Positions 1-64,000 of a DNA stretch of 64,000 nucleotides are shown here, in pieces. The position numbers and the translations under genes are program-made. The stretch is from an uncultured Clostridia bacterium (GTDB taxonomy: Bacteria; Bacillota; Clostridia; Oscillospirales; Acutalibacteraceae), in NCBI GenBank assembly GCA_947624285.1, contig CANQJS010000001.1:62001-126000 (forward strand), given 5' to 3'. The notes under the pieces are model-generated. The model searched no databases, was not told the origin of the DNA, and was given only the letters and a program-made list of their open reading frames with translations. The stretch's first letter is position 1; each line of letters begins with the position of its first letter.

Positions 1-562
1 CCGTCATATAGTCGGAAAGAATGCACCTGCCGCTGAAGCTCATACACATCGCGCCGTGAACGAAAGCCTCGATTTCAAGCTCGGCAGGCGTTTTCGCGCG
101 AAGCGTTGCTATCTCATCAAGAGAAAGCTCTCTGGCAAGAACAACACGCTTTGCTCCCATATCGTAAAAAGCGCGCGCCGTCTCATAATTCACAACTCCG
201 GCTTGCGTTGATATGTGAATATCTGTATCAGGAGCATATTTTTTTGCGAGTGACAAAACGCCTAAATCGGCGACGATAAGAGCATCAACGCCTATTTCCT
301 GCGCGTAAGACAGAAAATCCGGAAGCTCGGAAAGCTCATCGTTTCTTGGCAAAGTGTTGCAGGTCAGATAAAGCCTTTTGCCTAAGGAATGAGCCGACTT
401 AACGGCGTTTTTTAACTGCTCGGCGTTGAAATTGGCGGGATTTGAGCGCATTCCGAAAGCCGTTGCGCCGATATATACGGCGTCAGCGCCGAAATCAAGC
501 GCGTATCTGAGCCTCACCTCATCGCCGGCGGGTGAAAGAAGTTCGGGAATTATCATATTCAT
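1..562 (-). CDS. Peptidase U32 family protein (3' part beyond window)
   Basis: Reverse-strand reading from ATG at 562: MNMIIPELLSPAGDEVRLRYALDFGADAVYIGA...ELEIEAFVHGAMCMSFSGRCILSDYMT, with the U32 signature; start overlaps the mltG stop (TGATG). Confidence 0.9.
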   Translation of the reverse strand, partial: MNMIIPELLSPAGDEVRLRYALDFGADAVYIGATAFGMRSNPANFNAEQLKNAVKSAHSLGKRLYLTCNTLPRNDELSELPDFLSYAQEIGVDALIVADLGVLSLAKKYAPDTDIHISTQAGVVNYETARAFYDMGAKRVVLARELSLDEIATLRAKTPAELEIEAFVHGAMCMSFSGRCILSDYMT

Positions 563-1821
563 CACAGAAGGTACGGCGCGTATTTCTTGATCAGAGACCT
601 GAATTCCGAATTGGTTTTAGCCGTGTAAATATTTTTGTTAAGATCGTGGAAGAAGAAATAGCAATCGGTTTCCTTTGGATAGAGGGCAGCCTTGATAGCG
701 GCTATACCGGGGTTACAAATCGGTCCTTCGGGCAAGCCTTCAACATTTGAGGTTATCTGTGTACTGTAAAAGCCGAGATAATAGTCTGCCGAATGACCCG
801 TGCTGCCGATAGTTGACGACAATTTGTTCGTGATATAATCGGAGGTCGACTGGCAGCCGATAGAAGGCCAGTTCGTGGGGTCTTTCAATCTGTTTTCGAT
901 TATTCCGGCGATAATGCTCATCTGATCGTTGTTGGCCGCTTCTGCCTGAACAATAGATGCGATAGTGATGATCTCGTGCATCGTAAAGCCGAGTTCCTCA
1001 GCCCTCTTGCGGTATTCCTCGGTTATCTTATTTTCGGTATTTTTAAGGAATGTTTCCACAACTGACGCAGGACCTTGACCGATATAGAAATCATAGGTAT
1101 CGGGGAAAAGATAACCTTCAAGCCTGAACGGTACGCTTTCCTTATAAGTTAGAGAGGAAACGAGCGAATAGGAAAATTGAGTGTTCTGAACAACTGATAA
1201 AAATGCGTTTTTGTCCGAAATGACCTCGTTATCAACAAGTCTTTTTGTTATATCCGCAACCGTAAAGCCTTCGGGGAAGGTCAATCGCACGGTATCGGCT
1301 GTTTCCGCCTCACCGAGCATAGTTATGAGCATATTTTCAAAGCCCATCTTTCCGTTTAGGCTGTATGATCCGGGCTGAAACGGACCGTCAAGAGAAGTCT
1401 GCCTGCTCAAGAGGGTCGTTTCAAACTTTATGAGAAGCTTGCAGAAGTTTTTGCATACTATGAGGTCGTTATCGGCAAGGATGTCTATCGCCTCATACGG
1501 CGTTTCGATTTCCTGATCGTAGCTTACGGTGACAACATCCTTGGACTTTGTCATACCAAACAGGTCGTTAAGGCAAAATATTGCGTAAATAGAAATAACG
1601 GCGGCAACGCAAAAAACAATGATAAAGAACAAATAAGTGGAAACAACCGTTGTTCCTTTTTTCTTTTTCTTAACGGTAGCCGCAGGGAAATTGCCGTTGG
1701 ACTTCTTATAGTCTCTGATTATCTTAGCGTAATCCTCATTGGAAAAATATATATCCCTGCTTCCCATATCGGAGTCGACGGGATTCATTCCCGATTCATC
1801 GTGGTTTAAGTAATCAGGCAT
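562..1821 (-). CDS. mltG: Endolytic transglycosylase MltG (YceG-like)
   Basis: N-terminal TM segment, LEGYLFPDTYDF, IASIVQAEAAN, and NVEGLPEGPICNPGIAAIKAAL motifs. Confidence 0.94.
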   Translation of the reverse strand: MPDYLNHDESGMNPVDSDMGSRDIYFSNEDYAKIIRDYKKSNGNFPAATVKKKKKGTTVVSTYLFFIIVFCVAAVISIYAIFCLNDLFGMTKSKDVVTVSYDQEIETPYEAIDILADNDLIVCKNFCKLLIKFETTLLSRQTSLDGPFQPGSYSLNGKMGFENMLITMLGEAETADTVRLTFPEGFTVADITKRLVDNEVISDKNAFLSVVQNTQFSYSLVSSLTYKESVPFRLEGYLFPDTYDFYIGQGPASVVETFLKNTENKITEEYRKRAEELGFTMHEIITIASIVQAEAANNDQMSIIAGIIENRLKDPTNWPSIGCQSTSDYITNKLSSTIGSTGHSADYYLGFYSTQITSNVEGLPEGPICNPGIAAIKAALYPKETDCYFFFHDLNKNIYTAKTNSEFRSLIKKYAPYLL

Positions 1822-1835
1822 ATTTCAATCCTCCT

Positions 1836-2393
1836 TTAAAGATAAACAATTCCGTTTTCAGTGACGATACAGCTTACCCTCATATCGTGCTTTTCAACGG
1901 GTAAAGCTTCGCACAAACAACAATTATAACATAATCCCACAGAAAATAAAGTATTTTTTGTTAACAATCTGTCGTAATAACCTTTTCCGTAGCCGAGCCT
2001 GCCTCCCGATTTATCAAAGGCAATACCGGGGACGATGCACAAAGCGCCGTCAAAATCAAATACCTTTTCACATATTTCCGGGTCGGGCTCGCTTATTCCG
2101 AAAGCGCCTTTCTTCAAATCTTTCATTGACGAAATGCGATAAAACGAAATACCTGTTGGCGAGTCGTCACAGCGCGGCAATGCCACTGTTTTGCCGCTGT
2201 TAAGCGCGTCGGTAATAATTAAATCGGTGTTTATTTCGTCGCTAAGCGCTTTGTAGCATAAAACTTTATCGGCAGATTTGTAAATCGAGGAATTAATAAT
2301 CAAATTATTGATAATCAAGTCCTTTTCCGCCTTATCGCAAAACGACTTTCTAACGGCGGAGTAACGCCGCCTGAATTCCTGCTTCATCTGCAC
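1836..2393 (-). CDS. 5-formyltetrahydrofolate cyclo-ligase
   Basis: C-terminal GIAFDKSGGRLGYGKGYYDR signature. Confidence 0.92.
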   Translation of the reverse strand: MQMKQEFRRRYSAVRKSFCDKAEKDLIINNLIINSSIYKSADKVLCYKALSDEINTDLIITDALNSGKTVALPRCDDSPTGISFYRISSMKDLKKGAFGISEPDPEICEKVFDFDGALCIVPGIAFDKSGGRLGYGKGYYDRLLTKNTLFSVGLCYNCCLCEALPVEKHDMRVSCIVTENGIVYL

Positions 2394-2923
2394 TGTATTG
2401 CGCTCTTTATCTCCTCGGCGGCATCGTCGCCGACAAGCTCTCTGACTATTTCAAGCCCAAATTCCACGGAAACGCCCGCGCCCTTCGCCGTGATGAAATC
2501 CCCGTCTCTTACAACGAAATCATCAACGATTTCGGCGCCCTCAAGAGAATCCTCAAAGCCGGGATAACAAACTGCCTTTCTCCCCTTTAAAAGCCCTTTG
2601 TGACCGAGCAGAGACGGACCGGCGCAAATCGCGCAGACAAGGAGTCCGTTTTCGGCAGCTTCATCAACAACTGACTGAACAAAAGGCGATTTCTCAAGAT
2701 TTATAACGCCCAGAGAGCCTCCGGGAATAACTATCGCCTCAACATCGGAAAATTCAAAATCATCGGCGGTGATATCGGCATTAACGGTAATTCCGCACGA
2801 AGAAGTAACGGTTTGCGAATAAACTCCGACGGTGGTAACATCCACCTTTGCGCGGCGAAGCATATCAACGGGAGCCAAAGCCTCGATGATCTCAAAACCG
2901 TCGGCAAGCAAAACATAAACCAT
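2384..2923 (-). CDS. DJ-1/PfpI (ThiJ) family protein
   Basis: LADGFEIIEALAPVDMLRRAKVDV and VCAICAGPSLLG (AxCxG nucleophile elbow). Confidence 0.92.
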   Translation of the reverse strand: MVYVLLADGFEIIEALAPVDMLRRAKVDVTTVGVYSQTVTSSCGITVNADITADDFEFSDVEAIVIPGGSLGVINLEKSPFVQSVVDEAAENGLLVCAICAGPSLLGHKGLLKGRKAVCYPGFEDSLEGAEIVDDFVVRDGDFITAKGAGVSVEFGLEIVRELVGDDAAEEIKSAIQCR

Positions 2924-2937
2924 AAATATCTCCCCTT

Positions 2938-3456
2938 TTATTTTATAAGACCTGTTGATCCTTTCGGAAATTCGGTCTTTGAATAAACCATACCGTTAGG
3001 GCGCTCGAAGTCGCTGCCCTCATAGAGATACTCAATTATTTCATCGGATTCGTTGAAACGAACGGCGTTCTTATAATTTCCGCCGGAGTAAAGCCTTGTT
3101 TTAAATCCGAGAGCCGAGTAATAGCCGAATAATCCGTCGTTCGCGGGAATAAGCCAAAGAAAGTCTGTGTCAAGCGCTTTGGCGTAATTCACAAGTGCTC
3201 CGGCATACCCTTTGCCCCTAAATTCAGGATAGGTGCAGACAGCGTAAATATACTTTCCGTATAATGATGAATATTCGCAGTCAACAAGAAAAAGCATAGA
3301 TACAAGAGATCCGCTTTCAAAATAACCGAGGCATCTCTTGTGCTTACAATTATCAAGAAAAAACGCTATTTCTGCCTCACTGTCTCCGAATACGCTCTTC
3401 CACAGGTCGGTTATCTGCTTTCTGTCCTCGGTAAAATCAATCATTTTCGCCCTCAT
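2938..3456 (-). CDS. GNAT family N-acetyltransferase
   Basis: YIYAVCTYPEFRGKGYAGALVNYA acetyl-CoA binding motif. Confidence 0.87.
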   Translation of the reverse strand: MRAKMIDFTEDRKQITDLWKSVFGDSEAEIAFFLDNCKHKRCLGYFESGSLVSMLFLVDCEYSSLYGKYIYAVCTYPEFRGKGYAGALVNYAKALDTDFLWLIPANDGLFGYYSALGFKTRLYSGGNYKNAVRFNESDEIIEYLYEGSDFERPNGMVYSKTEFPKGSTGLIK

Positions 3457-4336
3457 AAACCGCGGATTCCTTTTTTAGCCATATAACGGGATGATATGAT
3501 TGCTTCGCTTTTCTGAGACCTTCAAGTCCGAGATCCTCTTCCCTGTTTACATACTCGTATCCATCCGCCAAAAGCCTTTTCGCAAATTCCTGATTTATAA
3601 TCGCGTATGCGCCGTGCTCACCCGACGGCGCCTTTTCAAAATGAGAAACAAAGCATAAATCGTTAATTTTCTCTCCGTAATTATAAGCGATTATTTTACC
3701 GTTAGCCCTGATAGCGCCGCCCTTGAAACCGAGCTTTTCATAATTCTCAAAGCCGGAGAGAACCGCTTCAAATTCAAGGGAATAATCAGGGTCGTTATCA
3801 TCTCTGCTCATTATCCATTCAGAATGGAAATCAATACATTCGGAAATATTTTTTTGAGATATTTCCTCATATTTCCAATCTGGATTGTTGCGTATAAAAT
3901 TCGCTATATGATTTCGCTTGCCGTGGTATTTTTTACCGTGAAGCTCTGCAAGCTCCGAGACAGAGTAGATATAATCGTTGCATCCGTCGTCGTAAAAATA
4001 TAAAAACTTATCGGGAAAGTATTTCTCAAGCAGAACTTTGTAGCTCTCCGTTATACCGTAAATCCTCGGTTTTATTCCCAGCGAGCGCGCGTCGTTCACT
4101 ATCTGCTCAACAGCGTCCTTGAAATCTCCCGTTCCTATCGGCAGAGAATAAGAAATATCGGTCTTACCCCAGCGGCAAATGAAAAAATCCTTATAATGAG
4201 CTATTTTTGTTGCGTAAGCGGCGCGCCAAAGATATACGCTGCCGAAAGAATATTCACAATTCATACTGTGGGCGTGCGAAAAGCATTCGCGCACCCAGCC
4301 GTCATCCTCTAATTCAGGTGTTTTAAAATTCAGCAT
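3437..4336 (-). CDS. DUF2156 domain (phosphatidylglycerol lysyltransferase C-terminal-like) protein
   Basis: GKKYHGKRNHIANFIRNNPDWKYEEI...GAYAIINQEFAKRLLADGYEYVNREEDLGLEGLRKAKQSYHPV, pattern of DUF2156 proteins. Confidence 0.82.
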   Translation of the reverse strand: MLNFKTPELEDDGWVRECFSHAHSMNCEYSFGSVYLWRAAYATKIAHYKDFFICRWGKTDISYSLPIGTGDFKDAVEQIVNDARSLGIKPRIYGITESYKVLLEKYFPDKFLYFYDDGCNDYIYSVSELAELHGKKYHGKRNHIANFIRNNPDWKYEEISQKNISECIDFHSEWIMSRDDNDPDYSLEFEAVLSGFENYEKLGFKGGAIRANGKIIAYNYGEKINDLCFVSHFEKAPSGEHGAYAIINQEFAKRLLADGYEYVNREEDLGLEGLRKAKQSYHPVIWLKKESAVYEGEND

Positions 4337-4995
4337 ATTTCCTCTTTGATAATATCAACGATTTCGTTATGAATTACATCTATCGGTCGCGGACGACCGT
4401 TTTCGGCACAATTTATGACCTTCCAGCCCTGTTTCTCGGCTGTGTAAAGGGCGGCTTCACGGCATTTATAAAGAAATGAAGTGTTTGCCTCGTGAACATC
4501 CTTTTTGCCTTCATCGCCCAGATATCTTTTCGACATCAGATTTTGTGATATATCAACGGGCATATCGAGATATATAACACAGTCGGGAGCAGGAATGCCT
4601 ATCTTGTTATATTCAAAATCGGCGCTCCATTCAAGGTACTCATCCCATTTATCTTTGGAAATTTTTTCCATTTGGTAGATAGAATTTGATGTGGCGTAAC
4701 GGTCGGCAAGAATGACCGCTCCGCTTTCATACTCCCTCTGCCAGCCCAATCTGAATGAGGCAAATCTGTCTACGGCGTAAAATGCTCCCGCGGCATAGGC
4801 GTTGACATCCTCCGCCGCGTTCCCGAATTCCCCGCCGAGATACATTTTGACGAGGGCACTTGACGGGCTGTCGTAATCGGGCAGCTTGATTTTTTTGAAA
4901 TTGACGCCTGCAATTTCAAAATATTCCTCAAGCAGTTTTATTTGAGTTGACTTTCCGCTGCCGTCAAGCCCTTCAATTATTATCAGTTTTTTCAT
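4330..4995 (-). CDS. tmk: Thymidylate kinase-like nucleoside monophosphate kinase
   Basis: MKKLIIIEGLDGSGKSTQ P-loop and DRYATSNSIYQ; start placed at the internal ATG before the P-loop. Confidence 0.83.
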   Translation of the reverse strand: MKKLIIIEGLDGSGKSTQIKLLEEYFEIAGVNFKKIKLPDYDSPSSALVKMYLGGEFGNAAEDVNAYAAGAFYAVDRFASFRLGWQREYESGAVILADRYATSNSIYQMEKISKDKWDEYLEWSADFEYNKIGIPAPDCVIYLDMPVDISQNLMSKRYLGDEGKKDVHEANTSFLYKCREAALYTAEKQGWKVINCAENGRPRPIDVIHNEIVDIIKEEIC

Positions 4996-5197
4996 TTTTT
5001 CTTTTAACTTTCCTCTTGTTGCCATTTTCGTCAACTATATATGTGTTTTCAAGCTGACCGACAAGGCTTTCCTTAAAGCTGTCTATATAAAGCCTGCGCA
5101 ATGCCGCCTGTTCTTCTTTTTCCGAATCGGTCAAACCGGTTGATTTTGACTTACGGGCAAGCTCGTTTATTCTGTTTATCTGTTCCTGAGTAATCAT
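4973..5197 (-). CDS. DUF896 (YnzC/UPF0291) family protein
   Basis: INRINELARKSKSTGLTDSEKEEQAALRRLYIDSFKESL is diagnostic for DUF896. Confidence 0.88.
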   Translation of the reverse strand: MITQEQINRINELARKSKSTGLTDSEKEEQAALRRLYIDSFKESLVGQLENTYIVDENGNKRKVKRKNEKTDNN

Positions 5198-6327
5198 TAG
5201 TCCAAAAAGTCCTTCAGCCTTTTGCTTCTGCTGGGGTGGCGCAGTTTTCTGAGCGCCTTTGCCTCGATTTGGCGGATACGCTCACGGGTAACATTAAATA
5301 CCCTGCCGACTTCTTCAAGCGTTTTGGGATTACCGTCCTCCAATCCGAAACGAAGAGCAAGCACCTTTTCCTCCCTCGGAGTAAGTGTTTTCAGCACATC
5401 GGCAAGCTGTTCCTTTAAGAGGCTCATTGAAGCCGCGTCGTCGGGCGGCAGAGCGTCATCATCGGGGATAAAGTCGCCGAGATGGGAATCCTCTTCCTCG
5501 CCGATAGGCGTTTCAAGCGAAACGGGCTCCTGCGCAACACGGAGTATCTCCCTTACTTTATCCGTTGGCATCTCAAGAAACTCGGCGATTTCTTCCGGCT
5601 TGGGCTCTTTTCCGTTTTGGTGCAGAAGCTGGCTGTTAGCCTTTTTGACTTTGTTTATAGTCTCAACCATATGAACGGGTATCCTTATCGTTCTCGCCTG
5701 ATCCGCGATGGCACGAGTAATAGCCTGCCTGATCCACCATGTGGCATAAGTGGAGAATTTAAAGCCCTTTGTGTAATCGAACTTATCGACCGCCTTAATA
5801 AGACCCATATTGCCCTCTTGAATAAGGTCGAGAAACTGCATTCCTCTGCCGACATAACGCTTGGCAATACTTACAACGAGGCGCAGATTTGATTCCGCGA
5901 GGCGTTTTTTCGCCTCCGGGTCGTTATCGGCAATTCTTATGGCATATTCTATCTCCTGCTCAGGTGAAAGAAGCGGTACTCTGCCTATTTCTTTCAGGTA
6001 GACCTTTACGGGGTCGTCCATAACGGCGTTTTCGTTAGTAACTATCGTGTCGGAGCCGTCGGTGTCCTTGGGCAAGTCGACCTCAAGGGTAATGCCGTCA
6101 AGAGCTTCAGCGGAAAAATCGTCGATAATGCTTATGTTGTAGCCGTCGATCATATCGTTGAGCTTTTCAAGCTCGTCAACATCGAGATCGAGCTCAACAA
6201 TAAGGTTGTCTATTTCCTGCGCTGTGAGGTGACCGACAGCCTTGCCTTTTTCAACAAGCTTTTTAAAAGCGTTATTCTTTTTTTCCTCCGAAACTGACTG
6301 CGTGGGCGAAAGATTTATTTTATCCAT
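5197..6327 (-). CDS. rpoD: Primary RNA polymerase sigma factor RpoD/SigA
   Basis: Regions 1.2-4.2 intact ([91 protein letters not shown]); start chosen at ATG 6327 with AGAGGAG upstream. Confidence 0.97.
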
Positions 6328-6343
6328 AGTATTTTCTCCTCTG

Positions 6344-8077
6344 TTATGTATTTTTAAAAGCCTTTCTGAATTCATCATCGTTCATCAGCGAAACGCCTTT
6401 TCCGTTCTTCTTTTCATATTCCTGTGAGATGACTTTTATGCAATCGGGAAATTCCGCCTTGGGGTCGGCGCTTTCCCTGCCCCGTGCAATAAGCCCCGAA
6501 AGTCTGCCCATTTCATCTACTGTCAGCTTAGACGAAAACGAAGATATTTCAACGCCCTCGGCATTGGCGATACTGTCACAAACGAGGTCAAACAGCCTTC
6601 TGATAAAGCCGTCGCTGAGTCGGTCGGGCGAAAAGTCGTTTAACATTTTATAACAATCGGGATATTTTATCAAGAGAAAGAGCAATCTTTCTTCGGCTTT
6701 GTATTTCTTTGTTGTTGACCCGCTGCTGTAGGCGATCTTCGCGCTTTCCCTGACGCTGTCGCTCACGATCTTTCTTGATTCAGTTCGCCGTTTTGAACGG
6801 GCGTTTTTCTTAATATATTCATCGATCTGCGCAACGATGCTGTTTTTGCTTACCGACAGCTCTTCCGACAGCCGTGAAGCATAAATATCCCGCTCTACGG
6901 GGGATGTATCGGCAAGAATTTTTACCGCTTCATTTATGAAATCAAGCTTGCCCTGCGTTGTATTGATAGCAACGGAATTTCTCAGCTCAAGCAGTTTAAA
7001 TTCAAGGTCGCTTGCCGCGCCCTCTAACATCGCGGCAAATTTTTCTGCGCCTACGGTTTTTATTATCTCGTCAGGGTCTTTACCGAACTGAAGCTTCGGC
7101 ACACGGATTTTAATATTGGTCTGCTTAAACATCTGAATGGCTCTTTTAAGCGCCTTCTGCCCCGCTTCGTCTGCGTCGTAGGCAAGAATTACCTCGCTCG
7201 CGTATCTGTTTATTAGGCTTATCTGCTCAGTCGTGAGCGCCGTTCCGCAGCCTGCCACCGCGTTGGTAAATCCCGCTTGGTGCATTGCGATAACATCCAT
7301 ATATCCTTCGCAGAGAATGAGGCTTGTCCTGCCGCTGTCTTTAGCGAAATTCAATCCGAAAACTTCATTTGTTTTTTTGTATGCAAGCGTGTCGCTTGTA
7401 TTGATATATTTAGGCTTGCTGTCATCAAGGACTCTGCCTCCGAACGCAATTACATTTCCGTAAATATCAATTATCGGAGTCATAACCCTGTTTCTGAAAT
7501 AGTCATAATATCCGTGCTCGCCTTTTCGCACAAGACCCGCCTCGTACATTTCGGAAATTGAAAAGCCCTCGTTTTTTAAGAATTTAAGAAGCTCGTCCCA
7601 ACCGTTTGGAGCATAGCCGAGACCGAATTTTGTTATTGTCTTTCTCGTAAGACCTCTGTTGAGAAAATAGCTTAAAGCGTTTTTGCCCTCATCGCTCATA
7701 AGCCGCTCATAGTAGAATTTTGCGGCTCGTCTGTTAGCGTCAAGAATACGCCGTCTCTTTTTGGAAAGGCTGTCGTCAAAGCCTTCGGAGGGCATCTGCA
7801 TACCCGCTCTTTCGGCAAGAGATTTGACGGCGTCCATATAATCAAGATTTTGAATTTTTCTGATAAAAGTAACCGCGTCGCCGCCCACTCCGCATCCGAA
7901 GCAGTAAAACGACTGTGTATCGGGATAAACGGTAAACGACGGCGTTTTCTCATTGTGAAACGGGCAGAGACCGACAAAGGTAGCGCCTCTTTTTTTCAGC
8001 GTAACATAAGTTGAAATTACATCCTCTATATCGGTTTTGTATTTGAGTTCCTGCAAAAAACTCTCGGTGAGCGCCAT
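6344..8077 (-). CDS. dnaG: DNA primase
   Basis: CHC2 zinc finger [30 protein letters not shown] and Toprim region [17 protein letters not shown]. Confidence 0.97.
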
Positions 8078-8092
8078 AATTTCAACTCCTTT

Positions 8093-9094
8093 TTATTCAA
8101 GTGCAAATTTCGGAAGAAAAAGCTCATTGAATTTCTTTAACGCAACCGTGTCGCTCATACCGGCTATGTAATCGCACACCGCGCGCGGCACGCCCTCGCT
8201 GTTGCTTATATCAATAAAGATTTTTGGCATAAGCTGCGGATTATTTTTATAGAAGAAAAACATTTTTTCTATTATATCGCAAGCTTTATCGTCCTCTTTG
8301 CGGCAAATATCGCTTGAATACACACGCCTGAACATAAAATCGGTCAGCTCGTCAAACGCTTGAGAAGTCTCGCTTCCGAGGCATATTTCATCCGTGCTGT
8401 TTTCTACCGCGTCAAAAACAAGCTTATTTATTCTTTCGGATTTTCTGTTTCCGAGAACGGCGGTGATGTGAGCCGGAATTTCATCCTCGTTCATAACGCC
8501 CGCGGCAACGGCGTCGTCAATATCATGGTTGATATACGCTATTCTGTCTGCAAGGCGTATTATCTGACCCTCAAAGGTAAAAGCCTTTTTGCCGCTTGTA
8601 TGGCAGCCGATGCCGTCAATAACCTCTTTCGTTAAATTGAGACCCGCGCCGTCTTTTTCAATTTTTGTAACAACGCGCACGCTCTGCTCATAATGCTTGA
8701 AATCAATGCCCGAAACGCTGTTTAGCGCCCTCTCACCCGCGTGGCCGAAAGGAGTGTGCCCCAAATCGTGACCGAGCGCGATCGCCTCGGTAAGATCCTC
8801 GTTAAGGCGGAGAGCTCTCGCAAGAGTTCTGGCTATCTGCGAGACTTCAAGCGTATGGGTCAGCCTTGTTCTGTAATAATCGCCGGAAGGGGCAAGAAAC
8901 ACCTGCGTTTTATGCTTCAAAGTTCTGAAAGATGATGAATGGATTATTCTGTCTCTGTCGCGCTGAAAGCATGTTCTTATCGAGCATTCTTCCTCGCGTA
9001 CCTCCCTGCCCAGAGAGTTGCAGGAAAGGCATGCTTTTTCAGACAATATCTTTCTTTCGTTATTTTCTGCCCTTTCTCTGATAGTTTTATCCAA
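8093..9094 (-). CDS. dgt: Deoxyguanosinetriphosphate triphosphohydrolase-like HD protein
   Basis: RTRLTHTLEVSQIARTLARALRLNEDLTEAIALGHDLGHTPFGHAGE HD motif. Confidence 0.92.
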   Translation of the reverse strand: MDKTIRERAENNERKILSEKACLSCNSLGREVREEECSIRTCFQRDRDRIIHSSSFRTLKHKTQVFLAPSGDYYRTRLTHTLEVSQIARTLARALRLNEDLTEAIALGHDLGHTPFGHAGERALNSVSGIDFKHYEQSVRVVTKIEKDGAGLNLTKEVIDGIGCHTSGKKAFTFEGQIIRLADRIAYINHDIDDAVAAGVMNEDEIPAHITAVLGNRKSERINKLVFDAVENSTDEICLGSETSQAFDELTDFMFRRVYSSDICRKEDDKACDIIEKMFFFYKNNPQLMPKIFIDISNSEGVPRAVCDYIAGMSDTVALKKFNELFLPKFALE

Positions 9095-9175
9095 AATATC
9101 ACCCTTTTATTACATCTCATAATATTTATACGCTATATTGTGTATAATTCCTTTATAAATCCGAAATTTTTTATC

Positions 9176-9204
9176 TTGACTAAGCATTTTTTAATTGTTA
9201 TCAT
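9176..9204 (+). promoter_or_regulatory. Candidate sigma-A promoter for the metallophosphoesterase gene
   Basis: TTGACT-N17-TATCAT, 20 nt upstream of ATG 9224. Confidence 0.55.
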
Positions 9205-9223
9205 CAAAAAGAGGTGTATCTTA

Positions 9224-10075
9224 ATGTTATACGGCGTGATTGCCTTCGCGGTTTTATTTTTGATAGTGTTTGTGTATTATCAAAACAATAAAATAGATAT
9301 GACAAGTCATACCGTATTAAGCGAATCGGTTGATGACAGAGGCGTCAAAATCGTTCATCTTTCGGATTTTCATTCAAAGCCGTTTATCAAAGTATTGGAG
9401 AAAGTAAAAGAAATCGAGCCCGATATTATTATGATCACGGGCGATTTTATCAACGATAAATGCAGAAACAAAAGCAAAATGCTTGAGCTTGGTAAAGCGC
9501 TTACCGAGATCGCTCCCGTATTTTACATTACGGGCAATCACGAACGACGGCTCAAAAATTTCAGCGAAGTTATGCGGGAGCTTAAAGAAATCGGGTTTAC
9601 CGTATTACTGAATGAAATTTCTCAAATAACCGTAAATAATAGCGTCGTTACCGTTTTGGGTCTCGATGAAAATCAGGGGAGCTTTCGGGATTATCTCGAC
9701 AGAAGAAGAGGCAGATTTGAATATAAGGATATGAGCCCCTATTTTAAAAATCTTAATTTATACGACGGCTTCAAAATCGTTTTGAGCCATTTTCCCGAAA
9801 ATTTCAAAGGGATAAAGGAGCTGAATTACTCTCAGTATAACTTTGATATTCAGCTTTCGGGCCACGCCCACGGCGGTCAGTTCATACTTCCCCTTATCGG
9901 TCCCGTATTCAGCCCGGGGCAGGGATTTTTCCCGAAATACGCAAGAGGAACGATCGGCGAAAAACCGAAGCTTATAATCAGCAGAGGTCTCGGCAATTCC
10001 GAATTTCCCGTAAGACTTTTCAATCACCCGGAGATAGTTGTTATAAATGTTATAAATAAAGCCGAAAAAGTTTAA
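9224..10075 (+). CDS. Membrane-anchored metallophosphoesterase
   Basis: N-terminal TM then VHLSDFHSKPF, ITGDFINDK, YITGNHE and LSGHAHGGQFILP metal-binding blocks; start at 9224 after GAGGTG. The longer ORF overlaps dgt and is not needed. Confidence 0.9.
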   Translation: MLYGVIAFAVLFLIVFVYYQNNKIDMTSHTVLSESVDDRGVKIVHLSDFHSKPFIKVLEKVKEIEPDIIMITGDFINDKCRNKSKMLELGKALTEIAPVFYITGNHERRLKNFSEVMRELKEIGFTVLLNEISQITVNNSVVTVLGLDENQGSFRDYLDRRRGRFEYKDMSPYFKNLNLYDGFKIVLSHFPENFKGIKELNYSQYNFDIQLSGHAHGGQFILPLIGPVFSPGQGFFPKYARGTIGEKPKLIISRGLGNSEFPVRLFNHPEIVVINVINKAEKV

Positions 10076-10107
10076 AAAACTAATTAAAGGCACATATAAT
10101 GCACCGC

Positions 10108-10140
10108 AAACCGCCTAAGCTCATAAGGCTTAGGCGGTTT
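10108..10140. terminator. Bidirectional intrinsic terminator between convergent genes
   Basis: AAACCGCCTAAGC-tcataag-GCTTAGGCGGTTT, perfect 13-bp stem flanked by A and T runs. Confidence 0.8.
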
Positions 10141-10789
10141 ATACTTTTGCATATTTTTCGTTGATTTTTTCAAGGGAATACAGCCCGTTACTCAATTCCG
10201 TGAGCTCATGGCTCAATTCCTCAAGCAGGCTTTCCTTGACCGAAAAGATCACCGAGACCTTTTCGCCGAAATCGGAGCTTTCAATATTAGCGGAAAAAGA
10301 ATCAAGAAGCCGTGACAATGCCGAATAAAAGGAGTAATCCACATCGACTCGAAGCACCGCGCAAGGAGCCATTTTTATGATACCGCCCGCCTCAAGTGCG
10401 ATTTTAGAGCCTTGAGAATATGCTCTGACGAGACCGCCTGTGCCGAGCAGCGTGCCGCCGAAATATCTTGTTACGACAACGCAGACATCGACAAGCTCAT
10501 TTTTCAAAATAACATCAAGAACGGGAACGCCTGCTGTGCCGGAGGGCTCCCCGTCGTCGCTGTAACGCTGAATGTTATTGTCACGAAGAACATAGGCGTA
10601 AACATTGTGCGTTGCGTCCCAATGCCGTGAGCGGATCGTATTTATAAAATCGACGGCTTCTTCCTGAGTTTTAACAGGCTTGACATAGCCGATAAATCGT
10701 GATTTCTTTTCGATAAATTCGCCGCTGCTTTCAAATTCAACAGTTTTATATTCTTTCAAATCAAACACCCGTTTAAATATTAAAGGCAA
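10139..10789 (-). CDS. YigZ/IMPACT (UPF0029) family protein
   Basis: EKKSRFIGYVKPVKTQEEAVDFINTIRSRHWDATHNVYAYVL...YSDDGEPSGTAGVPVL...VVVTRYFGGTLLGTGGLVRAY. Confidence 0.94.
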   Translation of the reverse strand: MPLIFKRVFDLKEYKTVEFESSGEFIEKKSRFIGYVKPVKTQEEAVDFINTIRSRHWDATHNVYAYVLRDNNIQRYSDDGEPSGTAGVPVLDVILKNELVDVCVVVTRYFGGTLLGTGGLVRAYSQGSKIALEAGGIIKMAPCAVLRVDVDYSFYSALSRLLDSFSANIESSDFGEKVSVIFSVKESLLEELSHELTELSNGLYSLEKINEKYAKV

Positions 10790-10816
10790 CGCATAAGCGC
10801 TGCCTTAATAATATCA

Positions 10817-11029
10817 TCAGTTCTTTTTGCCGTATCTTCTGTTAAATCTGTCGACACGACCGCCTGTATCAACAAGCTTCTGCTTACCTGTATAGAAAGG
10901 ATGACACTTTGAACAGATATCAACTTTCAGCTCGCTCTTAGTGCTTTTAGTTTCATAAACCGCGCCGCAGGCACATCTTACGGTGCAAGCCTGATAGTTG
11001 GGATGAATTCCGTCTTTCATTGTTTTCAC
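10817..11029 (-). CDS. rpmE: 50S ribosomal protein L31 (zinc-ribbon, CxxC form)
   Basis: [19 protein letters not shown]...[33 protein letters not shown]; probable start at 11020. Confidence 0.97.
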
Positions 11030-11101
11030 CTCTTTAAAATAATGTCATAGCATTTGGAATAATAACACAATACACTTTAAAAAGCAAGTCTTTTTTAAAA
11101 A

Positions 11102-14100
11102 TTATTTGTAACTGCAAACTTTTGACAGCGAAAAAGAATAAAGCAACGCTTCTTTCACATTCTTTCCGAGCGCCCTCGAAACTGCGTTTTTGTAAAAATT
11201 TATTTGATTTTTATACATGGACAAAAGCTGTTCGCCGGTTTTAACTCTGTCCGTTTTATAATCAACGAGCACGAGCTCGCCGTTTTCCTCAAATACGCAG
11301 TCGGATATACCCTGTATCAATACCTCCTCGTCGCTGTCAATATCCGATATTTCTTTCAGCTTAACAAATGAAGATATTTTAAATTCTCTGTATAGCTTAT
11401 CCGCGCCGAATATACGCCGCGCAAGCTCGCCGGAGAATAATGTGTTGAGGGCTTTTCTGTCAAGCACCTGCGCCTGCTCAGGCGTGATGAACGAGCGTTC
11501 GCAAAGGCGTGATATTTCCGCTTCAATGTCGGCTTTCGCGTTATCGTAATCGCAAAATTGCATAAACGCGTGCATAGCCGAGCCTTTTTGAGCGGGAGTC
11601 ATCTCTCCGTCATACAAAAAGGCGGGCATTGAGGACGCCGTATAATCAAGGCTTTTTACGCTTTCGTCAAGCCCCGACGCCGTCTGCTTTGCGGAAACGG
11701 AACACAATTGCGCGTTTTCATATTTGTAGCTTAAGCGCTCCTTAATGCGATCAAGCAGATCTTCGCTGTATTCCGCCGCCTGCTTTTCATCTTGTAAAAC
11801 AAGAGGTTGAGCGGCGTCAATTATATCAATATCGAAATCAAAATCGCCGCCGCGGCAATCGATATCACAGCCGGCAAGCGCTCTGAGCGATTCGCCGTCT
11901 TTGTGTGTAAGCGCAGAAAGGAGCAAAAAATCGCCGTCGCTCAAAATACTTCTGCAATGATAGGGGGTTATTGCCCCTTTATTTATTTTTGCGGAAAGCG
12001 ACTTCATTTTGCTTTCAAGATTTTTAACGGTATTGAAGCAAATAAACTGCTCTCTTGCGCGGGTTATCGCAACATATAAAACACGCAGATTTTCGCTTTG
12101 AAATGCGGTTTTATTCAGGTATTTAAGCGTTTGATACGGTATCGTAGTGTAATCAAAAAGTTTTTCCTCGTTGTGAATCTTTACGCCGACTCCCGCAAAT
12201 GGATTAAGCAGCAGCTTATCGCTCAAATCGGATGTGTTATATTTTCTTTGCGCGCCCGCAAGAATGACCACGGGAAATTCAAGACCTTTTGAGTGATGGA
12301 TACTCATAATTTTAACGGCGTCCTCGGCAGCCGAGTTTACGGCGGCGCTTTGGATACCCTTATCGCTTTCAGCCACCTTATCTATATAACGCAGAAACGA
12401 AGTGAGACCGACGCTGCCGGAATTATCAAAGGCGGCGGCGAATGAAATGAATTTTTCAATATTCCTGCATCGCTGCTCCGCGTTTCCGAGCGCGTTTACA
12501 AAGGCGTAAATACTCTTATATTCGCATAGGTAACGAATAAAATAAGAAACCGAGGAGGTTACGGAGGTCTTAGAGAGCATTTCAAGCTCCTTGAGGAAAT
12601 CCTTTGCCTTTTGCATATCCGAGTTTAAAACGCTCGCGTAAAGACTGCCCCTTTTTTTATCGTTTATTCTTATTTTCGCAAGCTCGTCCGGCGTGAAACC
12701 GTACATGGGCGAAGTCATAACGCTGAGCAGCGGTATATCTCGGGTAGGGTTATCGATCGCTCTTAATAACGATAGAAGTATTTTTATCTCGTTGCAGTCA
12801 AACATATTGCTTGAATTATCGCAAACAACGGGAATGCCGTGCGCAGTAAGCGCCTCATTATATGCAGAGATATGACCCTTCGCAGAACGAAGAAGTATTG
12901 CGAAATCGCCGTATCGAACAGGTCTGCTTACGCCTTTGTCCGTTATCATTTCGCCCTTTTTGACTTTATCAATAATCAAGGAAGCGATATATTCCGCCTC
13001 CGTGGAGTCAAAATTTTCACCGCTTACACCGTTGATGATTTTCATCTGAGCGCATGGTACGGGGCTTTCCTCATAATCCGCGCCGTAATTCAAATACTCG
13101 TCTTCGTTATAATCAATTTCCCCCACTCTTTCGCTCATAAAAGCCGAAAAGAAGAAATTTACAAAATCGCAAATCCCCTTTCTTGAGCGGAAATTCTTAT
13201 CAAATATTATTTTAAAATTACCTTTTTTGCTCTTGTCATAAGGCTCATACTCATTTCGCTTTTTAACGAAAATATGGGGCATGGCAAGTCTGAATCTGTA
13301 AATGCTCTGCTTGACATCGCCCACCATAAAGCGGTTGTCTGCCTTTGCAAGCAATTTGTAAATAAGATCCTGCGCATCGTTCGTATCCTGATACTCGTCG
13401 ATAAGGATTTCGTGAAAGCCGTCCTGTAATTCGCGCGCAAGCTTAGTGGGCTCAATTCCGTTTTCGTCGTTTGTGCAAAGTAGCTTGATTGCGAAATGCT
13501 CAACATCGGCAAAGGAATAGCCGTTTCTCTCCTCTTTAAGGGCGTATAATTCAGCGTCAAAATCTGCTGTCAGCCTGCAAAGCGTTTTTAAAACGGGATA
13601 AAGCTGAGCCATATCCTCGGAATATTCCTCAGAATTGGCGCAGAGCATTGCTTTTATCTCATCGGTAACTATTTTCTTATAAATATCTCTGCGCGCCTTA
13701 AAAGCGTCTTTTACAGGTGAGGTATAGCCTCTTTTTGTCGCCAAACGCGAAAAATTGACTGTGCCGAGTGCCGCAACGGCAAAATCCCAACCTTTTTTGA
13801 GCGCGGCTGAAAGGTCGTTTATTACCCGAATATCATCGGTAATATTTTCAAAATAACCGTCATAAAGCTCATCGCCTGCATCAAGAATATCATAAGCGCC
13901 TTTTGCAAATTCAAGTGCGGCATTTAGCGCCTCATTGACTTCATCTGTTAAATATGAATACCAAACGCTTTCTTCAATAGGCACGCTCGGGTCATAAAAA
14001 TCACAAACAGAATTAAGCCATTCAAGCGGGAACGGCTGAGAATATATATAGTTGTGAAGCTTTTTTATCGCGTTCAAAAAAGCCTTATCGTCCCTCGGCG

Positions 14101-14587
14101 CGGAAAATAACTGTGAAAGAGCCGATATTTCTGCTTCATTTTCTTCGTAATACCTATCGAGAACGGTGTTCAGGGCGGTATCGGTAAGAACGGCAAGCTC
14201 GGCATCGTCAAGGACGGTGAAATCCTGACTTACACCCAAAGCAAAAAAGTTTTCACGCACAAGATTTAAACAAAAAGAATCGACTGTGCAGATTTTTGAA
14301 GAAGAAAGAAGTGAAAGCTGCCTTTGAAGCGATATATCGGCGGGATGCTCACTGATAAGCTCCTCCAAGGCGGATGAAATGCGGGATTTCATCTCCGCCG
14401 CGGCGGCGTTTGTGAAGGTGAGGATCAAAAGCCTGTCCGCGCCGACGGGATCATTTTCATCGGTCAACATTCTGATAACGCGCTGAACAAGAACGGCGGT
14501 TTTACCCGAGCCCGCCGCGGCGGAAACAAGAATATTTCCGTTTTTTGCCTCAATGGCGTTATTTTGCTGTTCTGTCCAATTCGGCAA
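11102..14587 (-). CDS. addA: ATP-dependent helicase/nuclease subunit A
   Basis: UvrD-type Walker A NILVSAAAGSGKTAVLVQR, DEYQDTNDAQ, and C-terminal nuclease LVDYKTDRV. Confidence 0.96.
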   Translation of the reverse strand: MPNWTEQQNNAIEAKNGNILVSAAAGSGKTAVLVQRVIRMLTDENDPVGADRLLILTFTNAAAAEMKSRISSALEELISEHPADISLQRQLSLLSSSKICTVDSFCLNLVRENFFALGVSQDFTVLDDAELAVLTDTALNTVLDRYYEENEAEISALSQLFSAPRDDKAFLNAIKKLHNYIYSQPFPLEWLNSVCDFYDPSVPIEESVWYSYLTDEVNEALNAALEFAKGAYDILDAGDELYDGYFENITDDIRVINDLSAALKKGWDFAVAALGTVNFSRLATKRGYTSPVKDAFKARRDIYKKIVTDEIKAMLCANSEEYSEDMAQLYPVLKTLCRLTADFDAELYALKEERNGYSFADVEHFAIKLLCTNDENGIEPTKLARELQDGFHEILIDEYQDTNDAQDLIYKLLAKADNRFMVGDVKQSIYRFRLAMPHIFVKKRNEYEPYDKSKKGNFKIIFDKNFRSRKGICDFVNFFFSAFMSERVGEIDYNEDEYLNYGADYEESPVPCAQMKIINGVSGENFDSTEAEYIASLIIDKVKKGEMITDKGVSRPVRYGDFAILLRSAKGHISAYNEALTAHGIPVVCDNSSNMFDCNEIKILLSLLRAIDNPTRDIPLLSVMTSPMYGFTPDELAKIRINDKKRGSLYASVLNSDMQKAKDFLKELEMLSKTSVTSSVSYFIRYLCEYKSIYAFVNALGNAEQRCRNIEKFISFAAAFDNSGSVGLTSFLRYIDKVAESDKGIQSAAVNSAAEDAVKIMSIHHSKGLEFPVVILAGAQRKYNTSDLSDKLLLNPFAGVGVKIHNEEKLFDYTTIPYQTLKYLNKTAFQSENLRVLYVAITRAREQFICFNTVKNLESKMKSLSAKINKGAITPYHCRSILSDGDFLLLSALTHKDGESLRALAGCDIDCRGGDFDFDIDIIDAAQPLVLQDEKQAAEYSEDLLDRIKERLSYKYENAQLCSVSAKQTASGLDESVKSLDYTASSMPAFLYDGEMTPAQKGSAMHAFMQFCDYDNAKADIEAEISRLCERSFITPEQAQVLDRKALNTLFSGELARRIFGADKLYREFKISSFVKLKEISDIDSDEEVLIQGISDCVFEENGELVLVDYKTDRVKTGEQLLSMYKNQINFYKNAVSRALGKNVKEALLYSFSLSKVCSYK

Positions 14588-14589
14588 GG

Positions 14590-17500
14590 CTATTCCTCCT
14601 TCAGTATCGCAAGAACTTCATCGTCGCTCAACGGCGAAAGCTCTCTTGTCTCAATAATTCTTCTGTTGGCGCACACATCGGAATAATCGCAGTATTCGCA
14701 GGTTTTATCATGATTTTTTCCGTCTATCGGATTTTGATTTATATTACCCGACTGAAGCTCATTGCCCATTTCGGCAATTAGCAAATCCACCTTTTTGCTT
14801 ATTCTGCCGAGCTGTTCAAGCGAAGCGAAGCTGCCGGTCAGTCCGTTTTTCTGTGACAGCTTGACGGGTATATATTTACCGTCGAGATTTTTTTCCATCG
14901 CGTCAAGGATATCGTGCTTCTCGTCATATAGCACCATACCGTTCATTTTAAATTCCTTCGCCTCGGCGTCGTGAATATCCTTTTCAGTGGAATTTCGTGA
15001 AAGCCCAAGCATATTCCGCGAGGCGTGCATATACAGTACTCCCGCGGGCGTGGCGCAATATTTGCTTGATTTATCGTTGCAGATAGAAAAGAGATATACG
15101 AACATCTGCAAATTGAGACCGTACAGAATATCGGAAAGGCTGAATTTCTTTGTTCCCGATTTATAATCTATTACACGAACATATCTTTCGCCGTTTTCCT
15201 CAAGCAAATCCACTCTGTCAACACTTCCGCGCAGGCTGACCGAGCCGCCGCTTTCAAGCGGTATCATCTTTGGGCGTACTTCGCCGTCTTTATCGATTTT
15301 CAGCTCAAATGCCTTTGCCTCAAATCTGGACTGCGAGAATTCATCCGCAAGCCTCAAAACAACGCTGTAAAGCATTTTGGAAAGACGCATAAATTGATAT
15401 GTAAATCTCTTTGAAGGCTCGCTTGAGCCTATGTTTGCGTTAAAATATTCGAGCAAATACTTATCCGTAATGCGCTTGAGCTCTTGCTCAGTCATTTTGC
15501 CCATAGCGGGTGAGCCGACTTCGGAAATTATGTTTTCAAGCACATAATGTATGACCGTTCCCGTCTGCATGGCGTCCATTTCCGCCTTTTCTCTCGGTCT
15601 TGCGCCGAGCCCGTATTTGCAGAAATATCTGAAACGGCAATTAAAGAAATCCTCAAGCCGAGAAGCGGAAAGATACATATTTTTACCGAACAGCTCCGTT
15701 GCGACTTCGCTATTCTTAATTTTTACGGAGTCGTTTTCAGACAAAAGCTTTACGGAAGCAAATCTTTCATCGTTTTTGAAATACTCCTTCAAAGTGGCTG
15801 AAAAAACGCTGTTTTTTCCGAAAAGCTCCGCAAAAAGCTCAAAGGCGGCGGCTTTGCTTTCCAAAAGCTCCTCTTCGGGAATGTCGGAATATTTTGTTTC
15901 TTTCAGATTGGGGAAATATTTTTTCAGCGAGGTTACTATAGACGACGGCGAGCCGTCCGCTCCTTTTCCGAGATAAGTGACGCACAGGCGATTACTCGGA
16001 GCGCTGATAGCCGTATAGGCGAAAAATCTTTCCTGAATATTGAGCGTTTCGCCGAAAGAATAAAGCTCAAGGTCGTTATTCTTCAGCGTTACCCTTTCGT
16101 TATCGGTAAGCAGACCGCCGTTGATAACCGATTTCGGAAACTCGCCTTCGTTCGCGCCGAGAATGTAAACGGAATGAGGATTATCCGCCCTTATCCTGTC
16201 CGCTCTGCCGAACTGCACATTGTCAAGTCCCTGCGGAAGAACTCCGAGATCCTCGCATGAGATCATAATGCCGAAAAGAGTAAGATAATCCTTTAACGAG
16301 ATTTCCGTATCCTTTAATATGTTCACAAGGCGGTCGAGAATATCCATAAGAATATTCCAAACTCTGCTCTGTTCCTCGGCAAGCGCTGCTCTGCCGTATT
16401 CGGATAAAGAGATCGCCGTTTCTCTGAGGCGGTTGCCAACATTAAAGGAGAGCAGAGCCCTATAAATCGCCGCGCCTGTTTCGCGGGCGTTTTTACTTTT
16501 AACGGCTTTCTTGAATTTTTCGAGCCTTTCACAGATATAGCGCCTTGACTTGTTTATATTTTCAAGCCTTTTACAGTCGCTTTCGCTCATATTTTCGGAA
16601 AAGCCTCTCGGCGACGCGGTAAACTCGTCCGTCCATTTTTTTATCCCGTTGATATTCCAAAGGTAGATGTAATTTTCAAGGTCGTTTACGCTTTCACGGT
16701 CAAGATCGGTAAGCCCCGTTTTAACAAGGCTCAATATATCGTCGCTTCTGTAGGAATAGAGTACCGTTCGCAACAGATACTGAACAAAGACCATAAGCGG
16801 CTGTGTGTTGATAGGCTGACGCTCGTCAAGATAAAACGGAACTTCGTATTTTCTGAAAGCGCATACAATATCGTCCGCATAGTTTTCAATATCGCGGCAG
16901 ATGACGGCTATATCGCGCGCTCTGACGCCGGCGCGAAGCTCTTTTTTTATCTGCATCGCGATATAATTGCATTCGTCGGAAACGCCTGACGCGGCATATA
17001 ATTTGATGTTTTCGGGCTCTTTTTCATATATTGCGCCGCTGTTTGAAAACAGATTATTTTCACAAAACAGCATTTCGGAGTTTTGAGCCCTGAAATTTTT
17101 ATCAAGAATGATCGTTTTTGTTTCAACGCCAAACTTATCGGCAATTTTCTTTACGCGCGCGGCGTTTTTATTTACATAGGAAAACAGACCGAAATCGCCG
17201 CCGTCCTTTCCGTCGCTCGCAAAAGTTATGTAGGCGTCGGCGGAATCACGAATTATAAGCTCTATAATTTTCAATTCGTTTGCAACAAAGCCGTAAAAAC
17301 CGTCAATAAAAACGATTTTATTCTTCAGATAACCCGTATCATTGAGGCGGTCGTACAATCTGCTTAAGTCATCGGAAGGGTCTATATACGAGCCTTCAAG
17401 CAGTCTGTTATATTCGCCTATTATAATACCGATGTCAGTAAGCTTTCGAGACAACAGCTCTCTTTCAACGCTTTGAGAGACGCGCTCTATATCATCAAAT

Positions 17501-17898
17501 GTTATTGCGCAGGAGGCAAGCTCATCGCTTATAGAAACCATAGACGCAATAAAAGAACGGGAGTCGGTTTTGCCGCCGAAAATCGTAAGCCTGTCTCTTA
17601 CCGCGTCAACAGCCATTTTCATCATAACTGCTTTGCCGCCTTTGGAGATGACGGGATGCTTTTCACCGCCGTAAACGCGGTGGATTTCATTTGTCAGGCG
17701 CGAAAAAGAGCTGTTTTCTATCTTTATAATATTCTCCTCGCCGAGAGAGCGCAAAAGGCGCTTTTCGGCAGTGAAATTATACTGCTCGGGTGTAATAAGT
17801 AGTATATTTTCCTTACCGTTCTTTACAAGCTCTTCTATTTTTGAAAAGCAATATTCGGTTTTACCGCAGCCTGAACGACCAAAAATAAAACGAAGCAT
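14590..17898 (-). CDS. addB: ATP-dependent helicase/nuclease subunit B
   Basis: FIFGRSGCGKTEY P-loop, VIDYKSGTK nuclease motif and C-terminal Fe-S cysteines CEYCDYSDVC; adjacent to addA. Confidence 0.95.
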   Translation of the reverse strand: MLRFIFGRSGCGKTEYCFSKIEELVKNGKENILLITPEQYNFTAEKRLLRSLGEENIIKIENSSFSRLTNEIHRVYGGEKHPVISKGGKAVMMKMAVDAVRDRLTIFGGKTDSRSFIASMVSISDELASCAITFDDIERVSQSVERELLSRKLTDIGIIIGEYNRLLEGSYIDPSDDLSRLYDRLNDTGYLKNKIVFIDGFYGFVANELKIIELIIRDSADAYITFASDGKDGGDFGLFSYVNKNAARVKKIADKFGVETKTIILDKNFRAQNSEMLFCENNLFSNSGAIYEKEPENIKLYAASGVSDECNYIAMQIKKELRAGVRARDIAVICRDIENYADDIVCAFRKYEVPFYLDERQPINTQPLMVFVQYLLRTVLYSYRSDDILSLVKTGLTDLDRESVNDLENYIYLWNINGIKKWTDEFTASPRGFSENMSESDCKRLENINKSRRYICERLEKFKKAVKSKNARETGAAIYRALLSFNVGNRLRETAISLSEYGRAALAEEQSRVWNILMDILDRLVNILKDTEISLKDYLTLFGIMISCEDLGVLPQGLDNVQFGRADRIRADNPHSVYILGANEGEFPKSVINGGLLTDNERVTLKNNDLELYSFGETLNIQERFFAYTAISAPSNRLCVTYLGKGADGSPSSIVTSLKKYFPNLKETKYSDIPEEELLESKAAAFELFAELFGKNSVFSATLKEYFKNDERFASVKLLSENDSVKIKNSEVATELFGKNMYLSASRLEDFFNCRFRYFCKYGLGARPREKAEMDAMQTGTVIHYVLENIISEVGSPAMGKMTEQELKRITDKYLLEYFNANIGSSEPSKRFTYQFMRLSKMLYSVVLRLADEFSQSRFEAKAFELKIDKDGEVRPKMIPLESGGSVSLRGSVDRVDLLEENGERYVRVIDYKSGTKKFSLSDILYGLNLQMFVYLFSICNDKSSKYCATPAGVLYMHASRNMLGLSRNSTEKDIHDAEAKEFKMNGMVLYDEKHDILDAMEKNLDGKYIPVKLSQKNGLTGSFASLEQLGRISKKVDLLIAEMGNELQSGNINQNPIDGKNHDKTCEYCDYSDVCANRRIIETRELSPLSDDEVLAILKEE

Positions 17899-17906
17899 TT
17901 TACACC

Positions 17907-19400
17907 TTAATCAAAATTTTTTAAATCGAGTTTATCAAAACGGGTCAAAAATTCCTTTATCTCACGGGCAACAGAGCCGCATACTCCCGCCCTGTTGTTT
18001 TCAATATTAAGCGGAAGTATGGGGTCGTGAACGGAAAGACGAAGCAAAAACCAACCGCCGTCAAGATTTATCCTGACTCCCTCGTAATTTTCCTTTTCGA
18101 TTTCCCAGCCGTCTCTGTTCTTCGCATAATCGGTCAGCGCACAGATGACGGATTCACCGTATTCTCTGAAATCGTCAAGTAAAATGGGTATTCTTATTTC
18201 TCGGCTTTCGGCGGGCTCTTTAAGCTCGCTGATAAGCTCTTCCATCCTGCCGCCGCTTTTATGTAGTTTGGCAAGAAGAATTACGATTTTTGCGGCAAGA
18301 TAAGCGCCGTCGTCAAGAAAATAATTTTCCCTCAACGCCGCGTGACCGCTCGTTTCAATGGCAAGAGGAGTATTTATGCCCTCGTTATTAAGCTCTATTG
18401 CCTTATTGATAACATTTTTATAGCCTCGTTTATAACGAAGCTGTTTTCCGCCGAGCTTGTTTTCAATAAATTCACGCAGACCGTCGGAAGTGAGGCTGTC
18501 CGTAACAACAGTTCCTCCCGCGCTGTTTTCAAGCGCGATGACAGAGGCGAGAGCTACAAGGCGGTTTCTGTTGATTTCCTCACCGCCGGAAGAAACACAG
18601 CCCATTCTGTCAACATCAGTATCAAAAATAAATCCGAAATCGGCTTTGCTTTTGGCTACCATTTCGCAGGCGCTCGCTATCGCCGCGGAGTTTTCGGGAT
18701 TTGGTATGTGGTTTGGAAATGTGCCGTCCGGCTCTAAAAATCTGCTTGAGCTTATATCAGCACCGAGAGGGGCAAGCACCTTTTCGGCAAAAAATCCGCC
18801 AACGCCGTTTCCCGCGTCAACTGCGATTTTGAGACCGCTCAGAGGTCTCTCCCCGTTTTCCGACCCATTGATTATGATATTTCTGAGATGGGAGCAGTAA
18901 ACGCTCATAAAATCATAAGGTGTAACACTTCCCTGTTCATCACCGAATTTCGCCGAATAAGCGAGTGAAAGGATATCCTTTACCTCATCGCCCTCAAGAC
19001 CTCCGTCACGCGTAAAGAATTTCAAACCGTTTCTCTGATACGGATGATGCGAAGCGGTGATTTCAAGAGAGGCATCCGCCGTGATATCGAGCACGGTAGC
19101 CATAAACATTGACGGAGTAGACGCGAGACCGCAATCGAAAATCTCCGCGCCGTGCGAAACAAAAGCCCTCAAAGCGGCGGCTTTTATTCTGCCTGCCGAA
19201 ATTCTTGAATCGTGACCAACGGCGATTCGCACCCTGTCCTTTGAAAGCCTGTTTTTAAGCCAAATAACGAAAGCGCAGCATATTTTTTCAACTGCCTCAT
19301 CGGTGAGCTCAACATCCTCTGTTTCAGTTTTTATCGCCACGCCTCTTATATCCGTGCCGCTTTTCAGCCTTAGAAGGCTATCTTCTGTAATAGTCTGCAT
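17907..19400 (-). CDS. Phosphomannomutase/phosphoglucomutase family
   Basis: SGTDIRGVA, GHDSRISAGRI, EITASHHPYQRNGLKFFTRDGGL (active-site serine loop), FDTDVDRMG. Confidence 0.92.
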   Translation of the reverse strand: MQTITEDSLLRLKSGTDIRGVAIKTETEDVELTDEAVEKICCAFVIWLKNRLSKDRVRIAVGHDSRISAGRIKAAALRAFVSHGAEIFDCGLASTPSMFMATVLDITADASLEITASHHPYQRNGLKFFTRDGGLEGDEVKDILSLAYSAKFGDEQGSVTPYDFMSVYCSHLRNIIINGSENGERPLSGLKIAVDAGNGVGGFFAEKVLAPLGADISSSRFLEPDGTFPNHIPNPENSAAIASACEMVAKSKADFGFIFDTDVDRMGCVSSGGEEINRNRLVALASVIALENSAGGTVVTDSLTSDGLREFIENKLGGKQLRYKRGYKNVINKAIELNNEGINTPLAIETSGHAALRENYFLDDGAYLAAKIVILLAKLHKSGGRMEELISELKEPAESREIRIPILLDDFREYGESVICALTDYAKNRDGWEIEKENYEGVRINLDGGWFLLRLSVHDPILPLNIENNRAGVCGSVAREIKEFLTRFDKLDLKNFD

Positions 19401-20097
19401 TTATCATACCCTCGCTGAAAGCCTTATCGTAGGCTTCTATCAAAAATTTATACATTGGCGAAGAAATATCGAGCATCAGCCTCAACTCATCTATAAGTGA
19501 AGTATCGGCAAGCCTGCCCAAATCTGTGCTTATATAGAAAAACTCGGCGTTTTTCGCGTTCAAATACGGTTTTAGCTTTTCGGGAGCGTTCGGTATTTTA
19601 TCTTTTTTATAATAGTCCCTAACATTGTAAGTGAGCCCGGCGCTTTTTGTGGCGTCAAGGGCAGAAAACCATCTGTCGGGCTCGGCAAGTATTTTCTCAC
19701 GCACCGCGTCAAACTGCGTCTGCCTCTCCGTCCACATACCAAGCCCGAAAGCATATGTTTGAGGAGTAAACTCAAACCAGTAAAAAGGGGCAAAGGGGTA
19801 AGAGAACTTATTTCTTCTCATAAAAAGCCATAAATTGTCTCTATATAGCTGCTTATTCTTCGTGCGCCGTGTATCACGCCTTATCCGTGAGACGGAATAA
19901 ACGGGATTGGCGTCCGTCAGCGGATCGATTTCACACATAAGGTCGGACAGATCCAAAACTATCTGCCTCATCGGAATGACTATATTTTGCTTGAGCTCCT
20001 CCTTATGCTCCTCATAAAACGGTTTTGAATCGTTGAAGGCGTTTAGAGACAAAAGACCGATCGCATTTGCTGTAATGCCCGTATAGTTATAACTCAT
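19378..20097 (-). CDS. DUF2461-like protein
   Basis: LNAFNDSKPFYEEHKEELKQNIVIPMRQIVLDLSDLMCEIDP...VSRIRRDTRRTKNKQLYRDNLWLF matches the DUF2461 pattern. Confidence 0.65.
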   Translation of the reverse strand: MSYNYTGITANAIGLLSLNAFNDSKPFYEEHKEELKQNIVIPMRQIVLDLSDLMCEIDPLTDANPVYSVSRIRRDTRRTKNKQLYRDNLWLFMRRNKFSYPFAPFYWFEFTPQTYAFGLGMWTERQTQFDAVREKILAEPDRWFSALDATKSAGLTYNVRDYYKKDKIPNAPEKLKPYLNAKNAEFFYISTDLGRLADTSLIDELRLMLDISSPMYKFLIEAYDKAFSEGMINADYYRR

Positions 20098-21356
20098 TTT
20101 AAAATTCCTCTTTCAAGCATTTTTTGCGCCGCAAGCTTCGCGCAAAGCTTTGCGCTGTGGAAATTGAGGCCTCCCTGTATCCAAGCACAGTAAGGCTCTC
20201 TTAAAGGCGCGTCGGCGGAAAGCTCGATGGACGAGCCGAGCGTAAACGATCCCGCCGCCATAACGACCTTGCTGTCATATCCGGGCATATCCCACGGCTC
20301 GGGCAGAAGAAAACTGTCTATCGGGCTGCCGCTTTGAATGCCCTGGCAAAACGCGACAAGGCTTTCTGGATTTTCAAGACCGAGGCACTGAACAATATCC
20401 CCTCTTTCGGCGTTGTACGCGGGAGATGTCTCATAACCGAAATCTGAAAACAGAGCCGATATATAAACGGCGCTTTTGAGCGCTTCGCCCACAGTGTGCG
20501 GCGCGAAAAACAGCCCCATAAAAAGCTCTCTGTTATGGCCGAGAGTAGCGCCCACCTCTCTGCCGAGGCCCTGCGCGGTCAACCTGTAGGCGCATTTTTC
20601 AACAAGGTCTTTTCTGCCCGCGATATATCCGCCTGTTGGGGCAATTCCGCCGCCGGGATTTTTTATAAGAGAGCCTGCGATGAGATCCGCGCCAACATCG
20701 GTAGGCTCTATCTTCTGCACAAATTCCCCGTAGCAGTTATCGACCATAACGATGACATTCGGATTTCTGTTTTTAACCGATTTGACGATTTCTTCTATCT
20801 CCTCAACAAGCAAAGCGGGTCGAAGCTCATAGCCTCTGCTTCGCTGGATATAAACCATAGTAACGGAGCTGTCAACGGCGTTTTCAATGGCGGCAATATC
20901 GGGTTTCCCGTTTTTCAGAGGCACTTCGTCATATTCGATGCCGAATTCTTTGAGCGAGCCCATACCGCTTCCCGATATTCCGATAACGCCGTGTATCGTG
21001 TCGTAAGGAGTGCCTGTGACGCTGAGAATTTTATCGCCCGGACGAAGCACACCGAAGAGCGCCGTTGCGAGCGTGTGAGTTCCGCAGGTGAAATTGTGGC
21101 GCACAAGCGCATCCTCAGCGCCGAAGACTCTTGCCCATACCCTGTCGAGCGTCTCCCTGCCCCTGTCGCCGTAGCCATAGCCCGTGCTTGGCGCGAAATG
21201 GCTTTCACTGACGCCGTATTCAATAAAAGCGGATTGCACTTTAAGCTGATTATATTCCGTTATTTCATCGATCTTTTTAAACTGCTCACCGCATTTTTCA
21301 ACGGCTCGGCGGGAAGCCTCTTCGATTTTATCGTCAATTTTAAAAAACGGCGTCAT
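20094..21356 (-). CDS. Methionine gamma-lyase family (aluminium-resistance-like) PLP enzyme
   Basis: HFAPSTGYGYGDRGRETLDRVWARVFGAEDALVRHNFTCGTHTLATALFGVLRPGD and IAGSLIKNPGGGIAPTGGYIAG (PLP lysine). Confidence 0.9.
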   Translation of the reverse strand: MTPFFKIDDKIEEASRRAVEKCGEQFKKIDEITEYNQLKVQSAFIEYGVSESHFAPSTGYGYGDRGRETLDRVWARVFGAEDALVRHNFTCGTHTLATALFGVLRPGDKILSVTGTPYDTIHGVIGISGSGMGSLKEFGIEYDEVPLKNGKPDIAAIENAVDSSVTMVYIQRSRGYELRPALLVEEIEEIVKSVKNRNPNVIVMVDNCYGEFVQKIEPTDVGADLIAGSLIKNPGGGIAPTGGYIAGRKDLVEKCAYRLTAQGLGREVGATLGHNRELFMGLFFAPHTVGEALKSAVYISALFSDFGYETSPAYNAERGDIVQCLGLENPESLVAFCQGIQSGSPIDSFLLPEPWDMPGYDSKVVMAAGSFTLGSSIELSADAPLREPYCAWIQGGLNFHSAKLCAKLAAQKMLERGILK

Positions 21357-22078
21357 TTATACATTCTCCAAATTCCTGTATTTTCAAAGCCGAGCCTTTT
21401 GTAAAAAAACTCGTTTCTGTCTTTTTCTCTCATCAAATAAACTTTGCCCCCGAAATCGGAGCAAACGGCGCAAACCAGCGACGAGCCGTAACCGAAGCCG
21501 CGCTTATCTTCACCTGTTCTGACAGCAGAAAGCACCGCGTTATCCCCGTAAATCGAAGAAAGCACGGCGCTTGATACCGTTTCACCGTTTACCTTGAGAG
21601 CATATGCGCGGGCATAGCCGTGGCGTATTCTGTGATTAAGGTCGATGTACCAAGCATCAAAGCTTCCGTCTGTGTAGTCAAGAAAATTATACAAATCAAA
21701 AAGATTAGGGTACGGGTCAACACAACCGGCATCGGCGAAAAGCTCAAAACTTTTGGAGGTGACCATAACCGCGCCCTGAGTGAAGATTTCGGATATTCCG
21801 TTTATTTCACCGCACAACACCGATTTAAAGCCCACAGTTCGTAAAAAATCTGCTATCTCGTCAATATCGGCGCTGTCATCGCGAACGGATACGGTAAAAT
21901 CACCGTCAAGCGAAGAAATTACCGCCGTAATATTTCCTCCGTCATCAAGCTGGCGATAAAATACAGCGAAAGGATATTTACAGCCATAAGCTCCGAGCAG
22001 AGAAAATATGCGAACGGAAAAAATATCATTTACTTCAAAGCCGTCAAGCTGATCGGCAGCGCTAATTCTTTCAATCAT
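21353..22078 (-). CDS. GNAT family N-acetyltransferase
   Basis: SAVRTGEDKRGFGYGSSLVCAVCSDFGGKVYLMREKDRNEFFYKRLGFENTG. Confidence 0.82.
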   Translation of the reverse strand: MIERISAADQLDGFEVNDIFSVRIFSLLGAYGCKYPFAVFYRQLDDGGNITAVISSLDGDFTVSVRDDSADIDEIADFLRTVGFKSVLCGEINGISEIFTQGAVMVTSKSFELFADAGCVDPYPNLFDLYNFLDYTDGSFDAWYIDLNHRIRHGYARAYALKVNGETVSSAVLSSIYGDNAVLSAVRTGEDKRGFGYGSSLVCAVCSDFGGKVYLMREKDRNEFFYKRLGFENTGIWRMYK

Positions 22079-23084
22079 AAAGCGTACTTGTCAACAATGC
22101 TTTAAGCAGTTTTCGTGTTTCATCTATATCGCTTATCCTGACGGTGCTGACTGCGGAATGGATATATCTGCTCGGTAAAGAGATCGCGAGAACTCTGCTT
22201 CCCCTGCCGCTGACTTGAACTGCGCCAGCGTCATTTCCTCCGGCGATAACGGTTTTTGTTTGGGCTCTTATCCCGTTTCGCGCCGCAATGTCAAACGCAA
22301 GGTCATAAAGCGCTTTATCGTAAACCGTTCTCCCGTCCATAAACGAGATCACAGGACCGTCTCCGAGAACACAGCACCTGTCCCCATTTGAAACACCGTT
22401 TATATCGGCGGCTGTAGTGGCTTCGAGAACAATTGAAATATCGCTTTGAACGGCAAATGAGGTACAGGCCGCGCCGCGCAGACCGACCTCCTCCTGAACA
22501 TTAAAGCAAAAGCAGGTATCATATTCCAAATCGCTCTTGATAAGCTCTATCATCAGCATACAGCCTATTCTGTCGTCAAGCGCTTTTGATTTTATAAAAC
22601 CGTCGCCAAATTCGATATAATCGGATACGAAATAGGCGTTGTCGCCAAGTGAAACACATTCGAGCGCCTGTTCCCTGCTCTTTGCGCCTATATCAATATA
22701 CAAGTCGGAAATATCGGGAACGGTTTTCGCTTCATCGTCGGAAAGCAGATGAACGGCTTTGACTCCGATAACTCCGCGATGGCCGTTGATTTCAACCGTC
22801 CTGCCGATAACAGCCCTAACATCAATGCCGCCGACGGGGCGAAACCTCAGATACCCGTCATCGGTAATATAAGTGACGATAAAGGCGACCTCATCCATAT
22901 GGGCGCAGAGCATAACGCTTTTATCGGGAGTTTTGCGTCCCTTTTTATAAGCGATAATTGAGCCGAGCGCATCAATTTTATATTCACAATGATTTTTTAT
23001 CTCATTTATCACATAATCTCTAACGCTTTGCTCACTGCCCGAGGCGGCGTTTAAAAGGCATAATTCCTTAAGCAATGTTATCAC
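22071..23084 (-). CDS. M42 family metallopeptidase (copy 1)
   Basis: SVMLCAHMDEVAFIVTYI, KALDDRIGCMLMIEL, VQEEVGLRGA metal-ligand motifs. Confidence 0.92.
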   Translation of the reverse strand: MITLLKELCLLNAASGSEQSVRDYVINEIKNHCEYKIDALGSIIAYKKGRKTPDKSVMLCAHMDEVAFIVTYITDDGYLRFRPVGGIDVRAVIGRTVEINGHRGVIGVKAVHLLSDDEAKTVPDISDLYIDIGAKSREQALECVSLGDNAYFVSDYIEFGDGFIKSKALDDRIGCMLMIELIKSDLEYDTCFCFNVQEEVGLRGAACTSFAVQSDISIVLEATTAADINGVSNGDRCCVLGDGPVISFMDGRTVYDKALYDLAFDIAARNGIRAQTKTVIAGGNDAGAVQVSGRGSRVLAISLPSRYIHSAVSTVRISDIDETRKLLKALLTSTLYD

Positions 23085-24087
23085 CCGCCTTTTCTCTCAC
23101 ATAAGCGCATATGAGCTTTGCAACAGCTTCAATATCCGCCAAATCAACGGTTTCAACGGGGCTGTGCATATATTTTATCGGCACGGACAGCAAGCCGCAT
23201 TTTATTCCGCCCTCGGAAAGAGAAATAACATCGGCGTCTGTTCCCGTGCGGGAATTCATAACTTCTATTTGATAATTTATACCGTTATTTTGGGCGCAGG
23301 AGATAAGGCAATTTGAAATCTCTTTTGAAAACACGGGCGAAACGCCTATCATCACGCCCTTTGAAATTTGCCCGCATTCCTCTTTTTTACAATCAGGAGT
23401 ATAACCGAATGAAACATCGACCGCAACGGCTTCATCGGGATTTAGCCCATACGGTCCGATTTTTGCACCTCTGGTGCCCAATTCCTCCTGTGTTGAGAAA
23501 AGAGCCGTGATCTTAACGGGTAGGTCTCTCAAGCCTTCAAGCGCAAGTATAACGGCGGCAACGCCAGCCCTGTTGTCAAGGCAGTTTGACGATATACGAT
23601 CATTGAGCAATTCACTGAATTGCCGCCTAAAGGTGACTCTGCTCCCGAGTGGCACAAGCTCTTTTGCTTTTTCGGCGCTCAGACCCAAATCAATAGAAAT
23701 ATCGGATATTTCGGGCACTTTTTTAGCGTCCGAATTTTTTTGGAGATGCGGGGGCAAAGCGGAGATAATACCGTAAAGCTTTTCTTTGCCCCAAACGGTA
23801 ACCTCGCTTTCGCTGAGCATACGGCTGTCTATTCCTCCACAGGCGGCGACTTTGAGAAAACCGTCATCGGTAACGGAGGTAACAATAAAACCTATTTCGT
23901 CAATATGGGCTTCAAGAAGAATGTGATAGCCCTCTCCGAAAGTGCAGGTAAGGTTATTCATCGCATCTGTTCGTATTTCACCGAAGCCCGAAAGTATCTC
24001 TCTGAGCAATTCGTTGATTTTATCTTCACTTCCGCCGACAGCAGGTACGCCGACGAGCTTTTTTAGTAATTCTTTTGTATTCATCAA
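23068..24087 (-). CDS. M42 family metallopeptidase (copy 2, paralogue)
   Basis: HILLEAHIDEIGFIVTSV, SNCLDNRAGVAAVI, STQEELGTRGAKIG motifs. Confidence 0.92.
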   Translation of the reverse strand: MMNTKELLKKLVGVPAVGGSEDKINELLREILSGFGEIRTDAMNNLTCTFGEGYHILLEAHIDEIGFIVTSVTDDGFLKVAACGGIDSRMLSESEVTVWGKEKLYGIISALPPHLQKNSDAKKVPEISDISIDLGLSAEKAKELVPLGSRVTFRRQFSELLNDRISSNCLDNRAGVAAVILALEGLRDLPVKITALFSTQEELGTRGAKIGPYGLNPDEAVAVDVSFGYTPDCKKEECGQISKGVMIGVSPVFSKEISNCLISCAQNNGINYQIEVMNSRTGTDADVISLSEGGIKCGLLSVPIKYMHSPVETVDLADIEAVAKLICAYVREKAGDNIA

Positions 24088-25514
24088 TCATCAAATCCGT
24101 TTACTAATTCTTTAAATTTTCTGCCCCTGTACTCAAAGGTTTTGAATTGGTCAAATGCTGGGCACGCGGGGCAAAGAGAAACTATATCGCCGCTCTTTGC
24201 TTTGTCTTTAGCGATAAGCAGAGCGTTTTCCATAGTGTCGGTTTTAACTATCTCAAGTCCGCTTTCTTCAAATCCGTCGCAAGATGTGACAGCGTCATAA
24301 ATCTTATCCCGTGTAGCTCCGTTAAGTATCAAAATTTTGACCTTTTTTAAAATCAGCGGAGCCATTAAGCTCATATCGTTGCCCTTATCCGAGCCGCCGC
24401 ATATCATAATGATTTTTTGCTCAAATGAATTGAGCCCGCTGATAACTCTTGACGGCGAGGTTGCGATCGAATCGTTATAATATTTAACTCCCTTGTATTC
24501 GCGCACAAATTCTATTCTGTGCTCAACGCCGCCAAACTGCTCGGCAACTTTCACAATATTTTCGGTATCGACCGTACCCCAAACCGCGGTTATGGCGGTG
24601 CAGTAATTTTCAACATTATGAATTCCGGGAATGCGAATTTTACTTTTATTCATAATGAATGTTTTTTCGCCGTTACTGCAATGAAAAATATCGCCGTTTT
24701 CCGCCATATAAGTCCCGTTTTCAACGGGATGCTTGACCGAAAACTCAAAGAGCTTGCCCCGTATATCAAAGCGCATATCGTGATAAACGCTATGCCCGAT
24801 AGAATAATCGCAATCCGCGTTCAAAACGGCTATTGACTCGGCGCTCTGATAAATCAGAATATTGCGCTTGGCGTCTACATATTCATCGAGGCTGATATGG
24901 TGGTCAAGATGCGTTTTTTCAATATTGGTAACAACGGCAACATCGGGCTTATTGACCATATTCCCCATTGTGAGAAGCTGAAAGGAGGAAAGCTCAACAA
25001 CGGCAATGTCCTCCTCACAGATACTATCAAGCTCGGGCATAAGGGCTTTTCCGATATTTCCGCCGAGGTAAACATTTTTGCCCTGCGCTTTCAGCATTTC
25101 GGATATGAGAGTGGTGGTGGTGGTCTTTCCGTTTGAGCCTGTTACCGCGATAATTTTGCAAGGGCAATACTTAAAAAAGACCTCCATTTCGGTGGTGACC
25201 GTTTGCCCCCTTGAAATGCACTCGCCTATCCACGGATTTTGAAACGGCAGTATTCCGTGCGAACGAAATACAACATCCATTTCAGGCAAAACTTCAAGAT
25301 AATTCTCACCGAGTGAAAAATGCGCGTTGAGAGACTCAAGCTCGGCGCAGTCGCTTTCACCGATATAATCCTTGCCGCGTCTGTCGCAAGCCCAGACCTC
25401 TATCCCCTTTGACGCAAGCCACTTCGCGCAGGGCATATTGGCAACGCCCAAGCCGACAAAGGCAACCTTTTTGTTTTTCAGGCTTTCCAAATAATCTTTT
25501 ACAGTTTCGTTCAA
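24084..25514 (-). CDS. murD: UDP-N-acetylmuramoylalanine--D-glutamate ligase
   Basis: AVTGSNGKTTTTTLISEMLK, GVEHRIEFVREYKGVKYYNDSIATSPSRVISGLNSF, LSPACPAFDQF-like C-terminus. Confidence 0.96.
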   Translation of the reverse strand: MNETVKDYLESLKNKKVAFVGLGVANMPCAKWLASKGIEVWACDRRGKDYIGESDCAELESLNAHFSLGENYLEVLPEMDVVFRSHGILPFQNPWIGECISRGQTVTTEMEVFFKYCPCKIIAVTGSNGKTTTTTLISEMLKAQGKNVYLGGNIGKALMPELDSICEEDIAVVELSSFQLLTMGNMVNKPDVAVVTNIEKTHLDHHISLDEYVDAKRNILIYQSAESIAVLNADCDYSIGHSVYHDMRFDIRGKLFEFSVKHPVENGTYMAENGDIFHCSNGEKTFIMNKSKIRIPGIHNVENYCTAITAVWGTVDTENIVKVAEQFGGVEHRIEFVREYKGVKYYNDSIATSPSRVISGLNSFEQKIIMICGGSDKGNDMSLMAPLILKKVKILILNGATRDKIYDAVTSCDGFEESGLEIVKTDTMENALLIAKDKAKSGDIVSLCPACPAFDQFKTFEYRGRKFKELVNGFDD

Positions 25515-25526
25515 ATCAATATCTCC

Positions 25527-28390
<2,864 letters not shown>

Positions 28391-28419
28391 TTATTATTCT
28401 CAAAAACAGCATAATAAAA

Positions 28420-28440
28420 CCGCCGCGGAAAACGCGGCGG
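28420..28440 (-). terminator. Intrinsic terminator downstream of the GH43-like gene
   Basis: CCGCCGCG-gaaaa-CGCGGCGG stem followed by TTTTATT on the minus strand. Confidence 0.75.
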
Positions 28441-28475
28441 TAAATTTAATAACTGTTTTAACCGAGATATGGGCT

Positions 28476-29453
28476 TTAAATCAAACGCGCCTGAGCAAAG
28501 CCGATACGCTCCCTGCCTTTTAACATATCGGATGTGTTTCGCGCGTTAAAGTAAATTCGCAGGCAGTTATCATAATATGTGAGGCAGCAGGCGTAAACAT
28601 ACTGCGCCATCCAATCATTATTTTCGCAAGGGCAAGGCTCAATGAGGGGCTTGATAAACTCAAAGCTCTCTCCGTCATCGGAGCGCAGAAGCATTATAGC
28701 GGAATGGCTTTTGCCGTCCTTCTCATAAATTCCGTTTTGAAGCCCGATAAGGCAGTCTTTAAGTTTGTAAACTTTAATACATCCCGAGCAGAGATTGAGA
28801 TAAGGGTTATTCGCATCGGGAGATATTATGGGCTTATCGCGGGAAATATAACGATCTGTAATATTATTGCTTTCCGCAAAGCTTATATAAGTCGGCTCGC
28901 AAAAGCCGCAGTCCTTAATATATGTTTGACCGCAGGAATAATAAAGCCTGTATTTTCCTCCCATTTTTATGAGAAAAGGATTTGAAATCGACTGACCGCG
29001 CTCATCAATCTCAAAATCCCTCGTCGCCCGAATAACCGGCACGGGTCTGCTCCATTTAACAAGGTCTTTTGAGGTCGTGACAAATATTTCTGATTTCCAT
29101 TTTCCGCCGATAAGACTTAGCGCGTTGCCCAAAAGCGGCTTTGTTCTTTCATAAAAGAGATAATATGTGCCGTTTATGTAATTTATATTTGGGCGCATGG
29201 CTCTCGGCACGATTTTTCGCTCAAGCGCAAAATCAACACCGTTTTCAGAGGAAAAATGATAAACGCCGAAAAATGTGTGGCAAAAGAGATGCCAGCGACC
29301 GTCGTGCGAACAGTCGGGGGTAAGAACGGTTGGGTCTGCGGCGGTAAAACTGCCGCCGAAATTCTTTATAACGGGATTGTTTTCATACATCGAAAATTCC
29401 GCGGAGCAGAATTTATCAAAGGTCAAATCAAGCATAGCCGTTTCCATAATCAC
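28476..29453 (-). CDS. Five-bladed beta-propeller glycosidase-like protein (GH43/GH32 clan-like)
   Basis: Repeating GxYxLFYE/SKDLVKWSRPVPV/GKYRLYYSCG/LLRSDDGESFEF elements; overlaps start of GH31 neighbour. Confidence 0.75.
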   Translation of the reverse strand: MIMETAMLDLTFDKFCSAEFSMYENNPVIKNFGGSFTAADPTVLTPDCSHDGRWHLFCHTFFGVYHFSSENGVDFALERKIVPRAMRPNINYINGTYYLFYERTKPLLGNALSLIGGKWKSEIFVTTSKDLVKWSRPVPVIRATRDFEIDERGQSISNPFLIKMGGKYRLYYSCGQTYIKDCGFCEPTYISFAESNNITDRYISRDKPIISPDANNPYLNLCSGCIKVYKLKDCLIGLQNGIYEKDGKSHSAIMLLRSDDGESFEFIKPLIEPCPCENNDWMAQYVYACCLTYYDNCLRIYFNARNTSDMLKGRERIGFAQARLI

Positions 29454-31825
29454 AGTGTGTTCAAAGCCTCGGATAAAGCGCAGAAAACGGCTCGCGGCAA
29501 TTTTGATTTCTTCAACGCCTTGGCTAATTCCTCGCGGGTATTAACATTTTTAAACGGACTGTAAGCAATCCTTTTCTTAACGGTTTTTTCCTGCCAGCGC
29601 GAGAAAATATAAACTATTCTTTCCTTTATATCCTGCGTTTTTCTGTGGGTGTTTTCAAGCGTTATTTCAATTCTTTCGTCAGGCGAAATTCCGCTTAATT
29701 CAACATAAGGTACGCCGTTTTGATCAGTCATTATTTCGCAGCTTTTGCAGGTAAGACCGTGTGAAGATATATCTTTAAATGTAAAACGAACGGTCCTGCT
29801 TTGCGGTATAACGGAGGTATCACCGGCAGGCTTTTCTACGATTATACTCAAAGTATTACCGCTGTCATTATAGGACTGAGTGAATACGGTATCACAGCAG
29901 TGGTCGCTGAAATCAACTCTGCCGTTATCCTCGCGCAGTGTGAACTTTCCGTTGCCGGAAAAAACGAGCATCTCCAAACATTCGGGATTGCCCGATTTAT
30001 TTCCCTTATCCCTCGAAAGCGGAATAAAAGCGCCCTCTTTTGCGAGAACGGGAATATTCTCAATATCGCGGTTAAGGATCACGCATTTGCCGCCGCTGTA
30101 GCTTTGATTGGTGAAAATATCAGTCCATCTGCCATCGGGAAGCCAAGCGTTCGTCTTTCCCATACCGATGGTATCGTCCGCCGCCTCGGTTATGGGGCAA
30201 ACAAGAATTTCGCTTCCGAACATATACTGATTTTTGTATTTATAGGCGTTCTCATTATCGGGATAGGAATAATAAAGAGGCTCGCACAGAGCTATCCCCT
30301 CGCTGTGCGTTCTGTGATCCATCGTATAAATATAGGGAATAAGAGCGTGGCGCAGGCGCAGGTATTCCTTAGCGGATCTGTATACTTCATCCCTGTATTT
30401 CCAAGGCTCTTTACCGAGCAAATCGTCCTGCGTGGAATGAAGCCGCATGATCGGGCTGAAAACGCCGTATTGAAGCCAGCGGAGATACAGTTCATCGTCC
30501 CTTGCTCCGAAATGATGCCCGCCGATGTCGTGACTCCACCAAGTGTAAGCGGCGTTTGCCGCCGTAGCCGTAAACTCAGGCTGAAAATCAAAAACCTTCC
30601 AATTTATTGCCGTGTCGCCGGAGAAACCGAGCGGATATCTGTGAGAGCCGAGCCCGCCGTAACGGGAAAGAATGAGCGGTATTTCGCCGTTTTGAGCATT
30701 GTCGAGATAATGGTAGTGATTGAGGGCGTTGAGCGGGTCAAGCCCCTTTACATCGCTTTTATGCCCCTGCTGCCAATCTATCCACCAAAAATCCACACCG
30801 TCCTTTTCGTAAGGCTTGTGAATTATATCAAAATACGCATTCCAGAATTTATCGCTTCCGCACACAAACGGTATATCCTGCTTACTTTCCGGGTCAACGC
30901 CGACCGCTCTTGCGAAATCCTCGTACATATCCTCGAAAAAGCGAACGCCGTCTGCCGGGTGAAGATTTAAGGTGATGTGAAGATCTTGCTCCTTGAGAAA
31001 ACGCAAAAAGCCTTTATAATCGGGAAACAGCTTTGTGTTCCACGAATAACCGGTCCAACCGCTTTTATTGTGCTTACCGTTCAGCGTTTTAAATTCTTCT
31101 TTAAATTCGTCCTCAAGGTCAACCCAATGCCAATCCATATCAACGGTGGCAACGGTCAGCGGAACATCCTCTTTATTAAATCTCAGCATCAGCTCTTCAT
31201 ATTCCCGCTGAGTATATCTTCTGTATCTGCTCCACCAAACGCCGAGAGCAAAACGCGGCACTATGGGCACGGGAGAGCTGATTTTATAAAACGCCTTTAT
31301 TGTTTCCCTGTAATTCTTTTCATACGCGAAAAGATAGAGATCTGTTGAGCCGTCTTTTCTCTGCGTGAAATTGCCTCTTTCGGTCAAGAGCATTGAATCG
31401 CTGTCGTCAAGAGCGTAAACGCCGTTGTCGGTTATAAGACCGTCATCAACGGAAACTCTGCCGAATGTATTGTCAAGCGTTCTGCGTGTGCCGCCGAGAT
31501 TTTTAGACTTTTTAAAAGAAAGGGACTTGTTTTTATCCTTAACGAGAACGAAATCGGGCTCGCCGTTCTTTTTGAGTATGTAAAACTTAACGGACGGCGT
31601 CTCGACGATGATATGCTTTTTATCCTCATTTACGGAAAACGCGGGAGCGTCAAATCGCCTAAACCAAACTGCGTAGCTCGGCAAATCGGTGAAGGCTCTT
31701 GTTTTGGAATATTCAAAGCGAATGAGCCTGTCCGTAAAAACGGTCACCCTGTAATCATTTCCGATATATATCTGCGAATTGCTCGCCTTAGCGTCGGTTT
31801 TAGCGATAAGCGAGGCTTTCAACAT
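29450..31825 (-). CDS. Glycoside hydrolase family 31 protein
   Basis: VPRFALGVWWSRYRRYTQREYEELM, TVDMDWHWVD, DFWWIDWQQG, LILSRYGGLGSHRYPLGFSGDT. Start set at ATG 31825 after AAAGGAG. Confidence 0.93.
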   Translation of the reverse strand: MLKASLIAKTDAKASNSQIYIGNDYRVTVFTDRLIRFEYSKTRAFTDLPSYAVWFRRFDAPAFSVNEDKKHIIVETPSVKFYILKKNGEPDFVLVKDKNKSLSFKKSKNLGGTRRTLDNTFGRVSVDDGLITDNGVYALDDSDSMLLTERGNFTQRKDGSTDLYLFAYEKNYRETIKAFYKISSPVPIVPRFALGVWWSRYRRYTQREYEELMLRFNKEDVPLTVATVDMDWHWVDLEDEFKEEFKTLNGKHNKSGWTGYSWNTKLFPDYKGFLRFLKEQDLHITLNLHPADGVRFFEDMYEDFARAVGVDPESKQDIPFVCGSDKFWNAYFDIIHKPYEKDGVDFWWIDWQQGHKSDVKGLDPLNALNHYHYLDNAQNGEIPLILSRYGGLGSHRYPLGFSGDTAINWKVFDFQPEFTATAANAAYTWWSHDIGGHHFGARDDELYLRWLQYGVFSPIMRLHSTQDDLLGKEPWKYRDEVYRSAKEYLRLRHALIPYIYTMDHRTHSEGIALCEPLYYSYPDNENAYKYKNQYMFGSEILVCPITEAADDTIGMGKTNAWLPDGRWTDIFTNQSYSGGKCVILNRDIENIPVLAKEGAFIPLSRDKGNKSGNPECLEMLVFSGNGKFTLREDNGRVDFSDHCCDTVFTQSYNDSGNTLSIIVEKPAGDTSVIPQSRTVRFTFKDISSHGLTCKSCEIMTDQNGVPYVELSGISPDERIEITLENTHRKTQDIKERIVYIFSRWQEKTVKKRIAYSPFKNVNTREELAKALKKSKLPRAVFCALSEALNTL

Positions 31826-31874
31826 AAGCGTTTCTCCTTTCATTATTTTGCCACTAAATTTTATCGTCACTTAA

Positions 31875-31903
31875 ATTATAAATCGTATCCGTTTAAAAGT
31901 AAA
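31875..31903 (-). promoter_or_regulatory. Candidate sigma-A promoter for GH31 gene
   Basis: Minus strand TTTACT-N17-TATAAT upstream of ATG 31825. Confidence 0.6.
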
Positions 31904-32072
31904 CAGCCGAAATTATTAAACAAGTCCGTAAAAAATAGACAATAGAAAAAAGAGCCCTCTTGATGTAGAATAAACATCAAGGGGAAATTTTAATGTCAAA
32001 CTCTTGCTACCAACAAGAGCATAATAAACACCATAAATCTTTTTGTTTTAATGCTCCTCTCAAATATGTTCT

Positions 32073-32477
32073 CTAACAGTATTTATACACAACAGCTGTT
32101 TCACTTCCTGCAGTGAAAGTAACCTTTAATCGGTAATCATAAAAAATGTTAATATTTCTTGTTTTAGATATAGCTAAACATATGCCAGTACTACTGTCAG
32201 TCCAGGTTTCTACTGTTGTGTAACCACTTGATTTATTTTTTTGTAATTCCATTTTTATTTTAAGTGTTGTGGATTTTCTTGCAGTAACAGTGGCTGCACA
32301 ACTTGCTTTAATCCCATTGATTTTTAAGTTGGTAGTATTGCCGAGCATAACAATATAGCAAGGATTTATTTCAACATCTTCCTTCTCGGCTGCATTTGCA
32401 ATTGAATAGCAACCAAAAATCAATAGAAATGACAAGCAAATTAAAATTAACCGTTTAATATGCATCTTACATTTCAT
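32073..32477 (-). CDS. Small secreted protein with signal peptide (unknown function)
   Basis: MKCKMHIKRLILICLSFLLIFGCYSIANA-AEKED signal peptide; RBS GGAGGTGAGGAAGCG-ATG; beta-rich mature part of about 105 aa. Confidence 0.8.
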   Translation of the reverse strand: MKCKMHIKRLILICLSFLLIFGCYSIANAAEKEDVEINPCYIVMLGNTTNLKINGIKASCAATVTARKSTTLKIKMELQKNKSSGYTTVETWTDSSTGICLAISKTRNINIFYDYRLKVTFTAGSETAVVYKYC

Positions 32478-32508
32478 CGCTTCCTCACCTCCATTACAAT
32501 ACTTTTAA

Positions 32509-32548
32509 TACACTTAATCTCTATAAATTCCTATTTTGTGATAAAAAA
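32509..32548 (-). promoter_or_regulatory. Candidate ECF-sigma promoter (site A)
   Basis: Minus strand TTTTTTATCACAAAA-N14-GATTAAGTGTA; same motif and spacing as the site at 34064. Confidence 0.6.
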
Positions 32549-32550
32549 AT

Positions 32551-32581
32551 AAAGAAATCTGAAAATTTTTCAGATTTCTTT
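32551..32581 (-). terminator. Intrinsic terminator of the ECF sigma/anti-sigma operon
   Basis: AAAGAAATCTG-(AAAATTTTT)-CAGATTTCTTT stem followed on the minus strand by a T-rich tract that runs into promoter site A. Confidence 0.75.
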
Positions 32582-32585
32582 TTAA

Positions 32586-33215
32586 TTATTCTGCATTCTG
32601 TGCTATTTTTAACAATTCATTCTCTTCGATGTTTCCGGTAAGCATATAAATATATTTTCCATTGTTAAAGATAATCCCGGTTTGATGCCCTCCAGCAGCT
32701 TTATATACAATATATCTTATACCATCTATATCTTTTTCTATGCTTTCATTCTTTTCCGTATCAAAATTAACTGTTGTACTAATTGGAAATTTTTGTACTG
32801 AAAAACCATAAGAATTTTTCATATAAGAGTAAATACAAAAATTATCGGACTTGAATTCATCGTTTTTTATAAATCCATCGGGAATATATCCCAAAGACAA
32901 ATATTCAACATCAATTATATCACTATTATCCAAAATGTTATATGCGGAATGTGTTTTAAACTTCTTAATCAAAAACTCTCTGCATGAGGGAATTGCCAAC
33001 GCTGTAGTTGTAATAGAAAGCAGTATTGCTGCAACAAGTATTATTTTAATTGCATTCTTCGTGAACCTATGATACTTGTCATTTCGCATTTTATCAAATA
33101 ATCTGTTCATTTTTTTCTGATGCTTTTTGCTGAAATCATGCTTTGGTATATCTGTTGGAAATGAATCGAGCCATAACTCACAAGACAGCAGGCAAGCTTC
33201 TTCAAATACAATCAC
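32586..33215 (-). CDS. DUF4367-like anti-sigma factor (single TM, extracytoplasmic DUF4367-type domain)
   Basis: Cytoplasmic HDFSKKHQKKMNRLFDKM, TM AIKIILVAAILLSITTTALAI, then DVEYLSLGYIPDGF...YIVYKAAGGHQTGIIFNNGKYIYMLTGNI; stop/start adjacency with the ECF sigma gene. Confidence 0.8.
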   Translation of the reverse strand: MIVFEEACLLSCELWLDSFPTDIPKHDFSKKHQKKMNRLFDKMRNDKYHRFTKNAIKIILVAAILLSITTTALAIPSCREFLIKKFKTHSAYNILDNSDIIDVEYLSLGYIPDGFIKNDEFKSDNFCIYSYMKNSYGFSVQKFPISTTVNFDTEKNESIEKDIDGIRYIVYKAAGGHQTGIIFNNGKYIYMLTGNIEENELLKIAQNAE

Positions 33216-33216
33216 T

Positions 33217-33759
33217 TTATAAACTCCTTTCTTCTAAATGTTTTTTCAGTTTGGTTTTTGCGTATTGCAGTTTTTTCCTTACATAAGAATCCTTAATGTT
33301 ATAAATCTCCGCTATTTCACGGCTTTTATAGCCGTATATGTATTTTAAATATAAGAAAACTCTGCTTTCTTCATCCAACACATTTTTAATAACCGTTGCT
33401 AAATATATTCTATCGAAATTTTCAAAATATTTTAATTGAGATGCTTCATTTCCGAAGGCTTCATTTTCATCATCGCTTGAAATGACATCGATTTTGTTTG
33501 ATTTGTTGTATATGTCAATTGCAAATCCGGTAACAATCGTTGATAAATAAGCTTTTGTCCTTTTGGAATATACATCGTCAATTTTATCAAAATTCTTTGC
33601 CACATAAAAGAATGTTTCTTGAACGCAATCTTCGGCGTCTTCTATATTATGGACTTTTTTCAAAGCAATCCAATACAACAAATCTTTGTATTTATCATAT
33701 AACTCTTTAAATCTATTCTTTTCTGCTTGCGTATCGAGCAGATTTAAAAAACTTATCAT
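33217..33759 (-). CDS. ECF-family RNA polymerase sigma factor
   Basis: Sigma2 DLLYWIALKKVHNIEDAEDCVQETFFYVAKNF and sigma4 DEESRVFLYLKYIYGYKSREIAEIYNIKDSYVRKKLQYAKTKLKKHLEE. Confidence 0.92.
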   Translation of the reverse strand: MISFLNLLDTQAEKNRFKELYDKYKDLLYWIALKKVHNIEDAEDCVQETFFYVAKNFDKIDDVYSKRTKAYLSTIVTGFAIDIYNKSNKIDVISSDDENEAFGNEASQLKYFENFDRIYLATVIKNVLDEESRVFLYLKYIYGYKSREIAEIYNIKDSYVRKKLQYAKTKLKKHLEERSL

Positions 33760-33816
33760 TATATTATATCCCTTGAAATTTGATTTTTGTCGAAATTTGC
33801 AATAACTCTATTTGTA

Positions 33817-33845
33817 ATTATAAACAAAACAATAACAAATTACAA
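33817..33845 (-). promoter_or_regulatory. Candidate sigma-A promoter of ECF sigma gene
   Basis: Minus strand TTGTAA-N17-TATAAT. Confidence 0.6.
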
Positions 33846-34063
33846 CTAGTAAAAGAATAATTGCAAGAGAGATATAGGCCTTTTCACAGGACATAGAGTA
33901 ATTCTTTGATTTGATTTATTTCAAAACAAGCAGATTTTCAACTTGTTGAAATAAGCTCTCGGATTTTTAATGCGGCTATAAAAACATTATTTCAGGCGCA
34001 AAGCAGACCGATAACAATGGCGCCGAAATCATGTAACAAAAAACTGTTTTCGATTTGTATTAA

Positions 34064-34103
34064 TTTTTTATCACAAAACACTTCTTTTTTGGGATTAAGT
34101 ATA
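34064..34103 (+). promoter_or_regulatory. Candidate ECF-sigma promoter (site B)
   Basis: TTTTTTATCACAAAA-N14-GATTAAGTATA; identical boxes and spacing to site A. Confidence 0.6.
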
Positions 34104-34422
34104 ATGGAGAGAGTTATAAGAATTTATAAAAAATTTTAAATATAGTGAAATTTAAAAAAACAGTTGGAAAATGAGGTGATTTTCTTGAAGAAAAAAGTAA
34201 TATCGTGAGTCCGGCTATATTTATATCAATATTACTTCTGTACCTTCTTTTTTATATTTAATTTTAAGGAAGATTTGGTCAAAATTTTAAGAATTAATAA
34301 CAATTATGCATAATATTAAAAACTTTTCTAATTGCCATATATAACAAAGTAGTAAATTCATTTTATATGAATTTATAATAATTTTTTTAAAGGAGTAGAT
34401 TTTTATGTAAAAGAAAAAAGTA

Positions 34423-34842
34423 ATGTTCGTATCAGCTTTATTGAGCATTGTTTTGTGCTTTGGCATGTTAGGAGGTGTCACCGCCGCCTTTGCCGCCTCA
34501 TCTTATTCCGATACATTTCCTTTAAATGATAGTACGGGAAAGCGTTATGGTACGATTAGTGCAAGTATTACGAAAACAAAATTGACCGGTTCTACAAGTT
34601 TTGGTGGCAATGCCAAGGATCTTTATGTTTACGGGCTTGCGGCAAGAACCGATATGGCTACAAGCAACTTGCGCAATACCCAGTACAATGAAGATCATCA
34701 AACTAATAAAACCAACGGCAGAGCTAGTATAACGATTACAGCAGATTCCGGAAAAACATTTTATTCGGGTGTTGTTGCTCATTATGTTAAAACTGATTCA
34801 AATGCTGAATACGATTTAACAGACACCGTAGATCCCAGTTAA
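34423..34842 (+). CDS. Small secreted protein (possible pseudogene: stop at codon 2 of the RBS-proximal start)
   Basis: MFVSALLSIVLCFGMLGGVTAAFA-ASSYSD signal-peptide-like; well-placed AAAGGAG with ATG at 34405, but the second codon is TAA. Confidence 0.6.
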   Translation: MFVSALLSIVLCFGMLGGVTAAFAASSYSDTFPLNDSTGKRYGTISASITKTKLTGSTSFGGNAKDLYVYGLAARTDMATSNLRNTQYNEDHQTNKTNGRASITITADSGKTFYSGVVAHYVKTDSNAEYDLTDTVDPS

Positions 34843-34915
34843 AATTATTAAAACTTACTTTGAGATTAAATCATAATAGGCATAATTTTTAAGTTCTAAT
34901 ATAGCAATATCTTGC

Positions 34916-34956
34916 GGCGGTTGAATCAGCTCTGCTGCTTTCAACCGCCTTTTTTA
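34916..34956 (+). terminator. Intrinsic terminator/attenuator between secreted peptide gene and lipoprotein-ABC genes
   Basis: GGCGGTTGA-N16-TCAACCGCC followed immediately by TTTTTTT; inner CAGC/GCTG pairing. Confidence 0.8.
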
Positions 34957-34980
34957 TATTTAATTATAAGGAAGATCTCG

Positions 34981-36108
34981 ATGAAAAAAATTATATCGTT
35001 AATAGCCGCCATTTTTTGCATTTTCGCCGTGGCGGCGATTTCGGGTTGCTCCGATAACGCACCCGATCCCGTTGAAGTTTCGGTTTCCGATGAATATATT
35101 TTTGAACAGGATTGCCCAACTTTTATTACAAACAATACTTATGTCGCTTTAACAAAGGCGCCCAACGGCTATTACTATTTTTCCGATACCAATAAATTGA
35201 CACTGTTTGATACAAATTTGAAAAAATCCACTATCGTATGCGACAAAGCCGACTGCGCGCATAACGACGACTCATGCCCGGCATATTTTGGATTTAATAT
35301 GTCTAAACATTACTCTTCCATGCATCTTCAGTATTATAACGGAAGCCTGTATACCTTTTACAGCGAAACGGATAAGGACAATGTTATAAACCATTATATC
35401 GCGCGCGTATCGCTTGACGGCAGAGAGAAGGAAAAAAAGTGTTTTCTCTTTAAATCTATCGGCGAGGCGGATTGCAATATTTTTATACACAGAGGCTGTG
35501 TGTATTTTGACCGTATGGAATATTCAGGCGATATGCAAGCTGTGAAATTATACAAGACGGGGCTTGAAGCCGGAAATTCCAAGCCGCAGGAGATATTCTC
35601 CTATACGGGAAGAGATCCCTATTTTAAAGATCTTCAATTCTTCGGAAACCACTTGTATTTTACATATAACAGCGACGACGCCGCGACTAACGGCGTAATA
35701 CTCAATGATTACGACATTCGCAGCGGCTCTGTTTCGGAAATCAAGTTAAACAACTTTTCGGGATTGTTCGCCGTCTCGGGCAGAGAAATATATTACTATG
35801 ACAATACTGCTCGGGAATTTGTAAAATATGATTTGGATTTGAAAACATACACTTCATTTTACAAGGGTGAAAACGGCAGAATTTCCATCGACGGCGAAAA
35901 GCTTTATATCGACAGTTCAACCGATACACAGCAGAACGGACTGACCCATAAAGTTTTGGCTGTGGATTTAAAAACAAAGGAAACGACCGAATACAGCTTT
36001 AATAAAGAATACAGCATCTGCCGATTTGGCGGCAGCGATTATCTTATATTTGAATACCCCGACCCGTCAACAAGAAAAACGGAATTTGAATTTATCGAAA
36101 AGCAATAA
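34981..36108 (+). CDS. Lipoprotein, probable beta-propeller extracytoplasmic domain
   Basis: Lipobox FAVAAISGC-SDNAPDP; repeated LYTFYSE/LYFTYNSDD/IYYYDN/LYIDSS blades; CDKADCAHNDDSC cysteine cluster; RBS AAGGAAG upstream of ATG 34981. Confidence 0.78.
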   Translation: MKKIISLIAAIFCIFAVAAISGCSDNAPDPVEVSVSDEYIFEQDCPTFITNNTYVALTKAPNGYYYFSDTNKLTLFDTNLKKSTIVCDKADCAHNDDSCPAYFGFNMSKHYSSMHLQYYNGSLYTFYSETDKDNVINHYIARVSLDGREKEKKCFLFKSIGEADCNIFIHRGCVYFDRMEYSGDMQAVKLYKTGLEAGNSKPQEIFSYTGRDPYFKDLQFFGNHLYFTYNSDDAATNGVILNDYDIRSGSVSEIKLNNFSGLFAVSGREIYYYDNTAREFVKYDLDLKTYTSFYKGENGRISIDGEKLYIDSSTDTQQNGLTHKVLAVDLKTKETTEYSFNKEYSICRFGGSDYLIFEYPDPSTRKTEFEFIEKQ

Positions 36109-36125
36109 CAGAAAGGTTTTAAAAT

Positions 36126-36740
36126 ATGAAAAAAATATTGATAATCGCAGGCGTAATCGCATTGGTTGTCGGCGGTGCGTTTGGCGCTTATTTCGGTTAC
36201 GGCTCCTCAACTTTCCTCAACCCTTCAAACGAGGCGCAGCTTATCAAGTTTCTAACAGTTGATGAAGACAGCCCGCCTCCTTTAATACGAAAAACAAAAT
36301 ATGTGGAAGACGGTCAGGTGTTTGTTGTTTTATACGATTCATATGCTTACGGCGAGAAAAAGCTTTGCCTTATGCAATTCACTAAGAATAAATATTACAT
36401 CAACAGATACGAATATAAAGGTTCCGGGCGAATGTCTTATCCTTCGGCAGATGCAGCTATGCGTCTCGACCAAATAGCATTCGATGATGAATATATAGAA
36501 AAAGAGCTGCGTAATGAAGACGGAACAGAAAAAATGTTTTTCTGCGTATCCGCTAAAATCAGCGAGGGAAAAACATATGAATATACCGTTAAGCGTGACG
36601 GAGAAATCATAAAATCCGACAAGATTTCCAATTCAGACGATGATTATCTTGAAGTTTTTTCAGTTGATAATCTGTCCGAAGATTTGGATAGTGATAATTT
36701 TTGGCTTGACACTATCATTTTTGATTATAAAGTCACTTAA
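36126..36740 (+). CDS. Membrane-anchored extracytoplasmic protein, tandem paralogue 1
   Basis: N-terminal TM MKKILIIAGVIALVVGGAFGAYFGYG; homologous to the next two ORFs. Confidence 0.82.
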   Translation: MKKILIIAGVIALVVGGAFGAYFGYGSSTFLNPSNEAQLIKFLTVDEDSPPPLIRKTKYVEDGQVFVVLYDSYAYGEKKLCLMQFTKNKYYINRYEYKGSGRMSYPSADAAMRLDQIAFDDEYIEKELRNEDGTEKMFFCVSAKISEGKTYEYTVKRDGEIIKSDKISNSDDDYLEVFSVDNLSEDLDSDNFWLDTIIFDYKVT

Positions 36741-36799
36741 ATTCTCAAAAGGCATTCTTTTAACGGCTTTCCTTCGCTCAAACAGAAAGGTTTTAAAAT

Positions 36800-37393
36800 A
36801 TGAAAAAAATATTGATAATCGCAGGCGTAATCGCATTGGTTGTCGGCGGTGCGTTTGGCGCTTATTTCGGTTACGGCTCAACTTTCCTCAACCCTTCAAA
36901 CGAAACGCAGCTTATCAAGTTTCTTACAGTTGATGAAGACAGCCCGCCTCCCCTGATACGAAAAACAAAATATGTTGAAGACGGTCAGGCATTTATTGTT
37001 TTATACGATTCATATGCTTACGGCGAGAAATCGCTTTGCCTTTTTCAATTCACCAAGGTTAAATATTACAACAACAGATACGAATTTAGAGCTTCCACAC
37101 GAATGTCTTATCCTTGGGCAGATGAAGCTATGAGTCTTGACCAAATAGTATTCGATGATGAATATGAGGGAAAAGAGCTGTATCATGAAGACGGAACAAA
37201 AAAAATGTTTTTCTGCGTATCCGCTAAAATCAGCGAGGGAAAAACATATGAATATACCGTTAAGCGTGACGGAGAAATCATAAAATCCGACAAGATTTCC
37301 GATTCAGACGATGACTATCTTGAAGTATTTTCTGTTGATAATCTGTCCAATGATTGGGATGAAGTTGTCATTTTTGATTATAAAGTCACTTAA
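36800..37393 (+). CDS. Membrane-anchored extracytoplasmic protein, tandem paralogue 2
   Basis: Near-identical to the ORF at 37453, with a 300-nt identical core. Confidence 0.82.
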   Translation: MKKILIIAGVIALVVGGAFGAYFGYGSTFLNPSNETQLIKFLTVDEDSPPPLIRKTKYVEDGQAFIVLYDSYAYGEKSLCLFQFTKVKYYNNRYEFRASTRMSYPWADEAMSLDQIVFDDEYEGKELYHEDGTKKMFFCVSAKISEGKTYEYTVKRDGEIIKSDKISDSDDDYLEVFSVDNLSNDWDEVVIFDYKVT

Positions 37394-37452
37394 ATTCTCA
37401 AAAGGCTTTCTTTTAACGGCTTTCCTTCGCTCAAACAGAAAGGTTTTAAAAT

Positions 37453-38046
37453 ATGAAAAAAATATTGATAATCGCAGCTGTAATCGCATTGGTTGTCGGC
37501 GGCGTGTTTGGCGCTTATTTCGGCTACGGCTCAACTTTCCTCAACCCTTCAAACGAGACGCAGCTTATCAAGTTTCTAACAGTTGATGAAGACAGCCCGC
37601 CTCCCTTAATACGAAAGACAAAATATGTTGAAGGCGGGCACACATTTATTGTTTTATTCGATTCATATGCTTACGGCGAGAAATCGCTTTGCCTTTTTCA
37701 ATTCACCAAGGTTAAATATTACAACAACAGATACGAATTTAGAGCTTCCACACGAATGTCTTATCCTTGGGCAGATGAAGCTATGAGTCTTGACCAAATA
37801 GTATTCGATGATGAATATGAGGGAAAAGAGCTGTATCATGAAGACGGAACAAAAAAAATGTTTTTCTGCGTATCCGCTAAAATCAGCGAGGGAAAAACAT
37901 ATGAATATACCGTTAAGCGTGACGGAGAAATCATAAAATCCGACAAGATTTCCGATTCCGACGGTGATTATCTTGAAGTTTTTTCTGTTGATAATCTTTC
38001 CAATGATTGGGATGAAGTTGTCATTTTGGATTATGAAGTCACTTAA
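37453..38046 (+). CDS. Membrane-anchored extracytoplasmic protein, tandem paralogue 3
   Basis: Near-identical to the ORF at 36800. Confidence 0.82.
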   Translation: MKKILIIAAVIALVVGGVFGAYFGYGSTFLNPSNETQLIKFLTVDEDSPPPLIRKTKYVEGGHTFIVLFDSYAYGEKSLCLFQFTKVKYYNNRYEFRASTRMSYPWADEAMSLDQIVFDDEYEGKELYHEDGTKKMFFCVSAKISEGKTYEYTVKRDGEIIKSDKISDSDGDYLEVFSVDNLSNDWDEVVILDYEVT

Positions 38047-38103
38047 ATTCAAAAGGCATTATTTTAACGGCTTCCCTTCGCTCAAATAGGATGATGATTC
38101 CAG

Positions 38104-40491
38104 ATGAAAAACTACGAAATCGCAAGAATTTTCAGAAATAAGATACTCATATCAATATTGTTGGTTTTCATTGCATTGCAGCTTATGATAACGGCGAGCA
38201 TTGAAACGAACAATTTAAAATATTTATATAATTCCGACGGACCTGACGAGTATTCCGAAATATACAGTGAATATTTACAAGATGACGGAGATAAAAAAGG
38301 CGAGCTGTATGAGGGGCTCGAGAATGTAGAAGATGTTATTGGCGACCCCGAAGATATTCTCGGAATGGACTTTGTGCGCGAGCTGTATCCCGACGCCGTA
38401 AAATATTATGAAGAAAACAGGGACAATATTGATTTTGAAAAAATAAGAGCTTTCAGCAGTATAAATCGTGATCGTAAAAGCAAGCTCGATTATCTCAGCC
38501 AATATCACGACTATATTGAGGATATCATCTCTCAAGCGGAGGATAAATCCGGATTTTCTGTTTTTCAAAACAGCTCTTTTTCCACGAGAAACATAAAAAA
38601 GACAGCCGACGATTACGGCAAAACACAAAATTTTGTTTTAACCGAAACGAACACCGCCGCGTTTGATAATGCGATCGCGAATGAATTTTCGGGCTATTTT
38701 TCACTTATCATATGTTTAATATTTTCTGTTTTCGCTTTCAAAAGCCGTAATACCGAAACGGAGCTGTGTATCAGAAGCTGTAAAAACGGCAGAATATCCC
38801 TGCTTTTTAAAAGAATTCGGGCGATGGCGTTATTTACGGCTCTGACTGTGATTTTGGTCAATATATCCAACTATCTCTATTACGGATATATATACGGCTA
38901 CGATCTCGATTGGTCGGCAAATGTCAGATCATCCGCGCTTTTTGCAAACTTTTTGTATAACATAAATTTCGCGCAAGCCGCCGTTGTGATTTTGATATTT
39001 AAATTTGAAGCTTTATTCCTGATTTCTCTCATAACATACCTTATCTTTTATTCGGTTAAAAACTTTGGAATGGCTTCAATCGCCACAGCCGCTTTTCTCA
39101 TCGTTGAAAATCTGTTATATAACCTCGTTCCGATATACAGCCCGCTTTCCTTTTTCAAAGTGGCTAATCTCTTTTATTTCTTGGAGCCGACTGCCGCGCT
39201 GAAATATTCCAACATTTCGATATTCGGCTTTCCGTTTAGAGCTGAAATGGTTTTCACGGTTTCCGCGTTTATATTTATCATTCTGTTTTCAATGTTGAAT
39301 GCGCTTGCGGTTAAACTCAGTTATCCTATAAAGAGCAAAAGTAAATTGGAATATCGCTTAAATTCCTTTACCGTAAAAGCCGAAAATCTTTTAAATCGAC
39401 TGAAAAGCAAAATTTTTTCAAAGCATATTGAAACATATAAATTTTTATTTTCTCAGAAAATGATCGTTGTATTCATTATCTTTGCGATAATTTTAGCAAA
39501 CGGTTATTCCTTCGGCGAATACGGCAGAAGCGCCGTCAACGGTTATCTCAACACATTTTACAATGATTACGGAGGCAAGCTGAATGACAAGGCGCTGAAA
39601 AGCATTGAAAAAACCGAATCGATGCTGAGCGCGGCGCAAGAAGAAAGAGATAGTTATTATAACGATTATCTTCAAGAAAAAATAAGCGAAGATGAGTACT
39701 ATTTAAAGATCTCCTACTTACCCGAATACAATACCGAGGAAAAAGCAATAGGCATATTGCGTTCTCAAATTGATTACATCAACGAGGAGCTTTCAAACGG
39801 ATTTGAGGCATACCTGATTCCTCAAGATGATTATAACACATTGTGTGGTGTTGAATCTCTTGATTACGAAAACAGCTTTTCTCTTTATCTTATCATAATT
39901 GCGCTGCTTTTTACCTACGGCATAACGGCAAGCGACAAGAATAAAAATATTTTAACGATTCTGCATTCATGCAAATACGGAAGAAAACGGCTGTTTTATA
40001 AAAAGGCTTCGCTGTTAGCGGCAAGCACGGTATTGGTCTATGCCTTTTGCGTAGTATTCAGATTGCTGTATTACCGTAATTATATTCATCTCAAATATTT
40101 GTCCGCTCCCCTGCAAAGTCTTGAGACTTTCGCTCAGTTCCCCATAAAAATAAGTATCCTTAACTATTATATAATTATAAATCTTGTTAGGCTGGTAATG
40201 CTGCTGGCTGTTGAATTTGTTATGCTGTATATATGCGTTCGATTAAGCGCGCAGACGGCGTTGATTACAAACACTTGCATTTTTGCGGTGCCGTCTGTTT
40301 TTATGATAATGGGAGCAGACTTCGCAGCCGATTACTCTGTTATAAAGTATCTGAATTTTTTGAACGGCTATCTTGAGAGCGGAACACGAAGTATAAATAT
40401 ATATTGGATCGAATTGGCAGCGGCGGCGGCAATTATGTTTATCTTTATTTGGCTTGCCCGCAAAAAGTTTACCGTAACAGGGAGAAAGTAA
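38104..40491 (+). CDS. Large ABC-2-like permease, apparently a fused tandem of two permease domains
   Basis: Two TM/extracytoplasmic/TM modules; the repeated cytoplasmic motif TELCIRSCKNGRISLLFKR and KNILTILHSCKYGRKRLFYKK follows the second TM of each half; stop adjoins the ATPase start. Confidence 0.75.
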   Translation: MKNYEIARIFRNKILISILLVFIALQLMITASIETNNLKYLYNSDGPDEYSEIYSEYLQDDGDKKGELYEGLENVEDVIGDPEDILGMDFVRELYPDAVKYYEENRDNIDFEKIRAFSSINRDRKSKLDYLSQYHDYIEDIISQAEDKSGFSVFQNSSFSTRNIKKTADDYGKTQNFVLTETNTAAFDNAIANEFSGYFSLIICLIFSVFAFKSRNTETELCIRSCKNGRISLLFKRIRAMALFTALTVILVNISNYLYYGYIYGYDLDWSANVRSSALFANFLYNINFAQAAVVILIFKFEALFLISLITYLIFYSVKNFGMASIATAAFLIVENLLYNLVPIYSPLSFFKVANLFYFLEPTAALKYSNISIFGFPFRAEMVFTVSAFIFIILFSMLNALAVKLSYPIKSKSKLEYRLNSFTVKAENLLNRLKSKIFSKHIETYKFLFSQKMIVVFIIFAIILANGYSFGEYGRSAVNGYLNTFYNDYGGKLNDKALKSIEKTESMLSAAQEERDSYYNDYLQEKISEDEYYLKISYLPEYNTEEKAIGILRSQIDYINEELSNGFEAYLIPQDDYNTLCGVESLDYENSFSLYLIIIALLFTYGITASDKNKNILTILHSCKYGRKRLFYKKASLLAASTVLVYAFCVVFRLLYYRNYIHLKYLSAPLQSLETFAQFPIKISILNYYIIINLVRLVMLLAVEFVMLYICVRLSAQTALITNTCIFAVPSVFMIMGADFAADYSVIKYLNFLNGYLESGTRSINIYWIELAAAAAIMFIFIWLARKKFTVTGRK

Positions 40492-40492
40492 T

Positions 40493-41356
40493 ATGGAACT
40501 TGAAATCATCGGCTTAACAAAAAAATACAATGACAATACGGCGCTCGATAATTTTACCGGCAAATTTTCTTACGGAATATACGGGATTCTCGGTCCAAAC
40601 GGATCGGGTAAATCTACTCTTTTTAATTTGCTTACCGATAATCTTGTTCCAACCGCCGGAAAGATACTGCTTGACGGTAAAAGTATTTTGGAAATGGGCG
40701 GCGAATACAGAGCGCGCCTTGGATATATGCCTCAGCGTCAGGGCTTTTATGAGGATTTCACGGCAAAAATGTTTCTAAAATATTTTTGTTCTCTCAAGGG
40801 AATCAAGCCTAAAGATAAATATGTTGAGCAAATTCTTGAAAATGTTAATCTGTTGGATGTAAAAAATTCAAAGATTTCCTCTCTCTCCGGAGGGATGAAG
40901 CAAAGGCTTCTCTTTGCGCAGGCAATTCTGAATGATCCCGAAATCCTGATTTTGGATGAGCCTACGGCAGGACTTGATCCAAAGGAAAGAATAAACTTCA
41001 GAAATATGCTTGCGTCTTTATCGAAAAATAAGATAATTCTCATAGCAACGCATATCGTTTCGGACATAGAAAGCATTGCCGATAATGTTGTTTTGCTCAA
41101 AAAAGGAAAAATACTTATTCGGGATTCGCCTGAAAATCTGATGAACAGCATACAAAACAAGGTTTACGAAATTCGCGGCTCGAAAGATGAACTTCTTAGT
41201 AAAAGAAGCGAAACGGGCATGGGAAATATAATTCACGATCAAAGCGGAATTGCTTTAAGGGTCGTAACCGATGAGCCTTATGAGAACTGCATTCCCGTAG
41301 AAAACAACATTTCTCTTGAAGATGTTTATCTTTATTACTTTGAATATTTAAAATAA
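40493..41356 (+). CDS. ABC transporter ATP-binding protein
   Basis: GPNGSGKSTL, Q-loop, LSGGMKQRLLFAQAIL, ILILDEPTAGLDP, ATHIV. Confidence 0.95.
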   Translation: MELEIIGLTKKYNDNTALDNFTGKFSYGIYGILGPNGSGKSTLFNLLTDNLVPTAGKILLDGKSILEMGGEYRARLGYMPQRQGFYEDFTAKMFLKYFCSLKGIKPKDKYVEQILENVNLLDVKNSKISSLSGGMKQRLLFAQAILNDPEILILDEPTAGLDPKERINFRNMLASLSKNKIILIATHIVSDIESIADNVVLLKKGKILIRDSPENLMNSIQNKVYEIRGSKDELLSKRSETGMGNIIHDQSGIALRVVTDEPYENCIPVENNISLEDVYLYYFEYLK

Positions 41357-41380
41357 ATTATCAGATAATTGCACAACAAA

Positions 41381-41408
41381 AATCCGGCTGAAAAGCCGGA
41401 TTTTTTTA
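41381..41408 (+). terminator. Intrinsic terminator of the ABC operon
   Basis: AATCCGGCT-gaaa-AGCCGGATT followed by TTTTT. Confidence 0.88.
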
Positions 41409-41424
41409 TAGCGATAATTATAGA

Positions 41425-42645
41425 TTATATTATAAATTTATGAAACACCTTTTTGCCTTTTTTTACAATAACTCCGTTTTCAAATTCCGCTTTATTAACA
41501 GTAAAAGCAAAATCGGTTATTTTTTCATCGTTCACGGTAACGCCGCCCTGCTGAATAAGCCTTCTCGCCTCGCTCTTGGATTTAGACAAGCCCGCCTTAA
41601 CAAGCATATCTATAACGGCGACGGCGCCGTCTGTAAAATCGTTATCGTCAAGCGTAGTTGTGGGCATATCCGCGCTGTCCGCACCGCTTCCGAAGAGGGC
41701 TCTTGCGGCATCCTGCGCCTTTTTTGCCTCCTCTTCGCCGTGAACAAGCTTTGTAAGCTCAAAGGCAAGTATCTCCTTTGCTTTGTTGAGCTGGCTGCCT
41801 TCCCAATCGTTCATCTTATCGATTTCCTCAAGCGGCAGGAATGTGAGCATTCTTATGCACTTGAGCACATCGGCGTCGGCAACATTGCGCCAATATTGAT
41901 AAAATTCATAAGGAGATGTTTTATTCGGGTCAAGCCAGACTGCGTTGCCGGCGGTTTTGCCCATTTTGTTGCCCTGAGCGTCGGTGAGCAGCGTTATTGT
42001 CATAGCATGGGCGTCCTTACCGAGCTTTTTGCGTATTAGCTCAGTTCCGCCTAACATATTGCTCCATTGATCGTCGCCGCCAAACTGCATATTGCAGTCG
42101 TAATGCTGAAAAAGATAATAAAAGTCGTAGGACTGCATTATCATATAGTTAAATTCAAAGAAAGAGAGCCCTCTTTCCATTCTTTGCTTATAGCATTCGG
42201 CGCGAAGCATATTGTTTACGGAAAAACACGCGCCCACCTCACGAAGAAGCTCAACATAATTGAGACCGAGAAGCCAATCGGCATTGTTTACCATAAGCGC
42301 CTTACCGTCCGAAAAGTCGATAAAACGCTCCATTTGCTTTTTAAAGCATGCGGCATTATGGTCTATATCCTCACGGGTAAGCATTTTACGCATATCCGTT
42401 CTGCCGGACGGGTCGCCTATCATAGTTGTGCCTCCGCCGATAAGAGCTATCGGCTTGTTGCCTGCCTCCTGAAGCCTTTTCATAAGCGTAAGCGCCATAA
42501 AATGACCCGCCGTAAGACTGTCCGCCGTGCAGTCAAACCCAATATAGAAAACGGCTTTACCGCTGTTGACCATTTCCCTTATTTCTTTTTCGTTTGTCAC
42601 CTGCGCGATAAGACCGCGCGCGGTAAGTTCCTCATAAACTCCCAT
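41425..42645 (-). CDS. tyrS: Tyrosyl-tRNA synthetase
   Basis: FYIGFDCTADSLTAGHFMAL (HIGH-like), KMGKTAGNAVWLD (KMSKS-like), S4 domain at C-terminus; start at MGVYEELTARG. Confidence 0.96.
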   Translation of the reverse strand: MGVYEELTARGLIAQVTNEKEIREMVNSGKAVFYIGFDCTADSLTAGHFMALTLMKRLQEAGNKPIALIGGGTTMIGDPSGRTDMRKMLTREDIDHNAACFKKQMERFIDFSDGKALMVNNADWLLGLNYVELLREVGACFSVNNMLRAECYKQRMERGLSFFEFNYMIMQSYDFYYLFQHYDCNMQFGGDDQWSNMLGGTELIRKKLGKDAHAMTITLLTDAQGNKMGKTAGNAVWLDPNKTSPYEFYQYWRNVADADVLKCIRMLTFLPLEEIDKMNDWEGSQLNKAKEILAFELTKLVHGEEEAKKAQDAARALFGSGADSADMPTTTLDDNDFTDGAVAVIDMLVKAGLSKSKSEARRLIQQGGVTVNDEKITDFAFTVNKAEFENGVIVKKGKKVFHKFII

Positions 42646-42649
42646 AAAT

Positions 42650-44323
42650 TTATTTGTCCTCCTGTGACAAAAGCATCTCCTCGGCGCTCTTGAGCAGATT
42701 TTCCGTGATGTTGAGACCGCCCATAATGCGGGCAAGCTCCCTCTTTCTGCCGTCAAAATCAAGGGGAGTTACTTTTGTATATGTTTTATCATTTAAAAAT
42801 TCCTTGGAAATCAGAAAATGCCCGTCCGCAAAAGCGGCGATTTGCGCCGAATGAGTTACGGTGATGACCTGTGTTTCCTTTGAAACGGATTTCAGCTTCA
42901 TTCCTATCCTGCCGCTTGCCCTGCCGGAAACGCCCGTATCTATCTCATCAAAAATGAGCGTGCCTACCGTATCGTTGTGGGCAAGAATATTTTTAATGGC
43001 AAGCATTATCCTCGAAAGCTCCCCGCCGGAAGCGATTTTCGCAAGGGGCTTGGGCGGCTCTCCCGGATTTGTGGAAATAAGAAACTCGATTTTATCTGTT
43101 CCGTTTGATGAGAGATTTCCTTTTTCAAAATTGACCGAAAAGCTGATTTTCGGCATATCAAGAAATTCAAGCTGTTCTTTAACGGATTTTTCAAATCGCT
43201 TTGCCGTTGCTTTTCTGAAATCGGAAAGCTCCCGCGCCTTTTTTTCGGTTTTTTCAAGCAATTCACCGAATTGAGCCGTAAGGCGTTCAAGCTCGGCGTC
43301 GTTGTTAAGTATAGCCTCTCTGTCGGCAATCGCCTTGTCGAGATAAGCGATTATGCTTTTCTCACTGCCGCCGTATTTTAAGCCGAGTCGGTAAAGCGCG
43401 TCGAGCCTCTCCTCTACCTGTTCCCTTTCCGCCTCGTCAAATTCGTATTCGGAAAGCTCAGATGCAAGAATATCCTTTGCTTCCTCCAAAAGCTCGCCAG
43501 CTTCCGTAAGCTTGGAAACGGCGGTGTTAATATTTCCGCCGATCCCTTTAAGGTCGGACAGCTCCTTGACGGCGGAAATAAGATTTCCGATAATACCGTC
43601 AAAATCGTCATTACCGCTTAAAGTTGAAACCGCCGAAGAAATGGCAGCGGAAACCGCCTGAGAGTTTTCCATCATCAGCTTTCGTTTTGCAAGCTCCTCA
43701 CGCTCGCCTTCTTTGACATCGGCGGATTGAAGCTCTTTGATTTGGTAATTGAGCAGTTCAAGGTTTCTCTCTTTTTCTTCCTCGTCCATTGTGAGCGAGC
43801 GAAGCCGCCGCCTAACGGAAATCATTTCACGAAAGCTCTCTTTATATTCCTCCAATGGGCTTTCTTCGCCGCCGAGCATATCAATATATTGATAATGCGC
43901 ATCGGGGTCAAGAAGCTGCTGACTGTCGTGCTGACCGTGAATATTTACAAGCAGCCTGCCGATATCTTTTAAGACGGAAGCATTGACGGGCGCTCCGTTG
44001 ATCCTGCACGATGATTTACCGTTCTCTGAAATGCGCCTTGTGAGCAGAAGCACTCCGTCATCATCGGCGCCGTAGCCGAGCTCCTCAAGCTTTTTTGCCG
44101 CCTCTGCCGAAATATCATCAAAGCAGGCGCTTACAAAAGCGTATTTCGCTCCGTTACGAACAAGCTCACGGGAGGTGCGCTCACCGAGAATGGCGTTGAT
44201 AGAATCAACAACGATAGATTTTCCGGCGCCCGTTTCACCCGTTAGCACATTGAGCCCTTTATTAAATTCGATTTGAGCCTTTTCGATAACGGCAATGTTT
44301 TCAATACTAAGAGTTCTTAACAT
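42650..44323 (-). CDS. recN: DNA repair protein RecN
   Basis: LSIENIAVIEKAQIEFNKGLNVLTGETGAGKSIVVDSI, ASGGELSRIMLAIKN, IFDEIDTGVSGRAS. Confidence 0.97.
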   Translation of the reverse strand: MLRTLSIENIAVIEKAQIEFNKGLNVLTGETGAGKSIVVDSINAILGERTSRELVRNGAKYAFVSACFDDISAEAAKKLEELGYGADDDGVLLLTRRISENGKSSCRINGAPVNASVLKDIGRLLVNIHGQHDSQQLLDPDAHYQYIDMLGGEESPLEEYKESFREMISVRRRLRSLTMDEEEKERNLELLNYQIKELQSADVKEGEREELAKRKLMMENSQAVSAAISSAVSTLSGNDDFDGIIGNLISAVKELSDLKGIGGNINTAVSKLTEAGELLEEAKDILASELSEYEFDEAEREQVEERLDALYRLGLKYGGSEKSIIAYLDKAIADREAILNNDAELERLTAQFGELLEKTEKKARELSDFRKATAKRFEKSVKEQLEFLDMPKISFSVNFEKGNLSSNGTDKIEFLISTNPGEPPKPLAKIASGGELSRIMLAIKNILAHNDTVGTLIFDEIDTGVSGRASGRIGMKLKSVSKETQVITVTHSAQIAAFADGHFLISKEFLNDKTYTKVTPLDFDGRKRELARIMGGLNITENLLKSAEEMLLSQEDK

Positions 44324-44771
44324 TCAAAGATTTCTCCAGACTTTCCTTAAAGCTTTGCGCATCTTCTTCGGTTTTGCAAAGCACAAATATCGTATCATCG
44401 CCGGCGATAGTGCCTAAAACGCCGTCCCACTGCATCGAATCTATCGCGGCGCAGGCAGCTCCCGCCATACCCGAAAAGCATTTTACGCAGGCGAAATTAC
44501 CGGCGTTATCAACATTTATTACGGAGTCGGCAAAAATACCAGCGGCGCGAGACGAAAAGGTTTCCGCGGAGTTTTTCTTTCCCGTGGAATAAACATATCT
44601 GCCGTTTTCCGAAAGCTCTTTGACGAGCCTTAATTCCTTTATATCCCTTGAAATCGTGGCTTGAGTGACGCTGTAGCCGTCGCCAAAAAGCCGAGCCTGC
44701 AATTCCTCCTGCGTCTCTATATTGCCGTCTTTTATAATTTCAAGTATTTTAGCCTGCCGTCTTTTTTTCAT
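44307..44771 (-). CDS. argR: Arginine repressor
   Basis: RQAKILEIIKDGNIETQEELQARLFGDGYSVTQATISRDIKELRLVK and GTIAGDDTIFVLCKTEEDA. Confidence 0.95.
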   Translation of the reverse strand: MKKRRQAKILEIIKDGNIETQEELQARLFGDGYSVTQATISRDIKELRLVKELSENGRYVYSTGKKNSAETFSSRAAGIFADSVINVDNAGNFACVKCFSGMAGAACAAIDSMQWDGVLGTIAGDDTIFVLCKTEEDAQSFKESLEKSLNVKNS

Positions 44772-44772
44772 T

Positions 44773-45630
44773 TCAAAATCTTCTTTCTATGATTTTTTTC
44801 TTCATAATTTCATAAAAATTATCCGGTTTCAATCTGATAAGCCTTGCTTTGTATTCCGAAAGAGACACCTTGATTTTACTGCCTGCCGAAATATTAACGG
44901 GAGCTTCTCCGTCACAGGTCAAAATGGAATTGTTGTTTATATCGCTTTTCAGCTCTACGCAAAGAACGCTTGAGCTGCTGACAACTATGCTTCTGTCCAT
45001 CAGCGAATGCGGGCATATGGCTGTAATAACAAAACAATCAAGCTCAGGGCTCAGAACAGGGCCGCCCGCCGCGAGACTGTACGCCGTTGAGCCCGTGGGA
45101 GTGGAAATAATAACTCCGTCGGCGCGAACATTAAGCACATCTCTGCCCTCGCCAGTAATATCAATGTCGATTAGCCTCGCAAGGTCGCCTCTTGAAAATA
45201 CGGCGTCGTTAAGGCAGTGATAATCCCCTGCGGTTTCGCCGTTTTCAATGATCTGCGCCTTCAGCATTATACGCTCGTCTGTTTTATAATCGCCAAAAGC
45301 AAGCTTTTCAAGAAGATTAAGTTCATTTTTTTCAATGCCGCTTAAAAAACCGAGCCTGCCGGCGTTTATTCCAAGAACGCTTTTTCCGCAAATGGCGGCG
45401 TTCTTTGCCGTTTTCATAGTGGAGCCGTCTCCGCCGACTACAAGCGCGATATCGCACTTTGCCATAAGCGCGTCATCAGGCAGAAATTCCGCCAAATTGC
45501 GCAGAGCTGAGTCTTTGTATTCATCGGAAAGAAATACCTTGCACCCGCTCTTTTTGAGAATTTCTGCGGCGGCGTGAGCAATAGCGGAAATCTCATCACT
45601 ATTCAAATTACCGAACAGAGAAATGTTCAT
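44773..45630 (-). CDS. nadK: NAD kinase
   Basis: ALVVGGDGSTMKTA (GGDG), GINAGRLGFLSGIE, STPTGSTAYSLAAGGPVLSP. Confidence 0.96.
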   Translation of the reverse strand: MNISLFGNLNSDEISAIAHAAAEILKKSGCKVFLSDEYKDSALRNLAEFLPDDALMAKCDIALVVGGDGSTMKTAKNAAICGKSVLGINAGRLGFLSGIEKNELNLLEKLAFGDYKTDERIMLKAQIIENGETAGDYHCLNDAVFSRGDLARLIDIDITGEGRDVLNVRADGVIISTPTGSTAYSLAAGGPVLSPELDCFVITAICPHSLMDRSIVVSSSSVLCVELKSDINNNSILTCDGEAPVNISAGSKIKVSLSEYKARLIRLKPDNFYEIMKKKIIERRF

Positions 45631-46433
45631 AGCAGCTCCTTATGCGAACGCTCGACAAGAGCCGACGCGTCAATATTTTCATTGACTCTCGGCAAATCGG
45701 ATTTGATAAGATAAATAAGATATTCTATGTTTCCCTCAGGGCCTTTTATCGGCGAAAATTGCAAGCCTTCAACGGAAAACCCGTTTTGAAGAGCCAAAGA
45801 GAACACGGCGTCAACAACCTCTTTATGCACATCAATATCTCTGACAACGCCCTTTTTGCCGACCTTATCCCTGCCCGCTTCAAACTGCGGCTTGATAAGG
45901 CAGACAGCCTGACCGTCATCGGCGAGAAATCTGTGAAGATTAGGTAAAATATGCTTTAACGATATAAAAGAAACATCAACGGAGGAAAAATCAATTTTGT
46001 CTTTTATCTGTTCCTCGGTTACATAACGAAAATTAGTCTTTTCAAGATTGATCACTCTTTCGTCACAGCGCAGTTTCCAAGCAAGCTGACCGTAGCCGAC
46101 ATCTATTGAATACACCTTGAGCGCGCCGTTCATAAGCATACAATCGGTAAAGCCGCCCGTTGAAGCGCCGACATCCATACAAATTTTGCCTTTGAGCAAT
46201 ATGGGAAACGAGTCCAGCGCCTTTTCAAGCTTGAGACCGCCTCTGCTAACATATTTTAGCGTATTTCCGCGGACTTCAACAAAATCGTCCTCTTTAATTT
46301 CCGTTCCCGCCTTATCGATCTTTTGATTATTAACATAAACGAGACCCGCCATAATCAGCGCCTTTGCCTTTTCACGGCTCGGGGCAAAGCCTCTTTCAAA
46401 AACAGCGGAGTCAAGCCTTATTTTTTTTGCCAT
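45627..46433 (-). CDS. tlyA: TlyA family RNA 2'-O-methyltransferase/hemolysin-like
   Basis: S4 domain then DVGASTGGFTDCMLMNGALKVYSIDVGYGQLAWKLR and CLIKPQFEAGRDKVGKKGVVRD. Confidence 0.95.
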   Translation of the reverse strand: MAKKIRLDSAVFERGFAPSREKAKALIMAGLVYVNNQKIDKAGTEIKEDDFVEVRGNTLKYVSRGGLKLEKALDSFPILLKGKICMDVGASTGGFTDCMLMNGALKVYSIDVGYGQLAWKLRCDERVINLEKTNFRYVTEEQIKDKIDFSSVDVSFISLKHILPNLHRFLADDGQAVCLIKPQFEAGRDKVGKKGVVRDIDVHKEVVDAVFSLALQNGFSVEGLQFSPIKGPEGNIEYLIYLIKSDLPRVNENIDASALVERSHKELL

Positions 46434-48264
46434 TTGAGACCTCGCGGATAATACTCTCCCTATCGAGAGAATAGGTTTTAAGCTGGCTTTGAACTGTTGC
46501 CTGCTTTACAAATTCGTTTTTAACGGCGATATGGCGATATTTAACTCTTATCGCATTTTCCTCAAGCATTGCGCCGAGTATCTCGCCTACTCCGCCCGCC
46601 GTTAAGCTTTCCTCAAAGAAAAATACCTTTTTCGCTTTTTTAATCAAATCAAGGATATTTTCGTCGATCGGTTTTATCTTGTTAAGCTTGATAAGGAAAG
46701 TATCCTCAAGCGACTGAAGCGCCGCGTAACATTCGGAAAATTCTCTGCCGTATGTAATAATGCAGTTTTTAGAATTTGTATCGCCGTAGACCGTGTAATT
46801 TTCCTTTCGGTATGTGTAGCCCTCGGGCATTTCTTTTTGAGTACCGCGCGGGTATCGTATCACTGCCGCGCCGTCACAATGGTAAATGGCTTGACCGAGC
46901 ATAAGCGACAGCTCATCATAGCAAGAGGGAGAAAAAACAGTTATATTTGGAATTGAATTAAAGAAAGAAACATCGAAAACGCCCTGATGTGATTCGCCGT
47001 CCTCACCTACAAGACCCGCCCTGTCAACTGCAAAAATCACCTTGAGATTTTGCATTGCCACATCGTGAATGAGCTGGTCGTAGGAACGCTGGAGAAATGT
47101 GGAATAAACGGCAAAAATCGGAACAAGCCCGTTTCTTGCAAGACCGCTTGAAAAAGTAACGGCGTGCTGTTCGGCAATACCAACATCGAAAAAGCGTTTT
47201 GGATAAAGCTCGGAAAACCTGTCAAGCCCTGTTCCCGAAGCCATTGCCGCCGTAATACAGCAAATTCTCGAATCCTTTTCGGCAATTGAGCAAACGGTGT
47301 CGCCGAAAGCCGAAGAAAAGCCTTCGCTTGTGGAATCCGGCTCGCCTGTTGCCACATTGAATTTTCCGATTCCGTGAAACTGCGTGGGATTTTTTTCGGC
47401 GGGATCATACCCCCTGCCCTTGATCGTGTTTACATATATGAGCACCGAATGGGTATGTGCCTTGGCGGCGTAGAAAGCCGCCTCAAGATTTTCAATGTTA
47501 TGACCGTCTATCGGCCCGTAATAACGGAAACCGAGATCCTCAAAAAGGGTTGCGTTTTTATAAACTCTTTTTCGTATTCTTGAATTTATCGCGGTAAGCA
47601 TTCTGTTGATATGAACGCCGATCTTGGGGATTTTTGCGATAAAATGGCGAGCTTTTGATTTAAAGGTAAAATACTTTTTAGAAGTTCTCACGGTGGTGAG
47701 ATGCTTTGACACAGTGCCCACATTTTTACTTATGGACATATTGTTGTTATTGATTATAATAATCAGATTATCGTTTCCTTCGCCGCCGTTATTGAGAGCC
47801 TCGTAAGCAAGCCCGCCGGTAAGCGCGCCGTCGCCTACCACCGCGATGACCTTGCCCTTTTCGCCCTTGAGCTTTTTAGCCTTCGCAAGCCCCATAGCCT
47901 GAGATATGGCAACGCTGGAATGACCGCTTGAAAAAATATCATGCTCGCTTTCGTTGGGGCGTGTGAAACCGCTTATTCCGCCCTCCTTGCGCAAGGTGGA
48001 AAAATCGTCCTTTCGCCCTGTAAGCAACTTATGAGTATAACATTGATGCCCCACATCAAAAACTATCTGGTCAAAAGGACTGCTGAAAACTCTGTGAAGC
48101 GCAACGGTAAGCTCCACAACGCCCAAATTTGACGCGAGATGCCCGCCGTTTTCCGACACCGTTTCAACAAGTAATTCCCTTATTTCGGAGCATAGCTCAT
48201 CAAGCTCGGAAGGATCGAGCTTTTTTAAATCCTTAGGTGACTGCACTTTATCAAGAACAGACAT
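46411..48264 (-). CDS. dxs: 1-deoxy-D-xylulose-5-phosphate synthase
   Basis: VFDVGHQCYTHKLLTGR, VVGDGALTGGLAYEALN, FDVGIAEQHAVTFSSGLA. Confidence 0.97.
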   Translation of the reverse strand: MSVLDKVQSPKDLKKLDPSELDELCSEIRELLVETVSENGGHLASNLGVVELTVALHRVFSSPFDQIVFDVGHQCYTHKLLTGRKDDFSTLRKEGGISGFTRPNESEHDIFSSGHSSVAISQAMGLAKAKKLKGEKGKVIAVVGDGALTGGLAYEALNNGGEGNDNLIIIINNNNMSISKNVGTVSKHLTTVRTSKKYFTFKSKARHFIAKIPKIGVHINRMLTAINSRIRKRVYKNATLFEDLGFRYYGPIDGHNIENLEAAFYAAKAHTHSVLIYVNTIKGRGYDPAEKNPTQFHGIGKFNVATGEPDSTSEGFSSAFGDTVCSIAEKDSRICCITAAMASGTGLDRFSELYPKRFFDVGIAEQHAVTFSSGLARNGLVPIFAVYSTFLQRSYDQLIHDVAMQNLKVIFAVDRAGLVGEDGESHQGVFDVSFFNSIPNITVFSPSCYDELSLMLGQAIYHCDGAAVIRYPRGTQKEMPEGYTYRKENYTVYGDTNSKNCIITYGREFSECYAALQSLEDTFLIKLNKIKPIDENILDLIKKAKKVFFFEESLTAGGVGEILGAMLEENAIRVKYRHIAVKNEFVKQATVQSQLKTYSLDRESIIREVSNGKKNKA

Positions 48265-48318
48265 TAAACAAATCAACTCTCTTCAAGCGGACGAAATACA
48301 ACAGTCCGTTACCGTGAT

Positions 48319-48347
48319 ATATTATCACACAATGTATAAAATTTCAA
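48319..48347 (-). promoter_or_regulatory. Candidate sigma-A promoter for dxs
   Basis: Minus strand TTGAAA-N17-TAATAT between ispA-like and dxs genes. Confidence 0.6.
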
Positions 48348-48357
48348 CTATTGTATA

Positions 48358-49242
48358 TTACTTATTTCTACCGATAAGCTTAAACGCGAGCATTTCAAGA
48401 AATTCGGCGTTATCAAACGCTTTGAGCTCTTCAACCGCCAAAGCGGTAAGCTCCTCAACATCGCTCTGGGCTTTTTCAAGACCAGTAAGGGTAACATAGG
48501 TGGTTTTTTCATTCTCGGCGTCAGAGCCGACGGGCTTACCCAAAACAGCGCTGTCTCCCACCACATCGAGAATATCGTCTTTAATTTGAAATGCTATGCC
48601 AAGCCTATAGGCGTAATTTAGCGCCGCCTTTAACTTATCTTCGTCGGCTCCGGCAACGATGCAGCCCAAAAGGCATGATGCCGCAATCAATGCGCCTGTT
48701 TTAAGGCGGTGAACGCTTAAAATCTGTTTAAGGTCGGGATCTTCGCTCTCATATTTCAAGTCGAGGACCTGCCCGCCTATCATACCTTCTGCCCCCGCCT
48801 TTTGAGACAGCAAAAGAACGGCGTCCGCCTTTTTCTGCGCCGAAAGGGTCGATGACGCGATGATTTCAAACGCGTGGGTCAACAACGCGTCGCCCGCAAG
48901 CAGCGCGGTTGCTTCCCCGAATTTTTTGTGACAGCTCGGCATACCTCGCCTGAAATCGTCGTTATCCATACAGGGAAGATCATCATGTATAAGGCTGTAG
49001 GTATGAACAAACTCTATCGCGCAAGCGAAATCAAGAGCGTCGTTGATATCAGCGCCGCAAGCCCTTGCAAATTCAAGGCAGAGTATGGGGCGAAGTCTCT
49101 TTCCGCCGTTTTCAAGGCTGTAACGCATTGCGCACGCCACCTCGTCCTGCCCGTCGGAGCAGGCGGGTATATGAGCGAGCAGAGCGCTGTTTACAAGCTC
49201 GGTATCACTGCTTAGCCGAATTTCAAATTCCTTTTTATCCAT
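48358..49242 (-). CDS. ispA: Polyprenyl (farnesyl/geranyl) diphosphate synthase
   Basis: LIHDDLPCMDNDDFRRGMPSCHKKFGEATALLAGDALL and AFQIKDDILDVVGD aspartate-rich motifs. Confidence 0.94.
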   Translation of the reverse strand: MDKKEFEIRLSSDTELVNSALLAHIPACSDGQDEVACAMRYSLENGGKRLRPILCLEFARACGADINDALDFACAIEFVHTYSLIHDDLPCMDNDDFRRGMPSCHKKFGEATALLAGDALLTHAFEIIASSTLSAQKKADAVLLLSQKAGAEGMIGGQVLDLKYESEDPDLKQILSVHRLKTGALIAASCLLGCIVAGADEDKLKAALNYAYRLGIAFQIKDDILDVVGDSAVLGKPVGSDAENEKTTYVTLTGLEKAQSDVEELTALAVEELKAFDNAEFLEMLAFKLIGRNK

Positions 49243-49441
49243 TATTCTCTTCCTTATTTAATACAGTAACCTTTTGTTTTGCGTCCGTCAGCTTTTGGTT
49301 GCAAAAAGCCGCAAGCGCAGTTCCCTCCTCAAAAAGCTTTATGCTTTCGTCAAGTGAAGCCTCGTTTTTTTCAAGCAGCATAACTATTTCCTCAAGCCTC
49401 TTGAGCGCGCTTTCATATGTCATTTCATTGTTCATTTTCAA
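49235..49441 (-). CDS. xseB: Exodeoxyribonuclease VII small subunit
   Basis: TYESALKRLEEIVMLLEKNEASLDESIKLFEEGTALAAFCNQKLTDAKQKV. Confidence 0.95.
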   Translation of the reverse strand: MKMNNEMTYESALKRLEEIVMLLEKNEASLDESIKLFEEGTALAAFCNQKLTDAKQKVTVLNKEENNG

Positions 49442-50636
49442 AAACCTCCGTTATAACGGCGTTCGCCGACCCGTCTGTAAGCACAAGTGTGATATCATCA
49501 TTTTGTTTGAGCTGTGAAACGCTTTTGATAACATTATTGCCCGATTTTACCACCGAATATCCGCGCGCAAGAACTGCAAGAGGGCTGAGCGCGTTTAGCC
49601 TGCCCGCCGCGGCGCGCAATGCGTTGAGTTTATTTTCAAGAATGTGGGAAACCGACTCATTTATCCGCTGCGAAAGAACATCTATGTTTTCCGAATAGGT
49701 GTTGATAAGAGAATCAAAGTTTTCCAAAATAGGTGAAGAGGTGATATCGGAAAGCGCCCGCATCCTGTCCTCCAAACCGCCGCACATGGCTTCATTCAGC
49801 CTTCTTTTTAAAATCGAAAGCTCAAAATAAAGCTCGTTTATATCGGGGCAAACCTTTTCCGCCGCCGCGCTTGGAGTGGGAGCGGCATAGTCCGCCGCAA
49901 GGTCGCAAAGCGGACTGTCTGTTTTATGACCTACCGCCGAGATGATCGGCGTATTGCATGCGGCAACAGCCCTTACGACTTTCTCATCGTTAAAGCACCA
50001 TAAATCTTCCTCAGAGCCGCCGCCCCTGCCGAATATGATGACATCAATATCTCCCCTGCCGTCAAGCAGTTTTATTGAATCCGCAATATCCTGAGCCGCC
50101 TGAGCTCCTTGCACAATTGTTGGGGCGATAACGATTTCGGCAAGCGGATAGCGCCGCGCGGTTATGTTTTTTATATCCGCAACAGCAGCTCCGGTATTTG
50201 ATGTTACTACGCCGATTTTTTTCGGAAACCGAGGAAGCGCCTTTTTTCTGCCCTCATCAAAAAGCCCCTCTTTATCGAGCCGTTCTTTAAGCTGTATCAT
50301 CGCAAGATACAAGCTTCCCAATCCGTCGGGTTGCATATCGTCTACGGCAAGCTGATAATTTCCGCCTTTATCATACACAGAAATTCTGCCGTAACATAAA
50401 ACAGTCATTCCCGTTTCGGGCTCAAACCTCAGCCCGGCGGCGTTTGAAGAATACATTATGCACCCGAGCTGGCTGTTTTCATCTTTCAAAGAAAAGTAGC
50501 AATGACCCGAAAAAGCGTTTCGCTTAAAATTTGAAATTTCTCCCTTAACATAAACTCTTTTTAAAGGGGCGCTCGTCTCGATCAGCGATTTAATGAATTT
50601 ATTTATCTGTGAAACAGTCAATACATTTACATTCAT
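49425..50636 (-). CDS. xseA: Exodeoxyribonuclease VII large subunit
   Basis: VKGEISNFKRNAFSGHCYFSLKDENSQLGCIMYSS, VIIFGRGGGSEEDLWCFNDEKVVRAV, SAVGHKTDSPLCDLAADYAAPTPSAAAE. Confidence 0.97.
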   Translation of the reverse strand: MNVNVLTVSQINKFIKSLIETSAPLKRVYVKGEISNFKRNAFSGHCYFSLKDENSQLGCIMYSSNAAGLRFEPETGMTVLCYGRISVYDKGGNYQLAVDDMQPDGLGSLYLAMIQLKERLDKEGLFDEGRKKALPRFPKKIGVVTSNTGAAVADIKNITARRYPLAEIVIAPTIVQGAQAAQDIADSIKLLDGRGDIDVIIFGRGGGSEEDLWCFNDEKVVRAVAACNTPIISAVGHKTDSPLCDLAADYAAPTPSAAAEKVCPDINELYFELSILKRRLNEAMCGGLEDRMRALSDITSSPILENFDSLINTYSENIDVLSQRINESVSHILENKLNALRAAAGRLNALSPLAVLARGYSVVKSGNNVIKSVSQLKQNDDITLVLTDGSANAVITEVFENEQ

Positions 50637-50650
50637 TTGCCGATCGTCCT

Positions 50651-51268
50651 TTATCTGATAAAGTGAGTGGGCTCCCATTCTTCTTTTTCCGGCAAGCCGT
50701 ATTTTTCCTTTCCGAGCTTTATGCTTTTTATGAGGAAAGACATATTTCGGGCGAGAACGCGCACGGTCTGCATTCCCTCCTTATCCTGCAAAGCCTCTCC
50801 TTTATTTCTGCCGTGGACGCTGTTCCAATACTGGCTTGACGCAACCGGCATATTAGAAATTGTAAAGTATTTATTGAGCTCGTCAAAGGTTGAGGAGAGA
50901 CCTCCCCTTCTCGCCACAACTACGCTTGCGCCCACTTTCATTGTTTTGTCAAAGGGAGTGCTGTAAAACAATCTGTCAAGAAAAGAGATAAGCGTACCGT
51001 TGGCGGAGGCGTAATAGACGGGGCTGGCTATAACAAGACCGTCAGCCTTCTCAAATTCGCGCGCAGTCTCATTTACCGCATCGCTAAAGACGCATTTTCC
51101 GTTTTCAAAACAATAACCGCAGGCGATACAGCCTCTTATATCTTTGTTTCCGATACAAACGGTATGTGTTTCTATTCCGTTTTCTTCAAAAACACGGCAC
51201 ATTTCCGTCAACGCGGCCTCGGTATTTCCGTCGGCGCGCGGAGAGCCGTTGATCAAAAGTACTTTCAT
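50651..51268 (-). CDS. Flavodoxin-like NAD(P)H-dependent oxidoreductase / iron-sulfur flavoprotein
   Basis: LLINGSPRADGNTEAALTEM, CIACGYCFENGKCVFSD, VIASPVYYASANGTLISFLDR. Confidence 0.9.
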   Translation of the reverse strand: MKVLLINGSPRADGNTEAALTEMCRVFEENGIETHTVCIGNKDIRGCIACGYCFENGKCVFSDAVNETAREFEKADGLVIASPVYYASANGTLISFLDRLFYSTPFDKTMKVGASVVVARRGGLSSTFDELNKYFTISNMPVASSQYWNSVHGRNKGEALQDKEGMQTVRVLARNMSFLIKSIKLGKEKYGLPEKEEWEPTHFIR

Positions 51269-51279
51269 ATTATCACCTT

Positions 51280-52212
51280 TTATCCTTTTTCAAATTTTAA
51301 TTTTGCATAAACGGCAACTCCCGCCGCGTTATCGCAACTAAAGTCACGCTCAGCAAAATAAGCGTTATATCTTTCACCTAATTTTTTTCTTAACATTGAA
51401 TTGCTTGAAACACCGCCCGCAAAAACAACAGGCAGATTTCCGTACTCTTTTAAAATGCCGTCTGTCATAGCATCTACTGCCGCGCAAACGGAGCAAACGG
51501 CGAATTTCGCAATATCATTTTTGCCCAATGAGTCCGCAAGCATTTTCCTGACCTTGTTTTCAACTCCTGACAAAGAGCAGTCAAGCCCCCTCATTGAGGG
51601 TTTGATATTAAATTCGGCGTCGCTTTCGGCAGCCATTTTATCAAGCTCGGCGCCGCATGGAAATTTAAGACCGATCAATACGCCCGTTCTGTCCACTACC
51701 TGCCCCGCCTTGAGGTCAAGGCTTTGGGCAACGGCGGTGACCTTTATAATCTCATTATTGTCAGGTTTCACTAACAGAGCCTCGGTAGTTCCGCCGGAAA
51801 GATGAAAAGAAATAAAAGGCTCATTCACAAGATCAAGCCTGCCCGCCGAATAAAGCGCGGCGAGAATGTGACCTGTTTGGTGCGAGGTTTTGTAAAGCGT
51901 AACGCCGAGCAGAGCCGCACAGGCGCTTGCCGCGCTCTCACCGGCTAAAAAGCACGGCATATAGCTTCCCTCAACGCTTCGCGGACGGCTGCTGACCGCG
52001 ATCGCTTTTACCCCTAAAGGATAATTCAAATCATCTTTGAGCCTATCAAACAATGCGGGAATATTCACTGTGTGCTGAAAAAGCGCCTCGCTTTGGCGCA
52101 GACCGCGCTCACCCGCCTTTACATCAAGCAGCTTTTTGTGCTGAATCATACGCTTTGAGTCAAATGCGGCAACAGAGGTTGTATAATTGCTTGTATCAAA
52201 ACCGATAAACAT
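51280..52212 (-). CDS. TsaD/Gcp-like (peptidase M22, Kae1-type) paralogue
   Basis: IGFDTSNYTTSVA, HTVNIPALF, HQTGHI (HxxxH), FHLSGGTTEALLV, FAGGVSSNSMLR. Confidence 0.85.
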   Translation of the reverse strand: MFIGFDTSNYTTSVAAFDSKRMIQHKKLLDVKAGERGLRQSEALFQHTVNIPALFDRLKDDLNYPLGVKAIAVSSRPRSVEGSYMPCFLAGESAASACAALLGVTLYKTSHQTGHILAALYSAGRLDLVNEPFISFHLSGGTTEALLVKPDNNEIIKVTAVAQSLDLKAGQVVDRTGVLIGLKFPCGAELDKMAAESDAEFNIKPSMRGLDCSLSGVENKVRKMLADSLGKNDIAKFAVCSVCAAVDAMTDGILKEYGNLPVVFAGGVSSNSMLRKKLGERYNAYFAERDFSCDNAAGVAVYAKLKFEKG

Positions 52213-52604
52213 TATTTGCCCCTTAAATAACTGCCCAAAATACCGTTGATAAAGGCATAATCATCCTTGCCGGAATATTTCTTCGCCAGCTCAACGGCTT
52301 CGTTTACGGCAACGCTTTCGGGTATATTTTCAGCATAGATTATCTCGTAAAGCGCGATGCGAAGTATCGAAAGATTGATTTTCGGAATACGGCTGAGCTT
52401 TCTTGTGCTTGAATATTTTTCAACTATTGAGTTAAATTCCTCGATGTGTAAAAGAGCATTTTCAAATACTTCTTTAGCGTAATCGGATAGCTCCTCAACA
52501 TTTTCCTCAAAGACTTTTTCTATCTCGTCCGCGGGCTTGTCCTCAAAAAATTCTTTTTCAAAAAGCAGAATGAGAGCCTGCTCTCTCATTTCCCTTCTGT
52601 TCAT
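52212..52604 (-). CDS. nusB: Transcription antitermination protein NusB
   Basis: NRREMREQALILLFEKEF, LSRIPKINLSILRIALYEIIYAENIPESVAVNEAVELAKKYSGKDDYAFINGILG. Confidence 0.96.
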   Translation of the reverse strand: MNRREMREQALILLFEKEFFEDKPADEIEKVFEENVEELSDYAKEVFENALLHIEEFNSIVEKYSSTRKLSRIPKINLSILRIALYEIIYAENIPESVAVNEAVELAKKYSGKDDYAFINGILGSYLRGK

Positions 52605-52622
52605 AAATCCTCCATAAAAAAA

Positions 52623-52649
52623 CGGCTGAAATAATTAAACTTTCAGCCG
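52623..52649 (-). terminator. Intrinsic terminator between Asp23-like gene and nusB
   Basis: CGGCTGAAA-N9-TTTCAGCCG followed on the minus strand by TTTTTTT. Confidence 0.8.
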
Positions 52650-52660
52650 AATTTTGATAA

Positions 52661-53050
52661 TCACTCTTCAGTTTCGGAAGGTACTGCGGCGGGAGCCTTG
52701 GAATCGACAAGAGAGGCAACGATAACATTGACCTTTGATACATACCTGCCCGTCATATTCTGCACGGCTTCCTTTACTACTTTCTGCACATCCTCGGCAA
52801 CGGGCTGAATTTTTATTCCGCTTGCAATGTTGATATAAACGCTTATATCAAGATTGTCTCCGTCCTGCACTATTCTGACGGGGCTCATTACCCTCAGACT
52901 GCCCTTTTTAATTGTTGAAACAACATCGGCGGGTCTGTTTGAAAATCCGGTAACGCCGTCAACATCCTTAGCCGCGTTTATTACGATGGCGGAAACAGCC
53001 TCCTCCGAAATGATAAGATCGCCTTTACCGCTGTAATTTGAAATCTCCAT
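52661..53050 (-). CDS. Asp23/Gls24 family envelope stress response protein
   Basis: GDLIISEEAVSAIVINAAKDVDGVTGFSNRPADV, VYINIASGIKIQPVAEDVQKVVKEAVQNMTG. Confidence 0.92.
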   Translation of the reverse strand: MEISNYSGKGDLIISEEAVSAIVINAAKDVDGVTGFSNRPADVVSTIKKGSLRVMSPVRIVQDGDNLDISVYINIASGIKIQPVAEDVQKVVKEAVQNMTGRYVSKVNVIVASLVDSKAPAAVPSETEE

Positions 53051-53183
53051 AAACCTGCCTCCCTGTAATACCTGTATTCCGAATACGAGCCGAAAGCATA
53101 TAATAAGCTACATCAAAACAAATCTACGCTTAATCAATGCTCGCTTTAGATAAGTATAACACAAGAGAATTAAATATACAAGT

Positions 53184-53816
53184 TTATTTTGACTGTATTA
53201 TGGTAACATTTTCAAAACTGCATTTAAGCTGTTCCATAGCGATCTCTTTGATTTGGAGAATTATATCGTCCGTCAATTCCTCAACATCAACGATCACATC
53301 AACGCGGGTGCCGTCCTCACTTATGACCGCAAGGCAATTCTTAACTCCCTTTGCCTGCACAAGAGACTCGATCTTATTTTCTATCTCCATATTCGTTGTA
53401 AGTCTTACAACGCCCTGAGACGCCGCAAGCCGTGATTCTTCGCTTTCATCCGTTGCGTTTATCACCTTTTGCAGCTCTTCAAGAGCGGAGTCCCTCGCGG
53501 TCTGTCTGTCGAGCCGAGCCGATGAAAAGTAATCGTTTTCCGCCTTGGTGGAAGGCTCTGTTGTGCCGTCTACGAATGTGGCTTCCCCGAGCGTCTTATT
53601 ACTGCTTATGACCGAATTGATTTTTGATGAAATATCGCTGTTCTGCCAATACCAATTGCCTCCTAAGCCTACCGCCAGAAGGAAAACAAAAACAGAAAGC
53701 GCCGTTCTTGTTTTTTTGTCTCTTTTCTTTTTTATCTCCTCCTCGGTCATAATGCCCTTGACCTTGGCTTTTTCGTTTTTCTTTGCTTCTTTCTTCTCCG
53801 TCATAATAAACGCCAT
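53184..53816 (-). CDS. spoIIIAH: SpoIIIAH-like stage III sporulation protein
   Basis: Single TM followed by DYFSSARLDRQTARDSALEELQKVIN and AKGVKNCLAVISEDGTRVDVIVDVEELTDDIILQIKEI; end of spoIIIA operon. Confidence 0.92.
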   Translation of the reverse strand: MAFIMTEKKEAKKNEKAKVKGIMTEEEIKKKRDKKTRTALSVFVFLLAVGLGGNWYWQNSDISSKINSVISSNKTLGEATFVDGTTEPSTKAENDYFSSARLDRQTARDSALEELQKVINATDESEESRLAASQGVVRLTTNMEIENKIESLVQAKGVKNCLAVISEDGTRVDVIVDVEELTDDIILQIKEIAMEQLKCSFENVTIIQSK

Positions 53817-53883
53817 ACCTTTCCGCCCATAAATAATTTAATAATTACATTCATCTATGGGCAGATAAATGCAACAGCCGCTG

Positions 53884-54420
53884 TTAATAATCAGAGCTGA
53901 TTTTTGAGACTGAAATTCTGTTTGACGAAATATCAAACAAGGCGGTGACGCATTGCACTATTTTTTCTTTAACGAAAATGTCGTCGCCGCCGCTGCAAAC
54001 AACAGCCACTCCCTCTATTTGCGGGAAATTTTCTTTGAGCAGCAATGGGCTGTCTCCGTTTTCCCCGTCATAAATAACATATTCATCATTTTGCGATACA
54101 GAACTTTCATCTGTGGAATTTTGTGTGTTTTTCGCAAAAACACTTTCGGTCGTGTTTTTAAGAGTCAACATTACCTTGCATTTTCCAACGCCGTCAATGC
54201 TTGAAATAACATCACAAAGACTGTCGTTTAAATCGGCAAGATAATCGGAATAATCAACCGTGGAAGTCTTAGTTGCCACTTCCTCTTTTTTTCCGCCAAA
54301 GTTCACTTCGGAAATCATTATAAGCATTATGCCCGCAAGACCGAGAGCGACAAGCGCCTTTACTTTAACTCCCTTGCCTGAAAATACCGCTTTGAATTTT
54401 TCCCTTAATTCAGTCGCCAA
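53884..54420 (-). CDS. spoIIIAG: Stage III sporulation protein AG
   Basis: TM plus LNDSLCDVISSIDGVGKCKVMLTLKNTTESVFAKN...PQIEGVAVVCSGGDDIFVKEKIVQCVTALFDISSNRISV. Confidence 0.9.
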   Translation of the reverse strand: MATELREKFKAVFSGKGVKVKALVALGLAGIMLIMISEVNFGGKKEEVATKTSTVDYSDYLADLNDSLCDVISSIDGVGKCKVMLTLKNTTESVFAKNTQNSTDESSVSQNDEYVIYDGENGDSPLLLKENFPQIEGVAVVCSGGDDIFVKEKIVQCVTALFDISSNRISVSKISSDY

Positions 54421-54850
54421 TCCGCTTCACTTCCGCCACTACGCCTAATTTTTCAAACAATAAATCCTTTACTTGCTCCACCGAATAATCATCGGTCACC
54501 GATACTTTAATTTCATTAACGGTTATCTCATCGTTTTCCTGAGAAACCTGCGCCGAAACAACGCAGCCGTCAACTCCGTTTTCATTGAGCGTGCGCTTTA
54601 CCATTCCCTCAAGCTGAGTTTGCGCCGAGTTTTCCATCAAATCGGAATATTCGCTGTCAAAATCAAAATCAATGCTGAAATCCGACAGGTCAAACTCCGT
54701 TAGCGGAAACAAAAATGAAATAAAAATAAACATCGAGATTATTATTTTATAAAATCTGCCCATACTTCCTTTGGGTGTCATCACGGAAAAAATTACCGAA
54801 ATAATAAGGGTAATGCAAATGCAAAAAGTCCAGTTCTTTACAAAATCCAT
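54410..54850 (-). CDS. spoIIIAF: Stage III sporulation protein AF
   Basis: MDFVKNWTFCICITLIISVIFSVMTPKGSMGRFYKIIISMFIFISFLFPL; start ATG 54850 overlaps the spoIIIAE stop (TAATG). Confidence 0.88.
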   Translation of the reverse strand: MDFVKNWTFCICITLIISVIFSVMTPKGSMGRFYKIIISMFIFISFLFPLTEFDLSDFSIDFDFDSEYSDLMENSAQTQLEGMVKRTLNENGVDGCVVSAQVSQENDEITVNEIKVSVTDDYSVEQVKDLLFEKLGVVAEVKRIGD

Positions 54851-55980
54851 TAAACGCTTCCCCTTGCGGCAATAAGAATACCGATTGAAATTATCGTTGT
54901 TACCATTGAGAGGATAAGCACCACATTCATAAGCAGCATCGCTTCGCCGAATGCCTTGAGAACGAGCGTTACCGAATCCTCGCCGAAGACCTCGGAAATC
55001 ATTGACGATATATTCAGCAACAGCCTCCAGAAAACGACCTCCGCCAAAGCGGGAAGAAATACAAGGGCTACGGCTATTATTCCGACAACGCCAACGCCTG
55101 AGCGTATCAGCGATGAATATGACTGTATCGACAAAAGACCCTCGCTTATTGCGCTTCCTATCACGGGAACAACGGAATTTATCGCAAACCTTACGGAACG
55201 CAGACCGAGCATATCGGCTCTTGACGCCACAGCGGTCTTTATTGAAAGAATTGATACAAAGACGGCGGCGCAGACCGAAATCGCCATTGTGATGTATTTT
55301 TTCATAAATCCCAAAAGAGATTTGAGATTGAGCTCGCTTCTTATTCCCACACAAATGCCAACTGCCAAGAAGCAGTTTGTTAGCGGAACGAAAACATTTT
55401 TTGAAATAAAATTCAATATTTGCGCCAGACCGAGAAGCATTGAATTTGTTGAAAAAGCGGCAAGTGTGTTTCCCGAAGCCGCAACTATCAAACAAAAGGT
55501 TGGCACAAACGCGTAAATAAAATTAGCGCAAACCGAAACCGAAGTGCAGGCAAGGCTTATTGTGCCCCTCATTTTCACGGCAAGCACGCAGGAAATTATC
55601 AACGCGCTTGTTGTGGAAAAAAGTGAGCTCATTTCTCCGTCAGTCATGGTGGAGCGCATATTCTTCAAAAACGACGACAAAATTATAAATACGATTATCG
55701 CCGCGCCCGCTTCAAGAGGCGTCTGCGCCGAGCCCGTTATCGTGTCCTTTATGCCGAGCAAAAAATCCTTGATCGAAAAATCCACAAGAGTGTTGTAATC
55801 AAAATCATCGAGTCCGAGATTTTCGAGCACTTCACGCGTGTCTCCGTCAAGCTCATCAAAAAACGAGAAATCGTAGCTGTTAAGATAATCCTTATATTCA
55901 TCTTCCTCGGCGCCCGCCGCCGTAAAAGGGAAAACAAGCACAAGCGCAAAAACGGCGAAGGCAATTAAATATCTTTTCAT
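54850..55980 (-). CDS. spoIIIAE: Stage III sporulation protein AE
   Basis: Polytopic protein with signal sequence; SLACTSVSVCANFIYAFVPTFCLIVAASGN, FVPLTNCFLAVGICVGIRSELNLKSLLGFMKKYI. Confidence 0.93.
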   Translation of the reverse strand: MKRYLIAFAVFALVLVFPFTAAGAEEDEYKDYLNSYDFSFFDELDGDTREVLENLGLDDFDYNTLVDFSIKDFLLGIKDTITGSAQTPLEAGAAIIVFIILSSFLKNMRSTMTDGEMSSLFSTTSALIISCVLAVKMRGTISLACTSVSVCANFIYAFVPTFCLIVAASGNTLAAFSTNSMLLGLAQILNFISKNVFVPLTNCFLAVGICVGIRSELNLKSLLGFMKKYITMAISVCAAVFVSILSIKTAVASRADMLGLRSVRFAINSVVPVIGSAISEGLLSIQSYSSLIRSGVGVVGIIAVALVFLPALAEVVFWRLLLNISSMISEVFGEDSVTLVLKAFGEAMLLMNVVLILSMVTTIISIGILIAARGSV

Positions 55981-56357
55981 TTCAAAAGTCCCGTGATTAT
56001 ATTTATTACCGCCTCAAACATCGGCAAAAGCATTGATATAACGATCACCTTAGCGGCGGTCTCCGTTTGGCTCGCGAGAGCGTTTTCGCCGTTGTCCCTG
56101 CATATATCGGATATAAACTGCGTTATAAGCACGATACCCAACACCTTGAGCATCAGCTTAACATAAGCGCCTGCCGCCTCAACGCCTTCGGAAACTCTGC
56201 TTATCGATGAAAAAACATCGCCGAGACTTGAGGCTATACTCAAAAAAATCAAAAGGCACGCGGCAAGCATTATTCCGAGAGACGCCGATTTATTGCTGTC
56301 CTTTAAAAATACGGCGAGTATAAGCGCCGAAAGTGAGATCCCTATTATTGCCGTCAT
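55977..56357 (-). CDS. spoIIIAD: Stage III sporulation protein AD
   Basis: Four-TM small protein, AYVKLMLKVLGIVLITQFISDICRDNGENALASQTETAAKVIVISMLLPMFEAVINII. Confidence 0.93.
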   Translation of the reverse strand: MTAIIGISLSALILAVFLKDSNKSASLGIMLAACLLIFLSIASSLGDVFSSISRVSEGVEAAGAYVKLMLKVLGIVLITQFISDICRDNGENALASQTETAAKVIVISMLLPMFEAVINIITGLLK

Positions 56358-56548
56358 AGATTAAACAGTGATTTTACCGTTGAAAACAATTCGCTGATTT
56401 CGGGAATAAGCATCATAAGCACCACTATTACTCCCGCAAGGGTAGTAAGCATCGCCTGGTCCTCCCTGCCGCTTCGCATAAGAACGGTATTAAGAACCGA
56501 GATGATTATGCCGATCGCCGCGATTTTAAAAATCAGATTTACTTCCAT
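56354..56548 (-). CDS. spoIIIAC: Stage III sporulation protein AC
   Basis: MEVNLIFKIAAIGIIISVLNTVLMRSGREDQAMLTTLAGVIVVLMMLIPEISELF. Confidence 0.95.
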   Translation of the reverse strand: MEVNLIFKIAAIGIIISVLNTVLMRSGREDQAMLTTLAGVIVVLMMLIPEISELFSTVKSLFNL

Positions 56549-56556
56549 TTATCCTC

Positions 56557-57030
56557 CTATATTAAAACAAGAGTAACGGCAAGCCCTCCGAATATGCCGA
56601 ACATAACATAAAGCCGCGCGTGGCTTTTATAATATTCTTCATATTTTTTTCTGCTCAGCTCCATATTCTCCTTAAATGCGTTAAGCAAACTCAGAGTGGT
56701 TGCACAGTCGGACATTCCGATATTTCTGAAAAGAAAATTTATCCTTTCGTTATCCCTGCTGTCAAGCTCCGTTTTGATATTGATATTTTCCAAATCCATT
56801 GTTTTAAGAAAATCAAGATGGCTCAGCGACGGCTCATTTATCAGCCTTTTAACTATTTTCGCTGTTTCATTCACCGAAAATTCAAGCTCAACCGCCATAA
56901 CGGAGCACATATCGACAAGCTCCTTTGAAACGGTGCATTTTCGTTTCAGCTTTGCGGCGCAGCTAACTCCCGCCGCAGCCCAGCATAAGTTCAGAAGAAC
57001 AATTCCTAAAAATTTCACTTCTAAGCTCAC
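56557..57030 (-). CDS. spoIIIAB: Stage III sporulation protein AB (start uncertain)
   Basis: LEFSVNETAKIVKRLINE...RKKYEEYYKSHARLYVMFGIFGGLAVTLVLI; position in operon. Confidence 0.88.
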   Translation of the reverse strand: MSLEVKFLGIVLLNLCWAAAGVSCAAKLKRKCTVSKELVDMCSVMAVELEFSVNETAKIVKRLINEPSLSHLDFLKTMDLENINIKTELDSRDNERINFLFRNIGMSDCATTLSLLNAFKENMELSRKKYEEYYKSHARLYVMFGIFGGLAVTLVLI

Positions 57031-57943
57031 TTACTTCCATAATATCAAAATCATTTGTATAATCGTTCAGCATAACGGCGTAATCAAATTCGTTTTCCGA
57101 AATCAGCCGCCTCACAACTGCCTTGTGTGTAAGCTCCGTTTTATCCGAAGCGTGAACGGAAACGGCGAATTTCACACCGGAATTAAATCCGTCCGCCATC
57201 GCCGCGACCTCGCGCTCTCCCGATATTTCATCGCAGATTATAATGTCGGGCGACAAAGTGCGGATTGCTGTTTCAATTCCCACGCTTTTCGGAAAACCCG
57301 TCAAAACATCCGTGTTTATTCCTATATCGGCGCAAATTCCCTGTTCGCCTTTGCATGCAAGCTCGTTTCGCTCGTCGATTATGACCACCTTGCGAAATCT
57401 GTTGGCAAAGCCGCTTGAAAGAAGCCTCGCCATATCCCGAAGCAATGTTGTTTTTCCTCCTGCGGGAGGAGACGCGACTATGATACTCGGAAAGCCGTTA
57501 ATATACAGCATATTAAGAAGCGGTCTTGCGCAATCCTTTACCTCATCGGCGATTCTTATATTCAATGAAGTGACTTCCTTGACGGAAGTTATATCCCCCT
57601 CCTTTATGACCGCCGTTGAGCATACGCCTATCCTGTTGCCGCCCTCGCCCGTGATAAAGCCTTTTTTTAGATTATCTATCACCGAGTGTACGGAATAGTT
57701 GCACAGCCTGCGAAACACAAGCTCAAATTCCTCATCGCTCACTATGTAAACGGCATCGCAACAGTAATTGAGAAGCTTCCCCTTTGGCGTTATGAAAAAG
57801 CTGTTTTTACCGAACACCAGCATAAGCGGCATATTTTTTCGCAGTCTGATTTCGTTGAGCTGCTTTAAAACCTCCGACGGAAGAGCGCTTAAAGAGGCGA
57901 CTATTCCGTCCGAAAGCGACGGTATGACGCTTTTTAAACTCAA
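56963..57943 (-). CDS. spoIIIAA: Stage III sporulation protein AA (ATPase)
   Basis: SIIVASPPAGGKTTLLRDMARLLS Walker A, KVVIIDERNEL, RTLSPDIIICDEISGEREV; start taken at TTG 57943 behind GAGGTG (alternative GTG at 57952). Confidence 0.93.
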   Translation of the reverse strand: MSLKSVIPSLSDGIVASLSALPSEVLKQLNEIRLRKNMPLMLVFGKNSFFITPKGKLLNYCCDAVYIVSDEEFELVFRRLCNYSVHSVIDNLKKGFITGEGGNRIGVCSTAVIKEGDITSVKEVTSLNIRIADEVKDCARPLLNMLYINGFPSIIVASPPAGGKTTLLRDMARLLSSGFANRFRKVVIIDERNELACKGEQGICADIGINTDVLTGFPKSVGIETAIRTLSPDIIICDEISGEREVAAMADGFNSGVKFAVSVHASDKTELTHKAVVRRLISENEFDYAVMLNDYTNDFDIMEVSELRSEIFRNCSSELMLGCGGS

Positions 57944-57960
57944 TTCTCTCACCTCAATAA

Positions 57961-57989
57961 CATATATGTACTCTTGTCCGCAAATATTA
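57961..57989 (-). promoter_or_regulatory. Candidate sigma-E promoter of the spoIIIA operon
   Basis: Minus strand TAATATT-N14-CATATATG, compared with the B. subtilis sigma-E consensus KMATATT-N14/15-CATACAHT. Confidence 0.5.
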
Positions 57990-58206
57990 CATATTAAATC
58001 AAGTCGGATCTATGCGCCGGGGTTTCCTCAAAGAAAAGCACACCGTTCACAGTTCACCTTTTTCGTAATACGAAAGCGTTTTTCAAATGTAATTTTCGTT
58101 TAATCCGTTGAAGAATAATAAAATCTGTGTTATTATTCTTATATATCTTTTAAAAGCAGATGTTTGGGCGTCGCCCTCCATTAAATATATCGGGTGGATA
58201 AATAAT

Positions 58207-61200
58207 ATGGATATAACTTTATCGAAAGACAAGCTGAATTCTAATCGCTTTATTAACGGTGAGACTGTCAATTATGCGATAGCGTACATTATTTCCTTTT
58301 TTATTCTGATATTTACCAAACAGCTTTTAAAAATCTTTTTCGGCGTTGATAAGGAAGCCGCCGTTGCCGTCGGCTTTATTTTGGGCGAGGCGGTTTTGCT
58401 TATCCTCGAAAGGTTTTTTGTCTTTAAAAAGAAAATAAATACCTATCCGCCACGGCAGATAGTTTTGGGTATCCTAAATGCGTTTATGCACTTCGGCTTA
58501 TTCAGGCTTTTATACGCGGCGCTTGTTGAGTCACTTAAGCTGCACGATTACACGGTGTGGCTTTTCTGCGCTGTTTTAATATTCATCATAAATTATCCGC
58601 TTGCGCGAATACTCATATTTGCCTGCCCCGAAACGCCGAATGATATGAAAAACGGCAGAATATACAAATTCGTTTACGCCAACAGATTTATAATCGGCGC
58701 GGCTGTTGTTTCATTCATCGCAATGAACTTTATGTTTATAGTGTTCAAGGTATTCCCTTTCGGCGACACGACCGTTTACAGAATGGATCTTTATCATCAG
58801 TACGGACCTCTTTTCACCGAGCTTTATGACAGGGTCACAAACGGCGGATCTTTACTGTATAGCTGGACCTCGGGCGGCGGCTCATCATTTTTGGGAAATT
58901 TTTTCAACTATCTTTCAAGCCCGCTTAGCTCGTTTATATTGCTGTTTGACAGAGAGCAGATGCCCTTTGCGGTCTCTTTTTTGGTTTCGTTAAAATGCGC
59001 CCTTGCGTCGATGACATTTGCCGTCTATCTCAAAAAGAGCCTTTCACGCCACTCATTCGCCTGTGCCGCTTTCGGAGTTCTTTACTCTTTCAGCGCGTAT
59101 ATGCTCGCTTACTTCTGGAACATTATGTGGCTTGACGGTATGCTGATACTCCCCTTGATAGTTCTCGGAATTGAAAATATCATCAATTCCGGAAAATGCG
59201 GGCTCTATATTGTTTCGCTTGTTTATTCATTTATCGCAAGCTACTATATCTCATTTATGCTTTGCATATTTTCCGTTCTATATTTTCTGACCTACTACTT
59301 TTCCGCAGCGCGTCCGAAGAAAATCAACGGCGACCTTGTAATTTCAAAGCGTTTTTCGTTCAAGGCGGTATGGAACAACGCATTTATAAACCGTGGCTTG
59401 AAATTTGCGTTTTCATCTATTCTCGCCGCGGCGCTTTGCGCTGTGTTTTTGATCCCCGTTTATTTCATTCTTTCCTCCTGCAGTGCAACTTCGGACGATT
59501 TTCCATCGCAGTTTAGCTCTTATTTCACCGTTCTCGACTTTTTGCAAAGCCATTTTGCGGGACTTGAAACAACGATTCGCTCAAGCGGTGACGATGTGCT
59601 GCCTAATGTTTACTGCGGCGTTATCACGCTTTTGCTTGTGCCGCTTTTCGTGCTGAACAAAAAAATCAGAATGCGTGAAAAGGCTGCCTATATAGCGCTT
59701 TTGCTTGTGCTTCTTTTGTCTTTCAATACAAATTATCTCAATTTTATATGGCACGCTTTTCATTTTCCCAACGATCTGCCCTACCGTTTTTCTTTTGTGT
59801 ATTCATTTATACTGCTTGTAATATCGTTCAAGTCTCTCGCGCGCCTGAAATATCTCGGCATAAAAGAAATCGGCTTAACCGCGTTTCTGTGGATAGGCTT
59901 TCTCGCAGTTTCGCAGGAGATGCCCACCAACAAGATATCGGATTTCACGATATATGCAACTATCGCCTTTGTCATTGTGTGGACGGCATTTCTGTTTCTC
60001 GCCAAAAAAGGAAGAGCCGGCAGGCTTGTGCTCGGCACTTTGATACTCGCGATTTCATTTTGTGAAATAATAATTTGCGATACAAATTCCTTTGGCTTCA
60101 ACCAGAGCTTATCGGATTACAACTCAAATTACAACGCATACACCGACGCCGTTGAAGAGCTCAACAAAAAAGACGATTCGTTTTACAGGGCGGAGCTTTG
60201 TTATCTCAACACAAGAATGGACCCCTGCATTTACGGCTACAACGGCATAAGCACTTTTTCGTCTATGGCATATGAGGACTATTCTCGATTGCAATACAAT
60301 TTGGGTATGTACGGCAACAGGATAAACAGCTATACCTACAACACCCAAACGCCGGTTTATAATGCGATGCACGGAATAAAATATCTTATTTACAACGGCG
60401 CCAATGCGCGACCGTCAACAGACCTTTATACAAGATTTTACGAAAATACCGAGGACGGTGTAACCGTCTATAAAAACGATTATACTCTGCCGATCGCATA
60501 CGGCGTTAATTCCGCCGTTGAAGTGTGGAACACGGCTGAGGGCAACCCGTTTGAGGTGCAGTCCGATTTCTTTTCGCTTGCAACGGGAATTTCGGGCGTT
60601 TTCAAAGAAGCGCAATACTATTCCTACAAATATACGGGTCTCAGCGGAGATCCCATAACGGAAAACTCGACCGTATTTTTCAAAAAGGACGACTCAGGCT
60701 ACGCGTGTGTTGATATAACGCTTAAAGCTGTTACGGACGGAAATCTTTATCTTTATGTCACCTCTCAAGACCTGCGTTCAATAACCTGCGACTACGGCGA
60801 TAATTCCATTACGCAGTATATTGAAACGCCTTATATACTTGACCTCGGATACTTTTCTAAGGGCTCTGAGGTGACCGTAAACGCCGAATGCGGCTCGTTG
60901 GATAACGAGCAGGGCTCGTTTACGATTTATTCATACTGTTTGGATAAAGAGGCGTTTGAACAGGGATTTGAAACGCTTAAAAACAATTCTCTTAATGTTA
61001 CCGAGCACAGCGACACGCGCATTGCGGGAAATATAGTATGCGACAGAGACTGCGTTCTTTATTCCTCTATTCCCTATGACGAGGGCTGGAGCGTATATAT
61101 TGACGGTGAAAAAACCGATATTATAAAAATCGGAAACGCAATGCTCGGCGCAAATATCGGTAAAGGCGAGCACACCGTTGAATATGTTTACAGACCGCGC

Positions 61201-61326
61201 GGCATTCTTTTGGGCGCGTGTATAACCGGCTCCGCTTTGCTTGGAATAATCGCATTTTATCTCGTGGGTAAAAGAAAAAGAAAAAATGAGCTCAACGCAA
61301 AATCATCAACATTTTTATACGGATAA
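58207..61326 (+). CDS. YfhO family multi-TM membrane protein
   Basis: GDTTVYRMDLYHQYGPLFTELYDRVTNGGSLLYSWTSGGGSSFLGNFFNYLSSPLS and C-terminal SIPYDEGWSVYIDGEKTDIIKIGNAMLGANIGKGEHTVEYVYRPRG; start at 58207 after GGGTGGA. Confidence 0.9.
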   Translation: MDITLSKDKLNSNRFINGETVNYAIAYIISFFILIFTKQLLKIFFGVDKEAAVAVGFILGEAVLLILERFFVFKKKINTYPPRQIVLGILNAFMHFGLFRLLYAALVESLKLHDYTVWLFCAVLIFIINYPLARILIFACPETPNDMKNGRIYKFVYANRFIIGAAVVSFIAMNFMFIVFKVFPFGDTTVYRMDLYHQYGPLFTELYDRVTNGGSLLYSWTSGGGSSFLGNFFNYLSSPLSSFILLFDREQMPFAVSFLVSLKCALASMTFAVYLKKSLSRHSFACAAFGVLYSFSAYMLAYFWNIMWLDGMLILPLIVLGIENIINSGKCGLYIVSLVYSFIASYYISFMLCIFSVLYFLTYYFSAARPKKINGDLVISKRFSFKAVWNNAFINRGLKFAFSSILAAALCAVFLIPVYFILSSCSATSDDFPSQFSSYFTVLDFLQSHFAGLETTIRSSGDDVLPNVYCGVITLLLVPLFVLNKKIRMREKAAYIALLLVLLLSFNTNYLNFIWHAFHFPNDLPYRFSFVYSFILLVISFKSLARLKYLGIKEIGLTAFLWIGFLAVSQEMPTNKISDFTIYATIAFVIVWTAFLFLAKKGRAGRLVLGTLILAISFCEIIICDTNSFGFNQSLSDYNSNYNAYTDAVEELNKKDDSFYRAELCYLNTRMDPCIYGYNGISTFSSMAYEDYSRLQYNLGMYGNRINSYTYNTQTPVYNAMHGIKYLIYNGANARPSTDLYTRFYENTEDGVTVYKNDYTLPIAYGVNSAVEVWNTAEGNPFEVQSDFFSLATGISGVFKEAQYYSYKYTGLSGDPITENSTVFFKKDDSGYACVDITLKAVTDGNLYLYVTSQDLRSITCDYGDNSITQYIETPYILDLGYFSKGSEVTVNAECGSLDNEQGSFTIYSYCLDKEAFEQGFETLKNNSLNVTEHSDTRIAGNIVCDRDCVLYSSIPYDEGWSVYIDGEKTDIIKIGNAMLGANIGKGEHTVEYVYRPRGILLGACITGSALLGIIAFYLVGKRKRKNELNAKSSTFLYG

Positions 61327-61389
61327 TTACCTCTTTTGACAAATAGCCGTAAAAATTGTGACAATTTAGTTAAAAGGTGCGAAAACTTG

Positions 61390-61417
61390 TTTACAATATT
61401 CTATTAAATATTGTAAA
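61390..61417 (+). promoter_or_regulatory. Palindrome overlapping candidate prs promoter
   Basis: TTTACAATATT-ctatta-AATATTGTAAA, perfect 11-bp arms; overlaps TTTACA-N18-TAAAAT. Confidence 0.55.
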
Positions 61418-61450
61418 ATAACACCGTAGAAAATTTAGGAGGATAAATAT

Positions 61451-62626
61451 ATGCCGAGAATAACAGCAGAAAATGTTGAAACGATACCTTACGGTCCCCT
61501 TGGTATTATCGCTATGCCCGGCTGTGAGCCGCTTGCCGAAAAGATAAATCAATATCTTGTAAAATGGCGCAAGGAACAGGCACTTGAGCATCAGGGCTCA
61601 ATAGCGTTTTACGGATACCAAAGGGATTCTTTTCTTATCAGCATAACCAATCCCCGCTTCGGAAGCGGCGAGAGCAAGGCGGTAATAAACGACACCGTGC
61701 GCGGATACGACTTGTATATTGTTACCGACTGCTTTAACTACAGCGTAACATACAATATGTACGGTATGACGGTGCCAAAATCACCCGACGACCATTTTCA
61801 GGATTTAAAAAGAGTTATTTCCGCTTCTTCTTCAAAAGCAAAGAGGATCTCGGTAATTATGCCGATGCTCTATGAGGGCCGCCAGCATAAGAGATCAACA
61901 CGCGAATCGCTCGACTGCGCAATGGCGCTTCAGGAGCTTGTGCATCTCGGCGTTGAGAATATCATAACCTTTGACGCGCACGACAAGCGCGTGCAAAACG
62001 CCATCCCCCACACCTCCTTTGAAAATGTAATGCCGACTTATCAGATGATAAAAGCGCTCGTTAATTCCATAGACGACCTTAAAATTGATAAGGACAGCCT
62101 TATGGTTATCTCACCCGACGAGGGCGCAATGCACAGGTGCATTTATTTTGCCACTCAGCTTGGTATAAATCTCGGTATGTTCTATAAAAGGCGTGACTAC
62201 ACCCGCGTTATCAACGGCCGCAACCCCATAGTTGAGCATCAATATCTCGGCGATTCTGTTGAAGGCAAGGATATTATCATCGTTGACGATATGATCTCAT
62301 CGGGCGAGTCTATGCTCGATGTTGCCAAAAAGCTCAAGCAGCTCGGCGCAAACAGAATTTTTGTCTGCACCACATTCGGTCTTTTTGCAAGCGGTCTTGA
62401 AGTGTTTGATAAGGCTTACGCAGACGGAACGGTGGCAAAAGTGCTTTCCACAAACGGCGTTTATCAGAGCCCTGAGCTTTTGTCAAGAGAATGGTATGTA
62501 TCGGTTGAGCTTTCAAAATACATCGCTTATTTTGTGGACACGCTCAATCACGATATGTCCGTATCTTCTCTGCTCGACACCGGCCCGAAAATTTCTAAGC
62601 TTCTTAAAGATAAAGGGCTTAAATAA
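61451..62626 (+). CDS. prs: Ribose-phosphate pyrophosphokinase
   Basis: ENIITFDAHDKRVQNAIPH, LGDSVEGKDIIIVDDMISSGESMLDVAKKLKQLGANRIFVCTTFGLF PRPP loop. Confidence 0.92.
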   Translation: MPRITAENVETIPYGPLGIIAMPGCEPLAEKINQYLVKWRKEQALEHQGSIAFYGYQRDSFLISITNPRFGSGESKAVINDTVRGYDLYIVTDCFNYSVTYNMYGMTVPKSPDDHFQDLKRVISASSSKAKRISVIMPMLYEGRQHKRSTRESLDCAMALQELVHLGVENIITFDAHDKRVQNAIPHTSFENVMPTYQMIKALVNSIDDLKIDKDSLMVISPDEGAMHRCIYFATQLGINLGMFYKRRDYTRVINGRNPIVEHQYLGDSVEGKDIIIVDDMISSGESMLDVAKKLKQLGANRIFVCTTFGLFASGLEVFDKAYADGTVAKVLSTNGVYQSPELLSREWYVSVELSKYIAYFVDTLNHDMSVSSLLDTGPKISKLLKDKGLK

Positions 62627-62642
62627 TAAATAAATTTTAAAG

Positions 62643-62693
62643 TTCTGCGATAAGACGCTTGGCTGAAGGCTAAACCTTATCGCAGAATTTTTT
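62643..62693 (+). terminator. Intrinsic terminator of prs
   Basis: TTCTGCGATAAG-N21-CTTATCGCAGAA followed by TTTTTTTT. Confidence 0.88.
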
Positions 62694-62803
62694 TTGAAAA
62701 ATATCTCAAATTCTCTGCTTAAAAATATATAAAATTCTGCTTACACCTCGTAATAATTGAAGCCGCATATGACAATAATATTTGCGTACATAAACTTGAA
62801 GCG

Positions 62804-63583
62804 GTGATGTGTATGCAGTACAACAAGGTTGAAATATGCGGGATAAATACAAACGATATTAAAGTGCTTAAAGAAGAAGAAAAAATGGAGCTGCTGCTTA
62901 AAGCGAGAAACGGAGACAAAAAGGCGCGCGAGGATTTGATAAACAGCAATCTGCGCCTTGTGCTCTCGGTTATTCAGCGATTTCAAAACAGGGGCGAAAG
63001 TATGGACGACCTGTTTCAAGTCGGGGTAATAGGGCTCATAAAGGCGATAGACAATTTCAATACCGACCTCAATGTAAAATTTTCCACCTACGCCGTTCCG
63101 ATGTGCATAGGAGAAATACGGCGTTTTCTTCGGGACGATAACTCTGTGCGCGTAAGCCGCAGTATGAGGGACACGGCGTATAAGGCGATGCAGATAAAAG
63201 AAAACCTTATAAACAAATACCAAAAAGAGCCGACGGTCGAGGAGATAGCTAAAGAGCTTGGGATAAAAAAGAGCGAGGTAGTGCTTGCGCTTGAGGCGAT
63301 CGTTGAGCCCGTTTCACTTTATGAGCCTGTTTACAGCGAGGGCGGAGACACGATATATGTTATGGATCAAGTGGGAGACAGCAACAGCGACACCGACTGG
63401 ATAGACGAAATTATGATAAAGGATGAAATAAACAATCTCGACAAACGGGAGAGAAATATTCTCTATCTGCGGTTTATGGAGGGAAAAACACAGATGGAGG
63501 TGGCAAAAGAGGTCGGCATCAGTCAAGCGCAGGTGAGCCGACTTGAAAAAAACGCTCTAAGGAGAATAAAAAATCACAAATGA
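62804..63583 (+). CDS. sigG: Sporulation sigma factor SigG
   Basis: N-terminal NKVEICGINTNDIKVLKEEE typical of sigma-G; LVLSVIQRFQNRGESMDDLFQVGVIGLIKAIDNFNTDLNVKFSTYAVPMCIGEIRRFLRDDN and region 4 HTH. Confidence 0.92.
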   Translation: MMCMQYNKVEICGINTNDIKVLKEEEKMELLLKARNGDKKAREDLINSNLRLVLSVIQRFQNRGESMDDLFQVGVIGLIKAIDNFNTDLNVKFSTYAVPMCIGEIRRFLRDDNSVRVSRSMRDTAYKAMQIKENLINKYQKEPTVEEIAKELGIKKSEVVLALEAIVEPVSLYEPVYSEGGDTIYVMDQVGDSNSDTDWIDEIMIKDEINNLDKRERNILYLRFMEGKTQMEVAKEVGISQAQVSRLEKNALRRIKNHK

Positions 63584-63587
63584 AAAA

Positions 63588-63616
63588 GACCGGCTTGCCG
63601 TTAAAGCAGGTCGGTC
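63588..63616 (-). terminator. Intrinsic terminator downstream of hydF-like gene
   Basis: GACCGACCTGC/GCAAGCCGGTC hairpin (two G-U or mismatch positions) followed on the minus strand by TTTTT. Confidence 0.6.
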
Positions 63617-63639
63617 TGCGATTACATATATTCCGCCGG

Positions 63640-64000
63640 TCAGTTTTCTCCGAAAATATCGGGAAACAGCGCGGCGCTTCTTTTCAAAATTCCGTTCATA
63701 TAAGCAATGAGCGTTCCGTAATTTGTAAAGGGCACGCCCTGATCCTCTGCTGTTTTTTGCCGATAAAGCACTTCCCTTTCATTTAGCATACAGCCGCCGC
63801 AATGAACGACGAGAGAATACCTTGAAAGCTCATCGGGGAATTCACCTCCGGAAGTAAATTCAAATTCAAGGCTTTTCCCCGTATGCTTTTTTATCCAATT
63901 CGGCAGCTTTACCGTGCCTATATCCTCGCACTGCCTGTGGTGAGTACAGCCCTCCGAAATAAGAACGATATCGCCGTCTTTGAGATTTTCGATTTCAAGC
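63640..64000 (-). CDS. hydF: [FeFe] hydrogenase H-cluster maturation GTPase HydF, C-terminal part (5' end beyond window)
   Basis: Minus-strand reading ...VLISEGCTHHRQCEDIGTVKLPNWIKKHTGKSLEFEFTSGGEFPDELSRYSLVVHCGGCMLNEREV...; CxHH and HCGGC cluster ligands of HydF. Confidence 0.88.
   Translation of the reverse strand, partial: LEIENLKDGDIVLISEGCTHHRQCEDIGTVKLPNWIKKHTGKSLEFEFTSGGEFPDELSRYSLVVHCGGCMLNEREVLYRQKTAEDQGVPFTNYGTLIAYMNGILKRSAALFPDIFGEN

Follow-up and report, generated by a model that had tools for sequence, protein, structure and literature searches.

Gene X is triplicated in an uncultured bacterium

In an uncultured Ruminococcaceae-type bacterium, a gene coding for a small membrane-anchored surface protein, hereafter gene X, is present as three tandem, head-to-tail, in-frame copies, the second of which is a mosaic sharing an uninterrupted tract of 300 nt with the third. 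The account that we consider probable is that X is an accessory protein of the transporter encoded next to it, and that the array was formed by duplication and recombination and later changed by the transfer of a tract from copy 3 to copy 2.

The window, i.e. the whole stretch of DNA analysed, contains 64,000 nucleotides. X copy 1 (36126..36740, plus strand, 204 aa) was delimited by its ORF, the alignment and divergence counts, and X copy 2 (36800..37393, plus strand, 197 aa) and X copy 3 (37453..38046, plus strand, 197 aa) by ORF and alignment. The start-to-start distances are 674 nt from copy 1 to copy 2 and 653 nt from copy 2 to copy 3, and each unit, starting at 36126, 36800 and 37453, carries its own RBS and spacer, just as the original prediction had it. 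The alignment gives copy 1 one additional codon near residue 27 and six additional codons near its end. For the alignment statistics each indel was counted as one column and the six non-homologous end columns were removed, and of the resulting 654 columns 70 are variable, with 44 being private to copy 1, 7 to copy 2 and 19 to copy 3.

An identical tract in copies 2 and 3

The 300-nt identity between copies 2 and 3 that had been noted by eye is exact and forms a single run, in which 37006..37305 of copy 2, the probable recipient, equals 37659..37958 of copy 3, the probable donor (both on the plus strand). The two copies are unlike elsewhere, as was also proposed: 26 of the remaining 354 columns differ, which corresponds to 7.3% outside the tract versus 0 inside it. 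A run of such length was reached in 0 of 20,000 shuffles. Within the tract, all 28 variable columns set copy 1 apart from copies 2 and 3, while outside it 16, 7 and 19 columns are private to copies 1, 2 and 3, respectively. Synonymous changes between copies 2 and 3 number 13 in about 67 sites (approximately 19%) outside the tract and 0 in about 56 sites inside, and the chance of finding no synonymous change over the latter is P ~5e-6, which rules out selection on the protein as the explanation of this identity.

There is thus good support for duplication combined with gene conversion or another non-reciprocal exchange of the same effect, the array having the features expected in such a case, namely head-to-tail paralogues, a tract whose identity extends to synonymous sites, and a relative with only one copy at this place in the operon (see below). 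The part of the original prediction that has to be given up is the recent date of the duplication: dS between copies 2 and 3 is 0.21-0.26 outside the tract, so only the homogenisation is recent.

Direction of the transfer

The distance between copies 1 and 3 is uniform, with 9.9% outside the tract and 9.3% inside, whereas that between copies 1 and 2 climbs from 6.5% outside to 9.3% inside, and for this reason copy 2 appears to have received copy 3 sequence. A transfer from copy 3 to copy 2 is the most likely direction judging from the aligned copies, the likelihood ratio of 5.5 over the reverse being modest. Where the amino-acid sequences of copies 2 and 3 disagree, it is mostly copy 3 that has the private residue.

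At the 5' end, copies 1 and 2 share a 96-nt block on the plus strand (36107..36202 being identical to 36781-36876) in which copy 3 differs at 5 sites. This block hints at a second exchange (run test, p = 0.05). A single unequal crossing-over as the only cause of the mosaic was rejected since copy 2 agrees at its 5' end with copy 1 and not with copy 3; at least two exchanges, or a faster rate of change in the terminal parts of copy 3, are needed.

The same sequences bear on another order of events, in which duplication came last, unequal crossing-over having made copy 2 as a hybrid, with the 300-nt identity left as a remnant of its youth. Indeed, within positions 228-673 of the unit, copy 2 matches copy 3 first and resembles copy 1 at the 3' end, in the manner of a Q/P hybrid. 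A hybrid of this kind should, however, match copy 3 at its 5' side, yet 15 of the first 227 columns differ and the first 96 nt are those of copy 1, and on the 3' side of the tract another 11 columns separate copies 2 and 3, so that we regard a late origin of copy 2 as unlikely.

Origin of the array

Spacer 1-2 (36741..36799, plus strand) contains the duplication junction CGCTCA/AACAGAAAGG at 36780/36781, and the same junction is found in spacer 2-3 (37394..37452, plus strand) at 37433/37434, both internal junctions being identical and reading CTTCGCTCA/AACAGAAAGG. The outer borders of the array are GCAAT/AACAGAAAGG and CTTCGCTCA/AATAGGATG; they have only the letters AA in common, and the first duplication therefore fits a microhomology join. 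The dS values among the X copies are 0.11-0.13 for whole genes and 0.16-0.26 for the end regions.

A single ancestral X gene located between the lipoprotein and permease genes would have been duplicated through a junction with 2 nt of homology, after which homologous recombination between the repeats, reusing the same junction as in the accordion model (PMC7360770), may have extended the array to three copies. The copies would then have drifted to about 6.5-10% divergence, and recently a tract of about 300 nt would have passed between copies 2 and 3, likeliest from 3 to 2, by intra-array gene conversion or its equivalent, a transfer that would keep the two alike in the middle of the gene and different at the ends. 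We infer that the exchange among the copies was ordinary homologous recombination. Gene conversion itself is an ordinary and well-known process, and it is the X family and its operon that appear to be undescribed.

The operon and its neighbours

The genes are arranged in the order: secreted beta protein, propeller-like lipoprotein, X1, X2, X3, ABC-2-type permease, ATPase. The intergenic gaps from the lipoprotein gene to the ATPase gene are 17, 59, 59, 57 and 1 nt, which fits an operon. A scan for sigma-70 promoters gave no excess over shuffles.

The gene for the small secreted beta-rich protein (34405..34842, plus strand) was identified through homologues with a signal peptide and the beta-sandwich model of the UBA3323 homologue. 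It has a good RBS, AAGGAG, at 34390-34395 and an ATG at 34405, followed by a TAA at codon 2 (34408-34410), with the frame reopening from the ATG at 34423, and as read from the sequence the gene is probably broken or translated by re-initiation. The propeller-like lipoprotein gene (34978..36108, plus strand) codes for 376 aa. Its product has no match to DUF5050 (PF16472), and a remote relative at locus L131 scores 21.5 bits, below the cut-off of 27. The probable ABC-2-type permease (38104..40491, plus strand, 795 aa) was assigned through its relatives: the window protein has no Pfam match above cut-off, and the homologue at L131, recovered with the permease profile at E = 1.8e-66, matches PF12698 with 35.3 bits (cut-off 31.6). 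The ABC ATPase (40493..41356, plus strand, 287 aa) matches PF00005 with 109.4 bits (cut-off 25).

On the minus strand at 32073-33759 there is a divergent set of genes coding for an ECF sigma factor, a DUF4367 anti-sigma factor and a small exported protein, and a related trio stands before the X locus in genome G026 (L010). The sigma/anti-sigma pair was considered as a member of the unit and rejected, as the anti-sigma family occurs in 19 of the 80 genus genomes and three times in the source genome, and adjoins X only in the window and G026.

Protein X

No family could be assigned to X in Pfam, NCBIfam, PADLOC, PHROGs or the PDB sequence search, so the family is new with respect to these libraries. 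Besides a transmembrane helix at residues 2-26, the structure model shows one short helix, the rest of the outer part being beta, with a low mean pLDDT of 60 and residues 105-145 being poorly predicted. The fold search returned nothing below E = 0.1, and partial matches to cystatin- and NTF2-like sheets are too weak for use. With low confidence, X is predicted to be a small single-pass membrane protein whose outer domain is mostly beta. Given its neighbourhood, it would act as an extracytoplasmic accessory of the ABC-2-type transporter operon. The three copies may serve dosage or a wider choice of ligands, or no purpose at all.

Relatives in the same genus and order

Genome G073 of the same genus (L048) has the lipoprotein, a single X (194 aa), the permease and the ATPase in the order seen in the window, indicating that the triplication is an in-place, lineage-specific expansion. 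At 10600-11300 of L048 (minus strand) the secreted-protein gene of G073 is split by an insert whose ends are inverted (AAGCATTGGAAAGCAAGCAGA and the complementary sequence); together with the TAA at codon 2 in the window, this means that both genomes with that gene order have a damaged secreted-protein gene.

A single X is also present at loci in G026, G015 and G004, in all three of which the secreted-protein gene lies directly before X, while in the window and in G073 the two are not adjacent. G062 (L045, 1263-3575) carries two tandem pairs of secreted-protein gene and X, which are strongly diverged from one another. In G102 the secreted-protein gene and X are repeated in two dispersed sets; this genome retains X and the lipoprotein, and the permease was not detected there. 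In G074 (L049, 1-3989) the lipoprotein gene is duplicated, with decay in the second of its copies as well as in X and the permease.

Of the 80 genus genomes, 8 have clear matches to X, and these are also the 8 with the lipoprotein (P ~3e-11, a value which overstates the co-occurrence because genomes of one genus are related). Of 396 genomes of the order, the window's own was the only one in which X was found, and the permease family was recovered from 46, belonging to 28 of the 168 genera sampled. Outside the family of the window, permease and ATPase stand beside one to four lipoprotein paralogues; at L128, L129, L130, L131 and L133 these are two to four propeller-like lipoprotein genes in tandem, with L130 (25-6673) containing four tandem lipoproteins of 72-78% DNA identity and without long identical tracts. 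A response regulator and a histidine kinase are often located beside the lipoproteins, ATPase and permease at transporter loci elsewhere in the order. The locus type consisting of an ABC-2 transporter and tandem lipoproteins is widespread in the order and apparently unnamed. A candidate homology between the secreted protein and a 151-aa protein of L131 was dropped, the similarity being weak and mostly confined to the signal peptide.

A possible immunity role of X

The pairing of the secreted-protein gene with X in five genomes (G004, G015, G026, G062, G102) suggests an immunity role at the level of gene order. X would then protect against the secreted beta protein, and the array would be an expanded immunity set like those of esaG and tipC. 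Consistent with this are the position of the secreted-protein gene right before X in the first three of these genomes, the duplication of the pair in G062 and its repetition in G102, the fact that tandem immunity paralogues of Firmicutes recombine likewise (PMC9484751), and the confident beta-sandwich model of the secreted protein, obtained for the UBA3323 homologue. Against it, searches against toxin, bacteriocin and immunity families gave nothing above cut-off, the fold search with the secreted protein gave generic beta-sandwiches, none of them significant, and the secreted-protein genes of the window and of G073 are damaged and not adjacent to X. On balance an immunity function of the array seems improbable. 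A fuller version, which we hold to be quite unlikely, sees in the secreted beta-sandwich protein and X a so far undescribed antagonism pair of Clostridia. The former would attack competitors, X, the lipoprotein and the ABC-2 transporter would give immunity, and the tandem X array would be an immunity set orphaned when the secreted-protein gene was disabled and since then reshaped by recombination.

Copy number and assembly

The evidence for the array comes from a single MAG assembly of one strain, 75% complete and in 27 contigs, and no other assembly of the species came to light. No fourth copy of X is present in this source genome (1.59 Mb, 75% complete), and a scan of the genome_contigs collection with X as query found no relative.

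The array might in principle be an assembly artefact, with fewer true copies, or with the 300-nt identity being the consensus of two unlike copies, considering the incomplete and fragmented source, the length of the identity, which exceeds one short read, and the miscounting of a published esaG array in one assembly (PMC9484751). The sequence argues otherwise: columns with private changes number 44, 7 and 19 in copies 1, 2 and 3, copy 1 has insertions of its own, the two junctions are clean, none of the three frames is interrupted, and collapsed repeats lose copies and do not create them. A false triplication is unlikely because of the private changes and because the only path that uses all the sequence is presumably the one with three copies, and an artefact of either kind is to be considered very unlikely.

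The block common to all three copies and the divergent middle

A stretch identical in all three copies, put at about 95 nt in the original prediction, is present and is slightly longer, comprising 101 nt at 36529..36629, 37200-37300 and 37853-37953 in the alignment (plus strand). Its shuffle p value is 0.00035 for all sites and 0.07 for synonymous sites alone, so purifying selection may account for the three-way identity. The notion of a homogenised core accordingly holds firmly for copies 2 and 3, and the block common to all three may reflect purifying selection instead. That the whole core identity stems from selection on the sequence rather than exchange is extremely improbable in spite of the non-significant synonymous test of the three-way block (p = 0.07), since copies 2 and 3 are identical across 300 nt including synonymous sites and copy 1 differs there at 28 places.

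Copy 1 is distinct mostly in the middle of the gene, as expected, with 23.3 nonsynonymous and 3.7 synonymous changes versus copies 2 and 3 in codons 70-138. Omega is 1.5 in this region, where synonymous changes are too scarce for a value of 1 to be rejected, and the ratio of nonsynonymous to synonymous changes differs from that in codons 0-70 (Fisher p = 0.003) and, less strongly, from that in all other codons (p = 0.027). The data suggest that an exposed domain may have diversified, omega itself not being significantly above 1.

Comparison with known systems

The esaG and tipC tandem immunity paralogues from type VII secretion loci of Firmicutes and the lpl lipoproteins are known to recombine (PMC9484751). 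Like the X array, esaG and tipC are tandem non-identical paralogues in which exchange via homology blocks gives mosaics and alters copy number, and they likewise have a central conserved block of roughly 100 nt (PMC9484751). Unlike them, the X array lies in an operon without a type VII toxin or secretion gene, has three copies only, and shows no sequence relation that could be found. The csa1/lpl arrays of Staphylococcus aureus, called "gene accordions", resemble it as tandem genes for surface-anchored proteins that expand by recombination (PMC7360770); X differs in being anchored by a transmembrane helix and not by a lipobox and in its location within an ABC transporter operon.

In outline, the X locus is also similar to lactococcin 972-type operons, where a small Sec-type secreted beta-rich protein is encoded beside membrane and ABC genes (PMC11796350), but its ATPase is nearest to GldA/DrrA models, and the lipoprotein and X have no counterpart there. 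The secreted protein, permease and X matched no model of lactococcin 972 or its immunity in NCBIfam and Pfam up to E = 1, and with the L_ocin_972 ABC model only the generic window ATPase scores, far below cut-off. The lipoprotein loci of the order (L128-L134) share with the X locus the homologous permease and ATPase, adjoining lipoproteins and tandem paralogues of an outer component; they differ in the absence of X and in the response regulator and histidine kinase that are often adjacent.

As an example of gene conversion within an array, the X locus of this uncultured bacterium is small and clean: a relative has one copy at the same position, and the copies carry a directional signal. The exposed parts of this transporter have been duplicated in various ways, namely as lipoproteins in other genera, as X here and as pairs of secreted protein and X in G062, and outer parts that expand repeatedly while the transporter stays fixed would be expected of a system facing variable ligands or attackers.
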